64,000 bases of DNA from Thermasporomyces composti (GTDB lineage: Bacteria; Actinomycetota; Actinomycetes; Propionibacteriales; Actinopolymorphaceae), in NCBI RefSeq assembly GCF_003386795.1, contig NZ_QTUC01000001.1:3782001-3846000 (forward strand). The letters are read 5' to 3'. This document shows positions 1 through 64,000 of the stretch, one piece after another (position 1 is the first letter of the stretch; each line of letters begins with the position of its first letter). The position numbers were made by a program, and so were the translations under genes. The notes beneath the pieces are model-generated. The model searched no databases. It had not been told where the DNA came from and saw only the letters and a program-made list of their open reading frames with translations.

Positions 1-188
1 CCGTCGCTGCCAGGCGCGTCGGTGCGGGCATGGCGATGGGGACGAGGGCGGCGTGGGACGGCTGTGTGTCGGGAGAGGTCACCGGGCGCATGTCGCGTTA
101 CAGAATACCTGCCGGCGCTGGACCTAAGTCCTGCGTACGTCACTGCCGGAAGGAGAGTGAACGCGGCATATCGCTCGTCGCCTGTCCT
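1..188. other. Left-edge stretch without a recognised gene
   Basis: Open frames here are short and give low-complexity Arg/Gly-rich translations typical of shadow frames in GC-rich DNA. No tRNA, repeat or clear promoter is visible. Anything real could only be the tail of a gene lying outside the window. Confidence 0.4.
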
Positions 189-545
189 TCAGCTCAGCGG
201 GATCTCGACGGCGGCGTCCAGTTTGGAGTAGTACGAGCGCACTTGGTCGTCGCCGTACTTGTCACGGAAGCGTTGGACGACAGCCTGGATCCGTCCTTGA
301 TCGGTCAGGGGAGTGGCGCGTGTGGTGAGTGTTGCGTCGTCCGCGCGCAGACGCACGGTCGGTGTCTTCCGCACGTTCTTGTACCAGTGGCTCTCCGTTC
401 CCTTCACGGGTACGAGGTAGAGCTTGTCGTCTTCTTGATCGAACCACACGGGAAGAGTGATCTGCCTACCTGTGCGTCGACCTGTCACGGTGAGGTCGAT
501 CTCGTCCGTGGTTCGGAGGGCCTCCTTGAAGCTTCTGACGGTCAC
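189..545 (-). CDS. Nitroreductase family deazaflavin-dependent oxidoreductase (DUF385-like)
   Basis: A 118-residue protein resembling small split-barrel F420H2-dependent reductases of the Ddn/DUF385 type. Those enzymes use reduced F420 to reduce quinones, nitro compounds or unsaturated ketones. Seen here: a central TGRRTGR motif (about residues 21-27), then a beta-rich stretch with the sequence PVWFDQEDDKLYLVPV and a KNVRKTP loop, matching the family's barrel core. Length suits the family. The GTG start is preceded by GGGAGG at a good distance. It stands alone on the minus strand, divergent from gvpG. Family assignment is by pattern recognition only; the physiological substrate is not evident. 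Confidence 0.7.
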   Translation of the reverse strand: MTVRSFKEALRTTDEIDLTVTGRRTGRQITLPVWFDQEDDKLYLVPVKGTESHWYKNVRKTPTVRLRADDATLTTRATPLTDQGRIQAVVQRFRDKYGDDQVRSYYSKLDAAVEIPLS

Positions 546-961
546 GGTGTCCTCCCGTCGTTCTCCTCGACTGGTCGTCGCACGCCCAGCACTGTCCGTG
601 GTCGCACGTCTGCCGCGACGCCAGGGCGCCTCCGAGCGTCCGTCGCGAGCGCAGGACTGAGCCCCGCACGCGCCCTACCCGAGGAGAACGAGGGAAAACG
701 CGCGTTCGGTGGTCGAGCTCGACCACGGCAGACGGCCAGCTGGCCAGATGGGTGACTTGCGCGAGTCGGGACGGGCCCACGCCACACGTGAGTTTCGGCC
801 TTGCGTAGCGCCTGATGCCGCGGCCTACGGTGGCGTTGAGGGGCGAACGGAGCAACCTCGCACATCAAGCATGGACCACGAGGCAGCGCGCTATCCATGG
901 CGAGGCGAGGCCGACGACGGCTCACCACGCGGGGGTGATTTGCTGTGGAGGTAGGAGTGTC
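546..961. other. 416-bp gap between the oxidoreductase and gvpG; carries an 18-bp palindrome
   Basis: No convincing gene is visible; the open frames give Arg-rich shadow translations. A perfect 18-bp palindrome lies at 709-726. A weak promoter-like pair (TTGCGT at 801-806, TACGGT at 826-831, 19-bp spacing) precedes gvpG. No remnant of gvpF, the usual gene before gvpG in streptomycetes, was recognised. Confidence 0.4.
709..726. promoter_or_regulatory. 18-bp perfect palindrome, possible operator
   Basis: GTGGTCGAGCTCGACCAC reads identically on both strands. It sits in the gap between two divergent units, about 240 bp before gvpG, where a repressor or activator site would be expected. A role as a binding site is inferred from symmetry and position only. 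Confidence 0.35.
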
Positions 962-1210
962 ATGAGTCTGTTGACAGAGCTCTTCTCCTTGTCCTTGGCG
1001 CCAATTCGTGGAGTGAGCTGGATCGCTGGGCGGATGTTCGCCAATGGCGGTTCGGACGGGGACGACCTGCTCCGTATCCAAGCGGATCTGCGCGAGCTGT
1101 ACTGCTCGTACGCGAAGGGTCGCATGGCGCCGGAGGAGTTCTTGTCCGCCGAGGAGCAGCTGCTTCGTCGGCTGGAAGAGGCAGAGCGGCTCGGCGGAGG
1201 CGGAGGGTAA
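962..1210 (+). CDS. gvpG: Gas vesicle protein GvpG
   Basis: An 82-residue acidic helical protein. The N-terminal pattern (MSLLTELFSLSLAPIRGV) and the later E-L-Y-x-x-Y-x-x-G-x-M-x-x-E-E-F motif, followed by a Glu/Leu-rich helix, match GvpG. GvpG is an accessory protein of gas vesicle assembly, thought to act with GvpF/L-type proteins. The ATG is chosen over an in-frame upstream extension because GGAGG lies just before it. It is followed 69 bp later by gvpY and then gvpZ, the same order as in Streptomyces gvp clusters. GvpA, F, J, L, S and K are not in the window, so gas vesicle formation cannot be inferred. Confidence 0.8.
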   Translation: MSLLTELFSLSLAPIRGVSWIAGRMFANGGSDGDDLLRIQADLRELYCSYAKGRMAPEEFLSAEEQLLRRLEEAERLGGGGG

Positions 1211-1279
1211 GCGCTGGGCTCACTGGTCGTGGTCCGTGCTGGTGCACCGAGGGCTGGCACGTTGGGGGGAAGGAGAGCG

Positions 1280-1975
1280 ATGAAGACAACCACGAAGGTT
1301 GCCCTCGCGGTCGCAGGGGGGTACGTGCTCGGCCGGCGGAAGAAGGCCAGGGCAGCTCTTGTCATGGGCTCGTGGCTGGTCGGGAAGAAGCTCGACCCGA
1401 AGACACTGCTTCGTGAGGCGGTCACGAAGGTCGCGGAGTCGCCGGAGGTCGCGAAACTGCGTGAGGACGTGCGCAACGAGCTCGTGGCATCCGGCCGGGC
1501 CGCCGCCAATGCCGCGATCAGTAGCACGTTGGAGAAGGTGTCGGACAGCCTGCACCAACGGACCGAAGCGTTGACGCAGGCCGTCGAGAAGACCAAGCCG
1601 GAGAAGCCGGAGCCGGAGAAAGCGGAGTCCGAGAAGGCCGAGCCGGACAAGCCGGAGAAGGAAGAGCCAGAGAAGGCGGCGTCCGACAAGGCGGAGGCGG
1701 AGGAGGAGCCCGCCGAGAAGGGTGAGCCCGAAGCGCGCGAGACGGAAGGCGAGCCCGAGCGCGAAGAGCCGAACGAAGGCAAGGACGAAGGGCAGCCGAA
1801 GGCGGAGGTTCCTGAGCAGCGGACCGAGGAGGAGCCTTTTCGCGGCGAGAAGGCCGAGCAGGAAGGGGCCTCGTCCGATGAGAGCGGGGAGCCGTCGAGC
1901 CAGCGAGGTCAGGGAACGCCTGGCGAGCAGGCGGGAGCGCCTGAGGGAGAGGCGCAGCAGGCGGCGAAGCGGTAG
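1280..1975 (+). CDS. gvpY: GvpY-like gas vesicle cluster protein with a long Glu/Lys/Pro tail
   Basis: A 231-residue protein. The first 100 residues have the features of the actinobacterial GvpY family (often mislabelled DNA primase): a Gly-rich hydrophobic start ending in GGYVLGRRKKAR, a second hydrophobic patch with VGKKLDPK, then an amphipathic helix. From about residue 100 it becomes a low-complexity tail of EKPE/EKAE-type repeats, rich in Glu, Lys and Pro and probably disordered. AAGGAG precedes the ATG at 1280. The role in vesicle biogenesis is unknown even where studied. It lies between gvpG and gvpZ, 50 bp before the latter, and is probably cotranscribed. Confidence 0.7.
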   Translation: MKTTTKVALAVAGGYVLGRRKKARAALVMGSWLVGKKLDPKTLLREAVTKVAESPEVAKLREDVRNELVASGRAAANAAISSTLEKVSDSLHQRTEALTQAVEKTKPEKPEPEKAESEKAEPDKPEKEEPEKAASDKAEAEEEPAEKGEPEARETEGEPEREEPNEGKDEGQPKAEVPEQRTEEEPFRGEKAEQEGASSDESGEPSSQRGQGTPGEQAGAPEGEAQQAAKR

Positions 1976-2025
1976 CGACCGGCGGAGGCGGTTCAGCCCT
2001 TGACTCGGAACGCAGGGAGGTCGAG

Positions 2026-3048
2026 ATGACAGAGACGACCAGCCGCGGTGTCGGACCGGAGACTGTCCACCTGTCCGACATCGGGGAAGGAGTGCGCTCA
2101 AGCCTTGCCAACAACCCCGCCACGAAGCGGCTCATGGAAGAGGTCGAGGCCTACGTCGGTGCGAAGGCCAAGCAGGCGCTCGGCAAGGTGAGTGGGAAGC
2201 TCGGCGACACCACTCGGAAGCTCACCGAGGTGGCGACGAGCGGTGGAGGAGCACCAGGCATGCTCGGCCGGACGCTCAAAGAGGTCGCGGGCGGAGCGTC
2301 ACCGGTGGCCGCTGCCGGCAAGGCGGGCATCAAAGGCGTGGCTGAAAAGGCGACCTCGATGTTCAAGCCTGGAGGTAAGACGTCCGGCGGAAAGTCGATG
2401 AACATCGTCGAGGACATCGACATCGGCGCGCCGCTTCGCGTGGTCTACAACCACTGGACGAAGTTCGAGGAGTTCAGCAAGTGGTCCAAGGGCGTCCAGA
2501 GCGTCGACCGTGAGGACCCCGTGAAGAGCAAGTGGAAGGCCAAGATCGCCTTCTCGAACCGCAGCTGGGAGGCGACCACCACCCAGCAGATCCCGGACCA
2601 GCGGATCGCTTGGACCTCCGAGGGTCAGACGGTGGTCAACGGTGTCGTCTCGTTCCATCCACTGGGGGACAACCTCACCAGGATGCTGGTCGTTCTCGAG
2701 TACATCCCACATGGGTTCTTCGAGAAGACCGCGAACCTGTGGCGCGCACAGGGACGCCGAGCTCGCTTGGACATCAAGCTGTTCCGTCGCTACGTGATGA
2801 TGGAAGCCGACCCCGAGGAGGAAGGCTGGCGAGGCGAGATCAGAGACGGCGAGGTGGTCCGGGAGCACGACGAGGTCGTGCGCGAAGAGAAGGGCGAGCA
2901 GCCGAGCGCGGAGAAGAAGCCAGAGGAGGGTGAGCCCGAGGAGCCACGAGCCGAGGAGAAGGCCGAGGAGAAGAAGGAGGAGGCAGAGGTCCCGCGGCAA
3001 CGCCAAGAGGAAGAGGCGCCGAAGCAGGAGGAATCCGCGGGACGGTGA
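2026..3048 (+). CDS. gvpZ: GvpZ-like SRPBCC-domain protein of gas vesicle clusters
   Basis: A 340-residue protein in three parts. Residues 1-125 are Gly/Ala/Lys-rich and helical. Residues about 125-265 are an SRPBCC (START/cyclase-like) domain beginning MNIVEDIDIGAP, with the WTKFEEFSKW motif and the RIAWTSEG and FHPLGDNLTR segments found in GvpZ homologues. After about residue 285 a Glu/Lys-rich tail resembles that of the upstream GvpY. SRPBCC domains form a hydrophobic cavity; the ligand here is unknown. GGGAGG precedes the ATG. The next gene is an unrelated DUF308 protein, not gvpJ as expected in a full cluster. Confidence 0.72.
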   Translation: MTETTSRGVGPETVHLSDIGEGVRSSLANNPATKRLMEEVEAYVGAKAKQALGKVSGKLGDTTRKLTEVATSGGGAPGMLGRTLKEVAGGASPVAAAGKAGIKGVAEKATSMFKPGGKTSGGKSMNIVEDIDIGAPLRVVYNHWTKFEEFSKWSKGVQSVDREDPVKSKWKAKIAFSNRSWEATTTQQIPDQRIAWTSEGQTVVNGVVSFHPLGDNLTRMLVVLEYIPHGFFEKTANLWRAQGRRARLDIKLFRRYVMMEADPEEEGWRGEIRDGEVVREHDEVVREEKGEQPSAEKKPEEGEPEEPRAEEKAEEKKEEAEVPRQRQEEEAPKQEESAGR

Positions 3049-3086
3049 GGGCGGTCGCCAGCTGGTGCGTCAAGGTCAGGTGAGCA

Positions 3087-3713
3087 ATGTCCACGAGTTC
3101 CAGTGACCTCGAGACGCCCTCGACGCCGAACGCGCCGCGGCGCGCGGAGGGCACGAGCGAGGCGGGCTTCCTCCTGGCGGTCGGTGATCGCTGGCTGCCC
3201 GCGCTCGTGGTCGGCGGGGCGAGCCTCGTGGTGGGGTTGGCGGTCCTCGCGTGGCCGACCCGCTCGGTCCGTGTCGTCGCCCTCCTGCTCGCGGCGCAGC
3301 TCGTGATCTACGGCGTGCTATGCCTCGTCCGGGCGGCTGGCCGGCCCGGCGCTGGGGGTGACGTACGCATGATGGTGGCCTTCCTCGGTGTGCTCGGTCT
3401 CATCATCGGCGTCCTCACCCTGCGGGACGGGACCCAGGCCGTGGCCGTGCTCGCGCTCCTGTCGGGATTGTTCTGGTTCGTCGGTGGCGCGCTCGGAATC
3501 CTGGGAGCCTTCGTCCGACGAACCGGGTCCAACCACATCCCGGAGACCCTCACCGACCTCCTCGCCGTCGTGGTGGGCGTCGCGGTGCTCGCCTTCCCCG
3601 AGATCTCTCTCGGTGTCCTGACGTCCATCCTCGGCACGTGGATCGCCGTCTTCGGGGTCCTGGTGGTCATCACCGCCTACCGCCGGAAGCTCGCCCGAGC
3701 CCGGCCTGCGTGA
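3087..3713 (+). CDS. HdeD/DUF308 family integral membrane protein
   Basis: A 208-residue protein with a hydrophilic N-terminus of about 30 residues followed by six hydrophobic segments in three pairs, the arrangement of the HdeD (DUF308) family. Short polar loops carry the conserved pattern of Pro/Gly turns between segments (for example LAFPEISLGVL near residue 170). HdeD is linked to acid resistance in enterobacteria; actinobacterial members have no assigned role. An AGGTGAG sits before the ATG. It follows gvpZ by 38 bp, so it may share the gvp transcript. It converges with the minus-strand oxidoreductase, ten bases away. Confidence 0.75.
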   Translation: MSTSSSDLETPSTPNAPRRAEGTSEAGFLLAVGDRWLPALVVGGASLVVGLAVLAWPTRSVRVVALLLAAQLVIYGVLCLVRAAGRPGAGGDVRMMVAFLGVLGLIIGVLTLRDGTQAVAVLALLSGLFWFVGGALGILGAFVRRTGSNHIPETLTDLLAVVVGVAVLAFPEISLGVLTSILGTWIAVFGVLVVITAYRRKLARARPA

Positions 3714-3722
3714 GACGCTCGT

Positions 3723-4604
3723 TCAGAGCGAGCGCAGCAGGTCCGTCTCGACACGGTCGAGAACCTCGTGCAGGCGGCATCCGCGGCGGGCGTCGACGGT
3801 CACCGGTGCGCCGTCCCGGATGGCTGAGACGAACTCGGCGTACATCGTGGTGTAGGCGTCGGGTCCCACCGCGGCCGCGCAGTCGATGTCAGCGACGCCG
3901 TTGGAGCCGACGATCTCCACCTCGGCGCGGCGTGGCTGGACGCCAGCGTGAGCACTGAGCGACACCTCGCTGAACCGTCCGCCTTCGTGCTCCAACAACA
4001 GCCCGATCCACCCGAGACGGTCGCCGTGGCCGCGAACTGTGCGGATCCGGCCGAGAGCGGCGTCGAGAACATCCACGATCTCGGGGCCCTGGTCGAAAAG
4101 GACGCTTCGCTCGACCCACCACGTGCGTGCGGGAGTGCCTTCGGTCAACAAGGACGACCTGGCGCGTGCGGTGGCTCCGATCGGATGGGTGCGGGGGACC
4201 ACCCTGTCCAGGAACCGGCGGACAGCGGGCGCGTAGCGCCACGTCAAGGCCAGGAGTGACACGACGTTCGAGCGCTCGACCTCACTGGCGAGCTCCTTGG
4301 CACCGGCCAGGTCGACCGCCAGCGGCTTCTCGAGCAGGACGGCCAGGCCGCGCTGGGCGGCGGTGACCGCGAGGTCCACCTGAGCGGCGGGCGGAACCGC
4401 GAAGGCGACCGCCTCACAGGTGTCCAGGAGGTCGTCGTACCGCTCGAAGACGGGAACCCCGTACTGGGACGCGAGGCGCTCCGCCGGGCCGAACGTCCGT
4501 GACCAGACACCGGCAAAGCGCACATCCGGGGACGCCGCCATGGTGGGAGCGTGGACCCGAGCGGCCCGCCCTCCGGCGCCCACCAGGCCGATGGCGACCG
4601 TCAC
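3723..4604 (-). CDS. Gfo/Idh/MocA family NAD(P)-dependent oxidoreductase
   Basis: A 293-residue oxidoreductase. The N-terminal Rossmann fold has the GLVGAGGRA nucleotide loop (residues 6-14), and the family's EKP motif appears as LLEKPLAVD near residue 92. The C-terminal part is the alpha/beta substrate domain. Members oxidise or reduce hydroxyl groups of sugars, inositols and glycosides. It starts with GTG. It lies 89 bp downstream of the GH127 gene on the same strand, so a role in processing the released sugar (possibly L-arabinose or a derivative) is a reasonable inference. The exact substrate cannot be told from sequence. Confidence 0.8.
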   Translation of the reverse strand: MTVAIGLVGAGGRAARVHAPTMAASPDVRFAGVWSRTFGPAERLASQYGVPVFERYDDLLDTCEAVAFAVPPAAQVDLAVTAAQRGLAVLLEKPLAVDLAGAKELASEVERSNVVSLLALTWRYAPAVRRFLDRVVPRTHPIGATARARSSLLTEGTPARTWWVERSVLFDQGPEIVDVLDAALGRIRTVRGHGDRLGWIGLLLEHEGGRFSEVSLSAHAGVQPRRAEVEIVGSNGVADIDCAAAVGPDAYTTMYAEFVSAIRDGAPVTVDARRGCRLHEVLDRVETDLLRSL

Positions 4605-4693
4605 CGTTCCACTCTAGGCGGTTCGGCTCGCCGACGGCTTGGTTTCGTCACCGCGGCGGAGGTCGCCATCGGCGCTGCTGGACACACGGTGGC

Positions 4694-6577
4694 TCATCGA
4701 GGCAGCACCGGGAGGAAGACCCGCATCGGGCCCGGCTCGCGGTTGGCCCAGGCGTAGTAGGGGATCGCCGTCACCGTCGCCGGCTGGGTCGGCACCGCGC
4801 CCGGCTCGTACGGGCGGTAGAGCGGGCCGTCGTCGGGGACGACGGCCCGCGCGTCCGCGGTCAACGCCACGACGCCGCCCAACGCCTCGGTGAACGTCGG
4901 CGTCCACCGCTCGGTGCCGGTGAGCCGGATGTCGGCCACATCGACGTCAGGGTGGTCGACCTGCTCTACGCAGTACACGAGCGGTCCTCGAGTGAGCGCG
5001 ACACGGAAGTGGGTGGAGGCGACTCGAGGATGCGCGGCGATGAGGCGGGTCGGGAGGGCGAACCGCAGTCGGACCCGGTCGCCGGCCCGCCACGTCCGAC
5101 GCAGCGTGAGGTAGCCCTGCGCGGTATCCGGCTCGATGACGTCCTCGCCGAGCCGGACGGTGACGTCGCCGGCCCAGCCCGGTCGCGGCAGGAAGAGCGT
5201 GAACTCGGTGGGCTCGTCCGGCGTCAGCTCGATCTCGACCTCGCCGTCCCACGGCAGCGCGGTGCGGACCTCGACCCTCGCGTGGGTTCCGTCGGCGAGG
5301 TGGACGTCGGCGTCGCTCCCGACGTAGAGGTGCACCCACAGGCCGTCGTCGGAGGTGGTGTAGAGGTAGCCCGGGAGCGACGCCAGCAGGCGAGCGACGT
5401 TCGGCGGGCAGCAGGCGCACGTGAACCACGGCTTCCGGCGGTGACGTCCGGCGTCGGCGAGCGGGTTCTGGTAGAAGAACTCGGTTCCCGACAGGGCGAG
5501 ACCCGGCAGGACACCGTTGTAGAGCGCGGTCTCGATGGCGTCGCGGTACTGGCCGTCACCGGTGAGCAGGAGCAGCCGCCAGGCGAAGAAGATCGCCGCG
5601 ATCGCGGCGCAGGTCTCGTTGTAGGCGCGGTCCGGTAGTTCGTACGGATCCCCGAACGCCTCGCCGTCCCACCGTGCGCCCACACCGCCGGTGACCGCGG
5701 TCTTGTGCTGGGCGAGGTCTCGCCACAGCCGGTCGACGACGGCGCGCAACTGCTCGTCACCGGTCTCGAGGACGACGTCCGCCGCCGCGGCGTACAGGTA
5801 GAGCGCACGGACCGCGTGGCCGGTGACGTAGGTCTGCTCGCGCAGGGGAGCGTGGTCGAGGAGGTACTCGCTGCCGTTCAGCACTCCCCGGCCGCGTGAG
5901 TCGAGCTGCCACGTGGCGAGCCGTAGCCAGCGGCCGTCCCGCGTGGTGCGATACAGCTCGACGAGGGCCATCTCCAGGCAGGGGTGTCCGCATGTGCCGG
6001 GCACCTGGTCGGGCGTGAAGCGCGCGAAGACGTGCTCGCAGGCGCGGAGCGCGACGTCGAGCAGGGTGCGCTTGCCGGTCGTCCGAGCGTGGGCGATCGC
6101 GGCTTGGGTCAGGTGTCCGATGCAGTACATCTCGTGGCGGACGGCGAGATCGGTCCAGCGCTCGGCCACCCGGTCCACGGAGAAGTAGGTGTTGAGGTAG
6201 CCGTCGTCATCCTGGGCCGCCGCGAACAGCGCGATGGTCTCGTCGAGTGTCCGATCGAGCTCGGCGTCGGGCCGGCCGGCGAGGCTCCACGAGGCCGCCT
6301 CCACCCACTTGTAGACGTCGGAGTCGGAGAAGTACAAGCCGTGGAAGGGTTCACCGTCGACCAGGCCGCCCGCGCGGCGGAAGTTGGTCAACGCACCCGT
6401 CGACTGGCACTGCTGGTACTGGGTCGGAATCGTCTCGTCACGGTTGCGGTCGAGCCGGGGACTCCAGAACCGGTCGTGCACGCGCACCGCCGCCACGCCG
6501 ACCGGTCGCAAGCGAGCGTGAGGGCTCCTCGTGGTGTCCACGACGGGTGCGTCCTCGATCGTCGGTTCGACTGTCAT
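4694..6577 (-). CDS. GH127 family beta-L-arabinofuranosidase
   Basis: A 627-residue enzyme, close to the usual size of GH127. The catalytic set known from Bifidobacterium HypBA1 is recognisable: a GEAF glutamate (E306) as acid/base, an ETC motif (E321, C323) and a CACC motif (C387, C389, C390). The glutamate and three cysteines bind zinc and the middle cysteine of the last motif is the nucleophile. It should release beta-L-arabinofuranose from plant wall glycoproteins or glycans. No signal peptide is seen, so it probably acts in the cytoplasm on imported oligosaccharides. The ATG at 6577 has GAGG before it; an in-frame 66-residue extension looks non-coding. A Gfo/Idh gene follows. Confidence 0.88.
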   Translation of the reverse strand: MTVEPTIEDAPVVDTTRSPHARLRPVGVAAVRVHDRFWSPRLDRNRDETIPTQYQQCQSTGALTNFRRAGGLVDGEPFHGLYFSDSDVYKWVEAASWSLAGRPDAELDRTLDETIALFAAAQDDDGYLNTYFSVDRVAERWTDLAVRHEMYCIGHLTQAAIAHARTTGKRTLLDVALRACEHVFARFTPDQVPGTCGHPCLEMALVELYRTTRDGRWLRLATWQLDSRGRGVLNGSEYLLDHAPLREQTYVTGHAVRALYLYAAAADVVLETGDEQLRAVVDRLWRDLAQHKTAVTGGVGARWDGEAFGDPYELPDRAYNETCAAIAAIFFAWRLLLLTGDGQYRDAIETALYNGVLPGLALSGTEFFYQNPLADAGRHRRKPWFTCACCPPNVARLLASLPGYLYTTSDDGLWVHLYVGSDADVHLADGTHARVEVRTALPWDGEVEIELTPDEPTEFTLFLPRPGWAGDVTVRLGEDVIEPDTAQGYLTLRRTWRAGDRVRLRFALPTRLIAAHPRVASTHFRVALTRGPLVYCVEQVDHPDVDVADIRLTGTERWTPTFTEALGGVVALTADARAVVPDDGPLYRPYEPGAVPTQPATVTAIPYYAWANREPGPMRVFLPVLPR

Positions 6578-6961
6578 GGGCGTCCTCGTCGTCAGGTGGT
6601 GTCGTCGGATGGCACCGTCGTCAGCCGCGCCACGATGCCAGCAGATGATCGACGGGCGCAATCCGATCGTCCTGAGCCGGCCGGAGGCCTCAGGACGATC
6701 GAGAGCGTCCCGAGCACCGGGCGGATGGTCGCGCTCGGGCGCCGAGAGCGACGAGCGCCGTAAACGCAAGATCACATTGACGCTGGACGGCTCGCGGTAG
6801 CCGCTGGCTCAGTGGACGCGCCCCCACCCTTGCGGGGGGGGGGGACATCTCACCCAAATGGCACCAGGGGCGACGGCGGGCGGGTGCTGGAAGCGGTCCC
6901 AACGTTTGGGGAGGAGCTGCGCGGGCACACCCACGTCGCCAACAGAAGGAGGTGAACGTCG
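6578..6961. other. 384-bp divergent intergenic region with inverted repeat and G11 run
   Basis: This region must hold the promoters of the minus-strand GH127 unit and the plus-strand GPGG gene. It contains a 13-bp inverted repeat (6664-6701) and an unbroken run of eleven G (6834-6844). No gene was recognised in it. Confidence 0.5.
6664..6701. promoter_or_regulatory. 13-bp inverted repeat upstream of the GH127 gene, candidate operator
   Basis: CGATCGTCCTGAG (6664-6676) and its exact reverse complement (6689-6701) flank a 12-base GC-rich loop. The repeat lies about 90-125 bp upstream of the GH127 start. No upstream gene needs a terminator here, so a regulator site is the likelier reading, although a hairpin is also possible. 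Confidence 0.4.
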
Positions 6962-7105
6962 ATGACCACCATCTTGTGGATCATCGCCGCCATCCTGGTC
7001 GTCGCGGGCATCGTGGCCCTGGTACGTCGGCAGCTGGTGCTGGGCATCGTGTTGATCATCATCGGCCTGCTGGTCGGGCCAGGTGGTGTCAGCATCTTCG
7101 GCTGA
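6962..7105 (+). CDS. GPGG-motif small membrane protein
   Basis: A 47-residue protein with two hydrophobic segments (about residues 3-20 and 26-39) separated by VRRQ, ending in the sequence GPGGVSIFG. This terminal GPGG motif defines a widespread family of tiny actinobacterial membrane proteins of unknown role. The reading frame opens at ATG 6962 after a strong AAGGAGGTG ribosome site (6946-6954). A UUCG-type hairpin 35 bases after the stop looks like its terminator, so it is probably a single-gene transcript. Confidence 0.8.
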   Translation: MTTILWIIAAILVVAGIVALVRRQLVLGIVLIIIGLLVGPGGVSIFG

Positions 7106-7410
7106 CTTGAGGCCCTCCGGTGAACCAGCCCTGATCACGTGGTGTCCTTCGGGGCACCCTTTGGTCAAGCGACTTGGTCTTGCGGTGACCTCTCTGTCGT
7201 CGGCACCCCTCGACGACGTCGTGGGCGTAGGTCACCGGATGCTCATCCATCGACGGGCGACCGCACCGGGCGACTCGTCGCACGGGTGACCGCGCGGGGA
7301 CTGGTCGTGACGAGAGTGACAGCGGCCTCGGTGTGGCTCGGGCTGGGGCGACATGGGTGGGCCAAATGGGTGGGTTTCCCTGGTGGGGGTTGCCTATCCT
7401 TGCCTTTCGT
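7106..7410. other. 305-bp gap before hrpA
   Basis: Apart from the hairpin at 7141-7162 and a -10-like element next to the hrpA start, nothing convincing is visible. Open frames running through this stretch into hrpA have atypical composition and are taken as upstream extensions rather than coding sequence. Confidence 0.4.
7141..7162 (+). terminator. Hairpin with UUCG tetraloop after the GPGG gene
   Basis: GGTGTCC (7141-7147), loop TTCG, and GGGCACC (7152-7158) form a seven-pair stem with one G-U pair. CTTTGG follows. The position shortly after the stop and the stable tetraloop suggest a terminator, without a long U tract. Confidence 0.55.
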
Positions 7411-7411
7411 A
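7396..7411 (+). promoter_or_regulatory. Candidate -10 element giving a near-leaderless hrpA mRNA
   Basis: TATCCT lies ten bases before the hrpA ATG and no Shine-Dalgarno sequence is present. If this is the -10 box, transcription would begin within a few bases of the start codon, as in many actinobacterial leaderless mRNAs. No clear -35 is seen. Confidence 0.35.
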
Positions 7412-10400
7412 TGTCAGCCCCCTCCTCGCTCACCCACCTGCGCTCCCGCCTTACCGACCTGACGCTGCGTGACGAGCACCGCCTGCGGCGCCGACTCGAC
7501 GGCCTCCGCAAGCTCCCGCCCGCGAGACGGCAGGTTGTGGTGGAGGAGATCGCGGCCGAGATCGCGGCCGCGGAGGAGCGGGTCGCGCGACGGCGAGCCG
7601 CCCTGCCGGCGGTGAGCTACCCGCCCGAGCTGCCGGTCAGCCAGAAGAAGGACGACATCCTGGCCGCTATCCGCGACCACCAGGTCGTCATCGTCGCCGG
7701 GGAGACCGGCTCGGGGAAGACCACCCAGCTGCCCAAGATCTGCCTTGAGCTGGGCAGGGGTGTCCGAGGCCTGATCGGACACACCCAGCCCCGGCGGATC
7801 GCCGCGCGAACGGTCGCCGAGCGTATCGCCGCCGAGCTCGCCGCGACGGCCGCCGAGGCGGACGGCCATCCGTCGCCGCCGTCCTCCGCCGGTGGCTTGG
7901 CACATCCCGCCGTCGGATGGAAGGTGCGATTCACCGACCGGGTGAGCGAGGACACGTTCGTCAAGCTCATGACGGACGGGATCCTGCTCGCTGAGATCCA
8001 GGGCGACCGGCTGCTGCGCCAGTACGACACGCTCATCATCGACGAGGCGCACGAGCGAAGTCTCAACATCGACTTCTTGCTCGGCTATCTCAAGCAGCTG
8101 CTGCCCAAGCGCCCGGACCTGAAGTTGATCGTCACCTCCGCCACGATCGACCCCGAACGCTTCTCCCGCCACTTCGGTGGGGCGCCGGTGATCGAGGTCT
8201 CGGGTCGTACCTATCCCGTTGAGGTGCGCTATCGGCCCGTGGCCGACGCCGAGGACCGGGACCAGATCCAGGCGATCTGCGACGCCGTCGACGAGCTGGT
8301 GGCCGAGGGGCCTGGTGACATCCTCGTCTTCCTGAGCGGCGAGCGCGAGATTCGCGACACCGCCGACGCGCTCGCCCGGCAAGGGCTGCGCGACACCGAG
8401 ATCCTGCCCCTCTACGCCCGGCTGTCCGCCGCCGACCAGCATCGAGTCTTCCAACCGCACCGAGGCCGCCGTATCGTCTTGGCGACCAACGTCGCCGAGA
8501 CCTCTCTGACGGTGCCGGGCATCAAGTACGTCATCGACCCCGGCACGGCACGCATCTCCCGCTACAGCCACCGGCTCAAGGTGCAGCGGCTGCCGATCGA
8601 ACCGATCTCGCAGGCCTCGGCCAATCAGCGCAAGGGTCGCTGTGGGCGGACCTCCGACGGCATCTGCATCCGGTTGTACTCGGAGGAGGACTTCCACTCC
8701 CGTCCCGAGTTCACCGACCCGGAGATCCTGCGCACCAACCTCGCCGCCGTCATCCTGGCGATGACGGCGGCCGGCCTCGGCGACGTGGCGACGTTCCCGT
8801 TCATCGATCCGCCCGACTCCCGCAACATCAAGGCCGGCATCCAACTCCTCGAGGAGCTCGGCGCGTTGGAACCCACCTCGGGTGACCTGCGCCGGCGCCT
8901 GACCCCACTGGGGCGCAAGCTCGCGCAGATCCCGCTGGACCCGCGGCTCGGCCGCATGGTGCTCGAGGCGGACCGCAACGGCTGTGCCCGCGAGGTCCTC
9001 ATCATCGCGGCTGCCTTGTCGATTCAGGACCCTCGGGAGCGCCCGGTCGACAAAGAGCAGGCGGCTGCCGAGAAACACGCCCGCTTCGCCGACCCCGACT
9101 CCGACTTCCTGACCTACCTCAACCTGTGGAACTACCTCCAGGCCAAGCAGAAGGAGCTGTCGTCCAACCAGTTCCGGAAGCTGTGCCGGGCGGAGTTCCT
9201 CAACTACCTGCGGGTGCGGGAGTGGCAGGACATCGAGGCCCAGCTCCGCCAGGTGGCCCGCTCGATTGGGGTGCGGCTCAACTCCGTGCCGGCCGATCCG
9301 GAACGGATCCACATGTCCTTGCTGGCTGGGCTGCTGTCGCACATCGGCCACAAGGACGAACGCCGGAACGACCAGGCGGGGCGCGGTCGGCGGCAGCAGG
9401 AGTACGTGGGTGCTCGCGGGGCGCGGTTCGCGATCTGGCCCGGCTCCGCGCTGGCCAAGAAGCAGCCGGCGTGGGTCATGGCCGCGGAGCTGGTCGAGAC
9501 CTCTCGACTGTGGGGTCGCGTGGTTGCCAAGATCGAGCCTGCGTGGGCCGAATCGCTCGGCGGTCACCTGCTCAAGCGCAGCTACAGCGAGCCGCACTGG
9601 TCGGCGAAGCAGGCGGCGGTGCTGGCGTACGAGAAGGTCACGTTGTACGGCGTCCCGCTCGTCGCTCGGCGTCTCGTCAACTACGGCCGGATCGACCCCG
9701 AGCTCTCGCGTGAGCTGTTCATCCGACACGCGCTCGTCGAGGGGGACTGGGAGACCCACCACGAGTTCTTCCACCGCAACCGTCAGTTGCTCGCGGAGGT
9801 GGAGGAACTCGAGCATCGCGCGCGCCGGCGCGACATCGTGGTCGACGACGAGACGCTGTTCGCCTTCTACGACGAGCGGATCCCTCCGGAGGTCGTCTCC
9901 GGCGCCCATTTCGACAGCTGGTGGAAGAAGGCCAGGCGCACCGACCCCGACCTGCTGACCTTCACACCGTCGATGCTGGTCAATGAGTCAGCCGGCGATG
10001 TCGATGAGTCCGACTACCCGGACCACTGGGTGCTCGACGGCGTGCGTCTTCGGCTCAGCTACCAGTTCGAGCCCGGCACCGACGCCGACGGCGTCACGGT
10101 CCACGTTCCTCTCGCGGTCTTGAACCAGCTTCGCCCTGACCCCTTCGAGTGGCAAGTGCCGGGACTGCGCGAAGAGCTGGTCACGGCGTTGATTCGGGCG
10201 CTGCCCAAGCAGATTCGCCGTCACTTCGTCCCGGCGCCGGACTACGCGCGGGCGGTGTTGGAGCGCGTGTCTCCGGGCACGGAGCCGTTGCTGCCGGCGT
10301 TGGAGCGGGAGCTTCGCCAGCTCACCGGGGTCAGCGTGCCGCGGGAGGCCTGGCAGCTCGAGCGGCTCCCCGCCCACCTGCGGGTGACCTTCCGAGTCGT

Positions 10401-11373
10401 CGACGAGAAGGGCAGGACGCTCGCCGAAGCCAAGGACCTGGCGGCGCTCCGCCAGCGGCTCAAGGGCAAGCTGGCGCGGACCCTGTCACGGGCGGCTGGC
10501 GGCCTCGAGCAGGAGGGCCTGCGCACGTTCCCGCCAGGTGGCCTGCCGCGGACGTTCACGCGACGGCGTGGCCCGCACCTGGTCCAGGGGTATCCCGCGC
10601 TGGCGGACGCCGGCGACAGCGTGGCCGTCCGCGTCTTCGAGACCGAGGTCGAGCAGGAGGCGTCGATGTGGCAGGGCACGCGTCGCCTCCTGTTGCTGCA
10701 CCTGCCCTCCCCGGCCAAGTACGTCCTCGAACGCCAGAGCCACCAGGCCAAGCTGGTGCTCAGTCGCAGTCCTCACGGAAGCGCGAGCGCCCTCTTCGAC
10801 GACTGCCTCGCCTGCGCGGTCGACAAGCTGATGGCGGACGCGGGCGGTCCGGCGTGGGACGAGGAGGGGTTCGGCAAGCTCCTGGACGCCGTCCGCGCTG
10901 ACCTGGCCGACACCCTCCTGGACACGGTGAACAAGGTGGCCGACATCCTCGCCGTCGCACAGGACATCGAGCGACGGCTGGGAGGGACGAGCAACCCTGT
11001 TCTGCTGCCGGCCTTGACTGATGTCAAAGAGCAGTTGACAGAGCTGGTCTACCCGGGGTTCGTCACCGCGACGGGCTGGGAGAAACTGGCGGACCTGTCG
11101 CGTTACCTACGGGCGATTCAGCGTCGGCTCGACAAGCTCCCGCAGGACCCGTACCGAGACCGGGAGCGCATGCTGAAGGTTCAACAAATGCGGCAGCTCT
11201 ATGAGGAGGTCCGGCGTCGCCTGCCACCGGAACGGCGGTCCAGCCCTGAGCTGAGGCGTATTCGCTGGATGATCGAGGAGCTGCGGGTCAGTTACTTCGC
11301 GCAGGTCTTGGGTACGCCCACGCCCGTCTCCGACAAGCGGATTCGCAAGGCCCTCGAGGAACTCGCGGCCTGA
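7411..11373 (+). CDS. hrpA: ATP-dependent RNA helicase HrpA (DEAH box)
   Basis: A 1320-residue protein, the normal length for HrpA. The helicase core shows Walker A GETGSGKTT, the DEAH box in IIDEAHERS, motif III as TSAT, and motif VI-like QRKGRCGR. Winged-helix and ratchet regions follow, then the HrpA-specific DUF3418 C-terminal half. HrpA unwinds RNA and in E. coli helps rescue stalled or collided ribosomes; cytoplasmic. The ATG at 7411 is preferred because the 26-residue extension has no family resemblance. It lacks a ribosome site and may be leaderless. Long open frames on the opposite strand are shadows. Confidence 0.93.
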   Translation: MSAPSSLTHLRSRLTDLTLRDEHRLRRRLDGLRKLPPARRQVVVEEIAAEIAAAEERVARRRAALPAVSYPPELPVSQKKDDILAAIRDHQVVIVAGETGSGKTTQLPKICLELGRGVRGLIGHTQPRRIAARTVAERIAAELAATAAEADGHPSPPSSAGGLAHPAVGWKVRFTDRVSEDTFVKLMTDGILLAEIQGDRLLRQYDTLIIDEAHERSLNIDFLLGYLKQLLPKRPDLKLIVTSATIDPERFSRHFGGAPVIEVSGRTYPVEVRYRPVADAEDRDQIQAICDAVDELVAEGPGDILVFLSGEREIRDTADALARQGLRDTEILPLYARLSAADQHRVFQPHRGRRIVLATNVAETSLTVPGIKYVIDPGTARISRYSHRLKVQRLPIEPISQASANQRKGRCGRTSDGICIRLYSEEDFHSRPEFTDPEILRTNLAAVILAMTAAGLGDVATFPFIDPPDSRNIKAGIQLLEELGALEPTSGDLRRRLTPLGRKLAQIPLDPRLGRMVLEADRNGCAREVLIIAAALSIQDPRERPVDKEQAAAEKHARFADPDSDFLTYLNLWNYLQAKQKELSSNQFRKLCRAEFLNYLRVREWQDIEAQLRQVARSIGVRLNSVPADPERIHMSLLAGLLSHIGHKDERRNDQAGRGRRQQEYVGARGARFAIWPGSALAKKQPAWVMAAELVETSRLWGRVVAKIEPAWAESLGGHLLKRSYSEPHWSAKQAAVLAYEKVTLYGVPLVARRLVNYGRIDPELSRELFIRHALVEGDWETHHEFFHRNRQLLAEVEELEHRARRRDIVVDDETLFAFYDERIPPEVVSGAHFDSWWKKARRTDPDLLTFTPSMLVNESAGDVDESDYPDHWVLDGVRLRLSYQFEPGTDADGVTVHVPLAVLNQLRPDPFEWQVPGLREELVTALIRALPKQIRRHFVPAPDYARAVLERVSPGTEPLLPALERELRQLTGVSVPREAWQLERLPAHLRVTFRVVDEKGRTLAEAKDLAALRQRLKGKLARTLSRAAGGLEQEGLRTFPPGGLPRTFTRRRGPHLVQGYPALADAGDSVAVRVFETEVEQEASMWQGTRRLLLLHLPSPAKYVLERQSHQAKLVLSRSPHGSASALFDDCLACAVDKLMADAGGPAWDEEGFGKLLDAVRADLADTLLDTVNKVADILAVAQDIERRLGGTSNPVLLPALTDVKEQLTELVYPGFVTATGWEKLADLSRYLRAIQRRLDKLPQDPYRDRERMLKVQQMRQLYEEVRRRLPPERRSSPELRRIRWMIEELRVSYFAQVLGTPTPVSDKRIRKALEELAA

Positions 11374-11493
11374 CCATGCGCGGCGCGTTTGTTCCAAATT
11401 GACGACGTCATAGCAGTTGACGGAACTCCTTTCCGCGCCGACAGTGGAGATCAATTCGGCCGTGCGTATCCCCCTCACCCCCCGGGAGACACG

Positions 11494-12240
11494 ATGGCTC
11501 TGACGTCACGACACGTGCTCAGGCTGGTCGCCTGTATGGCGCTGTTCCTCGCGACCCTGGTCGTCATCACCGGCAACACAGCCACGCCCGCGCACGCGGA
11601 CGGCTGCTACACCTGGAACCGCACCCTCCGTGAGGGCATGTCGGGCAGCGACGTGCGCGAGCTGCAGATTCGCGTCGCCGGTTGGGCCGGATACCGCAAT
11701 CAGCTGGCGATCGACGGGATCTATGGTCCCCAGACCGCGGCGGCGGTGAGAAGGTTCCAGGCGGCGTACGGTCTCACCCAGGACGGCATCGCCGGACCTG
11801 AGACCTTCGGCAAGATCTACGAGCTGCAGGACAACGACTGCACGCCCATTCACTTCTCCTACGCGGAGATGAACCGCTGCAACAGCGACTGGAGCGGAGG
11901 CGCGGTGCCACCTGCGACCGCGCGGGCGAACGCGCTCCGAACGATGTGGAAGCTCGAGGCGCTTCGCCACGCTCTCGGCGACTACCCGTTGATCGTCACG
12001 TCAGGCTTCCGCAGCCGCGCGTGCAACTCAGCGGTCGGCGGTGCAACGAATAGTCGACACCTCTACGGAGACGCCGCGGACTTGGTGTCCAACCACGTGT
12101 CGCTGTGCCGCATCGCCCAGGAGGCTCGGTACCACGGCTTCGGTGGGCTCTTCGGTCCCGGCTACCCGGGTCACAACGACCACGTCCACGCGGACGGACG
12201 CTCCGGCTTCGTCTGGGACGCGCCGAGCTGTGGCATCTGA
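11494..12240 (+). CDS. Secreted zinc D-Ala-D-Ala carboxypeptidase (peptidase M15A) with PG-binding domain
   Basis: A 248-residue exported cell-wall enzyme. A signal peptide of about 34 residues ends at AHA-DG. Residues about 40-110 form a PG_binding_1 repeat (GMSGSDVRELQ, IDGIYGPQT, LTQDGIAGPET). The C-terminal peptidase domain has the M15 zinc motifs: SRHLYGDAAD (His and Asp ligands) and HVH near residue 229 (third ligand). It should cleave D-Ala-D-Ala in peptidoglycan stem peptides. GGGAGA precedes the ATG. The upstream 120 bases hold two TTGACG elements (11399 and 11417) suitable as -35 boxes. The leader is too short for a ydaO-type riboswitch. Confidence 0.85.
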   Translation: MALTSRHVLRLVACMALFLATLVVITGNTATPAHADGCYTWNRTLREGMSGSDVRELQIRVAGWAGYRNQLAIDGIYGPQTAAAVRRFQAAYGLTQDGIAGPETFGKIYELQDNDCTPIHFSYAEMNRCNSDWSGGAVPPATARANALRTMWKLEALRHALGDYPLIVTSGFRSRACNSAVGGATNSRHLYGDAADLVSNHVSLCRIAQEARYHGFGGLFGPGYPGHNDHVHADGRSGFVWDAPSCGI

Positions 12241-12580
12241 TCCCGGTGAGGTGAGCGGAACAAGCGAGAAGTCTCCACCGTCCCCGACCACCGGGTGGTC
12301 TGCTCGACCAGCCGCCCGACCTCCGGTGGTCGGGGCTTCTCGTGCGTCGGGGCCAGCGTCGGGGTGACCGCGGACGGCCCTTCCCGCCGGCCTTCCGACG
12401 GCCCGGAAGGAAGCCAGATGTTCCAGTCCGCAAGGGAGCCGTGCGAGGAGCGCCACGCCGAGGCGCACCCACCGGTGTCCACCGTGCGGGTGGTCCGAGT
12501 AGGGTCGGATCTTGGCGACAGGCCGACGTCGGTCCGGATCGTCGAGAAGGAAGGACGGACTTCGGAATGCAGGTGGGTCG
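12241..12580. other. 340-bp gap with terminator after the M15 gene
   Basis: A strong inverted repeat (12282-12335) occupies its first part. The remainder, up to the GTG of the next small gene, has open frames but no recognisable protein; the last 20 bases supply a ribosome site. Confidence 0.4.
12282..12335 (+). terminator. Inverted repeat terminator after the M15 peptidase
   Basis: CCCCGACCACCGG (12282-12294) pairs exactly with 12323-12335 across a 28-base loop. It begins 42 bases after the M15 stop codon. CTTCT follows rather than a U run, which is common in GC-rich actinobacteria. Confidence 0.55.
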
Positions 12581-12787
12581 GTGATCCGCATCCAAGGTGA
12601 TGAGGAGAGCGGCTACCTCACCACGGTCGCCTGTGACGAGTGTGACACGCGTGTGGTGTTCCGCCCGCGTGACCACGGCTTGTGGATCGGCTCCGCTCGC
12701 CAAGTCCGCATCTACCTGACCGACCACGCCGGTTGGGTGTGGGACGAGAACTCCGGAGCCTTCTACTGCCCGGAGCACTTCCGCTGA
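12581..12787 (+). CDS. Small cysteine-containing hypothetical protein
   Basis: A 68-residue protein starting with GTG after AGGTGG. It carries a CDEC pair (C-x2-C) near residue 18 and a CPEH motif near the C-terminus, so three cysteines and a histidine could form a zinc site. The remainder has aromatic residues spaced like a small beta fold (LWIGSARQ, GWVWDENSGAFYC). No family was recognised. The in-frame extension upstream is Arg/Ser-rich and unlikely to be coding. It stands between the M15 gene and the GH172 gene. Confidence 0.55.
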   Translation: MIRIQGDEESGYLTTVACDECDTRVVFRPRDHGLWIGSARQVRIYLTDHAGWVWDENSGAFYCPEHFR

Positions 12788-13094
12788 GCGACGAGCCGAC
12801 GCGGCCCCTCCACCAGCTCGGGAGCCCGCGACGCCGGGTGTCTCGAGGATGACGACCGTCCGGGGTGGTCGACCACCGGGGTGCTCCGTGGTCGACCACC
12901 CCCAGTGTTTGCCTCTGCACCGTTGACCGTCAGGCACACCGTTGACCGTCAGGCCGGCGGCCCCAGTGATCAGTCCCAGGGCGACGTGTCCGGCATCACG
13001 CCCCGTGTCCGGGACAGGTCACGACGGAGGGTCGGGTTGGGTGGCCGTGGGCCGGTACGTTTCCGGGGTATCGATTTCTCGGAAAGGATGCAGC
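12788..13094. promoter_or_regulatory. 307-bp upstream region of the GH172 gene with paired palindromes and direct repeats
   Basis: Two copies of the perfect palindrome GTGGTCGACCAC occur at 12865-12876 and 12888-12899, 23 bp apart. They are followed by two direct copies of CACCGTTGACCGTCAGG at 12918-12934 and 12937-12953. Closer to the gene, TTTCCG (13060-13065) and CGGAAA (13080-13085) form another split inverted repeat just before the ribosome site. The density of symmetric elements suggests a regulated promoter; which regulator acts is unknown. Confidence 0.5.
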
Positions 13095-14189
<1,095 letters not shown>

Positions 14190-14232
14190 GCGGCGGTCAC
14201 GGTGTGCGCAGTGGCCAGGGCTGGGCTCGCCG

Positions 14233-15054
14233 TCACCGCCCGGGTGCGGCGGCCCGGCCCACCCGCTCACGGTGCGCCGCTGACGCGGCGGCGAGGGAGG
14301 CGGTGAAGTCCTCCGTCTCCTGCAGGTGCTGGTCCATGAGCACACCGGCGGCCTTCCGGGCCCTCCGCCGCACCGCGGCCATGATCTTCGTGTGGTACGC
14401 GATGGCGCGTTCGGCCAGCTCGGCGTTCTCCTCGACCGTGCGACGCCGCACGGTCCGGAGCGCGCCATCGATGGAATGGAAGAGGGTCAGGGCGAAGGTG
14501 TTGCCGGCGGCGCGGAGCAACGCGTCGTGGAAGTCGACGTCCGCGGAGCTGAAGGTATCCAGGTCCTTGCGCTCCCAGGCCTCCCGCATCGTGCGGACGG
14601 CGTCCTCCATGCGGGCCAGGTCGGCGGCGGTCCTGCGCACCGCGGCGAGCTCGGCGATGCCGCGTTCGACGATGCGGCGCAGCTCGGTGAGCTCATGGGC
14701 CAGTTCATACCCTTGCTCCAGCGACACGCGGGCGTTGAGGACGGTGCTGTCGAACGGCGCCCAGACCGTTGGGGGGTTGACGAACGTCCCCCTGCCCTGC
14801 TGGACGCGGAGCACGCCCCGCTGCCGCAGGTCCTTGATGGCCTCGCGTAGCGTCAACCGGCTCACTCCAGCGCGCTCGGCGAGGACCGGCTCTGGTGGAA
14901 GGCGGGTATCGGGGGGATACACGCCGGCCACGATCTCATCCAGCAGGCGTTCGGCCAGCTGATCGGCGAGGACGGCGCGATTCGCGGTGGCGAGGTCGGC
15001 GTCAGCGCGCCGGCTGCTCGACGTCGCGGTGCCGTTGGCGAGGTGCTCGGTCAT
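14233..15054 (-). CDS. FadR-subfamily GntR transcriptional regulator
   Basis: A 273-residue regulator. Residues about 35-105 form the winged helix-turn-helix, with PPEPVLAERAGVSR as the start of the recognition region and GRGTFV as the wing. The remainder is an all-helical FCD effector domain, with RRIVERGIAEL and the VDFHDALLRAAGN motif typical of metal-containing FCD pockets. Such regulators usually repress neighbouring genes until a sugar acid or organic acid binds. It is transcribed divergently from uxaA, 158 bp away, making control of uxaA-larA the obvious hypothesis. The ATG at 15054 is chosen; a TTG start 17 codons upstream is possible. Confidence 0.85.
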   Translation of the reverse strand: MTEHLANGTATSSSRRADADLATANRAVLADQLAERLLDEIVAGVYPPDTRLPPEPVLAERAGVSRLTLREAIKDLRQRGVLRVQQGRGTFVNPPTVWAPFDSTVLNARVSLEQGYELAHELTELRRIVERGIAELAAVRRTAADLARMEDAVRTMREAWERKDLDTFSSADVDFHDALLRAAGNTFALTLFHSIDGALRTVRRRTVEENAELAERAIAYHTKIMAAVRRRARKAAGVLMDQHLQETEDFTASLAAASAAHRERVGRAAAPGR

Positions 15055-15181
15055 CTCGACGTACGCCTTTCTGGGTGGCCAGCTCCGGACGAAATCCACG
15101 GCCAACAGGAAGGTTCAGAGTATGGCAGTCGGCTGGGCAGCTCGTCGGCACGGGCCGGGGCAGTACCATCGCCAAATCGAA

Positions 15182-15192
15182 ACATCAGATGT
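15182..15192. promoter_or_regulatory. 11-bp palindrome before uxaA, candidate GntR operator
   Basis: ACATCAGATGT is a perfect palindrome around a central A. It lies 20 bp upstream of the uxaA ATG and within the region shared with the divergent FadR-type regulator. Short odd-length palindromes are usual for this regulator class. Assignment is by position and symmetry only. Confidence 0.45.
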
Positions 15193-15212
15193 CTGGAGGG
15201 TGGCGTAACCCC

Positions 15213-16757
15213 ATGGACGCTCCGACGCTCGCCGAACACACGCTCCGGCTGCACGCCGACGACAACGTGGTCATCGCCATGCGGGACATCGAGCCGGGGA
15301 CCTACCAGCTGCCCGGCGGTGGCACCCTCGACGTGACGGACGTGATACCCCGAGGGCACAAGCTGGCGGTCACGCCGGTCGCGGAGGGGCAGCCGGTGCG
15401 GAAGTACGGCCAGGTGATCGGCTTCGCTAAGGAGGCCATCGCGCCCGGCCGCCACGTCCACACCCACAACACAGCGTTCCAGATGTTCGACCGGGAGTAC
15501 GAGTTCGGCGTCGACACCCGACCGACGCAGTACGTCCCGGAGACGGCGCGAGCCACGTTCCAGGGCATCGTCCGGCCGGACGGCCGCGCCGCGACCCGGA
15601 ACTACATCGGCATCCTCACGACCGTCAACTGCTCGGCGACCGCGGCGAAGCTGATCGCGGAGCGGTTCCGGTGGGACGCCCTCGACGACTACCCGAACGT
15701 GGACGGGGTCGTCGCGCTCACCCATGGGACCGGCTGCGGCATGGCGGGGCCGGGCAGCGAGTCCTTCGAGGTCCTGCGGCGCACGCTCACCGGTTACGCC
15801 AACCACCCGAACTTCGCCGGCTTCCTCGTGCTCGGACTCGGCTGCGAGGTCAACCAGGTCTCGACGCTCGTCGAGCACTGGCAGATCCCCGAGCACAAGA
15901 TCACGGTACCGATGACCATCCAGGAGCTTGGCGGCACGCGCAAGACGGTCGCGGAAGGCGTGGCCCGCATCAAGGAGATGCTGCCCGACGTCAACAAGGT
16001 GACGCGGGAGACGGTGCCGGCGAGCGAGCTGATCCTGGCGATGGAGTGCGGCGGATCCGACGCCTACTCCGGCATCACCGCCAACCCGGCGCTCGGCGCC
16101 GCCGCCGACCTGCTCGTCCAGCACGGCGGGACGGCCGTCTTCGGCGAGACGCCGGAGATCTACGGCGCGGAGCACCTCCTCGCTCGGCGCGCAGTGAGTC
16201 GAGAGGTAGGCGAGAAGCTCATCGCCCGCATCCGCTGGTGGGAGGAGTACACCGCCAAGCACGGCGGCTCCATGGACAACAACCCCTCGCCCGGCAACAA
16301 GGCGGGTGGCCTCACCACGATTCTCGAGAAGTCGCTCGGCGCCGCCGCCAAGGGCGGGACGACCAACCTCGTCGACGTGGTCGAGTTCGCCGAGCCCGTC
16401 ACCGCGAAGGGCCTGGTCTTCATGGACACCCCCGGCTACGACCCGGTCAACGCGACCGGCATGGTGGCGGGCGGTGCGCAGGTGCTCTGCTTCACCACGG
16501 GACGGGGTTCGGCGTTCGGCTGCAAGCCGACGCCGTCGATCAAGCTGGCGACCAACACGCCCGTCTACGAGCGCATGATCGACGACATGGACTACAACTG
16601 CGGGCTCATCGCGGACGGCGGCATGTCGGTCGAGGAGGCTGGGCGGGAGATCTTTGAGCTGGTGCTCCGGGTGGCGTCCGGCGCCAAGACGAAGAGCGAG
16701 GAGCTTGGCTACGGTGACGAGGAGTTCGTGCCATGGCAGCTGGGCGCGGTGATGTGA
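15213..16757 (+). CDS. uxaA: UxaA family hydrolyase (altronate/galactarate dehydratase type)
   Basis: A 514-residue full-length UxaA-family dehydratase: a SAF domain (residues about 10-95) followed by the catalytic GD_AH domain. Visible signatures are NYIGILTTVNC near residue 131, THGTGCGMAG at 170-179, a GLGCEVNQ segment near 208, ECGGSDAYSG at 278-287 and the DNNPSPGNKAGG motif. Members remove water from sugar acids such as D-altronate, D-galactarate or related aldonates, using a metal centre. An ATG after a GGAGGG-containing leader is the start. The next gene overlaps its end by 25 bp. Substrate is uncertain; the partner LarA-like gene argues for a sugar acid needing prior epimerisation. 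Confidence 0.85.
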   Translation: MDAPTLAEHTLRLHADDNVVIAMRDIEPGTYQLPGGGTLDVTDVIPRGHKLAVTPVAEGQPVRKYGQVIGFAKEAIAPGRHVHTHNTAFQMFDREYEFGVDTRPTQYVPETARATFQGIVRPDGRAATRNYIGILTTVNCSATAAKLIAERFRWDALDDYPNVDGVVALTHGTGCGMAGPGSESFEVLRRTLTGYANHPNFAGFLVLGLGCEVNQVSTLVEHWQIPEHKITVPMTIQELGGTRKTVAEGVARIKEMLPDVNKVTRETVPASELILAMECGGSDAYSGITANPALGAAADLLVQHGGTAVFGETPEIYGAEHLLARRAVSREVGEKLIARIRWWEEYTAKHGGSMDNNPSPGNKAGGLTTILEKSLGAAAKGGTTNLVDVVEFAEPVTAKGLVFMDTPGYDPVNATGMVAGGAQVLCFTTGRGSAFGCKPTPSIKLATNTPVYERMIDDMDYNCGLIADGGMSVEEAGREIFELVLRVASGAKTKSEELGYGDEEFVPWQLGAVM

Positions 16758-18112
16758 CGACGGCGACCGTGCCGCCGGGACAGCCGACGGCGGCGTCCGC
16801 GGCGTGCGCGCCGAGCCTGGGGCCCTTCGAGCGGGTCCGCGGGCTGACGGCCAAGGCCCCGCTGCCGCGTCTGCTGCCGGTGCGTCAGCGCTACGACGCC
16901 CCTGTCGAGCCGGACGTCGTCGCGGCCACCCGCCGGGAGCTGGAGTCGCTGCGTGGCCGGATCCAACCCGGCGCCCACATCGCGGTCACGGCAGGTAGTC
17001 GGGGAATCCGGGATGTCGCGGTCGTCATCAAGGCGGCGTGCGACTGGCTGAAGGAACTCGGCGCCGAGCCATTCATCGTGCCGGCGATGGGCTCGCACGG
17101 TGGCGCGACCGCCGACGGGCAGCGGGCGGTCTTGGCGTCGTACGGCGTGACCGAGGAGCGGATGGGCGTGCCCATCCGCGCGACCATGGACACCGTGGTG
17201 CTGGGTCGGGTTCCCGACGGCCCACCCGTCCACCTCGACGCGTACGCCGCCCAGGCGGACGGGATCCTGCTCGTCAACCGGGTCAAGCCGCACACCGACT
17301 TCCACGGCGAGGTGGAGAGCGGCCTCGCCAAGATCGCCGCGATCGGGCTCGGCAAGCAGCGCGGCGCGGAGGCCATCCACGCCTACGGTTCCCCGAACCT
17401 GCCCCGGTGGGTGCCTCTCGTGGCGCGGCGCATCGTCGAGAGTGGCCGCGTCCTGGGTGGGCTGGCCATCCTGGAGAACGCGTACGAGCGAACGGCACGG
17501 GTCGCGTTCGTCGAGCCGGACGGCGTCGCGGGAGCCGCGGAGGCGGCGCTGCTGGGCGAGGCGCGCCAGCTGCTCGGTCGACTCCCGTTCGACGACCTCG
17601 ACGTCCTGATCGTCGACGAGCTGGGCAAGGACAAGTCCGGCTCGGGCATGGACACCAACGTCATCGGACGGATGTGGATCGAGGGCGTCCCAGAGCCGGA
17701 GCGTCCGCGCGTCACCAACATCACCGTCCACGCGATCAGCGAGGCGTCCCACGGGAACGCCGTGGGGGTGGGTCTGGCCGACTTCATCCCCTTCCGCGTC
17801 CTCGAGCAGATCGACCTCCACGCCCTCTACGTCAACGCGATGACGTCCGGGATCGGCGGCGTCCGCAGGGCCAAGCTGCCGATCGCGCTGCCCACGGATC
17901 GCGACGCGGTGGCCGCCGCGATCGCCATGTGCGGGCGGCCCGACGTGGAGAACGTGCGACTGGTGCGGATCCACGACACGCTCGACACGGTGTCACTGCT
18001 CGTGTCGGAGAGCTTGCGGGCGGAGGTCGAGGCGCATCCGCGGCTGGAGGTGACCGGAGACCCGGTACCGTTCGAGTGCAGCGCGGAGGGGGATCTGCCG
18101 GCGTGGCCGTAG
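16733..18112 (+). CDS. LarA-like (DUF2088) nickel-pincer racemase/epimerase family protein
   Basis: A 459-residue protein of the lactate racemase (LarA/DUF2088) family. Family knowledge: LarA of Lactobacillus plantarum uses a nickel-pincer nucleotide tethered to K184, with H200 as nickel ligand and H108/H174 in catalysis. Here K200 and H216 keep the same 16-residue spacing; H122 in GSHGG and H187 or H191 are candidate catalytic histidines. It therefore probably moves a hydride at a 2-hydroxy acid. The first 30 residues look disordered. The ATG at 16733 has GAGGAG before it and overlaps uxaA by 25 bp; a GTG at 16754 would give a 4-bp GTGA overlap. LarB/C/E cofactor genes are not in the window. 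Confidence 0.75.
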   Translation: MAAGRGDVTTATVPPGQPTAASAACAPSLGPFERVRGLTAKAPLPRLLPVRQRYDAPVEPDVVAATRRELESLRGRIQPGAHIAVTAGSRGIRDVAVVIKAACDWLKELGAEPFIVPAMGSHGGATADGQRAVLASYGVTEERMGVPIRATMDTVVLGRVPDGPPVHLDAYAAQADGILLVNRVKPHTDFHGEVESGLAKIAAIGLGKQRGAEAIHAYGSPNLPRWVPLVARRIVESGRVLGGLAILENAYERTARVAFVEPDGVAGAAEAALLGEARQLLGRLPFDDLDVLIVDELGKDKSGSGMDTNVIGRMWIEGVPEPERPRVTNITVHAISEASHGNAVGVGLADFIPFRVLEQIDLHALYVNAMTSGIGGVRRAKLPIALPTDRDAVAAAIAMCGRPDVENVRLVRIHDTLDTVSLLVSESLRAEVEAHPRLEVTGDPVPFECSAEGDLPAWP

Positions 18113-18237
18113 CCACGTGCTCAGGTGACCGGTGGGTTGGGGACGATCCAGCCGGGGTGAACCGGTCGGCGGGTCCTTCCGTGTGACAGGTCGAACCGAC
18201 CATCACACAGGAGACGCCACGCACTCAGGAGAGCCAC

Positions 18238-18825
18238 GTGGACTACACCAAGCCGCAGCCCGTGCCTGCGTCCGACATCTCCGGCGAGACCACCGGTGAC
18301 CATGGCCGGTCGTCGACCACCGACCTGAGCCGGCGCCGGGTGCTGGGAGGCGTCGCGTTGACCGGGGCCGCCCTCCCGATCCTGGCCGCCTGCGGCGGCG
18401 GGCCGGAGCCGTTGCCGGACAATGACGACACCGGGTCGGACGATGGCACGGCGGCTGAGACGCCGGAGGCCGCCGCGTCCGAAGAGACGGAGACCGGCGA
18501 GCCGGGGGCTGGAGACCAGGGTCGGCAGGGCTCCACCGGTCAAGCCCTGGCCAAGACCTCGGAGATCCCGGTCAACGGCGGCAAGGTCTATCCCGAGCAG
18601 CAGGTGGTCGTCGTCCAGCCGGAGGCCGGCAGCTTCAAGGCGTACAGCGCCGTCTGCACCCACCAGCAGTGCACCGTCACCGCCGTCCAAGACGGCTCGA
18701 TCATCTGCCCCTGCCACCAGACCCGGTTCAGCGTCGCCGACGGCAGCGTGCAGTCCGGTCCCGCGCCGGAGCCACTGCCCGCGCGGGCCATCACGGTCGA
18801 CGGCGACACGATCATCCTGGCCTGA
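18238..18825 (+). CDS. Tat-exported Rieske [2Fe-2S] lipoprotein
   Basis: A 195-residue protein. The N-terminal SRRRVLGG followed by a hydrophobic stretch and LAAC (C52) indicates a twin-arginine signal ending in a lipobox, so it should be folded before export and anchored outside the membrane. A Ser/Glu/Thr-rich linker follows. The C-terminal Rieske domain has CTHQQC and CPCHQTRF, supplying the two Cys and two His cluster ligands. It should carry single electrons in an unknown extracytoplasmic redox chain. GTG start after AGGAGAG. It stands alone between the LarA-like gene and uvrC; no cytochrome genes are adjacent. Confidence 0.88.
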   Translation: MDYTKPQPVPASDISGETTGDHGRSSTTDLSRRRVLGGVALTGAALPILAACGGGPEPLPDNDDTGSDDGTAAETPEAAASEETETGEPGAGDQGRQGSTGQALAKTSEIPVNGGKVYPEQQVVVVQPEAGSFKAYSAVCTHQQCTVTAVQDGSIICPCHQTRFSVADGSVQSGPAPEPLPARAITVDGDTIILA

Positions 18826-18896
18826 CGCGAGAGTGATCTTGCGCACGACGTGATCAGCCAGTGCGGGGCGGGAGGCCGACACGCGGGTGAGTCGCC

Positions 18897-18910
18897 TACC
18901 CTCGGATAAG
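18897..18910 (+). promoter_or_regulatory. Candidate -10 element for leaderless uvrC
   Basis: TACCCT ends eight bases before the uvrC GTG and no Shine-Dalgarno sequence is seen. The distance fits a transcript starting on or next to the start codon. No good -35 is visible. Confidence 0.4.
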
Positions 18911-21054
18911 TGGCAGATCCCGCGACCTACCGCCCCGCACCCGGGTCCGTCCCGGACGCACCCGGCGTCTACCGCTTCTCGGACGAGTCCGGGCGAGTGA
19001 TCTATGTCGGAAAGGCGAAGAGCCTCAGGTCGCGGCTCGCGTCGTACTTCCAAGACCTCGCCTCCCTCAACCCGCGCACTCAGGCGATGGTCCAGTCGGC
19101 CGCCAAGGTCGAGTGGACGGTGGTCAACAACGAGGTCGAGGCGCTGCAGCTGGAGTACTCCTGGATCAAGGAGTTCGACCCACGGTTCAACGTCAAGTAC
19201 CGCGACGACAAGAGCTACCCGTGGCTCGCGGTCACGCTCAATGAGGAGTACCCACGGCTGCAGGTGATGCGCGGGCCGAAGAAGCGGGGCGTCCGCTACT
19301 TCGGCCCGTACGTCCACGCCTGGGCGATCCGGGAGACGCTCGACCTGCTGCTGCGGGTGTTCCCGGCGCGGACCTGCTCCAACGGCGTCTTCAAGCGGTC
19401 GCAGCAGATCGGCCGGCCGTGCCTCCTCGGGTACATCGGCAAGTGCTCCGCTCCCTGCGTCGGCCGGGTCTCGGCCGAGGAGCACCGCCGGATCGTCGAG
19501 GACTTCTGCGACTTCATGTCTGGCCGCTCCGCCCCGTACGTCAAGCGGCTGGAGCGGGAGATGAAGCAGGCGGCCGCGGAGCTGGACTTCGAGCGGGCCG
19601 CGCGGTTGCGTGACGACCTCAAGGCGTTGGAGCGCGCCCTGGAGAAGAACGCCGTCGTCCTCCCCGACGGTACCGACGCCGACGTGATCGCGTTGGCGGA
19701 GGACCAGCTCGAAGTCGCCGTCCAGGTGTTCCACGTGCGCGGCGGTCGGATCCGCGGCCAGCGCGGCTGGGTCGCCGACAAGACCAGCGACGCCGGAACC
19801 GGCGACCTGGTGGAGAGTCTGCTCACCCAGCTCTACGGCACGGAGTCCGGCGAGGGAGTCCCGAAGGAGGTGCTGGTCCCGGCCTTGCCGGCCGATGCGG
19901 AGGCGCTCGCGCAGTGGCTGAGCGAGCGTCGCGGCTCCCGGGTGGATGTGCGGATTCCTCGACGCGGCGACAAGCGGGCCTTGCTCGAGACGGTCGCGCG
20001 CAACGCGGCCGAGGCGCTCGCCCTGCACAAGACCAAGCGGGCCAGTGATCTGACCACTCGAAGCCGGGCCTTGGAGGAGATCAGGGACGCTCTCGGGCTG
20101 GACGAGGCGCCCCTGCGGATCGAGTGCTACGACGTGTCGAACCTGCAGGGTTCGAACGTCGTCGCGTCGATGGTGGTCTTCGAGGACGGGCTGCCTCGCA
20201 AGAGCGACTACCGGCGCTTCACCATCCGCAGCCGGGGTCGGGGCGACAGCGCCAATGACGTCGCGGCGATCCACGAGGTGATCACCCGGCGGTTCCAACG
20301 CTACTTGGCCGAGCGCTCACAGACCGGCGAAGTCGCCGCGGGGCAGCGGCCCGACGGCGGGGGAGGCGAGCCTGACGCGTCCGCTGTGCCCGCCCCCGGT
20401 GAGGGCTCGCCCACCGTCAGCTCGCTCATCGACCCGGAGACCGGGCGCCAACGCAAGTTCGCCTACACACCGGGCTTGGTACTCGTCGACGGTGGACCGC
20501 CACAGGTAGCCGCCGCCAAACGCGCGCTCGACGAGCTGGGCATCGACGATATTCCGGTCGCGGGTCTGGCCAAGCGGCTGGAGGAGGTGTGGCTCCCTGG
20601 GGCGGAGGATCCGGTCATCCTGCCGCGTACGAGCGAAGGGCTGTACCTGCTCCAGCGAGTGCGTGACGAGGCTCACCGCTTCGCGATAACGTTCCACCGC
20701 CAGAAGCGGTCGAAGTCGATGGTCGAAAGCGCGCTCGACGGCATCAGCGGTTTGGGGGAGACCCGGCGCAAGGCGCTCTTGCGGGCGTTCGGCTCTCTCA
20801 AACGTCTGCGGTCGGCCTCCGTGGAAGAGATCGCCCAGGTCCCCGGGATCGGAACCCGAACGGCGCAGGCGGTGGTCGAGGCGTTGCGGCAACGCGCCGA
20901 GACGCGCCCCGCGGTCAACACCGCCACGGGTGAGATCGTCGACGACGGGTCCGCCGGACCATCGGACGATGGCGAGCCATCGGACGACGGCGGCGGCCCG
21001 AGCCCGAACATCCCGCAGCGACAGGAAGTCACCAATGGCGAGGCGCCCACCTGA
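18910..21054 (+). CDS. uvrC: Excinuclease ABC subunit C (UvrC)
   Basis: A 714-residue UvrC. It has the N-terminal GIY-YIG nuclease ([22 protein letters not shown]), a UvrB-interaction UVR motif near residue 205-240 ([20 protein letters not shown]), the C-terminal RNase H-like nuclease ([17 protein letters not shown]) and tandem helix-hairpin-helix motifs ([26 protein letters not shown]). UvrC makes both incisions in nucleotide excision repair. An insert of about 30 residues rich in Gly, Asp and Pro precedes VDGGPP, and the last 40 residues are acidic and low in complexity. It overlaps rapZ by 20 bp, the usual actinobacterial order. Confidence 0.95.
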
Positions 21055-21904
21055 GCTGGTGCTCGTCTCCGGCATGTCCGGGGCGGGCCGAAGTACCGCC
21101 GCCGATGTCCTCGAGGACCTCGGCTGGTTCGTCGTCGACAACCTCCCTCCAGAGTTGCTCCCCACCGTGGTGAAGCTGCTCGCCGAGGGGCAGCGCGCGG
21201 TCGCCAAGGTCGCCGTCGTGATCGACGTGCGGTCCGGCTCCTTCTTCGCCGCCTTGCAGGGATCGCTCAGGGCGCTCCGCGCTCGCGGGGTGCGACCCAC
21301 GCTGCTGTTCCTTGAGGCGAGCGACGAGGTTCTCGTCCGTCGCTACGAGAGCGTGCGGCGCCCCCACCCGCTCCAAGGCGACGGGCGGGTCCTGGACGGC
21401 ATCGTCGCCGAGCGTGAGGCGCTGCGCGAGCTGCGTGCCGTCGCCGACCTGGTGATCGACACCTCGAACCTCAACGTCCATCAGCTCACGGCCAAGATCG
21501 TCAACGCCTTCGGTGATCCGGACGACCAGGCCCTGCACGCCACGGTCGTCTCGTTCGGGTACAAATACGGCATACCGGTCGACGCGGACCACGTGGTCGA
21601 CTGCCGGTTTCTCCCCAACCCCTACTGGCAGCCTGAGCTGCGCGGACAGACCGGTCTCGATCCAGATGTCCGCGAGTACGTGCTCAAGCAGGACGACGCC
21701 CTGCCGTTCCTCGACCGGTACGAGGCGTTGGTGACCTCCTTGGCACGTGGCTACCTGCGCGAGGGTAAGAGGTTTGTGACGATCGCGGTCGGTTGTACTG
21801 GCGGCAAGCACCGGAGTGTGGCGATGGCAGAGGAACTGGGGACGAGGCTACGCGCGCACGGAATCGGGACCCTCGTCCTGCACCGCGACCTGGGGCGGGA
21901 ATGA
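21035..21904 (+). CDS. rapZ: RNase adapter/nucleotide-binding protein RapZ
   Basis: A 289-residue RapZ (YvcJ) homologue. Walker A reads GMSGAGRST near residue 13, followed by the diagnostic [15 protein letters not shown] segment; the C-terminal half has [10 protein letters not shown] and the RDL ending of the family. In E. coli RapZ controls GlmY/GlmZ RNAs and amino-sugar synthesis; in Gram-positives its role is less clear, and it binds nucleotides. AGGAAG before the ATG supports a start inside the uvrC tail. Its stop overlaps the yvcK start as ATGA, so translation is probably coupled. Confidence 0.94.
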
Positions 21905-22890
21905 GCCGGCGAGAGTCGTCCAGCGGTCGGAGCGTGCCCGCCGCGCCGCGGTCGGGGCCCAAAGTGGTAGCACTCGGCGGTGGTCACGGTCTCGCGGCGT
22001 CCTTGTCCGCCCTGCGCCACGTGACCGATAACCTCACCGCCGTCGTGACGGTCGCCGACGACGGCGGGTCCTCGGGGCGCCTGCGTCGCGAGTTCGGGGT
22101 CCTGCCACCCGGCGACCTCCGCCAGGCGCTCGCCGCGTTGTGCGGCGACGACGAGTGGGGACGGACCTGGGCTGAGGTCCTCCAGCACCGGTTCGAGAGC
22201 GACGGCCCGCTCGCCGGCCACGCGGTCGGCAACCTGCTCATCGTGGCCATGTGGCAGCGGCTCGGCGCGCACGTCACCGGGCTCGACTGGGTGGCCCGGC
22301 TGCTGGGTGCGCAGGGGCGGGTGCTGCCGATGTGCGACGTGCCGTTGGAGATCACCGCCCAGGTCGAGGGCTTGGACCCGAATGACCCGACGGCGGTGCG
22401 CACGTTGCGCGGCCAGTCCGTGGTGGCGGCCACGACCGGGCGAGTGCTCAGCGTGGCGCTCGAACCCGCCAACCCTCCGGCTTGCCCCGAGGCGCTGGCG
22501 GCGATTCGTGCGGCCGATGGCATCGTCCTCGGCCCGGGCTCGTGGTTCACCAGCGTGCTGGTCCACCTCCTGGTGCCCGAGCTGTCGGCTGTCCTGCACG
22601 AGGCCAAGGGCACGCGCGTGCTCACCCTGAATCTCGCTCCACAGGCGGGGGAGACGCGAGGCTTCTCGCCGGAGCGGCACTTGGAGGTGCTGCGCGCGCA
22701 CGCACCGGACCTGCGCATTGACGTCGTGGTGGCGCACGATGCGTTCGTCGCCGACCAACCGGCGCTGGCGGCGGCCGCCTCCGCCCTCGGCGCTGAGCTG
22801 GTCGTCGCCGATGTGGCTCGCCGTGATGGATCTCCACGGCATGATCCCGAGCGCCTGGCCCAGGTCTACGCCAAAGTCCTCGGCGGCTAG
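21901..22890 (+). CDS. yvcK: Gluconeogenesis/cell-shape factor YvcK (CofD-like)
   Basis: A 329-residue protein of the YvcK/CuvA family. The start of the fold shows KVVALGGGHGLAASL (near residue 20), then the ADDGGSSGRLR motif and LPPGDLRQ, which bind UDP-sugars in characterised members. YvcK supports growth on gluconeogenic carbon and peptidoglycan synthesis, and is a PrkC/PknB-type kinase substrate in some bacteria. The ATG overlaps the rapZ stop by four bases. whiA follows after about 100 bp, which may hold its own promoter. Confidence 0.93.
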   Translation: MSRRESSSGRSVPAAPRSGPKVVALGGGHGLAASLSALRHVTDNLTAVVTVADDGGSSGRLRREFGVLPPGDLRQALAALCGDDEWGRTWAEVLQHRFESDGPLAGHAVGNLLIVAMWQRLGAHVTGLDWVARLLGAQGRVLPMCDVPLEITAQVEGLDPNDPTAVRTLRGQSVVAATTGRVLSVALEPANPPACPEALAAIRAADGIVLGPGSWFTSVLVHLLVPELSAVLHEAKGTRVLTLNLAPQAGETRGFSPERHLEVLRAHAPDLRIDVVVAHDAFVADQPALAAAASALGAELVVADVARRDGSPRHDPERLAQVYAKVLGG

Positions 22891-22989
22891 GACGGTCAAC
22901 TCACTCTGCGTCACCATTTCTATTCGCGGCGAGCTGACCGGCTTGACCCATTGGCCGAATGACACCGCTATGCGTGGCAGTATCAGGCC

Positions 22990-23970
22990 ATGGCAATGAC
23001 GGCTCAGGTCAAGGCGGAACTGACGAGCACGACGGTGACGAAGCCGTGCTGCCGCAAGGCGGAAGTATCCGCCATGCTCCGCTTCGCGGGAGGCCTGCAC
23101 ATCGTCAGCGGCCGCATCGTCGTCGAGGCGGAGCTCGACACCGGCGCCTGCGCCCGCCGACTACGGAGAGAGATCGCGGAGGTCTTCGGTCACCCCAGTG
23201 ACGTCCTCGTCCTGGCGCCGGGGGGCATCCGTAAGGGCAACCGGTTCGTGGTTCGCGTCGTCAAGGACGGCGAGGCGTTGGCTCGGCAGACCGGGCTACT
23301 CGACGGTCGGGGGAGGCCCGTGCGGGGCCTGCCTCCCCAAGTGGTCAACGGGTCCACGTGCGACGCGGTGGCGGCGTGGCGCGGCGCGTTCCTGGCGCAC
23401 GGTTCCTTGACCGAGCCTGGTCGATCGGCCGCACTCGAGGTCACCTGCCCTGGCCCCGAGGCCGCCCTCGCCCTCGTCGGAGCGGCTCGGCGCATCGGTA
23501 TCGCCGCCAAGGCCCGCGATGTGCGGGGAGTCGACCGGGTGGTCATCCGGGATGGTGACGCGATCGGAGCGTTGCTCACCCGGCTCGGCGCGCACGAGAG
23601 CCTGATGGCGTGGGAAGAGCGCCGGATGCGGCGCGAGGTGCGCGCGACCGCGAACCGCCTCGCCAACTTCGACGATGCCAACCTGCGACGGTCGGCGCGG
23701 GCCGCGGTCGCCGCCGGCGCGCGCGTCGAGCGCGCTCTGGAGATCCTCGGCGACGACGTGCCGCCGCACCTGAGGACTGCCGGTGAGCTTCGGATCAAGA
23801 ACAAGCAGGCCAGCCTGGAGGAGTTGGGGCAGCTGCACGACCCCCCGCTGACCAAGGACGCCATCGCCGGGCGTATCCGTCGGCTCTTGGCGATGGCCGA
23901 CAAGCGTGCGGCTGAGCTCGGCATTCCGGGGACGGAGGCGAACTTGACCCCGGAGATGCTGAACTCCTGA
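22990..23970 (+). CDS. whiA: Sporulation/cell-division regulator WhiA
   Basis: A 326-residue WhiA. The N-terminal two-thirds is the LAGLIDADG-like domain ([15 protein letters not shown] near residue 18, [15 protein letters not shown] later); the C-terminal part is the helix-turn-helix ([34 protein letters not shown]). In Streptomyces WhiA works with WhiB to switch growing hyphae to sporulation septation; the gene is also conserved in non-sporulating actinobacteria. No ribosome site precedes the ATG, so it may be leaderless. The stop codon is embedded in a 15-bp tandem repeat that reiterates in-frame TGA codons. Confidence 0.94.
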
Positions 23971-26559
<2,589 letters not shown>

Positions 26560-26561
26560 CA

Positions 26562-27374
26562 GTGGCAACCAAGCGAGCCGAGCGCACGCCTTTGATGGCC
26601 GGTAACTGGAAGATGAACCTCGACCACCGCGAGGCGGTCCATCTCGTCCAGAAGCTGGCCTGGATCCTGCAGGACAAGAAGCACGACTTCGACGCGGTCG
26701 AGGTCGTCGTCCTCCCGTCGTTCACCAACATCCGGTCGGTCCAGACCCTGATCGACGGCGATCGGCTGCGCATTCGGCACGGTGCGCAGGACCTCAGCCC
26801 GCACGACAAGGGCGCCTACACCGGGGACGTCTCCGGTGCGATGCTGGCGAAGCTGGGCTGCTCCTATGTCGTGGTGGGCCACTCCGAGCGTCGCCAGCAC
26901 CACCGTGAGGACGACACGATCGTCAACGCCAAGCTGCAGGCGGCGCTGCGGCACGGGATCCGACCGATCCTGTGCGTGGGCGAGGGACTCGACGTGCGCA
27001 AGGAGGGCCGGCACGTCGAGTACACGGTCGGGCAGGTGCAGGCCGCGCTGGACGGCGTGAAGGCGGAGCAGATGTCCGACGTCGTCATCGCCTACGAGCC
27101 GGTATGGGCGATCGGCACGGGCGAGGTCGCGACACCGGACGACGCGCAGGAGGTGTGCGCGGCGATCCGCAAGGTCGTGGGCGACCGCTTCGGGGACGAC
27201 GTCGCGCGCGGTGTTCGGGTTCTCTACGGCGGCTCGGTCAAGGCGTCGAACGTCGCCGGGATCATGGCGAAGCCCGACGTCGACGGCGCTCTGGTGGGCG
27301 GGGCGAGCCTCGACCCCGAGGAGTTCGCCGGCATCTGCCGCTACTACGACCTGCCGATCCTGCCGTCGGCATAG
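26562..27374 (+). CDS. tpiA: Triosephosphate isomerase
   Basis: A 270-residue TIM. Active-site landmarks are GNWKMN (Lys near residue 17), GHSERR (His near 106) and [11 protein letters not shown] (catalytic Glu near 178), with the phosphate-binding YGGSVK and GGASL loops. It interconverts dihydroxyacetone phosphate and glyceraldehyde-3-phosphate. GTG start with GGAGG upstream. It closes the gap-pgk-tpiA operon, followed by a strong hairpin. Confidence 0.96.
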
Positions 27375-27388
27375 GACGGTTGACGCTG

Positions 27389-27417
27389 GTGGGGCGGGCA
27401 CGCCGTGCTCGCCCCAC
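27389..27417 (+). terminator. Terminator hairpin after tpiA
   Basis: GTGGGGCGGGCA (27389-27400) pairs with 27406-27417 across a five-base loop, with one G-U pair. It begins 15 bases after the tpiA stop and is followed by TGTCGTCTT, a partial pyrimidine tract. Confidence 0.7.
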
Positions 27418-27463
27418 TGTCGTCTTCGGGCGAGGTCCCGTACGAGGGCGCTCGGACCTCGCC

Positions 27464-27533
27464 GATCGGACCAGGGTTGATCGGACTACGGTCGATCGGA
27501 CAGGGGGTCGATCGGACAGGCGGTCGATCGGAC
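27464..27533. repeat. Five-copy GATCGGAC array at 15-16 bp spacing
   Basis: GATCGGAC occurs exactly at 27464, 27479, 27494, 27510 and 27526. The last three copies share the longer core GTCGATCGGAC. Spacings are 15, 15, 16 and 16 bp, so it is not a codon repeat. It sits immediately upstream (21 bp) of the RibD-type reductase start, where it could bind a regulator cooperatively. Confidence 0.75.
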
Positions 27534-27553
27534 AAGGGTCTCGGGAGCGACGC

Positions 27554-28279
27554 ATGGAGAGTGGCAGGGGGAGGCGGCCGTACGTCGTGGCGAGCTGCGC
27601 GATGTCCGTCGACGGCTTGATCGACGACGCCAGCGACCGACGGCTCGTCCTCTCCAACGACGCCGACCTGGATCGCGTCGATCAGGTGCGGGCCGAGTGC
27701 GACGCGATCCTGGTGGGCGCCGAGACGGTCCGTCGGGACAATCCGCGCCTGCTGGTGCGATCGGCGAGGCGGCGACGTCTGCGACGCGAGGAGGGTCGTC
27801 CCGACTCTCCGCTCAAGGTGACGTTGACACGCAGCGGTGACCTCGACCCGGCGGCACGCTTCTTCACCGAGGGAGGGGCGGAAACGCTCGTCTACGCGGC
27901 GTCGGCTGCGTACACCCGGACCCGCGACCGGCTGGGATCCGTCACGACCGTGGTCGACGCCGGGAGCTCGCCCGAGCCGGACGAGGTGCTCGCCGACTTG
28001 TGGGCACGGGGCGTTCGCCGGCTCCTCGTCGAGGGTGGGGAGCGCGTCCATACGGCGTTCCTCACCGCGGACCTCGTGGACGAGCTGCACCTGGTGATCG
28101 CGCCCTGCTTCGTCGGGCACGCCGACGCCCCGCGCTTCGTCGGACCTGGCCCGTTCCCCCACCACCCCGGCCGCCCCATGACGCTGGTCGAGGTCCGCCC
28201 GATCGGCGACGTGGCTTTGCTGCGCTACCGCTTGGGCAGCGGACGGGACGCCGCGGCGGGAGACCAAGCCGACAGGTGA
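27554..28279 (+). CDS. RibD C-terminal-type (pyrimidine) reductase
   Basis: A 241-residue stand-alone RibD_C/dihydrofolate-reductase-fold protein. Family marks are ASCAMSVDGLIDD near residue 14, AILVGAETVRRDNPRL near 55-70, and RLLVEGG near 160. In riboflavin synthesis this domain reduces the ribosyl group of the deaminated pyrimidine with NADPH. The ATG at 27554 follows CGGGAG; upstream frames run through the GATCGGAC array and are rejected. The deaminase gene begins three bases after the stop, so the two halves of a RibD activity are adjacent in reverse order. A specialised reductase for another pteridine or deazaflavin step is possible. Confidence 0.75.
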   Translation: MESGRGRRPYVVASCAMSVDGLIDDASDRRLVLSNDADLDRVDQVRAECDAILVGAETVRRDNPRLLVRSARRRRLRREEGRPDSPLKVTLTRSGDLDPAARFFTEGGAETLVYAASAAYTRTRDRLGSVTTVVDAGSSPEPDEVLADLWARGVRRLLVEGGERVHTAFLTADLVDELHLVIAPCFVGHADAPRFVGPGPFPHHPGRPMTLVEVRPIGDVALLRYRLGSGRDAAAGDQADR

Positions 28280-28282
28280 GCG

Positions 28283-28759
28283 ATGGCTGAGCGAACGTCA
28301 AGGCGAGAGCCCAGTGAGAGGGATCTCCGATGGCTTCGGGCTGCGATCGAGCTGTCTCGACGCTGCCCGCCCTCCCCGTCGGCGTACTCGGTGGGCGCGA
28401 TCGTGGTCGACGCGAGCGGCGAGGAGATCGCGCGGGGATTCTCCCGTGAGTCGCACCCGCGTGACCACGCCGAGGAGGCCGCCTTGGCCAAGCTCCCCCC
28501 GGGTGATCCTCGCCTCCGCACGGCCACGGTCTACTCGAGCTTGGAGCCGTGCAGCACCAGGGCGTCCCGACCGACTCCCTGCGCACAGCTGCTGATCGAG
28601 GCCGGCGTTCCACGGGTCGTGCTGGCCTGGCGGGAGCCCGAGCTGTTCGTCGACTGCCGTGGTGTGGAAGTGCTCGAGGCCGCGGGTGTCGAGGTGGTCG
28701 AAGTCCCCGAGCTGGCATCGCTCGCTCGCGCGGTCAACGCCCACCTGTTCGACACCTGA
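28283..28759 (+). CDS. RibD N-terminal-type cytidine/pyrimidine deaminase
   Basis: A 158-residue zinc deaminase. The catalytic HAEEAAL motif (His ligand and Glu) lies near residue 55, and the cysteine ligands appear as EPCSTR and TPC about ten residues later, the RibD-like spacing. Members deaminate a 2,5-diaminopyrimidine ribosyl phosphate in riboflavin synthesis; related proteins deaminate other bases. AGGTGAG precedes the ATG, three bases after the reductase gene, indicating an operon. The pair forms a split RibD; the other rib genes are absent here. Confidence 0.75.
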   Translation: MAERTSRREPSERDLRWLRAAIELSRRCPPSPSAYSVGAIVVDASGEEIARGFSRESHPRDHAEEAALAKLPPGDPRLRTATVYSSLEPCSTRASRPTPCAQLLIEAGVPRVVLAWREPELFVDCRGVEVLEAAGVEVVEVPELASLARAVNAHLFDT

Positions 28760-28820
28760 GCGAGTCCGTCGCTCGAGCCGGCCATGTGCCCACGCCGGTG
28801 GCAGGGGGCACCATCTCCAC

Positions 28821-29594
28821 GTGGTGGACGAGCTGCTCCTGGACAGGGACGGGGCCATCCTGCGGGTCACGTTCAACCGGCCGCGTCGACGCAATGCCCT
28901 GACCTGGGAAATGTACGACGCGTTGCTCGCGGTGTGCCACCAGGTCGAGGCCGACCCTGGCGTCCGGGTGTTGGTCCTGCGGGGCGCTGGCGGTGAGGCC
29001 TTCGTCTCGGGCACCGACATCGCGCAGTTCGCGGAGTTCGCGAGCGGCGAGGACGGCGTGGAGTACGAGCGGCGGGTGAGCGACGTCCTCGAGGGCCTCA
29101 CTCGCCTGCGCGTTCCCACCATCGCGGTGGTGACCGGGTGGTGCGTGGGTGCCGGGCTCGCCGTGGCGGCGGCGTGCGACCTGCGCATCGCCACCCACGG
29201 GTCGCGCTTCGCGATCCCGATCGCGCGCACCGTGGGAAACACCCCCTCGCTCGCGACGATCGCCCTCCTCGCCGACCAGCTCGGTGTCGGGCGCACCCTG
29301 GACCTTCTCCTGCGCGCACGCGCGATGACGGCGCGGGAAGCGCACGAGGCGGGTTTCGTGTGCGAGGTCTGCGGCGACGAGGAGATCGTCGAACGCACCG
29401 CGGAGATCGAGCGGCGACTCCTCGAGCACGCGCCGCTGACCATGTGGGCGGCCAAGGAAGCCATGCACCGGCTGCGGACCGCTCGACTTCCAGACGACAC
29501 CGACATCCTGCGTCGCGTCTATGGCAGCGAGGATTTCCGCGAAGGAGTCCGAGCGTTCCTGGCGCGCGAACCCCCCAGGTGGGGAGGCCGCTGA
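28821..29594 (+). CDS. Enoyl-CoA hydratase/isomerase family protein
   Basis: A 257-residue crotonase-fold protein. FNRPRRRNALT (residues about 18-28) is the family start; SGTDIAQF and GWCVGAGLAVAAACD supply the oxyanion-hole backbone positions. The usual second glutamate region reads PIARTVGNTPS, so specific hydration cannot be promised; hydratase, isomerase or acyl-CoA hydrolase are all possible. The GTG start at 28821 is preferred because residues then align with the family N-terminus. Neighbours (RibD-like genes, D-aminoacylase) give little functional guidance. Confidence 0.78.
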   Translation: MVDELLLDRDGAILRVTFNRPRRRNALTWEMYDALLAVCHQVEADPGVRVLVLRGAGGEAFVSGTDIAQFAEFASGEDGVEYERRVSDVLEGLTRLRVPTIAVVTGWCVGAGLAVAAACDLRIATHGSRFAIPIARTVGNTPSLATIALLADQLGVGRTLDLLLRARAMTAREAHEAGFVCEVCGDEEIVERTAEIERRLLEHAPLTMWAAKEAMHRLRTARLPDDTDILRRVYGSEDFREGVRAFLAREPPRWGGR

Positions 29595-29660
29595 TCGCTC
29601 GCCGTCCAGGGGCACCACCGCCGGTAGCGACCACGTCGGGGGCCTGCCAGGGTTGGCTCC

Positions 29661-31244
29661 ATGAAGGGTGACATCCTCCTGCGCGGGGGCACGCTGCTCG
29701 ACGGGACCGGAGCACCGGCACAGACCGCGGACGTCCTCCTCGCGGAGGGCCGCGTCGTCGCGGTCGGCCAGCTCTCCGGCACGGACGCTCGGCGGGTGCT
29801 CGACGTCTCCGGCGCCGTGGTGTGCCCTGGCTTCATCGACCTGCACTCCCACGCCGACTTCACGGTCTTCAGCGCACCCGACGCCCTCACCCAGGTGACG
29901 CAGGGCGTGACCACGCTGGTGACCGGCAACTGTGGCTTCTCCCCGTTTCCGGTGCAGCCCGAGCACGCCGAGGAGCTTCGGGCGCATGGCGGCTTCCTCG
30001 ACGACGGCCTCCCATGGGAGTGGTCGAGCGCGGCCGAGTACGCCGAGGCGGTGTCCCGGCTTCCGCTCGGCGTCAACCTCGCCTTGCAGGTCGGCCACGG
30101 CGCCCTCCGCATCGCGGTCATGGGAGGCGCGGACCGGGCGCCGACCGACGCGGAGCTGACCCGAATGCGGGACCTCCTGCGTTCCTCCGCGAGGACGGTC
30201 GTCGGCCTGTCCAGTGGGCTGATCTACGCGCCCGGCTCCTACGCGGACACCACCGAGCTGGTCGCGCTCGCCCGCGAGGCAGCGGCGGCCGGCTTGTTGT
30301 ACTCCACCCACATCCGAAACGAGGGCGCGGGCCTCCTCGACGCCGTCACCGAGGCGCTGACCGTCGGCCGGGAAGCCGGGGTGCGTGTCCAGATCTCGCA
30401 CCTGAAGGCGAGCGGCGCCGACAACTGGGGCAAGGTGACGGACGCGCTGACATTGGTGCGACAGGCACAAGCCGAGGGCCTCGACGTCGGCGTCGACCAG
30501 TACCCCTACACCGCGTCCAGCACCACCTTGACCGCCTGGCTTCCGGCATGGGCGCTCGCCGGCGGGCGTCAGGCGCTGGTCCGTCGCCTGGACGACCCTG
30601 AGCAGGCCGGGCGAATGGCGGCGGAGATCGCCGGCACCGTCAACCGTTCGTTCCGCCCCGACCGCGTCGTCCTCGCGGACACGCCGGACGGTCCCTACCG
30701 GCACCTCGTCGGCAAGACCGTCGCGGACGCGGCGGCGGAGCTCGGCCTGGATCCCGCCCGCGCCGTCGTCGAGCTGTTGCGCGGCCAGCGGGGCGTGCTC
30801 GGCGTCATCCACCACAGCATGTCCGAGGACGACGTCCGCACGGTGCTGCGGGACCCTGAGGTCGCGGTGGCCAGCGACGGCCACGTCCTCGGCTGTCACG
30901 GGCGTGGTCGACCTCACCCGCGTGGGCTCGGTACCTTCGCCCGGGTGCTCGGTCGCTACGTCCGGGAGGAGGGCGTCCTCGACCTCGCGGTGGCGATCCG
31001 CAAGGCCACCTCGGTGCCGGCGACGCGGCTGGGCTGGACCGACCGCGGCGTCGTCGTCCCGGGCGCGATCGCCGACCTGGCGGTCTTCGATCCCGCCACC
31101 GTGCTCGATCGAGCCACCTACACCGACCCGTGGCAGCTGTCGACGGGTGTGCTGTACACGTTCGTCGGTGGGACGCCTGTCCTCGACGACGGTCATCCGA
31201 CAGGGGAGGCGCCGGGCCGCGTGCTGCGCCCGGCTCGCCGCTGA
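29661..31244 (+). CDS. N-acyl-D-amino-acid deacylase (amidohydrolase)
   Basis: A 527-residue amidohydrolase of the D-aminoacylase family. Metal and catalytic elements are visible: IDLHSHADF near residue 60, TGNCGFSP (the bridging cysteine of D-aminoacylases), STHIRNEG and ISHLKASG (zinc histidines), and ASDGHV (catalytic aspartate) near 410. It should hydrolyse N-acyl groups from D-amino acids or related amides. The ATG has a weak AGGG ribosome site. It runs tail to tail with pgm, 20 bp apart. The natural substrate could include peptidoglycan-derived or N-acyl signalling compounds. Confidence 0.85.
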   Translation: MKGDILLRGGTLLDGTGAPAQTADVLLAEGRVVAVGQLSGTDARRVLDVSGAVVCPGFIDLHSHADFTVFSAPDALTQVTQGVTTLVTGNCGFSPFPVQPEHAEELRAHGGFLDDGLPWEWSSAAEYAEAVSRLPLGVNLALQVGHGALRIAVMGGADRAPTDAELTRMRDLLRSSARTVVGLSSGLIYAPGSYADTTELVALAREAAAAGLLYSTHIRNEGAGLLDAVTEALTVGREAGVRVQISHLKASGADNWGKVTDALTLVRQAQAEGLDVGVDQYPYTASSTTLTAWLPAWALAGGRQALVRRLDDPEQAGRMAAEIAGTVNRSFRPDRVVLADTPDGPYRHLVGKTVADAAAELGLDPARAVVELLRGQRGVLGVIHHSMSEDDVRTVLRDPEVAVASDGHVLGCHGRGRPHPRGLGTFARVLGRYVREEGVLDLAVAIRKATSVPATRLGWTDRGVVVPGAIADLAVFDPATVLDRATYTDPWQLSTGVLYTFVGGTPVLDDGHPTGEAPGRVLRPARR

Positions 31245-31264
31245 CCGCGCGAGGGGGTGTGGGG

Positions 31265-32914
31265 TCAGGCCCCAGTCCGCAGCACCGCGTCGACGATCGC
31301 CCGGGCCTCGGCCTGGACCTCGGCCAGGTGCGCGGGACCCCGGAAGGACTCGGCGTAGATCTTGTAGACGTCCTCGGTCCCCGAGGGGCGAGCGGCGAAC
31401 CACGCGTTGGGCGTCACCACTTTCAGCCCACCGATCGGCGCGTCATTGCCCGGCGCACGGGTCAGCGTCGCGGTGATCGGTTCGCCAGCGATCTCGGTGG
31501 CCGTCACCTGCTCGGGTGAGAGGGCGCCGAGGAGCGCCTTCTGCTCCCTCGTCGCCGGCGCGTCGACCCGCGCGTAGGCCGGATCACCGAAGCGGCGGGT
31601 GAGCTCGGTGTAGTGCTCGCTCGGGGACCGCTCCGTCACCGCCTGGATCTCCGCCGCGAGCAGGCACAGGAGGATGCCGTCCTTGTCGGTGGTCCACACC
31701 GAGCCGTCGCGGCGGAGGAAGGACGCGCCGGCGCTCTCCTCGCCACCGAACGCGAGGCTGCCGTCGAGCAGGCCGTTGACGAACCACTTGAAGCCCACCG
31801 GTACCTCGACCAACCGACGACCGAGGTCAGCCGCCACGAGGTCGATCATCGAGGAGCTCACCAGCGTCTTGCCGATGGCGGTGGACGCCGGCCAGCCCGG
31901 CCGGTGGCCGCACAGGTACCAGATCGCGACCGCGAGGTAGTGGTTGGGATTCATCAGGCCGGCCTCGGGCGTGACGATGCCGTGACGATCGGCGTCGGCG
32001 TCGTTGCCGGTGGCGATCTGGTAGGTGGCCCGTCGGTCGATGAGGGACGCCATCGCGTGGCGAGACGAGCAGTCCATGCGGATCTTGCCGTCCCAGTCCA
32101 AGGTCATGAACCGCCAGGTGGGGTCCACGAGCGGGTTGACGACGGTGAGATCGAGCCCGTAGCGCGCGCCGATCTCGCCCCAGTACGCCACGCTCGCACC
32201 ACCCAGCGGGTCCGCGCCGATCCTGATGCCCGCCGACCGAATCGCGTCGAGGTCGACGACGCTCGGCAGGTCGGCGACGTACGCGTCGAGAAAGTCGTAC
32301 CGACCCGTGGTGTCGGCCGAGCGCGCGCGGGCCAGGGGGACTCGCCGGACACCGGCCAGCTTGTCGCGCAAGAGAGCGTTGGCGCGGTCCTGGATCCAGC
32401 GCGTCACATCGGTGTCGGCCGGGCCACCGTTCGGTGGGTTGTACTTGAAGCCGCCATCGCTTGGAGGGTTGTGCGACGGCGTGACCACGATCCCGTCCGC
32501 CAGACCGGACCGGCGGTTCCGGTTGTAGGTGAGGATCGCGTGGGAGAGGGCCGGGGTCGGCGTGTACCCGTCACGGGCGTCGACGAGGACCGTGACGCCG
32601 TTCGCCGCGAGGACTTCCAAGGCCGTCGCCCACGCCGGCTCGGAGAGCGCATGGGTGTCCCGTGCGAGGAACAGCGGCCCGTCGACACCCGCGGCCTTGC
32701 GATGCTCGCAGATCGCCTGCGTGATCGCCGCGATGTGGTCGTCGTTGAACGACCCGGTGAGGCTGGACCCGCGGTGGCCGGAGGTTCCGAACGACACCGC
32801 CTGCTCGGGGACCGTCGGGTCAGGGTGCTCGGTGAAGTAGGCGGTGACGAGGCGGGCGACGTCCACCAGATCGTCTGGTTCGGCTACCTGTCCGGCGCGC
32901 GGGTGGGTGCTCAT
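31265..32914 (-). CDS. pgm: Phosphoglucomutase (alpha-D-glucose phosphate specific)
   Basis: A 549-residue mutase. The active-site serine motif is [12 protein letters not shown] near residue 145; GTSGHRGS lies near the N-terminus; the metal loop NDADADRHG is near 305 and the sugar-specificity loop is GGEESAGAS. The phosphate-binding [16 protein letters not shown] closes the protein. It interconverts glucose-1-phosphate and glucose-6-phosphate for glycogen, trehalose and wall precursors. The ATG at 32914 follows GGAGGG; a TTG two codons upstream is less likely. Confidence 0.94.
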
Positions 32915-33018
32915 CGACAACCCTCCGAATCGACTCCTGATCCAGGCCTACCCAGCCGCCTAGCCTGCCAGCGGAATCGAGTTGTCCCCACTGGCGGCTC
33001 CACCGAGAATGCCGGGTC

Positions 33019-34494
33019 GTGAGTCGTTCTGAGTCCACGGAGGACGCGTCCCCCGCAAAGGACGCGTCCCCTGGATCACGCACAGCCCGGCTCGTTCGTC
33101 GGCTCGGGGCTCTTTGTCCCGATCTGACACCGTTACGAACGTCCCGCGACTTTCGGCTGCTGTGGATCGCTGGCACGATCTTCTACCTGGGCGGGATGGT
33201 GACGTATGTCGCCCTCCCGTACCAGATCTACCAGCTCACCGGCTCCAACTTCGCGATCGGCCTTCTCGGGCTCGTCCAGCTGGTGCCGTTGATCGTGTGC
33301 GGGCTGTACGGCGGCGTGCTGGCCGACCGTGTCGATCGCAAGCGGGTGCTGGTGGTGACCGGGGCCGCGCAGTGCGTGCTCATCGGTCTGTTGCTCGTCA
33401 ACGCGGCCCTTCCTGACCCACAGATCTGGCCCATCTACGCCCTCGGCGCGCTCCTCACCGTGACGCAGTCGCTGCAGCGCCCGAGTCGAGAGGCGCTGAC
33501 TCCCCGGGTCGTTCGCCACGAGGAAGTGCCAGCCGCGGTCGTCCTGTCCTCGATCGGCCTCCAGGTCGGGATGCTCGCCGGGCCCGCGCTCGGCGGCGTT
33601 CTCACCGCCAAGGTCGGCGTCGCGTGGGCGTACGCGATCGACGTCGCGGGGCTGCTCCTCTCGACCGCGCTGTTCGCCGCGTTGCGGCCGTATCCACCGC
33701 TGACCGACAGCGGGCAGGCTGGACTGGGGAGCGCCATCCGAGAGATCGCTGAAGGGATGCGCTACGCCGTCCGACGCAAGGACCTGCTCGGCACGTACGT
33801 CGTCGACATGACCGCGATGGTCCTCGCGATGCCCGTCGTGCTCTTCCCAGCGTTGGCGTCGGACGTGTTCCACCAACCTGCCGCGCTCGGACTCCTCTAT
33901 TCCGCGTCGACCGTCGGCTCGCTCGTGGCGACCGCGACCAGCGGCTGGACCTCGCGCGTGCACCACCACGGGCGAGCCGTCGTCCTGGCCGCCGCTGCCT
34001 GGGGCGCGGCGGTGGCGCTCGCCGGCCTGGCGCCGTCGGTGTGGCTCGCGGTGGCGGCCTTCGTGATGGCGGGCGCGGCGGACATGATCAGCGGCTTGTT
34101 CCGCAGCGTCATCTGGAACCAGACGATTCCCGACGATCGTCGTGGTCGGCTGGCGGGCATCGAGATGCTGTCGTACTCGATCGGTCCGCTCGCCGGCGAG
34201 GCTCGCGCCGGTCTCGTCGCGGACATGACGAGCGTGCGCGCCTCGATCGTCAGTGGCGGCGCGCTGTGCGTCGTGGGTGTCGGCTTGGTCGCCCGTTGGC
34301 TTCGCGAGTTCTGGAGGTACGACGCCCGTACCGACGAGCACGCCGTCCGCGAACGTGAGCGAAGGGCCGCGCTCGCGGCACAGACCGCGACGTCGGATGT
34401 CCACGGAGGCGGCAGCGACGCACCTCCCGACGCCAGGGAAGCCTCACCACACGACGGGGCCGCCGCGTCGCTGACCTCCTCAGGACGTCACTGA
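33019..34494 (+). CDS. MFS transporter (EntS/MFS_3-like exporter)
   Basis: A 491-residue protein with about twelve hydrophobic segments after a 45-residue cytoplasmic N-terminus. FRLLWIAGTIFYLGGMV, the GVLADRVDRKRVLVV loop (motif A) between TM2 and TM3, and LQRPSREALTP are typical of the MFS_3 group that includes enterobactin exporter EntS. It probably exports a small compound by proton antiport. The last 60 residues are hydrophilic. GTG start without a clear ribosome site. Its 3' end overlaps the convergent YciI gene by seven bases. Confidence 0.82.
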   Translation: MSRSESTEDASPAKDASPGSRTARLVRRLGALCPDLTPLRTSRDFRLLWIAGTIFYLGGMVTYVALPYQIYQLTGSNFAIGLLGLVQLVPLIVCGLYGGVLADRVDRKRVLVVTGAAQCVLIGLLLVNAALPDPQIWPIYALGALLTVTQSLQRPSREALTPRVVRHEEVPAAVVLSSIGLQVGMLAGPALGGVLTAKVGVAWAYAIDVAGLLLSTALFAALRPYPPLTDSGQAGLGSAIREIAEGMRYAVRRKDLLGTYVVDMTAMVLAMPVVLFPALASDVFHQPAALGLLYSASTVGSLVATATSGWTSRVHHHGRAVVLAAAAWGAAVALAGLAPSVWLAVAAFVMAGAADMISGLFRSVIWNQTIPDDRRGRLAGIEMLSYSIGPLAGEARAGLVADMTSVRASIVSGGALCVVGVGLVARWLREFWRYDARTDEHAVRERERRAALAAQTATSDVHGGGSDAPPDAREASPHDGAAASLTSSGRH

Positions 34495-34823
34495 CCTGCT
34501 GGCGAAGGAGCGTTCCCCGACGAGGGAGAGGGCGGGGACGAGGTTCCCGCGGCCGATAGCGGAAACAGCGGACGCCACTCCCGCAGCTCCGCGATCTCGT
34601 AGACGTCCTCGGGCGTGTAGGGGTCGTCGGCGAGAAGCCGCCGAAGCTCCGCCTCGTCGGCCACGTTGTAGATGAGGAGGGCGCCGGTGTCGTCGACCCA
34701 CGGTCCGGCGGTCACCAGCTTGCCGGCGGCATGGAGAGAGGCGAGGTACTCACGGTGCTTGGGACGGACACGAAGACGACGCTCGTTGTCCGTGAACCGC
34801 AGCTGCACGATGAAGAGCGCCAT
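34488..34823 (-). CDS. YciI family protein
   Basis: A 111-residue protein whose first 90 residues match the YciI/YCII ferredoxin-like fold: FIVQLRFTDN, RPKHREYLASLHAAGKLVTAGPW, and LADDPYTPEDVYEIAELREW. The histidine of RPKHREYL and an aspartate of the DDPY motif are the conserved pocket residues. Function is unknown; some members resemble muconolactone isomerase or act with sigma factors. A Ser/Pro/Gly-rich tail follows. It overlaps the end of the MFS gene and is divergent from secG. Confidence 0.82.
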   Translation of the reverse strand: MALFIVQLRFTDNERRLRVRPKHREYLASLHAAGKLVTAGPWVDDTGALLIYNVADEAELRRLLADDPYTPEDVYEIAELREWRPLFPLSAAGTSSPPSPSSGNAPSPAGQ

Positions 34824-34938
34824 GCGGGCGAGGCTACAGTGCCGGGGGCTTTCGTTCCCTGTGCAGTGTCGTACTCTTGGGCTTCAGCTTCCAAAGAGTC
34901 GGTCAGTGGCGTAGTCGGACAAAGGGGTTCACCGGACC

Positions 34939-35172
34939 GTGGTCACCACGCTTGCGATCCTGTTGATCCTCACGAGCCTGACGCTCGTGTTGCTCATCTT
35001 GCTCCACAAAGGGCGGGGTGGCGGCCTGTCCGACCTGTTCGGTGGCGGAGTGACGTCCAGTCTGGGCGGTTCGTCCGTCGCCGAGCGGAATCTCGACCGG
35101 ATCACAGTGGGCACCGGCATCATCTGGCTCGCCTGCATCGTCGGGCTCGGATTGATGCTCAAGTTCACCTAG
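34939..35172 (+). CDS. secG: Preprotein translocase subunit SecG
   Basis: A 77-residue SecG. Two transmembrane helices (about residues 4-22 and 58-75) flank the conserved HKGRGGGLSDLFGGG loop. SecG assists SecYE-SecA in protein export. It is preceded by GTG with an AAAGGGG about a dozen bases upstream, and TACTCT at 34872-34877 is a fair -10 box. As in many actinobacteria it follows the gap-pgk-tpiA region at a distance; here about 7.5 kb of other genes intervene. Confidence 0.95.
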   Translation: MVTTLAILLILTSLTLVLLILLHKGRGGGLSDLFGGGVTSSLGGSSVAERNLDRITVGTGIIWLACIVGLGLMLKFT

Positions 35173-35286
35173 GCCACCACTCCCGTGCGGTGGCGCCACG
35201 GCCCGCGGAGCCCGCTCCACTGATCGACCGCGTGAGCTACCCACTGATCCATCGCCCCCGTCAGCGTTCATCACGAGGAGACGTCC

Positions 35287-35643
35287 GTGGCAAGTGGCAG
35301 CGCCATTCGAGGCAGCAGGGTCGGTGCCGGCCCCATGGGAGAGGCCGAGCGTGGCGACGCCGCACCGCGTCGGCGTGTGAGCTACTGGTGCGCCAACCGA
35401 CACGAGACCCGACCGAGCTTCGCGCTCGATGCTCAGATTCCCGAGTCGTGGGACTGCCCACGCTGCGGGCTTCCGGCCAGCCGGGACGCCGATAACCCAC
35501 CACCGCCGCCGAAGAACGAGCCCTACAAGACCCACCTCGCCTACGTCAAAGAGCGCCGCACCGACGAGGAGGCCGAGCAGATCCTCCAGGAGGCCCTCCA
35601 GCAGCTGCGGGAGCGGGTCGCCCGAGGCGAGATCATCCTCTGA
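35287..35643 (+). CDS. rbpA: RNA polymerase-binding protein RbpA
   Basis: A 118-residue RbpA. Residues 1-30 include the basic N-terminal tail; the core has CANRH and CPRCG motifs (a zinc-binding or zinc-like fold); the C-terminal sigma-interaction helix is RTDEEAEQILQEALQQLRER. RbpA binds principal and related sigma factors, stabilising open promoter complexes. Here both a principal sigma (62.2 kb) and a SigB-like sigma (47 kb) are present in the same window. GTG start preceded by GAGGAG. Confidence 0.95.
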   Translation: MASGSAIRGSRVGAGPMGEAERGDAAPRRRVSYWCANRHETRPSFALDAQIPESWDCPRCGLPASRDADNPPPPPKNEPYKTHLAYVKERRTDEEAEQILQEALQQLRERVARGEIIL

Positions 35644-35698
35644 GTGAACCGTCCAGCCCGTCGTGGCTGGTCAGGGTGCCGAGGCTGAGGAGGGTCCG

Positions 35699-36619
35699 AT
35701 GCCGAGCCCGCGGGTCTGCGTGCTGGGCAGCGCGAACATGGACCTGGTCGTCTTCGCCGACCGCGCGCCAGCCCGGGGCGAGACCGTGGCCGGCCGGAGC
35801 CTCCTCACCGTGCCCGGCGGCAAGGGCGCCAACCAGGCGATCGCGGTGGCCCGAGCGGGGGGCGACGTCCGCATGGTCGGAGCGGTGGGCACCGACGTCT
35901 GGGGCGACCAGGTCCTCGCCGTCCTGCAGGCCGCTGGCGTCGATGTCAGTGCGGTCCGCAGGGTGGACGGCCCTACCGGCACGGCGCACGTCCTGGTGGA
36001 CGCGTCGGGCGACAACTCCATCGTCGTCGTCCCCGGCGCCAATGGCGCCGTCCATGACCCGGTCCCGGGCCTGGACGCCGCACTGGACGGCGCAGGGATT
36101 CTCCTGCTCCAGTTGGAGCTGCCTCTCGACGCGGTGCTCGCCGGAGCGCGGGCCGCGCGACAGCGCGGCGTGCGGGTCGTCTTGACGCCCGCTCCGGCCC
36201 GAGCCCTACCCGCCGAGCTGCTCGAGCTCGTCGACCTCCTCGTGCCGAACGAATCTGAGGCGGCCGTGCTCACCGGGTGCGGCGATCCCGAAGCGGCCGC
36301 CGCCGCACTTCTGGACGCGGTGCCTGAGGTCGTCGTCACCATGGGGGCGCGGGGCGCGGTGTGGCGGCGTCGCGGCGCCGATCCGCTGCACGTGCCCGCG
36401 CCCCAGGTGACCGCGGTGGACACGACAGCCGCTGGCGACACCTTCGTCGGCGCGCTCGCGGTCGCGCTTGGGGAGAATCGACCCCCGCGTGCGGCGCTCA
36501 CCTGGGCCGTGGCGGCCGCCGCGCTGTCGGTGCAGAAGCGGGGCGCGAGCACCTCGATGCCGAGCCGCGCGGAGATCGTGGCCTTCGTGCGGGATGCGTT
36601 CGGGCACGAGGTCTGCTGA
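35699..36619 (+). CDS. rbsK: Ribokinase (PfkB family)
   Basis: A 306-residue kinase. The N-terminal GSANMDLVVF, PGGKGANQAIAVARAG (signature 1) and the C-terminal DTTAAGDTFVGAL with the catalytic aspartate (signature 2) are clear; the ribose-type pattern of residues around GGKGAN favours ribokinase over fructokinase. It phosphorylates D-ribose or a similar pentose. The ATG follows GAGGAGGG. No transport genes adjoin it. Confidence 0.85.
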   Translation: MPSPRVCVLGSANMDLVVFADRAPARGETVAGRSLLTVPGGKGANQAIAVARAGGDVRMVGAVGTDVWGDQVLAVLQAAGVDVSAVRRVDGPTGTAHVLVDASGDNSIVVVPGANGAVHDPVPGLDAALDGAGILLLQLELPLDAVLAGARAARQRGVRVVLTPAPARALPAELLELVDLLVPNESEAAVLTGCGDPEAAAAALLDAVPEVVVTMGARGAVWRRRGADPLHVPAPQVTAVDTTAAGDTFVGALAVALGENRPPRAALTWAVAAAALSVQKRGASTSMPSRAEIVAFVRDAFGHEVC

Positions 36620-36622
36620 CGG

Positions 36623-36835
36623 TCAGGCCCTGCCTCGTACGACGAGCTGGTCGAGGAGCTGCTGCGTCGCGGCGGCGACGGCCTCGACAGCGGCGTCGAA
36701 CGCTTCCCGGTTGTGGGCCGCAGGCGTCCGGAAGCCCGACACCTTCCGGACATACTGGAGCGCCGCGGCGCGAACGTCGTCGGGTGTCACGGTCTCCACG
36801 TACGGCGCTCGCAGCGTCTTGATGCTCCGGCACAT
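36623..36835 (-). CDS. DUF2277 family protein
   Basis: A 70-residue protein. MCRSIKTLR at the start, VTPDDVRAAALQYVRKVSGF and PAAHNREAFDAAV match the DUF2277 family almost throughout. Function unknown; the small helical protein is conserved in actinobacteria and some proteobacteria. Start taken at the family-consistent MCRSIK rather than nine codons upstream. It lies tail to tail with rbsK. Confidence 0.88.
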   Translation of the reverse strand: MCRSIKTLRAPYVETVTPDDVRAAALQYVRKVSGFRTPAAHNREAFDAAVEAVAAATQQLLDQLVVRGRA

Positions 36836-37049
36836 GGGCGGCTCCGGCGAGTCACAGGCCACGCAGTGTGGTCACGGCGGGTGTCGGACTCGGGCTCGGC
36901 GAGCGGCGCCGCCGTGACCCGGTCACCCTGGTAGTACAGCACGGTCGTCGTGCCCGAGCGGAACCACGGGCGACGGCGAGGCGCTGTCCGGCGTCGACTG
37001 GGCCACGAGTCGGCGGACGGCAGGGGCACCTCAGGTCGTCCGCGCCGTG

Positions 37050-38015
37050 TCACAGCAGGCCGGCGTCTCGCAGGTGTGTGGTCACCGCGTCGACCTCGAC
37101 GTCGTTGAGCGGAAGCATCGGCAGGCTGGTCGTCGCGTGGGCCAGGATCCCCCGTTGCACCAGCGCCGACTTGAACGCCCCGATCGCGGAGGAGTACCGC
37201 CCGATGCGCCGCTGGTCGCCCACCGTGATGATCCGGGAGAGCCGCCGGAGTCGTTCTTGCTCGGCCATCGCCGCGGTCCAGTCGCCTCGGCGGGCGGCCT
37301 GGTAGAGACGGACGAAGCCGGCGGGGTCCACATTGCCGAGTCCTGGGACCAGGCCCGCCGCGCCGAGCAGCAGTGCCAGGTCGGCGTGCACCTCCGAGCC
37401 GGTGTACGCCTTGAAGGACGGAGCGCCGGCCGGCCTGGCGACGTCCCGGAAGCCGTCGAGGTCCCCGCTGGAGTCCTTGACGCCGGCCAGGACGCCCTCC
37501 TGGGCCAGTGCGGTGACCAGCTCAGCGGGGAGCTTCGTGTGGACGGCGCTGGGAATGTCGTAGGCCACGATCGGCACGTCGACGGCCGCTCGTAGGGTGC
37601 GGAAGTGGAGCTCGATCTCGGCCGGATGGGTGGGCGCGTAGAACGGCGCGGTGGCGACGAGAGCGTTCGCTCCGTGTCGCACGGCCGCGCGTGCCCGGTC
37701 CACGACGCGCGGGGTCGTCATGTCGATGACCCCGGCGAGCACGGGCACCTGCCGGGCGGTGAACGACACGACTACCTGGAGAACCCGGGCGCGGAGCTGG
37801 TCGGTGAGGTAGGCCGCCTCCCCAGTCGAGCCGGCCACGAACAAGCCGGCGACACCGGCGTCGAGGAGGAACGTGCACAGCCGTTCGAGGGAGGAGACGT
37901 CGAGCTCCCGCTCCGGCGTGAGTGGGGTGAGGATCGGAGGAATGACGCCGGAGGGCAGGACCTCGTCGCTCTCCGGTTCGGTGGCGGGGTCGGGTGGGAC
38001 GTGCGATGAGGACAC
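37050..38015 (-). CDS. DapA/NanA family aldolase (dihydrodipicolinate synthase-like)
   Basis: A 321-residue class I aldolase. GSTGEAAYL (residues 62-70), the catalytic tyrosine Y152 in VAYDIPSAVHT and the Schiff-base lysine K180 in AGVKDSSGD are in place. Family members cleave or condense pyruvate with an aldehyde: dihydrodipicolinate, N-acetylneuraminate, keto-deoxy sugar acids. The GTG at 38015 has GGAGG at ideal spacing; a longer ATG form from 38063 lacks one. A FadR regulator is divergent, which points to a catabolic sugar-acid aldolase rather than lysine synthesis. Confidence 0.83.
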   Translation of the reverse strand: MSSSHVPPDPATEPESDEVLPSGVIPPILTPLTPERELDVSSLERLCTFLLDAGVAGLFVAGSTGEAAYLTDQLRARVLQVVVSFTARQVPVLAGVIDMTTPRVVDRARAAVRHGANALVATAPFYAPTHPAEIELHFRTLRAAVDVPIVAYDIPSAVHTKLPAELVTALAQEGVLAGVKDSSGDLDGFRDVARPAGAPSFKAYTGSEVHADLALLLGAAGLVPGLGNVDPAGFVRLYQAARRGDWTAAMAEQERLRRLSRIITVGDQRRIGRYSSAIGAFKSALVQRGILAHATTSLPMLPLNDVEVDAVTTHLRDAGLL

Positions 38016-38216
38016 GAGAGGCCTCCGGGCTGGCGCGCGGCTGGGTGTCGACAGCGCGGACATCGGACGTGGGATGACGACCCGTAGGCTAGTCCGGTCG
38101 GGCGGCAAAGAGCCGTCGCAGGGCTTCTCGCCGCGTCGAACGGAGGCCCGACTCGGCGGAATCGAGGCCGAGCCGGGACGAACGAGCCGACGGTCGAGTC
38201 GAAGGAGGGCGGGCGG
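38016..38216. promoter_or_regulatory. Divergent promoter region between aldolase and FadR-type gene
   Basis: Both genes read away from this 201-bp stretch. The hexamer AGCCTA (minus strand) or TAGGCT (plus, 38091-38096) could be a -10 box for either side. No obvious long palindrome was found. Confidence 0.35.
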
Positions 38217-38912
38217 ATGGCCGCGAGCGGTCGCCAGTTGGAGGCGCGCATCGTCGACCTCATCCTGGAGCGGCGCCTCACCGCAGGAGAGCCCCTGCCC
38301 GCCGAGCCCGTACTGAGCAAGACACTCGGCGCCAGTCGCAACTCGATCCGGGAGGCGGTGCGCGCCCTGCACACCCTGGGCATCGTCGAGCTCCGGCACG
38401 GGTACGGCACGTTCGTCGGTCGGGCACCACTCACCGCGGTCACCCCCGGCCTGCTGTTCCGCACCCGCCTCGCGGTTCGCGAGGACCCTCGCGCCCTCGC
38501 GGATCTCGTCGAAGTCCGCGAGCTGCTCGAGCTCGGCCTCATCGAGCAGGTCGCCGAGCACGCCGACGACCAGCTGCTCCGGTCACTGGACGAGGAGGTC
38601 GCCGCGATGCGTGCGGGCGACCTTCCCGGCGCCGACCGGCGCTTCCACGAGAAGCTGTACGCGCGGATCACCAACGAGCTGGCGACCCAGCTCATCGCGT
38701 TGTTCTGGGACGTCTACCACCAGGTCGCGGCGGAGCTGGAGGCCCCGCCGGTCGACAGCGGCCAGGTGGCCGACAGCCACCGCCGCATCGTGGACGCCCT
38801 GCGGGCGCATGACGCCGCTCAGGCCCGCAGGGTGCTGCGCTATCACTTCGAGGATCTCCACGAGCGAGTCGACCGCATGGTCGAGGCCGCACGGGCGCGA
38901 AGCTCCGCGTAG
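38217..38912 (+). CDS. FadR-subfamily GntR transcriptional regulator
   Basis: A 231-residue regulator. Winged helix in residues 6-70 (LPAEPVLSKTLGASRNSIREAVRALHTLGIVELRHGYGTFV). FCD domain after about residue 95, with ADRRFHEKLYARITNELATQ supplying the Asp/His metal-pocket pattern and DSHRRIVDALRAHDAAQA the last ligand region. It probably represses the divergent DapA-like gene and responds to its substrate. ATG start; the preceding GGGCGG is only a moderate ribosome site. Confidence 0.85.
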   Translation: MAASGRQLEARIVDLILERRLTAGEPLPAEPVLSKTLGASRNSIREAVRALHTLGIVELRHGYGTFVGRAPLTAVTPGLLFRTRLAVREDPRALADLVEVRELLELGLIEQVAEHADDQLLRSLDEEVAAMRAGDLPGADRRFHEKLYARITNELATQLIALFWDVYHQVAAELEAPPVDSGQVADSHRRIVDALRAHDAAQARRVLRYHFEDLHERVDRMVEAARARSSA

Positions 38913-38964
38913 CCAGCTCGGCGCCCGACCGGCACGCTCGCGGAGGCGGCGCGGATGACACGAT

Positions 38965-39843
38965 GTGGCCGTGCCACGTTCTCTCGACGAACTGCTCGAC
39001 CTCCTCGACCTGGAGCGAATCGACGACAACCTGTTCCGGGGCCGGCAGCCGGAGACCCGACTCCAGCGGGTCTTCGGTGGGCAGGTCGCCGGCCAGGCCC
39101 TGGTGGCCGCGGCTCGCACGATGGAGCCCGGCCGGACGGTGCATTCCCTCCACGCGTACTTCCTGCGACCGGGTGACACGAGCGTCCCGATCGTCTACGA
39201 CGTCGAGTGCACCCGTGAGGGGCGGTCGTTCAGCACCCGGCGGGTCGTGGCACGGCAGCACGGCGAGACCATCTTCTTCATGGCCGCCTCGTTTCACGTC
39301 GCCGAGAGTGGCTTCGACCACCAGGACGTCGCGCCGGACGTACCGCCGCCGGAGTCCTGCCCCACTCTCGGCGAGGTGATGGAGAAGGTGTCGGGTCGCC
39401 CGAGCGACGACTGGGCCGAGGAGTGGTCCGCGCTGGAGGTCCGTTACGTCGGTGACTCCCGACGCGGTGGTGTCCCGCGGGACGGCGAGCACCCGGCCCG
39501 GGCGCGCGTGTGGTTCCGCGCCGCCGGCACCTTGCCCGACGACCCGGTGCTGCACAGCTGCGTGCTCGCCTACGCCAGCGACCTCACCTTGCTGGGCGTG
39601 ACGCTCGTCCCCCACGACACCTACATCGGCGCGCCCAAACTGCAGACAGCCTCGATCGACCACGCGATCTGGTTCCACCGACCCGTTCGGGTGGACGACT
39701 GGCTGCTCTACGACCAGCACTCGCCCTCCGCCGCCAACTCCCTCGGGTTGGCGACCGGGCGGATCTTCGCAGGCGGCCGTCGGCTGGTCGCCTCGGTCGC
39801 TCAGGAGGGCTTGATCCGAGGGCCGCGCGATACGGCAAGGTGA
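38965..39843 (+). CDS. tesB: Acyl-CoA thioesterase II (TesB)
   Basis: A 292-residue double hot-dog thioesterase of normal TesB length. Marks are VFGGQVAGQALVAAARTM near residue 35, HSLHAYFLRPGD near 60, and the C-terminal half with HSCVLAYASDLTLL, LDHAIWFHRP-like segment (IDHAIWFHR) and the final GLIR. It hydrolyses acyl-CoAs of medium to long chain. GTG start at 38965 without clear ribosome site; GTG 38971 is an alternative. A thiamine-binding-like gene follows after five bases. Confidence 0.9.
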   Translation: MAVPRSLDELLDLLDLERIDDNLFRGRQPETRLQRVFGGQVAGQALVAAARTMEPGRTVHSLHAYFLRPGDTSVPIVYDVECTREGRSFSTRRVVARQHGETIFFMAASFHVAESGFDHQDVAPDVPPPESCPTLGEVMEKVSGRPSDDWAEEWSALEVRYVGDSRRGGVPRDGEHPARARVWFRAAGTLPDDPVLHSCVLAYASDLTLLGVTLVPHDTYIGAPKLQTASIDHAIWFHRPVRVDDWLLYDQHSPSAANSLGLATGRIFAGGRRLVASVAQEGLIRGPRDTAR

Positions 39844-39848
39844 GATCC

Positions 39849-40148
39849 ATGATTGTGGCGTTCAGCATCAGCCCTTCGACGACGGACGAGAGCGGCAGCG
39901 TCAGCGAGACGGTCGCCGAGGTCGTCAAGGTCGTTCGGGAGTCCGGCCTGCCCAACGAGACCAACGCGATGTTCACCAACATCGAGGGGGAGTGGGACGA
40001 GGTGATGGCGGTGATCAAACGTGCCGTCGACGTCGCCCTCGCCCGGTCGCCCCGCGTGGGCCTCGTCCTGAAGGCCGACATCCGCCCCGGTCACACCGGC
40101 GAGCTGACCGGCAAGGTCGAGCGGGTGGAGCGTCTCCTCCGCGACTAG
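39849..40148 (+). CDS. MTH1187/YkoF-type thiamine-binding family protein
   Basis: A 99-residue protein of the DUF77 (MTH1187) family, ferredoxin-like folds that bind thiamine or related ligands as multimers. VAFSISP at the start, SVSETVAEVVKVV, TNIEGEWDEVMAVIKRAVD and VLKADIRPG are the family blocks. AAGGTGAG precedes the ATG directly after tesB. Its end overlaps the minus-strand methyltransferase-like gene by four bases. No TPP riboswitch was recognised upstream. Confidence 0.82.
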   Translation: MIVAFSISPSTTDESGSVSETVAEVVKVVRESGLPNETNAMFTNIEGEWDEVMAVIKRAVDVALARSPRVGLVLKADIRPGHTGELTGKVERVERLLRD

Positions 40149-41083
40149 GGCGACGTCGGCGAGAGGTCTTGGTCCCCACCGGACGAGTCCCGGTCCGAGG
40201 GGGTCGCCGGGGGATCGGTGAGCGGACGCAGACCGGCGACTAGCCGCGCCACGCGCTCCGGGGGAACCACGCGGGCGCGGATCGCGCCCGAGGCCAGCCG
40301 CCGGGTGAGAGCGTCCAGCGGCAGGGGAGCGTTCGAGGCGAGGACGAGCACGTTGCCGTAGCGGCGGCCGCGCAGCTGGGATGGCTCGGCGATCAAGGCC
40401 ACCTCGCGGAAGACCTCCCGCAACGTGGCGGCCTCCGCTCGGGCGTGCCGCTGCTCGGCCCGGTCCGCGACGTTGGCGACGTACACCCCGTGGGGCGCGA
40501 GGACCCGGGCCACCTCGTGGCCGAACTCCACGGTCGTCAGGTGTTCCGGCACCGTGTCCCCAACGAAGGCGTCCCGGATCACGACGTCCACGGAGGCCTC
40601 CCACAGCTTGCTCAGCCCTGACCGCGCGTCGTCGACGCGGATCCGAAGACCCCCCTCGCGCCGCAGCCCAAACGCCTGGCGGACCAGCTCGACGAGCTTG
40701 GCGTCGTGCTCGAAGACCAGCTGTCGCGATCCGGGCCGCGTGGCCATGACGTAACGGGCGAGCGTGCAACCGGCGCCACCGAGATGGGCGACCCTCAGCG
40801 GCGCGGGCGCGGCGAGAGGCGCGTTCAGGAGGTCGAGGACGTCACCGATCCATCGCACGTACTCGAACTCCAGCCGGGTCGGGTCCGTCAGGTGGACGTA
40901 GGAGCTGGGGACCCCGTTGACGATCACCATCCAGCCGTCCGGGTCGTCGCGGTCGGCGACCAGCTCCGCCTCGCCGGTGGCGATGGGGTGCGTGCCGGCG
41001 AAGGGCCTTGGCTCAGGCGTACGCGAGCGCCGCGCCGGAGCCCTGCCTCGCCCGGCGCGTGGGGAACGTCGGCGGTCAGGCAC
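40145..41083 (-). CDS. Spermidine synthase-like/class I methyltransferase-fold protein
   Basis: A 312-residue protein with the overall architecture of spermidine synthase-like enzymes: a short beta-rich N-terminal domain (MVIVNGVPSSYVHLTDPTRLEFEYVRWI) and a Rossmann domain with HLGGAGCTLARYV. In true spermidine synthases this loop is GGGDG and an aspartate further on (often DAY) binds the amine; here the first acidic position is missing and the later region reads RDAFVGDTVPEHLTT. So it is probably a methyltransferase-like relative of unknown reaction. GTG at 41083 (GAGG upstream) is chosen because the open frame extending further crosses the divergent gene at 41201. Confidence 0.72.
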   Translation of the reverse strand: MPDRRRSPRAGRGRAPARRSRTPEPRPFAGTHPIATGEAELVADRDDPDGWMVIVNGVPSSYVHLTDPTRLEFEYVRWIGDVLDLLNAPLAAPAPLRVAHLGGAGCTLARYVMATRPGSRQLVFEHDAKLVELVRQAFGLRREGGLRIRVDDARSGLSKLWEASVDVVIRDAFVGDTVPEHLTTVEFGHEVARVLAPHGVYVANVADRAEQRHARAEAATLREVFREVALIAEPSQLRGRRYGNVLVLASNAPLPLDALTRRLASGAIRARVVPPERVARLVAGLRPLTDPPATPSDRDSSGGDQDLSPTSP

Positions 41084-41200
41084 GCCGCCAGCCTCGCACG
41101 GGCGCACGCGACGACGGAGGGAGGGCCGGCGGTGTTCCGGGCGGCCCGAGCGGCGTGCGGCGTGGCAGGCTGAGGGGGACGAGGGGCCGGAGGTGGTCGG

Positions 41201-41614
41201 ATGGCAGGCAAGGGGCGGTTCGTGAAGGTCGCGGTGATCTACGCGGCGAAGTACGGACCGATCGTCTTCGAGGCGGTCAAGCACGGGCGGGAGCCGGCCC
41301 AGCGCGCCCTCCAACGGGCGTTGGCCCGGCAGTCTCACCGTCGGCGGGCCCGCGAGCACGCCTCCACCGTGGTCGACGGCTCCGTGCTGCGGGTCTTCCA
41401 CCAGGGCGAGCCCCTCTGGGTCGTCTTCTCCGGCGACACTCCGGTCGCGAGCTACCCCCCGGTCGACACGCCCCTGGAGACGGTCCTGGAGTACGCGGAC
41501 CTGAGCTTGCGCGTCCGCCCGGAGGCTCTCGCCGACAGGTGGGTCGTACCGGACCCCCGTCGGGTTCCCACCCTGGTCCTTCGCGTCCTTCGTCGCCGTC
41601 CACCAGGGTCGTAG
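41201..41614 (+). CDS. Conserved actinobacterial hypothetical protein
   Basis: A 137-residue basic protein. The first 25 residues are hydrophobic-amphipathic (VKVAVIYAAKYGPIVFEAVKHG), followed by an Arg-rich helix and a small beta-rich domain (VLRVFHQGEPLWVVFSGDTPVASYPP). GGAGG lies well placed before the ATG. No family was recognised and no catalytic motif is apparent. It is divergent from the methyltransferase-like gene, 117 bp away. Confidence 0.65.
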   Translation: MAGKGRFVKVAVIYAAKYGPIVFEAVKHGREPAQRALQRALARQSHRRRAREHASTVVDGSVLRVFHQGEPLWVVFSGDTPVASYPPVDTPLETVLEYADLSLRVRPEALADRWVVPDPRRVPTLVLRVLRRRPPGS

Positions 41615-41779
41615 CACGTGCCGCGCCCTTCGATCGGAAACGGCGAGCCTTGTCCTCCGACGCCGTGCGACGGTGCTGTCCCGCCGAAGCGGGCCAACCA
41701 CGACGAACCGCGGGCGGGGCTCCGGTGGCAAGGTCACTGATCGCGCGTGGTCCCCGCGAGACCATCAAGAAGCGGCCAG

Positions 41780-42340
41780 TCAGCTGTCCAATGCTGCCCC
41801 GAGATCCCGTCCACGGTGGTAGCCGCGCCGGGTGATCGAGTCGATGAGGTGGCGAGCGTCGGTGAGATCCTCGGCGCCCGCCCGACGGATCAACGTGCGG
41901 AGGTCGCGGTCACGTTTCTCGCTGGGCCGCCAGAGGAGCTTGACCGCGATCAGATGTCCGATGCGAGCGACGGGGATCGTCAGACCCGGCGCGACCTCCA
42001 ACGGCTCCGCTGCCCCCACGACCTCGGCTTCGACGCCGCAGCTCGCGAGGAACAAGTCAACGGCCACGTCCTTGGCGACGGCAGGTGAATCCAGCTTGAC
42101 GGTCGCAAGTCGACCGGTCTGGGCGTTCGCGATCGACTTCTTCCACCGGTAGCCGACGGCGAGCAGGTCATCGACGTATGCCTTCGCTGTCGCGTCGTCA
42201 GCGGTGACGACGGCAATGTCGATGTCAGCGGTGGGCCGCGGCTCCGCCCGGGCACAAACCGCGAGGCCTCCGACCAGCGCCCAAGGCAACCTCCGATCAT
42301 GAAGATCGCCGACGACGTACGTGAGGGCCTCTTCGATCAT
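41780..42340 (-). CDS. Nucleotidyltransferase-fold protein (AbiEii-like)
   Basis: A 186-residue protein with the nucleotidyltransferase signature: LVGGLAVCAR near residue 23 and TADIDIAVV near 37 carrying the metal-binding aspartates, then a third acidic strand in KDVAVDLFLA. The C-terminal KRDRDLRTLIRRAG is usual in AbiEii/MenT-type and related NTases. Such proteins can be toxins modifying tRNA, but no antitoxin gene adjoins. The ATG at 42340 is used; a GTG two codons upstream is possible. The AKR gene is divergent, 75 bp away. Confidence 0.72.
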   Translation of the reverse strand: MIEEALTYVVGDLHDRRLPWALVGGLAVCARAEPRPTADIDIAVVTADDATAKAYVDDLLAVGYRWKKSIANAQTGRLATVKLDSPAVAKDVAVDLFLASCGVEAEVVGAAEPLEVAPGLTIPVARIGHLIAVKLLWRPSEKRDRDLRTLIRRAGAEDLTDARHLIDSITRRGYHRGRDLGAALDS

Positions 42341-42415
42341 GGTCACCAGGATTCATCCACGCACTGGTTCGGCCCCACGCGGGATGCCTTGACGGCCATG
42401 GGACACTCGGGGCCC

Positions 42416-43453
42416 ATGGGATACACCGCCGCGTCGAATCGCTATGACTCCATGCAGTACCGCCGCTCCGGTCGCAGTGGCTTGCAGCTCCCGGCGATCT
42501 CGCTCGGTCTCTGGCACAACTTCGGTGACGACGTCCCGCTCGAGCGGCAGCGGGCGATCCTGCGGCGTGCGTTCGACCTCGGGGTGACCCACTTCGACCT
42601 CGCCAACAACTACGGCCCTCCGCCGGGCGCGGCGGAGCGGAACTTCGGCACGCTGCTCCGCCAGGACTTCCGGCCGTACCGTGACGAGCTCATCATCTCC
42701 ACCAAGGCTGGCTACCGCATGTGGCCAGGACCCTACGGCGAGTGGGGATCGCGCAAGTACCTGCTGGCCAGCCTCGACCAGAGCTTGTCGCGGATGGGCT
42801 TGGAGTACGTTGACATCTTCTACTCCCACCGCTTCGACCCAGACACCCCGCTCGAGGAGACGATGGGGGCACTCGCCTCCGCCGTCCAACAGGGCAAGGC
42901 GCTCTACGCCGGCATCTCGTCGTACTCGCCGGAGCACACCCGGCAGGCCGCCGCCATCATGGCGGACCTCGGCGTGCCGCTGGTGATTCACCAGCCGTCG
43001 TACTCGATGCTCAACCGGTGGATCGAGGAGAGCCTGCTCGACACCCTCGCCGAGGAGGGCATCGGGTGTATCGCGTTCTCGCCGCTGGCGCAGGGCCTCC
43101 TCACGGACAAGTACCTCGCGGGCATCCCCGCTGACTCCCGAGCGGCCCAGGGCAAGTCGTTGCCGCGCGAGCAGATCTCGGAGACCAACCTCAAGCACGT
43201 GCGCGCGCTCAACGAGATCGCGGCCCGTCGAGGGCAGACACTGGCGCAGATGGCGCTCGCCTGGGCGCTCCGCCATTCCGAGATGACCTCGGTGCTCATC
43301 GGCGCGAGCAGCGTGCGCCAGGTGGAGGAGAACGTCGCCGCGCTCGACAACCTCGATTTCAGCTCCGACGAGCTCGCCGAGATCGACCGGCACGCCGTCG
43401 AGGCAGGCATCAACTTGTGGCGGCGATCCAGCCATGGTTCGCGCGACGCCTGA
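42416..43453 (+). CDS. Aldo/keto reductase, L-glyceraldehyde 3-phosphate reductase (YghZ) type
   Basis: A 345-residue aldo/keto reductase. The N-terminus aligns with E. coli YghZ (RYDSMQYRRSGRSG, then LSLGLWHNFGDD-like SLGLWHNFGDD), which decides the start among several ATGs. The catalytic tetrad is visible: Asp and Tyr in FDLANNYGPPPG, Lys in STKAGYRMWPG, His in FYSHRFD. The C-terminal NADPH site is IGASSVRQVEENV. It reduces aldehydes such as L-glyceraldehyde-3-phosphate or methylglyoxal. Confidence 0.9.
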   Translation: MGYTAASNRYDSMQYRRSGRSGLQLPAISLGLWHNFGDDVPLERQRAILRRAFDLGVTHFDLANNYGPPPGAAERNFGTLLRQDFRPYRDELIISTKAGYRMWPGPYGEWGSRKYLLASLDQSLSRMGLEYVDIFYSHRFDPDTPLEETMGALASAVQQGKALYAGISSYSPEHTRQAAAIMADLGVPLVIHQPSYSMLNRWIEESLLDTLAEEGIGCIAFSPLAQGLLTDKYLAGIPADSRAAQGKSLPREQISETNLKHVRALNEIAARRGQTLAQMALAWALRHSEMTSVLIGASSVRQVEENVAALDNLDFSSDELAEIDRHAVEAGINLWRRSSHGSRDA

Positions 43454-43539
43454 TCGGCTCCGCTGGCCCTACCCGCCATCCTCTGGCGACCCTGCCGTCA
43501 CCGCCAGATGATCATGGTGGTTGACTACGCGTGATCTTG

Positions 43540-43562
43540 GTCGGACGGTTCTGTCGTCCGAC
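43540..43562 (+). promoter_or_regulatory. Inverted repeat in the leader of the MetN-like gene
   Basis: GTCGGACG (43540-43547) pairs exactly with CGTCCGAC (43555-43562) around a seven-base loop, ending 36 bases before the GTG. TTGACT at 43521-43526 could be a -35 element, which would put the repeat near -10 and favour an operator. It could equally be a leader hairpin. It does not resemble a SAM or S-box riboswitch. Confidence 0.4.
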
Positions 43563-43598
43563 TCCCACCTACGAGCCACGCGTGTCGAAGGCCCCGCC

Positions 43599-44585
43599 GT
43601 GATCGAGCTGGACGACATCCGCAGGACCCGTCGCCATGACCACGGGGAGCAGATTCTCCTTGACAGCGTTGACCTCTACCTCGACGCGGGGGAGGTCTGC
43701 GGCGTCGTCGGGGAGCCCGCCGACGGACCCCGGACCCTCCTCCGCTGCGTCAACCTGCTCGAACGTCCCGACGAAGGCACGGTGCGGGTCGCCGGTGAGG
43801 ACTTGACGGCGATGAGCCCCCGGCAGCTCCGTCGGGCCCGCCACGCCATCGGCGTCCTCGGGCCGGGGGACCGGCTCCTCGAGCAACGGACCGTCGCACG
43901 CAACGTCTCCTTGCCTCTGGAGTTCGCCGGGGTTCGGCAGCGAGAGCGCGACCTTCGGGTTGACGAGATCCTCGACCGGATGGGGCTCGCGGAGGTCGCC
44001 GATCGCTGGCCCTCCGACCTGACCGCGGAGGAGCGTCGTCGGACGGCGGTCGCTCGGGCCTTCGTCACCCGGCCACGCGTGCTGTTGTGTCAGGAGCCGA
44101 CCGGCGGCCTGAGTGAGGACGGCGCCCGCTCCCTCCTCGCGCTCATGCGGGGGCTCATCGCCGACCAGCAGACCACGGTCCTCGTGGCGACGCAGAACCC
44201 CGCCGAGCTCGCGGCCCTGTGCGAGTCGGTGGCGTTCCTGCACGACGGCCGGGTCGTCGAGCAAGGCACCCTTCCTGACACGATCGCGAACCCGTCGTCG
44301 AAGCTCGCGAGCCTCTTCCTGCCGACGCTGCCCGACCCGGACGCCGAGCACGGGACCGGAGCTGTTCTGGTCGACCTCACCTTCGCCGGCGTCGACCCCC
44401 ACGTTCTCAGCGAGGTCACCCGAGCGTGCGGGGTCGGCGTCAGCGTCGTCGCCGGGTCGTTGGAAAGCCTTCGCAGCCGAACGGTGGGTCGGCTCCGCGT
44501 TGAGCTGACCGGGTCAGGAGAGGACTGTCAGCGGGCTCTGGACAAGCTCACCGACCTCGCCCTCTCTCCCAAGGTGCATCCATGA
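43599..44585 (+). CDS. Degenerate MetN-like ABC ATPase homologue with NIL domain
   Basis: A 328-residue protein colinear with methionine-importer ATPase MetN, for example LLRCVNLLERPDEG after the P-loop, RTVARNVSLPLEF, and a C-terminal NIL-type ACT domain (about 250-325). Yet the catalytic motifs are altered: the P-loop is GEPADGPRT (38-46) with Pro44 at the lysine, the Q-loop glutamine is Gly88, LSGGQ is LTAEE (141-145), Walker B LLCDE is LLCQE (Asp to Gln165), and the switch histidine is Gln199. The frame is intact with normal codon usage. GTG start with GAAGG at seven bases. It overlaps the permease gene as ATGA. It is probably unable to hydrolyse ATP; no second MetN or MetQ is nearby. Confidence 0.82.
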   Translation: MIELDDIRRTRRHDHGEQILLDSVDLYLDAGEVCGVVGEPADGPRTLLRCVNLLERPDEGTVRVAGEDLTAMSPRQLRRARHAIGVLGPGDRLLEQRTVARNVSLPLEFAGVRQRERDLRVDEILDRMGLAEVADRWPSDLTAEERRRTAVARAFVTRPRVLLCQEPTGGLSEDGARSLLALMRGLIADQQTTVLVATQNPAELAALCESVAFLHDGRVVEQGTLPDTIANPSSKLASLFLPTLPDPDAEHGTGAVLVDLTFAGVDPHVLSEVTRACGVGVSVVAGSLESLRSRTVGRLRVELTGSGEDCQRALDKLTDLALSPKVHP

Positions 44586-45232
44586 GTCACTGGCTGAGCG
44601 TGCTGCCGGAGCTGGCGCGAGCGACAGGGACCACGCTGGCGACAGCGTCTGTGGCGACGGCGTGCGCTGTCGCCCTCGGCCTCCTCTTCGGGGTCGCACT
44701 GGTAGCGACGGACAAGGACGGTCCGCTGCGGGTTGTCCACGCGGTGCTCGCTTGCCTCGTCGAGATCGTGGGCTCCGTTCCCGTCGTCATCGTTCTGCTC
44801 GCCGCCACGTCGCTGCTCCGTGCCAGCGCGGAGCGCGGTCTCGCGGCCTCCGTCGTGCCGCTTGTCGTCGCCGCGACACCGTGGTTCGCCCGACGCGTCG
44901 AGTCGAACCTGCGTGCGGTGAGCCCTGCGGTCGTCGAGATCGCCGTCGCCATGGGCGCGCGGCTTCGTCACGTCCTGGTGACCGTGCTGCTGCGGGAAAG
45001 CCTGCCCGGAATCGCCTCCAACGTCGCGCTGACCGCGGTGCTCCTCCTGGGCTTCACCGCGGTCGCGGACGTCCTCGACCGACGAGGGCTCGGTGGTCTG
45101 GCGCTCGCCTACGGCGTCGAGGAGCCGCGAGCCGACGTCGTCGTGGTCGTCGCCGGCGTCTTCGTGGCCCTCGCCCAGGCGGTGAAGTGGCTCGGCGATC
45201 AAGTGGCCCAACGGCTGGACCACCGACGGTGA
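44582..45232 (+). CDS. MetI-like ABC transporter permease
   Basis: A 216-residue membrane protein with about five hydrophobic segments, the size of MetI. The cytoplasmic EAA-type loop that contacts the ATPase is present: EIAVAMGARLRHV with the later LPGI. The region ETVGSVP-like EIVGSVPVVIVLL and GFTAVADVLDRRGLG also match MetI. The ATG overlaps the end of the degenerate MetN-like gene and has AAGGTG before it, so the two are translationally coupled. A substrate-binding MetQ lipoprotein gene is absent. Confidence 0.8.
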   Translation: MSHWLSVLPELARATGTTLATASVATACAVALGLLFGVALVATDKDGPLRVVHAVLACLVEIVGSVPVVIVLLAATSLLRASAERGLAASVVPLVVAATPWFARRVESNLRAVSPAVVEIAVAMGARLRHVLVTVLLRESLPGIASNVALTAVLLLGFTAVADVLDRRGLGGLALAYGVEEPRADVVVVVAGVFVALAQAVKWLGDQVAQRLDHRR

Positions 45233-45397
45233 CGGTGCCAGCTTCCAGGTGCCCGCCTCCAGGTCGCCCCGAGTCGTCGTCCTGTGACGACAGCGGCCAC
45301 CTCAGGGACCCGTAGGGGAGACGTCAGGGATCACCGAGGGTTTCGCCGGCCCACTCCGTGCCGTTCCTCGGCCTACGATGACCATGGGAGGTGGCAC

Positions 45398-45550
45398 ATG
45401 CTGCTCAAGATCCTGCTCGTCATCGCCATCATCTGGCTGGCCCTCGCCCTCATCGGCTTCATCATCAAGGGCCTGCTGTGGCTCGGCATCATCGCGGCGG
45501 TGCTGTTCGTCGCGACCAGCCTGTGGGGTTGGATCAAGCGCAATACCTGA
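45398..45550 (+). CDS. Small hydrophobic membrane protein
   Basis: A 50-residue protein with two closely spaced hydrophobic helices (residues about 2-24 and 28-44) and a basic C-terminus (WIKRNT). A strong GGGAGGTGG precedes the ATG and TACGAT at 45374-45379 is a plausible -10 box, so it has its own promoter. Similar tiny hydrophobic proteins are common in actinobacteria; function unknown. It faces the minus-strand PfkB gene. Confidence 0.65.
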   Translation: MLLKILLVIAIIWLALALIGFIIKGLLWLGIIAAVLFVATSLWGWIKRNT

Positions 45551-45654
45551 CCGCAGAGTCACACCCGATCGGGTGACTCCTCCGCGTCGCCCCGCCCCCA
45601 CCGTCCACGCTGGCCACTCGCTCGCGGAGACGCCGGCGGGATAGCTGCTCGACC

Positions 45655-46824
45655 CTACTGCTCGAGACCTTCGGTCTCGAAGCCGATCGTCGCGGTCGCC
45701 CGGCGGACGGCCCCGACCGGCTCGTGGGGCACGACGTCGTCGAGGAAGGCGTACTCCTTCGCGATGTCCCCGAGACCGGGCACCCGCTGCGCGACCTGCC
45801 ACCAGCCGGCGATGTCGGCCCAGCCAGGCGCCGAGAGCGACCCACCGAAGTGCTGCACCGACAACGCGGCGCACAGGTTCGCGAAGCGCAGCCGGTGGAG
45901 CAGGGGCCAACCCGCGAGAGTGGCGGTGATGAAGCCGGCGGCGAACACGTCCCCAGCGCCCGTGGTGTCCAAGGCCGCGACCGGGAGCGCGGGGACGTCG
46001 GCGTACTCACCGGTCTCGTTGTCGATGGCCACCGCCCCCTTGCTGCCTCGCGTGACGACGGCGACCCTGACGTGCTCGGCGAGCTTGGCGACCGCGTCCT
46101 CGGGGGTGTCCGTCCTCGTGTAGGCGAGCGCCTCGGGGGTGTTGGGCATGAAGGCGTAGCACCAACGCAGTCGCTCCAACAGCGCGGGCGACCACTGCTC
46201 GGTGGGGTCCCATCCCACGTCGGCGAAGACCAGCGCGCCCTCGGCGGCGGCTCGCTGAGCCCAGGTGTCCGCGTCCTCGTCCAGGTCGATGAAGCAGGCA
46301 CGCGTCCCAGGCGGACCGTCCTTGGCGGCGATCATCTCGTCGGCGCAGACCGGCGGCTCGTGCGCGTGCGTGATCAGACTGCGGTCGGCCTCGTAGGCCA
46401 GGGAGACCGTGACCGGCGAGTGCCAGTGCGGGAACCGCTGGGACCTCGACAGGTCCACTCCCTCCTGCTCGGCGAGCGTCCGCCAGCAGAAGTCCCCGTA
46501 GACGTCATTGCCGAAGGCTGCCGCCAGCGAGGTGCGCAGCCCGAGACGGGACAGCGCGATCGCGAGGTTGGCGATCCCACCGGGGGAGCAGCCCATGCCC
46601 TCGGTGAAGATCTCCGTGCCGTTGGTGGGCGGACCAGCCAGCCCCGTGAAGATGATGTCGAGGAAGACGGTGCCGGACAGGAAGACGTCGAACGGCGGAT
46701 CGTCCGGCATGCGACGTGACGCGAGCGGGTCATGGGAAGGGCCGCGGCCAACGATCCCACCCAGCTCCCATGGAGTCGACGTGGTGCCGTTGTCCGGACT
46801 CGGTGTCGTCCGGGTTTGGTCCAT
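45655..46824 (-). CDS. PfkB family carbohydrate kinase
   Basis: A 389-residue sugar kinase with an unusual N-terminal extension of about 50 residues before the domain start (FDVFLSGTVFLDIIFTGL). Signature-1-like SPGGIANLAIALSRLG near 100 and signature 2 DTTGAGDVFAAGF with the catalytic Asp are clear. The binding region differs from ribokinase (no GGKGAN), so the substrate may be another sugar or nucleoside. GAAGGAGG precedes the ATG at ideal spacing; further upstream in-frame sequence is rejected. Confidence 0.85.
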   Translation of the reverse strand: MDQTRTTPSPDNGTTSTPWELGGIVGRGPSHDPLASRRMPDDPPFDVFLSGTVFLDIIFTGLAGPPTNGTEIFTEGMGCSPGGIANLAIALSRLGLRTSLAAAFGNDVYGDFCWRTLAEQEGVDLSRSQRFPHWHSPVTVSLAYEADRSLITHAHEPPVCADEMIAAKDGPPGTRACFIDLDEDADTWAQRAAAEGALVFADVGWDPTEQWSPALLERLRWCYAFMPNTPEALAYTRTDTPEDAVAKLAEHVRVAVVTRGSKGAVAIDNETGEYADVPALPVAALDTTGAGDVFAAGFITATLAGWPLLHRLRFANLCAALSVQHFGGSLSAPGWADIAGWWQVAQRVPGLGDIAKEYAFLDDVVPHEPVGAVRRATATIGFETEGLEQ

Positions 46825-46957
46825 CGACCCCTCCTTCTCTCGAGCAGTGCCAACGCGTCCGCGCGGGGACAGGGAGATGCCAGAAACCGTAGCGTGACGG
46901 CCATGCGTCGCACGGCAGACCAGGCCCACAAGTGCGTCACACCTGCGCCAGACACGT

Positions 46958-46994
46958 CATGTCCCCGCACCGCAGCACGGCGGGCGGGGACATG
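46958..46994 (-). terminator. Hairpin downstream of the SigB-like sigma gene
   Basis: CATGTCCCCGC (46958-46968) and its exact reverse complement (46984-46994) enclose 15 bases. It begins about 20 bases beyond the sigma gene stop on the minus strand and separates it from the PfkB gene. No U run follows. Confidence 0.5.
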
Positions 46995-47015
46995 AGCGAT
47001 CGTGTGGTCGTCCGC

Positions 47016-47972
47016 TCACGCGGCGTTCGGGCCGACCAGGTCCGGCTCGGCGAGCTTGCGGAGCCGGTGCAGCGCGTCACGCTCGAGCTGACGGACCCGC
47101 TCGCGGGAGAGACCGAACCGGTCGGCGATCTCCGCGAGCTTCCATGGCCGACCATCGTCGAGGCCATAGCGCAGTCGGACGATCTCGGCCGACCTCGGGT
47201 CGAGCGTCTCGATCAGCGCGGCGAGCCGGGAGCTGGACTCCGCGGCGACGACGGTCTCGTCGGGTCCGGGCATCACGTCACGCGCCACCAGGTCGCCGAG
47301 CGAGGTCTCACCATCGTCGTCGACGGTGACGTCGAGCGACACATGGTCGCGACCCCAGCTGACGAGCTCCTCGACCCGGTGCTCGGCCACGCCCAGCTGC
47401 GCGGCGAGCTCGGCGTTGTCCGGCTCGCGTCCCAGCTCCCGCTCGAGGGCACGTCGGGCGGCGCCGAGCGCGTTGAGGTCCTCGACCACGTGCACCGGCA
47501 GCCGGACGACCCGCGCTTGCTGGGCGATGCCCCGGGTGATCGCCTGCCTGATCCACCACGTGGCGTACGTGGAGAACTTGTAGCCCTTGGTGTAGTCGAA
47601 CTTCTCGATCGCCCGGATCAGGCCGGTGTTGCCTTCCTGCACCAGGTCCAGCAGGGGCAGGCCCGACCGCCCGTAGCGGCGCGCGATCGAGACGACCAGG
47701 CGAAGGTTCGCCTCGAGGAAGTGCCGCTTGGCGCGACGGCCCTCCTCTGCGATCCAGGCGAGTTCCTCCGGGGTCGCTCCGTCCGGGACACGAAGGTCCG
47801 TATCCTCACGGTTGGCGAGGAGCTGCTCCGCGTATTGACCAGCCTCGATCGCCTTGGCAAGCTCAACTTCCTGAGCCGCGTCGAGTAGCGGCGTACGCGA
47901 GATCTCGTCGAGGTAGCGACCGACGAGGTCGCGGTCCTCGACGTAGTCCTCGGCTTGGCGGCGCACCGGCAA
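47016..47972 (-). CDS. Group 2 (SigB/HrdB-like) RNA polymerase sigma factor
   Basis: A 318-residue primary-like sigma factor lacking the long N-terminal extension. Region 1.2 (DLVGRYLDEISRTPLLDAAQE), region 2 (LRLVVSIARRYGRSGLPLLDLVQEGN and [21 protein letters not shown]), region 3 and region 4 (LAEIADRFGLSRERVRQLE) are all complete. Such SigB/HrdA-D types act in stationary phase or stress and use promoters like those of the principal sigma. The frame opens at TTG 47972 with GGGGAG five bases before; GTG two codons later is the alternative. It is next to a PfkB gene, without an anti-sigma gene. Confidence 0.9.
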   Translation of the reverse strand: MPVRRQAEDYVEDRDLVGRYLDEISRTPLLDAAQEVELAKAIEAGQYAEQLLANREDTDLRVPDGATPEELAWIAEEGRRAKRHFLEANLRLVVSIARRYGRSGLPLLDLVQEGNTGLIRAIEKFDYTKGYKFSTYATWWIRQAITRGIAQQARVVRLPVHVVEDLNALGAARRALERELGREPDNAELAAQLGVAEHRVEELVSWGRDHVSLDVTVDDDGETSLGDLVARDVMPGPDETVVAAESSSRLAALIETLDPRSAEIVRLRYGLDDGRPWKLAEIADRFGLSRERVRQLERDALHRLRKLAEPDLVGPNAA

Positions 47973-48185
47973 CGTGGCTCCCCTCCCACAATCAACAACG
48001 CGGACCTCGACTTCCCCGGAGATCCGTCACCAGGTCAACGTCCTGGCCAGGCGACCGAATTCCCGGGGCGGGGGACTTCATGCGCAATCCGCGGGCTGAG
48101 TTCCGTCCGACAGGGCGATCAAGGGTTCGACCCGTGGGACCGCGTCCTCGCACCACCTGGTCGCGATCGTCCGATGGGCTTCACC

Positions 48186-49751
48186 TCAGGACGTCTCGCG
48201 ACGGCTTTGTCCGCTCTCGTCGCCTTGGTGAATCGCCCGCACCGTCTGGACGGTGTCAGCCTCCGCGGCCGACTTGTCAGGGCGGTAACGAAGAACGCGG
48301 GCGAAGCGCAACGCCATTCCCCCGGGGTAGCGGCTCGAGGTCTGGACGCCGTCGAAGGCCACTTCCACGACCAGCTCCGGCCGAACGTACACGGTCCAGC
48401 GATCGCGGTGGGTCTCCAAGGCCAGGAGCCGCTCGGTCTGCCACCGCAGGAGCTCGTCGGTGAGGCCCTTGAAGGTCTTGCCGAGCATGACGAAGTCCCC
48501 GGTTCGCGCGTCCCGCGCTCCCAGGTGCAGGTTGGACAGCCAGCCGGTACGCCGTCCGTGCCCCCACTCAGCGGCCAAGACCACCAGGTCGAGGGTGTGG
48601 CGGGGCTTCACCTTGATCCACGCAGCGCCGCGCCGACCGGCCTCGTAGGCGGCCTCGAGGGACTTCACCAGTACTCCCTCGTGGCCTCGGTGAACGGCGT
48701 CGGCGAAAAAGCCGGCGGCCTCGGCGGGATCGGAGGTGACGACGCGCGGCACTCGCATGGCGGATGGGACGAGAGCCTCCAGGACCGCCGCCCTGCTCCT
48801 ACCGGGTTCGCCCAGCAGATCGCGTCCGTCGTGGTGGAGGACGTCGAAGAAGAACGCCCGCAACGGCACGGTGGCCCGCATCGTCGCCGGATCACTGCGG
48901 GTCCCCACCCGGCTCGCGGTGACCTGGAACGGGCGGGGACGCTCGTCCGCGTCGAGTGCGATCACCTCTCCGTCGAGGACGAGGGACGTCACCGGGAGAG
49001 CCCGCACCGCCTCGACCACCTCGGGGAGACGGTCGGTGACGTCGTCGAGGGTGCGGGTGAACACCTGGACGGCGTCCCCTGCGCGGTGCACCTGCACCCG
49101 GATGCCGTCGAGCTTCCACTCCAGCGCCGCCTGGCCGCCGAGCTTGTCCAAGGCCTCGCGGACGTCGGGCGCGGAGGCGGCGAGCATCGGGCGAAGGGGA
49201 CGACCCACCTCGAGCCGGAATCGATCGAGGACACCGGGGTCTCCCTTGGCGGTGACCACCGCGCTGGCGACCGGCGGTAGGGACCCAGCGACCATGACGG
49301 CACGACGGACATCGGCCGCGGGAAGCTCGCTTGCCTTGATGATGGCGTCGAGCATCACCCCGTCGAGTGCACCCTGGCGGAGCTCGCCACTGATCAGCCC
49401 GCGGAGGAAGCGTTGCTCCTCGGCGGTCGCCGCGCCCCACAAGCGGGCCAGCAGCTCTCGCCGACGGCGTTGCGCCCCGGTGCCGGAGACCGCCGCGATC
49501 TCCTCGAACACCGCGTCGACCTGGCTCACCCCCAGACTGGGCGACTCCGCCGGTGGGGGAAGATCACGAAGCGCGGCGTACCCCACACCGGTACGGCGTT
49601 GCCGCAGCTCGCCGGACAAGTACCGCACGACCAGACCGGTCTCGTCGGGGTCGGCGGCGCGCAGGCACGCCACGATGCGGCGGACCTTCTCCAGCCGGGA
49701 CGAGGTCTCCGACACCGCCGCGGAGGCCCGCGCGAGCTCGGCGAACAGCAT
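48186..49751 (-). CDS. ATP-dependent DNA ligase
   Basis: A 521-residue ligase of the actinobacterial LigB type. An N-terminal helical DNA-binding domain (residues 1-185) precedes the adenylation domain, whose active-site lysine is K213 in EWKLDGIRV. Motifs III-V appear as [19 protein letters not shown] and WIKVKPR, then the OB domain. It seals nicks using ATP, in addition to the NAD-dependent LigA expected elsewhere. The ATG at 49751 is 42 bp from the divergent pyrD start; further upstream sequence in frame reads as antisense pyrD. Confidence 0.92.
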
Positions 49752-49793
49752 GGAAGGATTCTGCCCGGCGGCCACCGACAGGCTGGATGGTTG

Positions 49794-50897
49794 ATGTACA
49801 GGCTCCTCTTCTCGCTGGTGTTGACGCGGCTGCCGGCAGAGACCGCGCATCGGCTCGCCTTCGCACTCATCCGGGCGGTGGGCGCCGTCCCTGGACTGTC
49901 CGGACTGCTGCGGCGGTGGCTGGGGCCGCGCGATCCGGTGCTCCGGGTCCAGGCGCTCGGGCTGGATCTTCCCGGACCTCTGGGCCTCGCGGCGGGTTTC
50001 GACAAGGACGCCGTCGGTGTTGACGCGCTCGCGTGCCTCGGCTTCGCCTATGTCGAGGTCGGCACGGTCACCGCGCACCCTCAGCCCGGCAACCCCCGGC
50101 CACGCATGTTCCGCTTGACCGCCGACCGGGCACTGGTCAACCGGATGGGGTTCAACAACGAGGGCGCGGCGGCCGCTGCTGGGCGACTTCGTCGTCGACG
50201 GGCTCGAGGGCGGCGCTTCCCCGTCGGGGTCAACATCGGGAAGACGAAGGTGGTGCCCGAGGCGGAGGCCGTGGCCGACTACACCACGAGCGCCGGGCTG
50301 CTCGCCGAGGTCGCCGACTACCTCGTGGTCAACGTCAGCTCACCCAACACCCCGGGGCTGCGGAACCTGCAGGCGGTCGAGCACCTGCGACCGCTGCTCC
50401 TCGGGGTTCGCGAGGCGCTCGACCGGGCGACGACCCGACGGGTGCCCCTTCTCGTGAAGATCGCGCCTGACCTAGCCGACCAGGACATCGACGCCATCGC
50501 TGACCTCGCGCTCGAGCTCGGCCTCGACGGCATCATCGCCACCAACACGACGATCGATCGTCCAGCGACGCTGCGCACCCCGCGTGCTGACGTCGAGGCC
50601 ATCGGGCCCGGTGGACTGTCCGGTGCGCCGTTGAAGGCCCGCGCCTTGGAGGTCCTGACCCGTCTCTACGAGCGCGTCGGCGACCGCGTCGTGCTCATCG
50701 CAGCCGGTGGCATCGAGGACGCCGAGGACGCGTGGCAGCGGATCACCGCGGGCGCCACCTTGCTCCAGGCGTACACCGGATTCGTCTACGGCGGCCCACT
50801 CTGGCCGCGACGCCTCCACCGCGAGCTGGCCCGGCGCGCCCGGGCGGAGGGATACGCCCGCCTCCGCGACGCGGTGGGTGCCGCCCACCGCCGGTAG
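49794..50897 (+). CDS. pyrD: Dihydroorotate dehydrogenase (quinone), class 2
   Basis: A 367-residue class 2 enzyme. The N-terminal amphipathic helices ([21 protein letters not shown]) attach it to the membrane for quinone access. FMN and substrate elements are [55 protein letters not shown] (catalytic Ser) and ATNTTIDR. It oxidises dihydroorotate in pyrimidine synthesis. The ATG 49794 is preferred from family alignment. It is isolated from other pyr genes and divergent from the ligase. Confidence 0.95.
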
Positions 50898-50902
50898 GCC
50901 GG

Positions 50903-52498
50903 TCACCGCGACCAGGGGAAGGGAAGCTCCTCCTCCTGCTGCTCCTCGCCCTGTGGCGCCTGTCCGCCGTCGCTGCCGAGGGTCGCGGTCGTGGTGTGCG
51001 TCCGGCCATTCCTGACGTAGGTCAACCTCACCGTGTCGCCCGGTCGGTGGGAGCGCACGGCGGCGATGAGCGCGTCGGGGTCGGGCACCAGGCGATCGTC
51101 GACCTTGGTGATGACATCGCCGCGTTGCAGGCCGGCCTTCTCCGCAGCGCCGTTCGGGGTGAGCGACTGGATCTGCGCTCCCTCGGTGACACCGCTCCCC
51201 ACGACGGCCTGGCTCACCGAGACGCCGAGCTGGGCGTGCTCCGCGCGGCCGGTCTCGATCAGCTGCTTCGCGATGGGCCGCGCCTGGTCGATGGGGATGG
51301 CGAACCCCACCCCGATCGAACCCGACTGGCCGCCCATCGAGGCGCCGAGGGTCGCGATGGCGGTGTTGATGCCGACGATCTGGCCGGACATGTCGACCAA
51401 CGCGCCGCCGGAGTTGCCCGGGTTGATCGCGGCGTCGGTCTGGATGGCGTCGATGACAGTGTTGTACTGGTCAGTGGGGGAGTCGTCGGTTCGGACCGGG
51501 CGGTTGAGGGCGCTCACGATGCCCGAGGTCACCGTGCCGGAGAGGCCGAGCGGTGAACCGATCGCCACGACCGGCTGACCGACCGACAGCTCGGAGGACC
51601 GGCCGAGCTCCGCCGGCTTCAGCCCCGACACCCCCTCGGCGCGGATCACGGCCAGGTCGGTCACCGGGTCCAGGCCCACGATGCGAGCGGGGGCGCTCGT
51701 GCCGTCGTTGAAGGTCACGCCGAGTTGGGCGCCCCGCTGCGCCGACTCGACGACGTGGTTGTTGGTGAGGATCAGTCCGTCGGAGCTCAGGATCACGCCG
51801 CTGCCGTTCCCATTGCCGCGCGGCGTGGCGATCGTGATCGACACCACGCTCGGCAGCACCTTGTTGGCGACGTCCTGGACGCTCCCGGCCGGAACGCGAG
51901 AGGCGGAGCGGGCCGACGGGGTGTCGTCGAGGGAGGAGGACACCTGCGCGCGGTCGCCCCGGGTGAGGTACCACGTGGTGGCGGCGCCTGCCCCGCCACC
52001 CACGAGGCCAGCGGCGAGTACGGCCGCGGCGATGGCGGCGGCACCGCGCTTGCGCAGCGAGTGCTCCTTCGTCCGAGGTGTCGGAGTTGGCCCGAGACTG
52101 AGCGTCGGCTCCCCGTAGGAGTAGCCGAACGGCGGGGGTAGTGGGCTGGTCGTCGCGTTGGACGGCTCGAACGTCGGACGGTTGCGTGTCGTCTCCTCCA
52201 CGGTTGCCTCCCGATTCGGTGCCGTGCGCCCGTAGCCCGGCGTGCCGGAGGCCGTCGCGTCGTGTGCGCCCCGGGGACCTGGAGCCTGCCCGCTGAGGGC
52301 ATACGGTGCCACCCGTGTGGTGGGCTCGTCGGCCGCCTCGGCCTGGTGCGTCAACGAGCGGGACGGTGTGGACGAGGTGGCCGTCGACGGGTGAGACGAC
52401 GTCGACGGGCCAGGCGACGTCGGCCGGTCGGGTGGTGCCGACGGGCCGGGCGGGGTGGCGTCGGACTGCCGTGGCTGGTTCCCCAAGGTCTCGCTCAT
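50903..52498 (-). CDS. pepD: HtrA/PepD-like serine protease with transmembrane anchor and PDZ domain
   Basis: A 531-residue trypsin-like protease. Residues 1-150 are a Pro/Ser/Thr-rich cytoplasmic tail; 152-176 a transmembrane helix; the protease domain follows with triad H248 (TNNHVV), D281 (TDLAV) and S363 (GNSGGAL); a PDZ domain (about 430-515) has LTPNGAAEKAGLQRGDVI. It should act outside the membrane on misfolded proteins. It is the gene after mprA-mprB, the same order as the mycobacterial stress module in which MprAB activates pepD. Start at the ATG with GAGG close by. Confidence 0.9.
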   Translation of the reverse strand: MSETLGNQPRQSDATPPGPSAPPDRPTSPGPSTSSHPSTATSSTPSRSLTHQAEAADEPTTRVAPYALSGQAPGPRGAHDATASGTPGYGRTAPNREATVEETTRNRPTFEPSNATTSPLPPPFGYSYGEPTLSLGPTPTPRTKEHSLRKRGAAAIAAAVLAAGLVGGGAGAATTWYLTRGDRAQVSSSLDDTPSARSASRVPAGSVQDVANKVLPSVVSITIATPRGNGNGSGVILSSDGLILTNNHVVESAQRGAQLGVTFNDGTSAPARIVGLDPVTDLAVIRAEGVSGLKPAELGRSSELSVGQPVVAIGSPLGLSGTVTSGIVSALNRPVRTDDSPTDQYNTVIDAIQTDAAINPGNSGGALVDMSGQIVGINTAIATLGASMGGQSGSIGVGFAIPIDQARPIAKQLIETGRAEHAQLGVSVSQAVVGSGVTEGAQIQSLTPNGAAEKAGLQRGDVITKVDDRLVPDPDALIAAVRSHRPGDTVRLTYVRNGRTHTTTATLGSDGGQAPQGEEQQEEELPFPWSR

Positions 52499-52594
52499 GT
52501 CCTCAAGCGTTCCTGCGCTACCTGAAACCAGACTGAGAGTCACGTCAAAGGTGACAAAGAAACCACGCCGCCGGTCGTGGCAGCCGGCCCGGCC

Positions 52595-54022
52595 TCAGCG
52601 GGCGGTCGTGCGGGGAGCATCCGGCCAGCCATGCCCGGGCACGCCCGGCAGTCGAAGCGTCAGAAGGGCGCCACCGCCAGGCGCGCGACCGGCACTGACC
52701 GAACCGCCGTGGCGTTCCGCGGCCTGCTTGACGATGGACAAGCCCAGTCCGGAGCCGGGCATGCCGCGCGCCTCCGCCGACCGGTAGAAGCGTTCGAAGA
52801 CGTGCGGGAGGTCCGCGTCCGCGATGCCGGGTCCCTGGTCGGCGACGGTCAGCACCCCGTCCCGCAGGGCCACGGTCACCACGCCGTCGGGTGGGCTCCA
52901 CTTGGCGGCGTTGTCGAGCAGGTTCGTGACCGCTCGCTCGAGTGCCTGCGCGTCGCCGAACACCGTCCACGGCTGCGTGTCGACGTCGAACCGCACGCTG
53001 GGCGCACGGCGGCGGACCCGCTCCACGGCGTGCGCGACCACCTCGCTGAGATCGACGGGGGCGTGGACGGCGGCCGGAGGATCGTCGCGAGACAGCTCGA
53101 CCAGGTCACCGACCAGGGCGGACAGCTCCACGACTTGGGCGCGGACGTCCTCCAGCAGGGCGGCCCGGTCCTCCGGCGACAGCCCAGGGCGTCCCTCGCT
53201 CTGGGCGAGCAGGTCGAGGTTGGTGCGCAGGCTGGTCAGCGGCGTACGAAGCTCGTGACCGGCGTCGGCGATGAGGCGACGCTCGCGCGCTCGAGCCTCC
53301 GCCAGCGCGGACAGCATCGCGTTGAAGGCGTGTGCGAGCCGAGCCAGCTCGTCGCTCCCGCGCACCGGCACAGGCCGCAGGTCGCCGGTGCGGGCGACGT
53401 GCTCGGCCGCCGCGGTCAGCCGTTGCACCGGGCGCAGACCGGTCCGCGCGATCGCCGCGCCTGCCCACGCCGCGGTGCCGATCCCCGCCGTCCCCACCAG
53501 GAGCAGGACCAGGCCGAGGCGACGCAGCAGCGCCTCGGTCGGTGCGGTCGGCTGGCCCAGGACGAGGGCGAAGCCAGGGACGCCGGACGCGGGAACGGCG
53601 ACCACCCGATAGCGCACCCCGTCCGGCCCGACACCGGTCCGGACGCTCTCGGGCTCCGCACCGTGAGCGACGAGACGCTCCGGCTCTCCCAGGGGAGGAC
53701 GGATGGGGCGGCCGTACTGGTCGTGCGCCGAGATGTAGTAGCCGTCGGCGCGCAGCAAGGCGATCCGGATGTCGCCGGCGCCGAGCGCCTCGGACGGAAT
53801 CGAGGCGAGGACCTCCTGCTGGGCGAGCCGTCCGGCGGCCGCGGCGTGCGCACGAGCCAGCAGGGTCGAGTCGACCTGGCGCAGCAGGGAGACCCGGACC
53901 GTCACGTACGCCGCGACCGAGATCAGGACGACGAGGAGTCCGGCGCCGAGCGCGGCGAGCAGACCCACGCGGGCGCGCAGGCTCAGGTCGCGGTGCTTGG
54001 TCAAGGCGGAGAGCGGGCTCAC
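52595..54022 (-). CDS. mprB: MprB-like sensor histidine kinase
   Basis: A 475-residue kinase: TM1 (about residues 18-42), an extracytoplasmic sensor region to about 168, TM2 (169-192), HAMP (193-245), the HisKA phospho-acceptor H256 in [12 protein letters not shown], and the ATPase domain with NLLDNAAKW (N box), DQGPGI and GSGLGLSIV (G1/G2). It should sense envelope stress and phosphorylate the adjacent MprA-like regulator. GTG start overlapping the regulator stop (GTGA). The pepD gene lies downstream, supporting the MprAB-PepD comparison; the actual signal is unknown. Confidence 0.9.
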
Positions 54023-54699
54023 GGCGGGGTGTCTCGAAGCACGTAGCCGACGCCACGGACGGTGTGGATGAGCCGGGGCTCCCCGCCGGCCTCGGTCTTG
54101 CGGCGAAGGTAGCCGACGTAGACCTCCAGAGAGTTCGCGGTGGTGGGGAAGTCGAAGCCCCAGACCTCCTGGAGGATCCGCGAGCGTTCGAGCACCTGGC
54201 GGGGGTGCCGCATGAACAGCTCCAGGAGGGTGAACTCGGTGCGGGTGAGACTGATGGGACGCTCGCCGCGGCGGACCTCGCGCGTGGTGAGGTCCAGGGT
54301 GAGGTCGGCGTAGGTCAGGCGGTTGCCGTGGGTGCCGGGGGTCGCACGGCGGAGCAAGGCCCGCAGCCGGGCGAGCAACTCCTCGAGCGCGAACGGCTTG
54401 GGCAAGTAGTCGTCGGCTCCCGCGTCGAGCCCCGCCACTCGGTCGGCGACCGCGTCCCGAGCCGTGAGCACCAGGATCGGTACGTCGTTGCCGCTCGCCC
54501 GAAGTGCCCGACAGGTGGCGATACCGTCAAGCCCCGGCATCATCACGTCGAGGATGACCGCGTCGGGGTTGCGAGCGGCGACTGCTCGCAACGCCGCCTC
54601 GCCGTTCTCGGCCAGCTCGACCTCGTAGCCGTTGAAGGCGAGTGAGCGACGCAAGGACTCCCGGACGCCTTGGTCATCATCCACGACAAGGATGCGCAC
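54019..54699 (-). CDS. mprA: MprA-like response regulator (OmpR/PhoB family)
   Basis: A 226-residue regulator. The receiver (1-120) has the acidic pocket DDD (7-9), phospho-acceptor D51 in [11 protein letters not shown], and conserved Thr and Lys (LTARD, YLPKPF). A C-terminal winged helix ([40 protein letters not shown]) binds DNA. GTG start reading MRILVVDDD. It is the first gene of mprA-mprB-pepD. In mycobacteria MprA controls sigE, sigB and pepD; targets here are inferred only. Confidence 0.92.
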
Positions 54700-54794
54700 G
54701 GACCCAGTGTGCCCGCTTCACCTGAGCGGATGCTGAGCACGCCGCCCGCGCCCAGTCCGCCAGAGCAGCCAGACTCAGGCCGGCGACGACGGGC

Positions 54795-55079
54795 TCAGGC
54801 TCGGCGGATGGTGAATCCGGTCAGTCCCTCGGGTTGTTCGGGGTAGGTGTCGACGCGTTCGACGCGAGCCAACGGCGGTCCCTTCCGACACCACTCGACC
54901 ATCGCCTGGACGTGGTCCTCGGCCCCTTCGAACACCGCCTCGACCGATCCGTCGGGCAGGTTGCGCACCCACCCAGCGACGCCGCGCGTCACGGCCATCC
55001 GCCTGCAGGTGTCGCGGAAGAACACGCCTTGGACCTTTCCGTGCACGACGACACGGACTCGTGTGGGGGACGCGCTCAT
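54795..55079 (-). CDS. acyP: Acylphosphatase
   Basis: A 94-residue acylphosphatase. The catalytic arginine is in VQGVFFRDTCRR and the asparagine in GWVRNLPDGSVEAVFEG, with the phosphate loop between. It hydrolyses acyl phosphates such as carbamoyl or acetyl phosphate. Its ATG overlaps the stop of the upstream hypothetical gene as ATGA, so the two are probably translated together. Further upstream in-frame sequence is inside that neighbour and is excluded. Confidence 0.92.
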   Translation of the reverse strand: MSASPTRVRVVVHGKVQGVFFRDTCRRMAVTRGVAGWVRNLPDGSVEAVFEGAEDHVQAMVEWCRKGPPLARVERVDTYPEQPEGLTGFTIRRA

Positions 55080-55600
55080 GTGCTTAGCGTGCCCAACCAC
55101 CGTGCCTGCGGGATCTCGGCGTGCCGCATCCCCGTTCCGCACGCGTCGCTCAGCCGCCGGGCAGGGAGGCTTGGGCTTCGGTCGGCCACCCCGCTGACCC
55201 GCGTCCGCCATCCGTGTTCGGACACCAGGAAGGCGTCGGTGAGGGGAAGTCCTCGTGTGCGCGCGCCGAAGGTCGCCGCGTCAACCCACCGCTCATCGGA
55301 GGGCAGCCAGATGACGCGACCTGGACGACAGCGAACGACCGTGATCGCGTGGGTGGGTGGGTGCGTGCGGCCCGGTGGTACCAGGGGGTCGAGGGCGTCG
55401 TGGACCAGGGCGTGGACCTCGGCCAGCGTGAGGGTGTGGTCGTCGGGTTCGTCCACCCAACCGGCTCGCTCGACGTAGGAGCGGGACAAGCGGACGAGGG
55501 CGAGGATGACTCGACCGGCTTCGAACGGCACGTGTCGGCCGACGCGCCGCAGCAACGTCCGGGGATCGCAATGCGTGACGTGATGAACCTGTGGAGTCAC
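55076..55600 (-). CDS. Hypothetical protein coupled to acylphosphatase
   Basis: A protein of about 174 residues. A basic N-terminal half with HCDPRTLLRRVGRHVPFEAGRVILALVRL is followed by an acidic patch (VDEPDDHTLTLAEVHALVHDALD) and a segment rich in Trp and Arg (VIWLPSDERWVDAATFGART). Codon-position GC bias fits a coding frame. A GTG at 55600 with GGAG nearby is chosen; the frame remains open to ATG 55675 but the extra 25 residues look non-coding. Its stop overlaps the acyP start. No family recognised. Confidence 0.5.
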   Translation of the reverse strand: MTPQVHHVTHCDPRTLLRRVGRHVPFEAGRVILALVRLSRSYVERAGWVDEPDDHTLTLAEVHALVHDALDPLVPPGRTHPPTHAITVVRCRPGRVIWLPSDERWVDAATFGARTRGLPLTDAFLVSEHGWRTRVSGVADRSPSLPARRLSDACGTGMRHAEIPQARWLGTLST

Positions 55601-55746
55601 GATCTCCAGCGTGCCGCGTCCGCCCTGACCGTGCGGTGCGTTGTCCACAGGCCGCTGTCTGTGGATGACGATCATCCCCGCTCGTGCCGCCCCGCCATGC
55701 TGGGCCTCGTCCCGACAGCGGGCGGTCAGGACAGGGAGGCGACGTC

Positions 55747-56301
55747 ATGGAGCTCATGGAGCTCACGGCCACGGAGCTTGTCGAGCGGTTCCACCTGGCG
55801 GGGTGCGTCTGGATCGACCCGCCGCTGCGCCGTGAGGAGCTCGAGTACCTCACCGCCTTCACCGAATCCCGTCGGTGGCGCCGACCCGGTGGACCCTACG
55901 CCGTCCCCGACAACCCCCTCGCGGAATGCCTCGACCCCGCGCTTGACCTCGCCCTCTACACGACTCCGCCGGCAGGACAGCCCAGCGTGTACTGCCCGTG
56001 GACGCCGGCACGTGCCGGGCACGCCCTCGCGCTTCGCCAGGACGTCGCGGGCGGTCACGGCGTTCCCCCTCACGAGGTCGCTGCATGGCTGGCGTACCTG
56101 CGGGACCACTTCCTGCGGCCCGGCGCCCTCGCTGCCCAGTCGAACGAACCCGCCTTCGCCGGCTTCGGCTTCGACCACGTCCTCCAGGGCGCTGCCGCGG
56201 TGTGCAGCGAGTGGACGGGACTGGTGACGGTGCTGCAGGTCGAGGCGAACGACATCACCGTGCTGACCTTCGGTCGTCACGCGCCGACCGGCCGCGCGTG
56301 A
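55747..56301 (+). CDS. Hypothetical protein
   Basis: A 184-residue acidic protein. GGAGG lies seven bases before the ATG. The sequence has VERFHLAGCVWIDPPLRREELEYLTAF near the start, a Pro-rich centre and SNEPAFAGFGFDHVLQGAAAV toward the end, suggesting a compact alpha/beta fold. Two or three cysteines are scattered without a motif. No family was recognised. It is divergent from the acyP unit and precedes the DUF6318 lipoprotein by about 160 bp. Confidence 0.6.
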   Translation: MELMELTATELVERFHLAGCVWIDPPLRREELEYLTAFTESRRWRRPGGPYAVPDNPLAECLDPALDLALYTTPPAGQPSVYCPWTPARAGHALALRQDVAGGHGVPPHEVAAWLAYLRDHFLRPGALAAQSNEPAFAGFGFDHVLQGAAAVCSEWTGLVTVLQVEANDITVLTFGRHAPTGRA

Positions 56302-56464
56302 CGCCCAAGGCTCTGACGCACCTGCGTGACGCTCAGGCCTCTGGCGGACGTAAGCGAATGTTCGGTCTCGCGTCCACACGTCCGGCGTGCTAGCCTCCTG
56401 CGGGTTTGCGAGATCACAGGGTTGTTGAGTGACGCCGACACCACCTGCTCGTGAGGCGGTTCCG

Positions 56465-57040
56465 GTGAGGAAACGGGGGAGAGTGAGCCGAGTCGGTGCC
56501 GCGAGACGTATCGCCTGCGTCGCAGCGGCCGCGGGAGTGTTCATCCTCGCGAGCTGTAGCGCTGACCCCGTGGAGCCGGACGTTCGCACGACGTCACCGA
56601 CGACCACGGCTGCGACGCGCTCCCCCTCAGCCACACCCACGACCACGCCGAAAGCGGCGCCGGACGACCCCGTGGAGTTCGTTCGGCACTACGTCGAACT
56701 GGTCAACACCGCGCGGATGAGCGGCGATGTGTCGGCCGTGCTCGCGCTGAGCGCCCCAGGATGCGAGGGCTGTCGAAGTGTCGCGCGCGTCATCAAGGAG
56801 ATCCACGACAACGGTGGCACTTACGAGGGGGATCCGAACTGGACGATCCCGGCGGACGGCGCGAGTCTGGTGAACGAGGACCCACCCATCGTGCAGGCGT
56901 ACATCCACACCCAGGAGGTCGAGGTCGTCCGCAAGGCCGGGGGAGAGCCCGAGACGTGGCCCGGCCAGACCACGCTCAACGAGTTCACCTTGAAGCGTGA
57001 GGGGGATGGATGGAAGGTCGAGGAGTTCGTCATCCGGTGA
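56465..57040 (+). CDS. DUF6318-type secreted lipoprotein
   Basis: A 191-residue exported protein. A basic n-region, hydrophobic core and lipobox LASC near residue 31 indicate a lipoprotein; a Thr/Pro-rich linker follows. The folded domain has FVRHYVELVNTARMSGDVSAVLALSAPGCEGC and GWKVEEFVIR, the pattern of the DUF6318 family of actinobacterial SnoaL-like proteins. The two cysteines of APGCEGC probably form a disulfide. The GTG at 56465 with GAGG upstream is chosen over GTG 56429. Its stop overlaps the start of the next secreted protein. Confidence 0.68.
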   Translation: MRKRGRVSRVGAARRIACVAAAAGVFILASCSADPVEPDVRTTSPTTTAATRSPSATPTTTPKAAPDDPVEFVRHYVELVNTARMSGDVSAVLALSAPGCEGCRSVARVIKEIHDNGGTYEGDPNWTIPADGASLVNEDPPIVQAYIHTQEVEVVRKAGGEPETWPGQTTLNEFTLKREGDGWKVEEFVIR

Positions 57041-57909
57041 GCGGGTCGGGCCGATCGCGCAAACTCGCTGCGGTCCTCATGGCGGTCGCCGTCATCGTGT
57101 TCACCGGGATGCTGGCCGGTACAGCCCAAGCGCTGCCACCGGGCTGTCGGCCGCGCCCCGACGGCCGGATCGACTGCGGCGGCAGTGAGGAGGACCCGAG
57201 GAATCCTGGACCGGACCGCCCCGGTCCGAGGGTGCCTCGGCCGCACGACATCTACTACACGCCGGCGTGCCCGTATAACGGGCCTCCCCCCAACGACCCG
57301 AGCGTGATGTGCGAGAGCGCCGTCCGCACCTGCGAGCTGCGCGGTCAGGACGGCATCCTCATGCGCATCTACTACCAGTGGGAGCCGGGCGGGCCCTGGG
57401 AGCTCCAGGCCACCCGCTGTGTGGGCGGTGCCCAGGAGGATGAGCTCCAGGTCGACCCCGGCCGCGTGCGCCTGGAGCTGGTCACCCGCTACCTGCCCGC
57501 GGCCAATGTCGCGGTCAACCCCGGCAACGGGCGGACGCTGCTGAACTTCCCGACCATCTTCTACACGGAGGTCGGACCGTACCGGGAGACCGTCACGATC
57601 CTCGGCCAGCCGGTGACGATCGAGGCGGAGCCGGTCGCGTTCCTGTGGACGTGGGGCGACGGCCAAACCGCGCGCACGACGACACCGGGTCGCCCCTACA
57701 GCCCGTCGGCCGACCCCTCGGAGTACGTCACCCACGAGTACACCGTGGCTCGCGCGACCCCCTACACCGTCGACGTCGACGTCGAGTGGCGGGCCAGCTT
57801 CTCGGTGGGCGGCGGTCCGCAGCAGGACCTCGGCACCCTCACGGTGACCCGTGGCGAGACGGCGAGCGTGACCGTGCTGGAGAAGGCCGACGTCCTCTCC
57901 GGGTCCTAG
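57037..57909 (+). CDS. Secreted PKD-domain protein
   Basis: A 290-residue exported protein. The signal peptide runs to about residue 34 (GTAQA-LP). A Pro/Arg/Gly-rich stretch is followed by a cysteine-containing region (ACPYNG, MCESAVRTCELRG) and, from about 195, a PKD-like module with FLWTWGDG and a final VTHEYTV. Start GTG overlaps the DUF6318 gene by four bases (GTGA), so they form a coupled pair. PKD modules mediate protein or sugar contacts at the surface; the function is not known. A strong terminator follows. Confidence 0.7.
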   Translation: MSGSGRSRKLAAVLMAVAVIVFTGMLAGTAQALPPGCRPRPDGRIDCGGSEEDPRNPGPDRPGPRVPRPHDIYYTPACPYNGPPPNDPSVMCESAVRTCELRGQDGILMRIYYQWEPGGPWELQATRCVGGAQEDELQVDPGRVRLELVTRYLPAANVAVNPGNGRTLLNFPTIFYTEVGPYRETVTILGQPVTIEAEPVAFLWTWGDGQTARTTTPGRPYSPSADPSEYVTHEYTVARATPYTVDVDVEWRASFSVGGGPQQDLGTLTVTRGETASVTVLEKADVLSGS

Positions 57910-57923
57910 AAGGCGCTCCTGCA

Positions 57924-57961
57924 CGCGGAGGGGCCGGCCTCGGGTCGGCCCCTCCGCGTTT
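57924..57961 (+). terminator. Intrinsic terminator after the PKD gene
   Basis: CGCGGAGGGGCCG (57924-57936) pairs perfectly with 57946-57958 over a nine-base loop and is followed by TTT. It starts 15 bases after the stop. On the other strand it could also stop dinB readthrough. Confidence 0.75.
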
Positions 57962-57998
57962 CCGAGGGTCTGCGCCGAGGGAACCTGTGGCCGAATGA

Positions 57999-59378
57999 TC
58001 AGCCGGCGGGTGGGGGGTCGGTCCGTGCGAGCGGAGAGTGCGGGGTCAGCGGCGAGTAGGGGGCGAGCTCGGGGTCATCCGAGGCGAAGGTGCGCACCGG
58101 GCCGGGCCCGGTCGTCGCGGTCTCGAAGCGCACCGTGACCCGTCCGAGTCCCGAGCCCCACACCCATCCCGCGCCGTAGCGCCGGTGGATGACGTCGGCT
58201 CCAGGCACCCACCGCGGACCGGTCTGGACGGGCCCTGACGTGACCCGCTCCGTCTCACTGTGCTCAGCGTCGGCGTGCTCAGCGTCGGCGTCGGTCTCGT
58301 CGACGAGTGCGCCGAACAGGTCCTCCTGCACCCAGTCGGCCAGGCCGGACACGCCGACGCCGAGCAGGCGCACCCCGGCGGAGGTGTCGACCTCCGACAG
58401 CAGCCGCCGGGCCAGTCGCGTGATGACACGGTCGTCGTCGGTGGGACCGGCGAGGGTCGCCGAGCGGGTGTGGGTGGTGAAGTCGTACAGCCGCACCTTC
58501 ACGGTGACCGTCCGGCCGGAGAGGCGCTCGCGGGCGAGGCGCTCGCACACCCGGCTGGCCAGTCGTTCGATGACGACGCCGAGCAGCGCCGGGTCGGCGA
58601 TGTCGTGGTCGAAGGTGTCCTCGACGCTGATGGACTTCGCCTCCCGCTCGGCGACGACGGGACGGTCGTCGCCGGCGCAGGCGAGCCGGGCGAGCGCCTG
58701 GCCGTGCGCCTTGCCGAGGGCGCGAACGAGCTCCTCCTCGCCCACCCGGCCGAGGTCGCCCACGGTGTGCACACCCATCCGTCGCAGCCGCTCCGCTGTG
58801 GCCGGCCCGACCCCAGGGATGACCGAGACGGGCATCGGTGACAGGAGCTCGGTCTCAGCGCCCGGGGTCACGACCAGGAGCCCGTCGGGCTTGCGCAGAT
58901 CGCTCGCGATCTTGGCGATGAGCTTGGAGGTTCCCACCCCGATCGACGCGGTGAGTCCTCCGGTGACCCGCCGCACCGTCCGCTTCAGGTCACGGGCGAG
59001 GCTCTCGACAGCGCTGGGCGAGAGGTCACCGATCGTGCCCGCGGTCAGGTCGACGTACGCCTCGTCGAGCGACAGCGGCTCGACGACGGGGGAGAGCTCG
59101 CGCAGAGCCGCCATGACGGCCCGGCTCGTCCGGCGATAGATCGTGAAGCGCGGGGACAGGAAGGCCGCGTGCGGACACCGGGCGCGCGCCTCCGCCATCC
59201 GCATGGCGGAGCGAACGCCGAACGCTCGCGCCTCGTACGAGGCGGTCGCGACGACACCGCGAGGGCCCAGACCGCCGACCACAACCGGCTTCCCGCGCAG
59301 CGACGGCTTGTCCCGCTGCTCGACGGCGGCGAAGAAGGCGTCCAGGTCCAGGTGAAGGATGCTCGGCTGGGGGCGCAC
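57999..59378 (-). CDS. dinB: DNA polymerase IV with C-terminal Tudor-like extension
   Basis: A 459-residue Y-family polymerase. Catalytic residues lie in HLDLDAFFAAVEQ and SLDEAYVDLT; the YEARAFGV and IGVGTSKLIAKIASD blocks and the HhH motif VIPGVGPATAERL identify DinB; the little-finger domain ends near residue 355. After an acidic linker a further 60 residues carry VIHRRYGAGWVWGSGLGRV, resembling the Tudor-like C-terminus of PcrA/UvrD. Pol IV bypasses lesions at low fidelity. GTG start with GGGAGGA upstream; the longer open frame is rejected. Confidence 0.92.
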   Translation of the reverse strand: MRPQPSILHLDLDAFFAAVEQRDKPSLRGKPVVVGGLGPRGVVATASYEARAFGVRSAMRMAEARARCPHAAFLSPRFTIYRRTSRAVMAALRELSPVVEPLSLDEAYVDLTAGTIGDLSPSAVESLARDLKRTVRRVTGGLTASIGVGTSKLIAKIASDLRKPDGLLVVTPGAETELLSPMPVSVIPGVGPATAERLRRMGVHTVGDLGRVGEEELVRALGKAHGQALARLACAGDDRPVVAEREAKSISVEDTFDHDIADPALLGVVIERLASRVCERLARERLSGRTVTVKVRLYDFTTHTRSATLAGPTDDDRVITRLARRLLSEVDTSAGVRLLGVGVSGLADWVQEDLFGALVDETDADAEHADAEHSETERVTSGPVQTGPRWVPGADVIHRRYGAGWVWGSGLGRVTVRFETATTGPGPVRTFASDDPELAPYSPLTPHSPLARTDPPPAG

Positions 59379-59753
59379 GCGGCGATCCTCCCAGGCGTCC
59401 CGGACCTCCCCGCAACGACGACGGCTTGGCGCCGCCTGACGGCCGTGGCGAGTCGTGACGCCACCGCGTACCCGGACCCGAGGTCGGGTTTCACCCACCC
59501 GATGGTGGGTACGACCGCGGCCGCCTCGCGTGTCGTGGAACAGTCGACGGGAGTGGAAGGTCCCGGCGCCTACCACCGAAGGCGCTCCCGCGCCGCACAC
59601 CTTCTCGACTCCGCAGCGAGGACGGGAGGTCGCATTCGTCCGGTTCGACAGCTGTGCGACGAAATTTGGTCACGAGACGGGACCGCCGACCCCTTGGCTC
59701 GACGCGGTCCCGGTGTCACGCTCCGAGCAAGGTCCCTGGGGGAGGAGCCGTCG
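59379..59753. other. 375-bp divergent gap between dinB and the GCS2 gene
   Basis: A small hairpin (ACCCACC at 59493-59499, GGTGGGT at 59504-59510) and an AT-richer patch around 59660-59667 (GAAATTTG) after TTCGAC are the only notable elements; the latter might be a promoter for the plus-strand gene. No coding sequence recognised. Confidence 0.4.
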
Positions 59754-61232
59754 ATGGGCCAGCGCATCGAACCCCAGGTCTTCACTCGCGAAGACCGCAC
59801 GCACTTCCGGCACAAGCTGCGTCGCTGCTTGCAGGCTTTCAGCCAGATGGTGGAGGAGTCCCGGTTCGACCCCACCCATCGCTCGACTGGCTTCGAGATC
59901 GAGCTCAACCTCGTCGACGACCGCGGCGACCCGGCGTTGAAGAACACCGAGGTCCTCGCCGCGATCGCGGATCCGGCCTTCCAGACCGAGCTCGCGCTCT
60001 ACAACATGGAAGTCAACATGACGCCGCGCTCGCTGCGCGGGAGTGGGCTGAAGGAGTTCGAGGACGATCTCTGGGCCCGCCTCAACGCCGCGGACAAGAA
60101 GGCGCGGGAGCTCGGGGTCCGGGTCGTCATGGTCGGCATTTTGCCGACGGTGACCACCGACCACATGTCGATCGAGGCGCTGTCCCCGGACGCCCGCTAC
60201 ACCTTGCTCAACGACCAGATCATCCTGGCGCGGGGCGAAGACATCCACATCGCGATCGACGGGGTCGAGCGGCTGTCGTTGACGACGGACACGGTGGCGG
60301 CCGAAGCGGCCTGCACGAGCGCCCAGTTGCACATCCAGATCAGCCCCGAGGCGTTCCCGGCCTACTGGAACGCCGCGCAGGTGATCGCCGGTCCGCAAGT
60401 GGCCCTCTCGGCCAACTCGCCGTTCCTGTTCGGTCGAGAGCTGTGGCGTGAGACCCGCATTCCGCTCTTCGAGCAGGCGATCGACACGCGCACGGACGAG
60501 CTGACCTACCAGGGGGTTCGCCCACGGGTGTGGTTCGGGGAGCGGTGGTTGAGCTCGGTGAGCGAGCTGTTCGAGGAGAACGTCCGCTACTTCCCGCCCC
60601 TCCTCCCGGTGAGCGAGGAGGAAGACCCGGTCGAGGAGCTCGCGCGGGGGAACACACCCAACCTGGGCGAGCTGCGCTTGCACAACGGCACGATCTATCG
60701 GTGGAACCGGCCGGTCTACGACGTGGTGGACGGACGCGCCCACCTGAGGATCGAGAACCGCGTCATGCCGGCCGGTCCCACCGTGGTCGACGTCCTGGCG
60801 AACGCCGCGTTCTACTTCGGGCTGCTGCGTCGGCTGGCCGAGGAGGAGGTTCCGCTGTGGTCGCGCATGTCCTTCGACGCGGCGGCTGACAACTTCTTCC
60901 AAGGCGCCCGCGCCGGTATCCAGGCCGAGCAGTACTGGCCGGGGGCGGGCTGGATCGGCACGCCGGAGCTCGTCCTGCGCAAGTTGCTGCCGCTGGCGCA
61001 CGAAGGGCTGTCGGACATGGAGGTCGACCCGGCTCAGCGTGACCGCCTCCTCGGGGTGATCGAGCAGCGCTGTCTGTCGGGGCAGAACGGCGCGGAGTGG
61101 CAGGTCCGGACCTTCCACAGGCTGCTCGAGTCCACCGGCGGGTCGAGGCTCGACGCGCTACGGCAGATGCTGCGGCGCTACGTGGAGTACATGGCGACGA
61201 ACGCGCCGGTCCACACGTGGCCGGTCGACTGA
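59754..61232 (+). CDS. Glutamate-cysteine ligase family (GCS2) protein
   Basis: A 492-residue protein of the GCS2/YbdK-like superfamily. STGFEIELNLVD near residue 43 carries the acidic metal ligands; NMEVNMTPR, LHIQI and LRIENRVMPAGPTVVD give the remaining ATP/metal site pattern. GCS2 enzymes join glutamate to an amine or cysteine using ATP. Most actinobacteria make mycothiol rather than glutathione, so another amine acceptor, as in EgtA or related ligases, is likely. GGAGGAG precedes the ATG. It is a single gene between dinB and the stress protein. Confidence 0.8.
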   Translation: MGQRIEPQVFTREDRTHFRHKLRRCLQAFSQMVEESRFDPTHRSTGFEIELNLVDDRGDPALKNTEVLAAIADPAFQTELALYNMEVNMTPRSLRGSGLKEFEDDLWARLNAADKKARELGVRVVMVGILPTVTTDHMSIEALSPDARYTLLNDQIILARGEDIHIAIDGVERLSLTTDTVAAEAACTSAQLHIQISPEAFPAYWNAAQVIAGPQVALSANSPFLFGRELWRETRIPLFEQAIDTRTDELTYQGVRPRVWFGERWLSSVSELFEENVRYFPPLLPVSEEEDPVEELARGNTPNLGELRLHNGTIYRWNRPVYDVVDGRAHLRIENRVMPAGPTVVDVLANAAFYFGLLRRLAEEEVPLWSRMSFDAAADNFFQGARAGIQAEQYWPGAGWIGTPELVLRKLLPLAHEGLSDMEVDPAQRDRLLGVIEQRCLSGQNGAEWQVRTFHRLLESTGGSRLDALRQMLRRYVEYMATNAPVHTWPVD

Positions 61233-61412
61233 GGGACGCAGGCTCCTGGCGCCAGTCACGTGTGGGCCGTAGGGGTGAGTGAGAGCCGCCCTGTCCCCAC
61301 GGCCTGAACGCGCCGGGCGCGTCGTGGGTCATCCGTGGCGGGCCAGCCGGTGTAGTAGCGTCCGGACCAGGTTCGTGGCCGGGAGTTCTCGTGGCGCGGG
61401 AGGTGACCCCCG

Positions 61413-61805
61413 ATGACGGCGATCGTCGTGAGCTACGTCGACAAGCCAGAGGGCTGGGCAGCCCTGCGCCGCGCCGTCGCGGAGGCGAAACTGCGCCGGG
61501 CCCGCCTCGTCGTGGTGTGCGCGCGCCGAGTCGTCGACCCGGACGCCGACCCGGCGATCCGTGCCGCGCGCGAGGAGCTGGAGTCCGACGGCCTCCCCAG
61601 CGCTGTCGAGATGACGCCGGTGGATCGGGAGCCGGCCGACGGGCTCATCACGGTGGCTGAGCGTGAGGGAGCCGACTTCATCGTGATCGGTCTGCGCCGG
61701 CGCTCGGCGGTGGGCAAGCTCATCCTGGGCAGCAACGCGCAGCGGGTCCTGCTCGACGCGCCGTGCCCCGTCCTCGCCGTCAAGGCAGCGCCTGGTGCGG
61801 CCTAG
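61413..61805 (+). CDS. Universal stress protein (UspA family)
   Basis: A 130-residue UspA-fold protein. The ATP-binding signature G-x2-G-x9-G-S is present as GLRRRSAVGKLILGSNAQRVL, followed by CPVLAVK. The ATG follows GGGAGGTGA. Such proteins bind nucleotides and accumulate on starvation, hypoxia or stress. It stands alone between the GCS2 gene and the principal sigma gene. Confidence 0.9.
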   Translation: MTAIVVSYVDKPEGWAALRRAVAEAKLRRARLVVVCARRVVDPDADPAIRAAREELESDGLPSAVEMTPVDREPADGLITVAEREGADFIVIGLRRRSAVGKLILGSNAQRVLLDAPCPVLAVKAAPGAA

Positions 61806-62168
61806 CGTGGGGTGAGCTCGCCCACATCGCGTCTGGTCTCCTCGGTCGCGGGCCGCGAGATGTCGCCGAAGCGGTGAACCCGGATTGCGCCGGGGAGCCT
61901 CCCGGGCATACCCGCTCCAGGGACCACGTCTGCCAGGGGGGACCACATTCGCCGCCACCGGCGTCGCGACCGGGGTTGCCTTGATGGCCGACGTATGCTG
62001 AACATCAAGCAATCCGGGCCCGACCGCGTGAGGCATCGTGCCGCGTCATCCTGACCGATCCCACGTAGGTGCCGCGCGAGCATCTGCGAAGGGGCATGCC
62101 ACAATGCACCTTTGCGTCATGCCGGGTGTCCCGGTCACTCTCACCACAGGTACGACGAGAGGAAGGTC
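61806..62168. promoter_or_regulatory. 363-bp upstream region of the principal sigma gene
   Basis: TATGCT at 61994-61999 is a good -10 hexamer that would start transcription near 62006 and leave a leader of about 160 bases. It lies within a small inverted repeat, CTTGATG (61980-61986) and CATCAAG (62003-62009), which might be an operator. No matching -35 was found. Confidence 0.45.
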
Positions 62169-63761
62169 GTGTCGTCCCGCACGTCCCGGAATGCCCATCT
62201 TCTTGAGATTCCGCAGGTCCGGCAGCTGGTCGAGAAGGGCAGAGAACGCGGGCACGTCACCGCTGAGGAAGTCCGCGGCGCCTGCGAAGAGGTTGGGATC
62301 GGCAAGTCTCAGTGGGCAAACTTGCTGCGGTACCTCGGCGAGGAAGGTGTGACCGTGTCGGTCGACTCCACAACTCAGACGACCCGCAAGCGGGTGGCCG
62401 CCGCCGCGTCGAGACGCGCGGCCGCCGTGACCCAGAGCACGACCGCTCCCGCCAAGCGGACGTCCACGTCGAAGTCCCGCACCACGAAAAGGGCGGCGAG
62501 TGCGGTCAAGACGTCCACTGAGCGTCCCGCCGCCGAGGAGACGCCGACCGTGCGCGCGGACACGCCGGACGACGCCTCGACGACCTCGACAGCCGCTGAG
62601 GCCCCGGCGTCTCGTGCCGGTACCGGTCGGAAGAGCTCCAGTTCGGGCAAGAGCACGACCAAGACCGCGAAGAAGACGTCCTCGGCCAAGTCCTCCAAGG
62701 CCAAGAAGGCGCCGAAGCCCATCGACGAGCCGGACTTCGTCGACGACGAGGACCTCAACCTCGACCTGGAGGGCGATCTCGACGACGAGGGCTTCGTGCT
62801 GTCGGAGGGCGACGACGCCGACGAGCCGGAGCAGCAGGTCATGGTCGCGGGGGCGACCGCCGACCCGATCAAGGACTACCTCAAGCAGATCGGTAAGGTC
62901 CCGCTGCTCAACGCCGAGCAGGAGGTCGAGCTCGCCAAGCGGATCGAGGCCGGGCTGTTCGCTGAGGAGAAGCTCGCGAACAGCAAGGACCTGCCGCCGC
63001 AGCTGGTGACCGAGCTGGAGTGGATCGCCGAGGACGGCCGACGGGCGAAGAACCACCTGCTGGAGGCGAACCTGCGGCTGGTGGTCTCGCTGGCCAAGCG
63101 GTACACCGGCCGGGGCATGCAGTTCCTGGACCTGATCCAGGAGGGGAACCTCGGCTTGATCCGTGCGGTGGAGAAGTTCGACTACACCAAGGGCTACAAG
63201 TTCTCCACCTACGCGACCTGGTGGATCCGGCAGGCGATCACCCGGGCGATGGCGGACCAGGCCCGGACGATCCGGATCCCTGTCCACATGGTCGAGGTGA
63301 TCAACAAGCTCGCCCGCGTCCAGCGGCAGATGCTCCAGGACCTCGGTCGCGAGCCGACTCCGGAGGAGCTGGCCAAGGAGCTGGACATGACGCCGGAGAA
63401 GGTCGTCGAGGTCCAGAAGTACGGCCGGGAGCCGATCAGCCTGCACACCCCGTTGGGTGAGGACGGCGACAGCGAGTTCGGTGACCTGATCGAGGACTCC
63501 GAGGCCATCGTCCCCGCCGACGCGGTGTCCTTCACGCTGCTGCAAGAGCAGCTCCACGCGGTTTTGGACACGCTGTCCGAGCGGGAGGCCGGTGTGGTGT
63601 CGATGCGCTTCGGGCTCACCGACGGCCAGCCGAAGACGCTCGACGAGATCGGCAAGGTCTACGGCGTGACGCGGGAGCGGATCCGCCAGATCGAGAGCAA
63701 GACGATGAGCAAGCTCCGCCACCCGAGCCGCTCCCAGGTCCTGCGGGACTACCTGGACTGA
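62169..63761 (+). CDS. hrdB: Principal RNA polymerase sigma factor (HrdB/SigA)
   Basis: A 530-residue principal sigma factor. Residues 1-75 correspond to region 1.1 ([32 protein letters not shown]); a long Ala/Thr/Ser/Lys-rich linker (80-200) and an acidic patch follow, as usual in actinobacteria. Region 1.2 ([21 protein letters not shown]), 2.1-2.4 ([37 protein letters not shown]), 3 and 4 ([19 protein letters not shown]) are complete. It directs housekeeping transcription with RbpA. GTG start with GAGAGGAAGG upstream. Confidence 0.96.
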
Positions 63762-63800
63762 GCCCCGGGGACCGCGCTCGCACGGGCTCGGGACGCCGAA

Positions 63801-63819
63801 GACGGCCCTCGTGGCCGTC
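63801..63819 (+). terminator. First hairpin after hrdB
   Basis: GACGGCC (63801-63807), five-base loop, GGCCGTC (63813-63819). It begins about 40 bases after the sigma gene stop and has no U tract, so it may slow or protect the transcript end rather than terminate fully. Confidence 0.5.
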
Positions 63820-63922
63820 CTCGCGTCCTGCGCTCGAGCCTCGCGGTTCCGAGATCCCGCGCGTGTCACAGCTCCGGGGTGGCTCGGCGTCGGCGCCGCT
63901 GGGGCCTTCGCCCTGGGAACTC

Positions 63923-63948
63923 ACCCTCGCCCACGTGGCGAGGGTTTT
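63923..63948 (+). terminator. Intrinsic terminator with U tract downstream of hrdB
   Basis: ACCCTCGCC (63923-63931), loop CACGT, GGCGAGGGT (63937-63945), then TTT. A perfect nine-pair stem with trailing T run is the classic intrinsic form, read on the plus strand. It lies 160 bases after hrdB. Confidence 0.8.
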
Positions 63949-64000
63949 CTCACGCGTGGACCTTCACGCAAAGTCGCATCACATGAGCATTTCGTTATCT

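Follow-up and report, generated by a model that had tools for sequence, protein, structure and literature searches.

Among the closest described relatives of the system analysed here is the E. coli methionine importer MetNI(Q) (PDB 3tui, 3dhw and 6cvl), with which it shares the order of an ABC and a NIL domain and the encoding of MetN and MetI together. ABC proteins with a degenerate nucleotide-binding site have been described among type I exporters (PMC7756269) and for B. subtilis RbsA and NupO (PMC11466899). Among the titles and abstracts searched, which came mostly from outside subscription journals, none described a MetN devoid of its motifs. Solitary S components of ECF importers (BioY, BtuM) may offer an earlier example of an importer's membrane part that functions with no ATPase of its own; their fold is unrelated, and no pseudo-ATPase is retained.

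The window, that is the whole stretch of 64,000 nucleotides of Thermasporomyces composti that was analysed, carries a MetN-like and a MetI-like gene in a locus whose features, together with a MetQ gene from a second genus, are as follows.

42353 to 43453, forward strand: aldo-keto reductase (AKR), the upstream synteny anchor in 8 of 8 family genomes
43599 to 44585, forward strand: putative MetN-like pseudo-ATPase, ABC domain at about residues 1–245 and NIL domain at about 250–328
44582 to 45232, forward strand: MetI-like permease, 216 aa, ATGA-coupled to the pseudo-MetN, diverged, its coupling (EAA) loop best kept
45233 to 45398, forward strand: gap without metQ, at the metQ position of G005 and G001
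45399 to 45551, forward strand: small hydrophobic ORF, 50–51 aa, the downstream synteny anchor in the family
L032 7463 to 8272, reverse strand: MetQ homologue of G005, with a lipoprotein-like N terminus and a match to the NlpA family

The AKR and PfkB anchors flank the locus in eight genomes of the family, and sigB lies beside PfkB in seven of them. The window genome (G000) has only MetN and MetI at this place. A second genus (G005) has metN, metI and metQ, with MetN and MetQ degenerate, and a third, earlier-branching genus (G001) has an intact metN-metI-metQ. No metN, metI or metQ was found by tblastn between the anchors of the remaining five genomes (G002, G003, G004, G006 and G007); in the four of these that were inspected, the distance from the AKR match to the small hydrophobic ORF is only about 115–125 bp. 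Since the AKR+PfkB tree unites the five operon-less genomes in a single clade (support 100), one deletion explains them all. The other orthologous loci examined (29 of 29) show the same gene order of MetN, MetI and MetQ, the last at least in part. The small ORF itself was found by tblastn in six of these eight genomes, where it lies directly 3' of the operon or of the empty junction; it has a weak DUF7554 match, below the cutoff. No Rfam match to a methionine riboswitch was found near the operon in eight loci. A scan of genome contigs with the MetN-like protein alone gave no matches other than distant ABC proteins.

The pseudo-MetN frame begins with GTG and is open over 328 aa. Pfam placed ABC_tran at residues 21–168 and NIL at 257–322, and the MetN model TIGR02314 matched residues 2–318 with 189.8 bits without reaching its cutoff of 499.7; this cutoff discriminates poorly, since the intact G001 MetN (356 bits) misses it as well. 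The colinearity with MetN, NIL domain included, that a sequence-only reading of this DNA had proposed is thus borne out. Aligned with 29 intact actinobacterial orthologues and the G001 protein, the window MetN has GEPADGPRT as its Walker A, the Lys being replaced by Pro44 and the following Ser by Arg45. The signature LSGGQ has become LTAEE, the Walker B Asp Gln165, the D-loop SALD GGLS, the H-loop His Gln199 and the A-loop Tyr Arg11. The same reading had listed Pro44, Arg45, LTAEE, Gln165 and Gln199 correctly; it was right that the Q-loop Gln is lost but misplaced it by one residue, the position being Pro89 and not Gly88, which replaces the preceding Phe. Its statement that every catalytic motif is lost stands for the motifs that contact ATP, all of which are substituted, but not for the catalytic Glu166 and for Thr46, both retained. 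The open frame and the ATGA coupling (metI starts at 44582) were as it had described, and its normal codon use was close to the mark, although the GC3 of metN and metI (0.86 and 0.85) differs from that of the neighbouring AKR and PfkB genes used as reference (about 0.91). The protein thus has the architecture (ABC + NIL) and the predicted fold of MetN, and the intact Walker A and B, Q-loop, LSGGQ and H-loop are absent from it. Judged by these residues, ATPase activity would be absent, and a kept fold, lost catalytic residues and purifying selection (see below) together make the protein a likely pseudo-ATPase, its inactivity presumed.

The permease partner had been called intact. Its frame is, but the protein is a diverged MetI, scoring 81.7 bits against the NF008049 cutoff of 212 (G005, 161; G001, 215) and retaining 38 of 61 family-invariant residues, with 23 lost. 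MetQ, which ATP-driven methionine import requires, had rightly been reported as lacking: we found none adjoining metNI, no relic of it in the gap at 45233–45398, and none elsewhere in the 4.37 Mb single-contig genome. Homologues of both MetE and MetH are present in all eight family genomes, and methionine import is therefore probably dispensable.

The G005 MetN, at the same locus, shows degeneration in the same set of motifs (ADDPCTARA, Glu89, LSDEE, Glu165, ATLE and Gln199). Because this orthologue exists, with the same MetI partner and in a second genus, the motif loss goes beyond chance or error, and a sequencing error was rejected as its cause. Orthologues with intact motifs had been named as a finding that would speak against a retained complex. 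One does exist, in G001, but it counts only in part: this genus branches earlier, and its metNIQ is complete. G000 and G005 have in common Arg45 in Walker A and Glu144-Glu145 in the signature, and Glu166 is kept in both. The MetQ of G005 was compared with the ligand residues of Neisseria MetQ (PMC6739813): at least five of seven, mapped by motif spacing, are lost, as equivalents of Y81, F98, H100, Y103 and N238 are missing, R156 is kept, and the asparagines around N213 (Neisseria numbering) are also changed. From these substitutions, the G005 MetQ may bind something else or nothing.

We then looked at where constraint falls. Only 4 of 20 ATP-motif invariants are kept in each species, compared with 77 and 88 of 123 non-motif invariants (Fisher 5e-4 and 2e-5; 0.0016 and 5e-6 with a smaller reference set). 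In ABC importers the segment following the Q-loop sits near the coupling helix of the permease; G000 and G005 share 85% identity in this segment of MetN (residues 93–125), and 56% over the whole protein. The EAA loop of MetI (117–143) is likewise 74% identical, the whole permease 50%, and the NIL domain retains 10 of its 13 invariants. Measured against the outgroup tree, terminal rates are highest in the motif columns, lower in residues 141–245 and lowest in the coupling surfaces and in NIL. This mosaic agrees with a loss of ATP handling in a protein that would still fold and bind its permease. Constraint on the NIL domain is stronger than on the second half of the ABC domain; a sensor role is compatible with this, and no more. 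AF2 models of MetN (pLDDT 90.2) and MetI (80.1) had E. coli MetN (3tui) and MetI (3tuj) as their best PDB matches, in line with the structural check proposed earlier; such predicted folds are expected given the intact homologues in the alignment and count as supporting evidence only. In E. coli MetN, the regulatory domain requires Asn295 to bind methionine (PMC12357092); aligned by eye, the position of this residue is Ser in G000 and G005 but also in the intact G001 protein and so does not discriminate.

Selection on the two genes was measured with dS taken from the neighbouring AKR and PfkB genes, which is an assumption, because their own synonymous sites were nearly saturated, including in codon fits with free dS. 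After the split of the two lineages, omega was 0.09 (G000) and 0.06 (G005) for MetN and 0.14 and 0.04 for MetI, compared with about 0.02 for the neighbours; these are branch averages and could hide a recent end of selection in G000. On all post-split branches omega=1 was rejected (LRT of 203–557, and of 23–153 with dS quartered). Neutral simulations gave at most 0.30 amino-acid identity, whereas 0.56 (MetN) and 0.50 (MetI) were observed. That the frames are open says little by itself in GC-rich DNA, as the neutral probability of remaining stop-free in both lineages (GC 0.87) is 0.04–0.08 for MetN and 0.16–0.19 for MetI. With the frames open and omega=1 rejected, a pseudogene in the sense of a disrupted frame or neutral evolution was rejected. 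Both metN and metI nonetheless evolve several times faster than the neighbouring genes.

The explanation that we favour, with a confidence slightly above even, is that a MetNIQ importer lost the use of ATP and was kept as an ATP-independent MetN-MetI complex, a pseudo-transporter. ATP binding and hydrolysis would have disappeared, probably in a single event, in an ancestor shared by the G000 and G005 genera, and MetQ would have been lost later in the window species. The dead MetN has most likely kept the MetN fold. Its preserved post-Q-loop face would rest on the coupling loop of MetI, which would be held in one conformation. The dead ABC domain might then act as an adaptor that links this loop to a NIL domain placed at the membrane, and the nucleotide-free complex as a static or ligand-sensing scaffold that does no pumping. 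The retained pseudo-ATPase complex that had been suggested from the sequence thus gains from the G005 orthologue with its MetI, from post-split omegas below 1 and from the preferential loss of ATP-contact residues; against it stand the fast evolution, the missing MetI invariants, the absence of MetQ and a related clade without the operon. Across ABC dimers, Walker A lies opposite the signature motif, and the charges of Arg45 and of Glu144-Glu145 could therefore be complementary. On a further, rather unlikely idea that starts from these residues and the kept Glu166, salt bridges would take over from ATP in holding the MetN dimer together, the ATP-free dimer would be locked on MetI, and the importer would be a static sensor or gate read through the NIL domain.

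The main rival, a real possibility that we nevertheless doubt, is a dispensable importer in slow decay, functionless since the loss of the ATPase, whose genes are lost piecemeal. The genomes can be laid out as such a series, from the intact G001 through G005, with MetN and MetQ degenerate, and G000, without MetQ, to the five without the operon; methionine synthases are present, both genes are accelerated, MetI worst in G000, and the scarcity of stops in a GC-rich genome would keep the frames open at the probabilities given above. The end of the series needs no such process, however, as a single deletion in one clade suffices, and steady decay does not account for the strong rejection of omega=1 on both terminal branches, for identities far above the neutral expectation, or for losses that concentrate at the ATP contacts and spare the coupling face and the NIL domain.

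Whether the loss was shared bears on another rival, which we consider improbable: that each lineage lost its ATPase recently and independently, the low omegas reflecting a functional past. Lys44, Gln89 and Asp165 are indeed replaced by different residues in G000 and G005, and an accelerated shared stem finds weak support in the motif columns (2dlnL of 3.8); with the 19 strict motif columns all topologies had equal likelihood, the collapsed-tree version being similar. Against independence, the stem is strongly accelerated in non-motif columns (2dlnL of about 51), and 11 of the 36–41 invariants changed in both MetNs have the identical new residue, where 4.3–7.3 were expected under neutral mutation (P of 0.002–0.09, depending on the mutation model). 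These identical replacements include S45R, G144E, Q145E, K146R and H199Q. The two MetNs are monophyletic with 100% support, on a stem of 0.44–0.51 substitutions per site compared with 0.05 in AKR+PfkB, and the MetI stem is likewise long (0.61). The loss of the ATPase was thus probably shared, once, in the common ancestor of the G000 and G005 genera.

In the last rival the pseudo-MetN pairs with another active ABC ATPase, or is replaced by it on MetI, and MetI transports. We give this very little credit: there are ABC proteins in which one of the two sites is degenerate (PMC7756269; PMC11466899), and the MetI coupling loop is kept, but there is no MetQ, and a composite ATP site needs a good Walker A and a good facing signature, neither of which the pseudo-MetN has, so that a heterodimer of any kind would have two impaired sites. 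The pseudo-MetN also holds the sole NIL domain of the 4.37 Mb genome. A heterodimeric transporter with one degenerate site was therefore rejected as far as NIL proteins are concerned, what little credit is left going to an unrelated NBD as partner, and the pairing with a second active MetN proposed in the earlier reading, together with the second complete MetNIQ that it had suggested looking for, falls away as far as the assembly goes.

To return to the ATP-independent MetN-MetI complex, the selection that keeps MetN and MetI in two genera suggests that the broken pump now serves a role other than pumping. If this is true, an ABC importer can be put to a new use in which ATP plays no part. A single locus offers an intact, a fully degenerate and a reduced copy as well as an empty site, which makes stepwise repurposing or decay directly testable. 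Compared with E. coli MetNI(Q), the window system is alike in the predicted folds of both subunits and in its preserved coupling surfaces, and differs in the loss of the ATP motifs save the Walker B Glu, in the absence of MetQ and in its diverged permease. The G001 metNIQ and the 29 actinobacterial loci have the same operon, that of G001 also at the same place between AKR and PfkB, and differ in keeping all motifs together with MetQ. As for the ABC proteins with degenerate sites, they resemble the window MetN in that the ABC fold is conserved while Walker A, Walker B or signature residues are substituted. Transporters degenerate at one site are common, however, and keep one active site, whereas the presumed MetN homodimer would have both dead, the sole ATPase of an importer having lost every motif save one residue.
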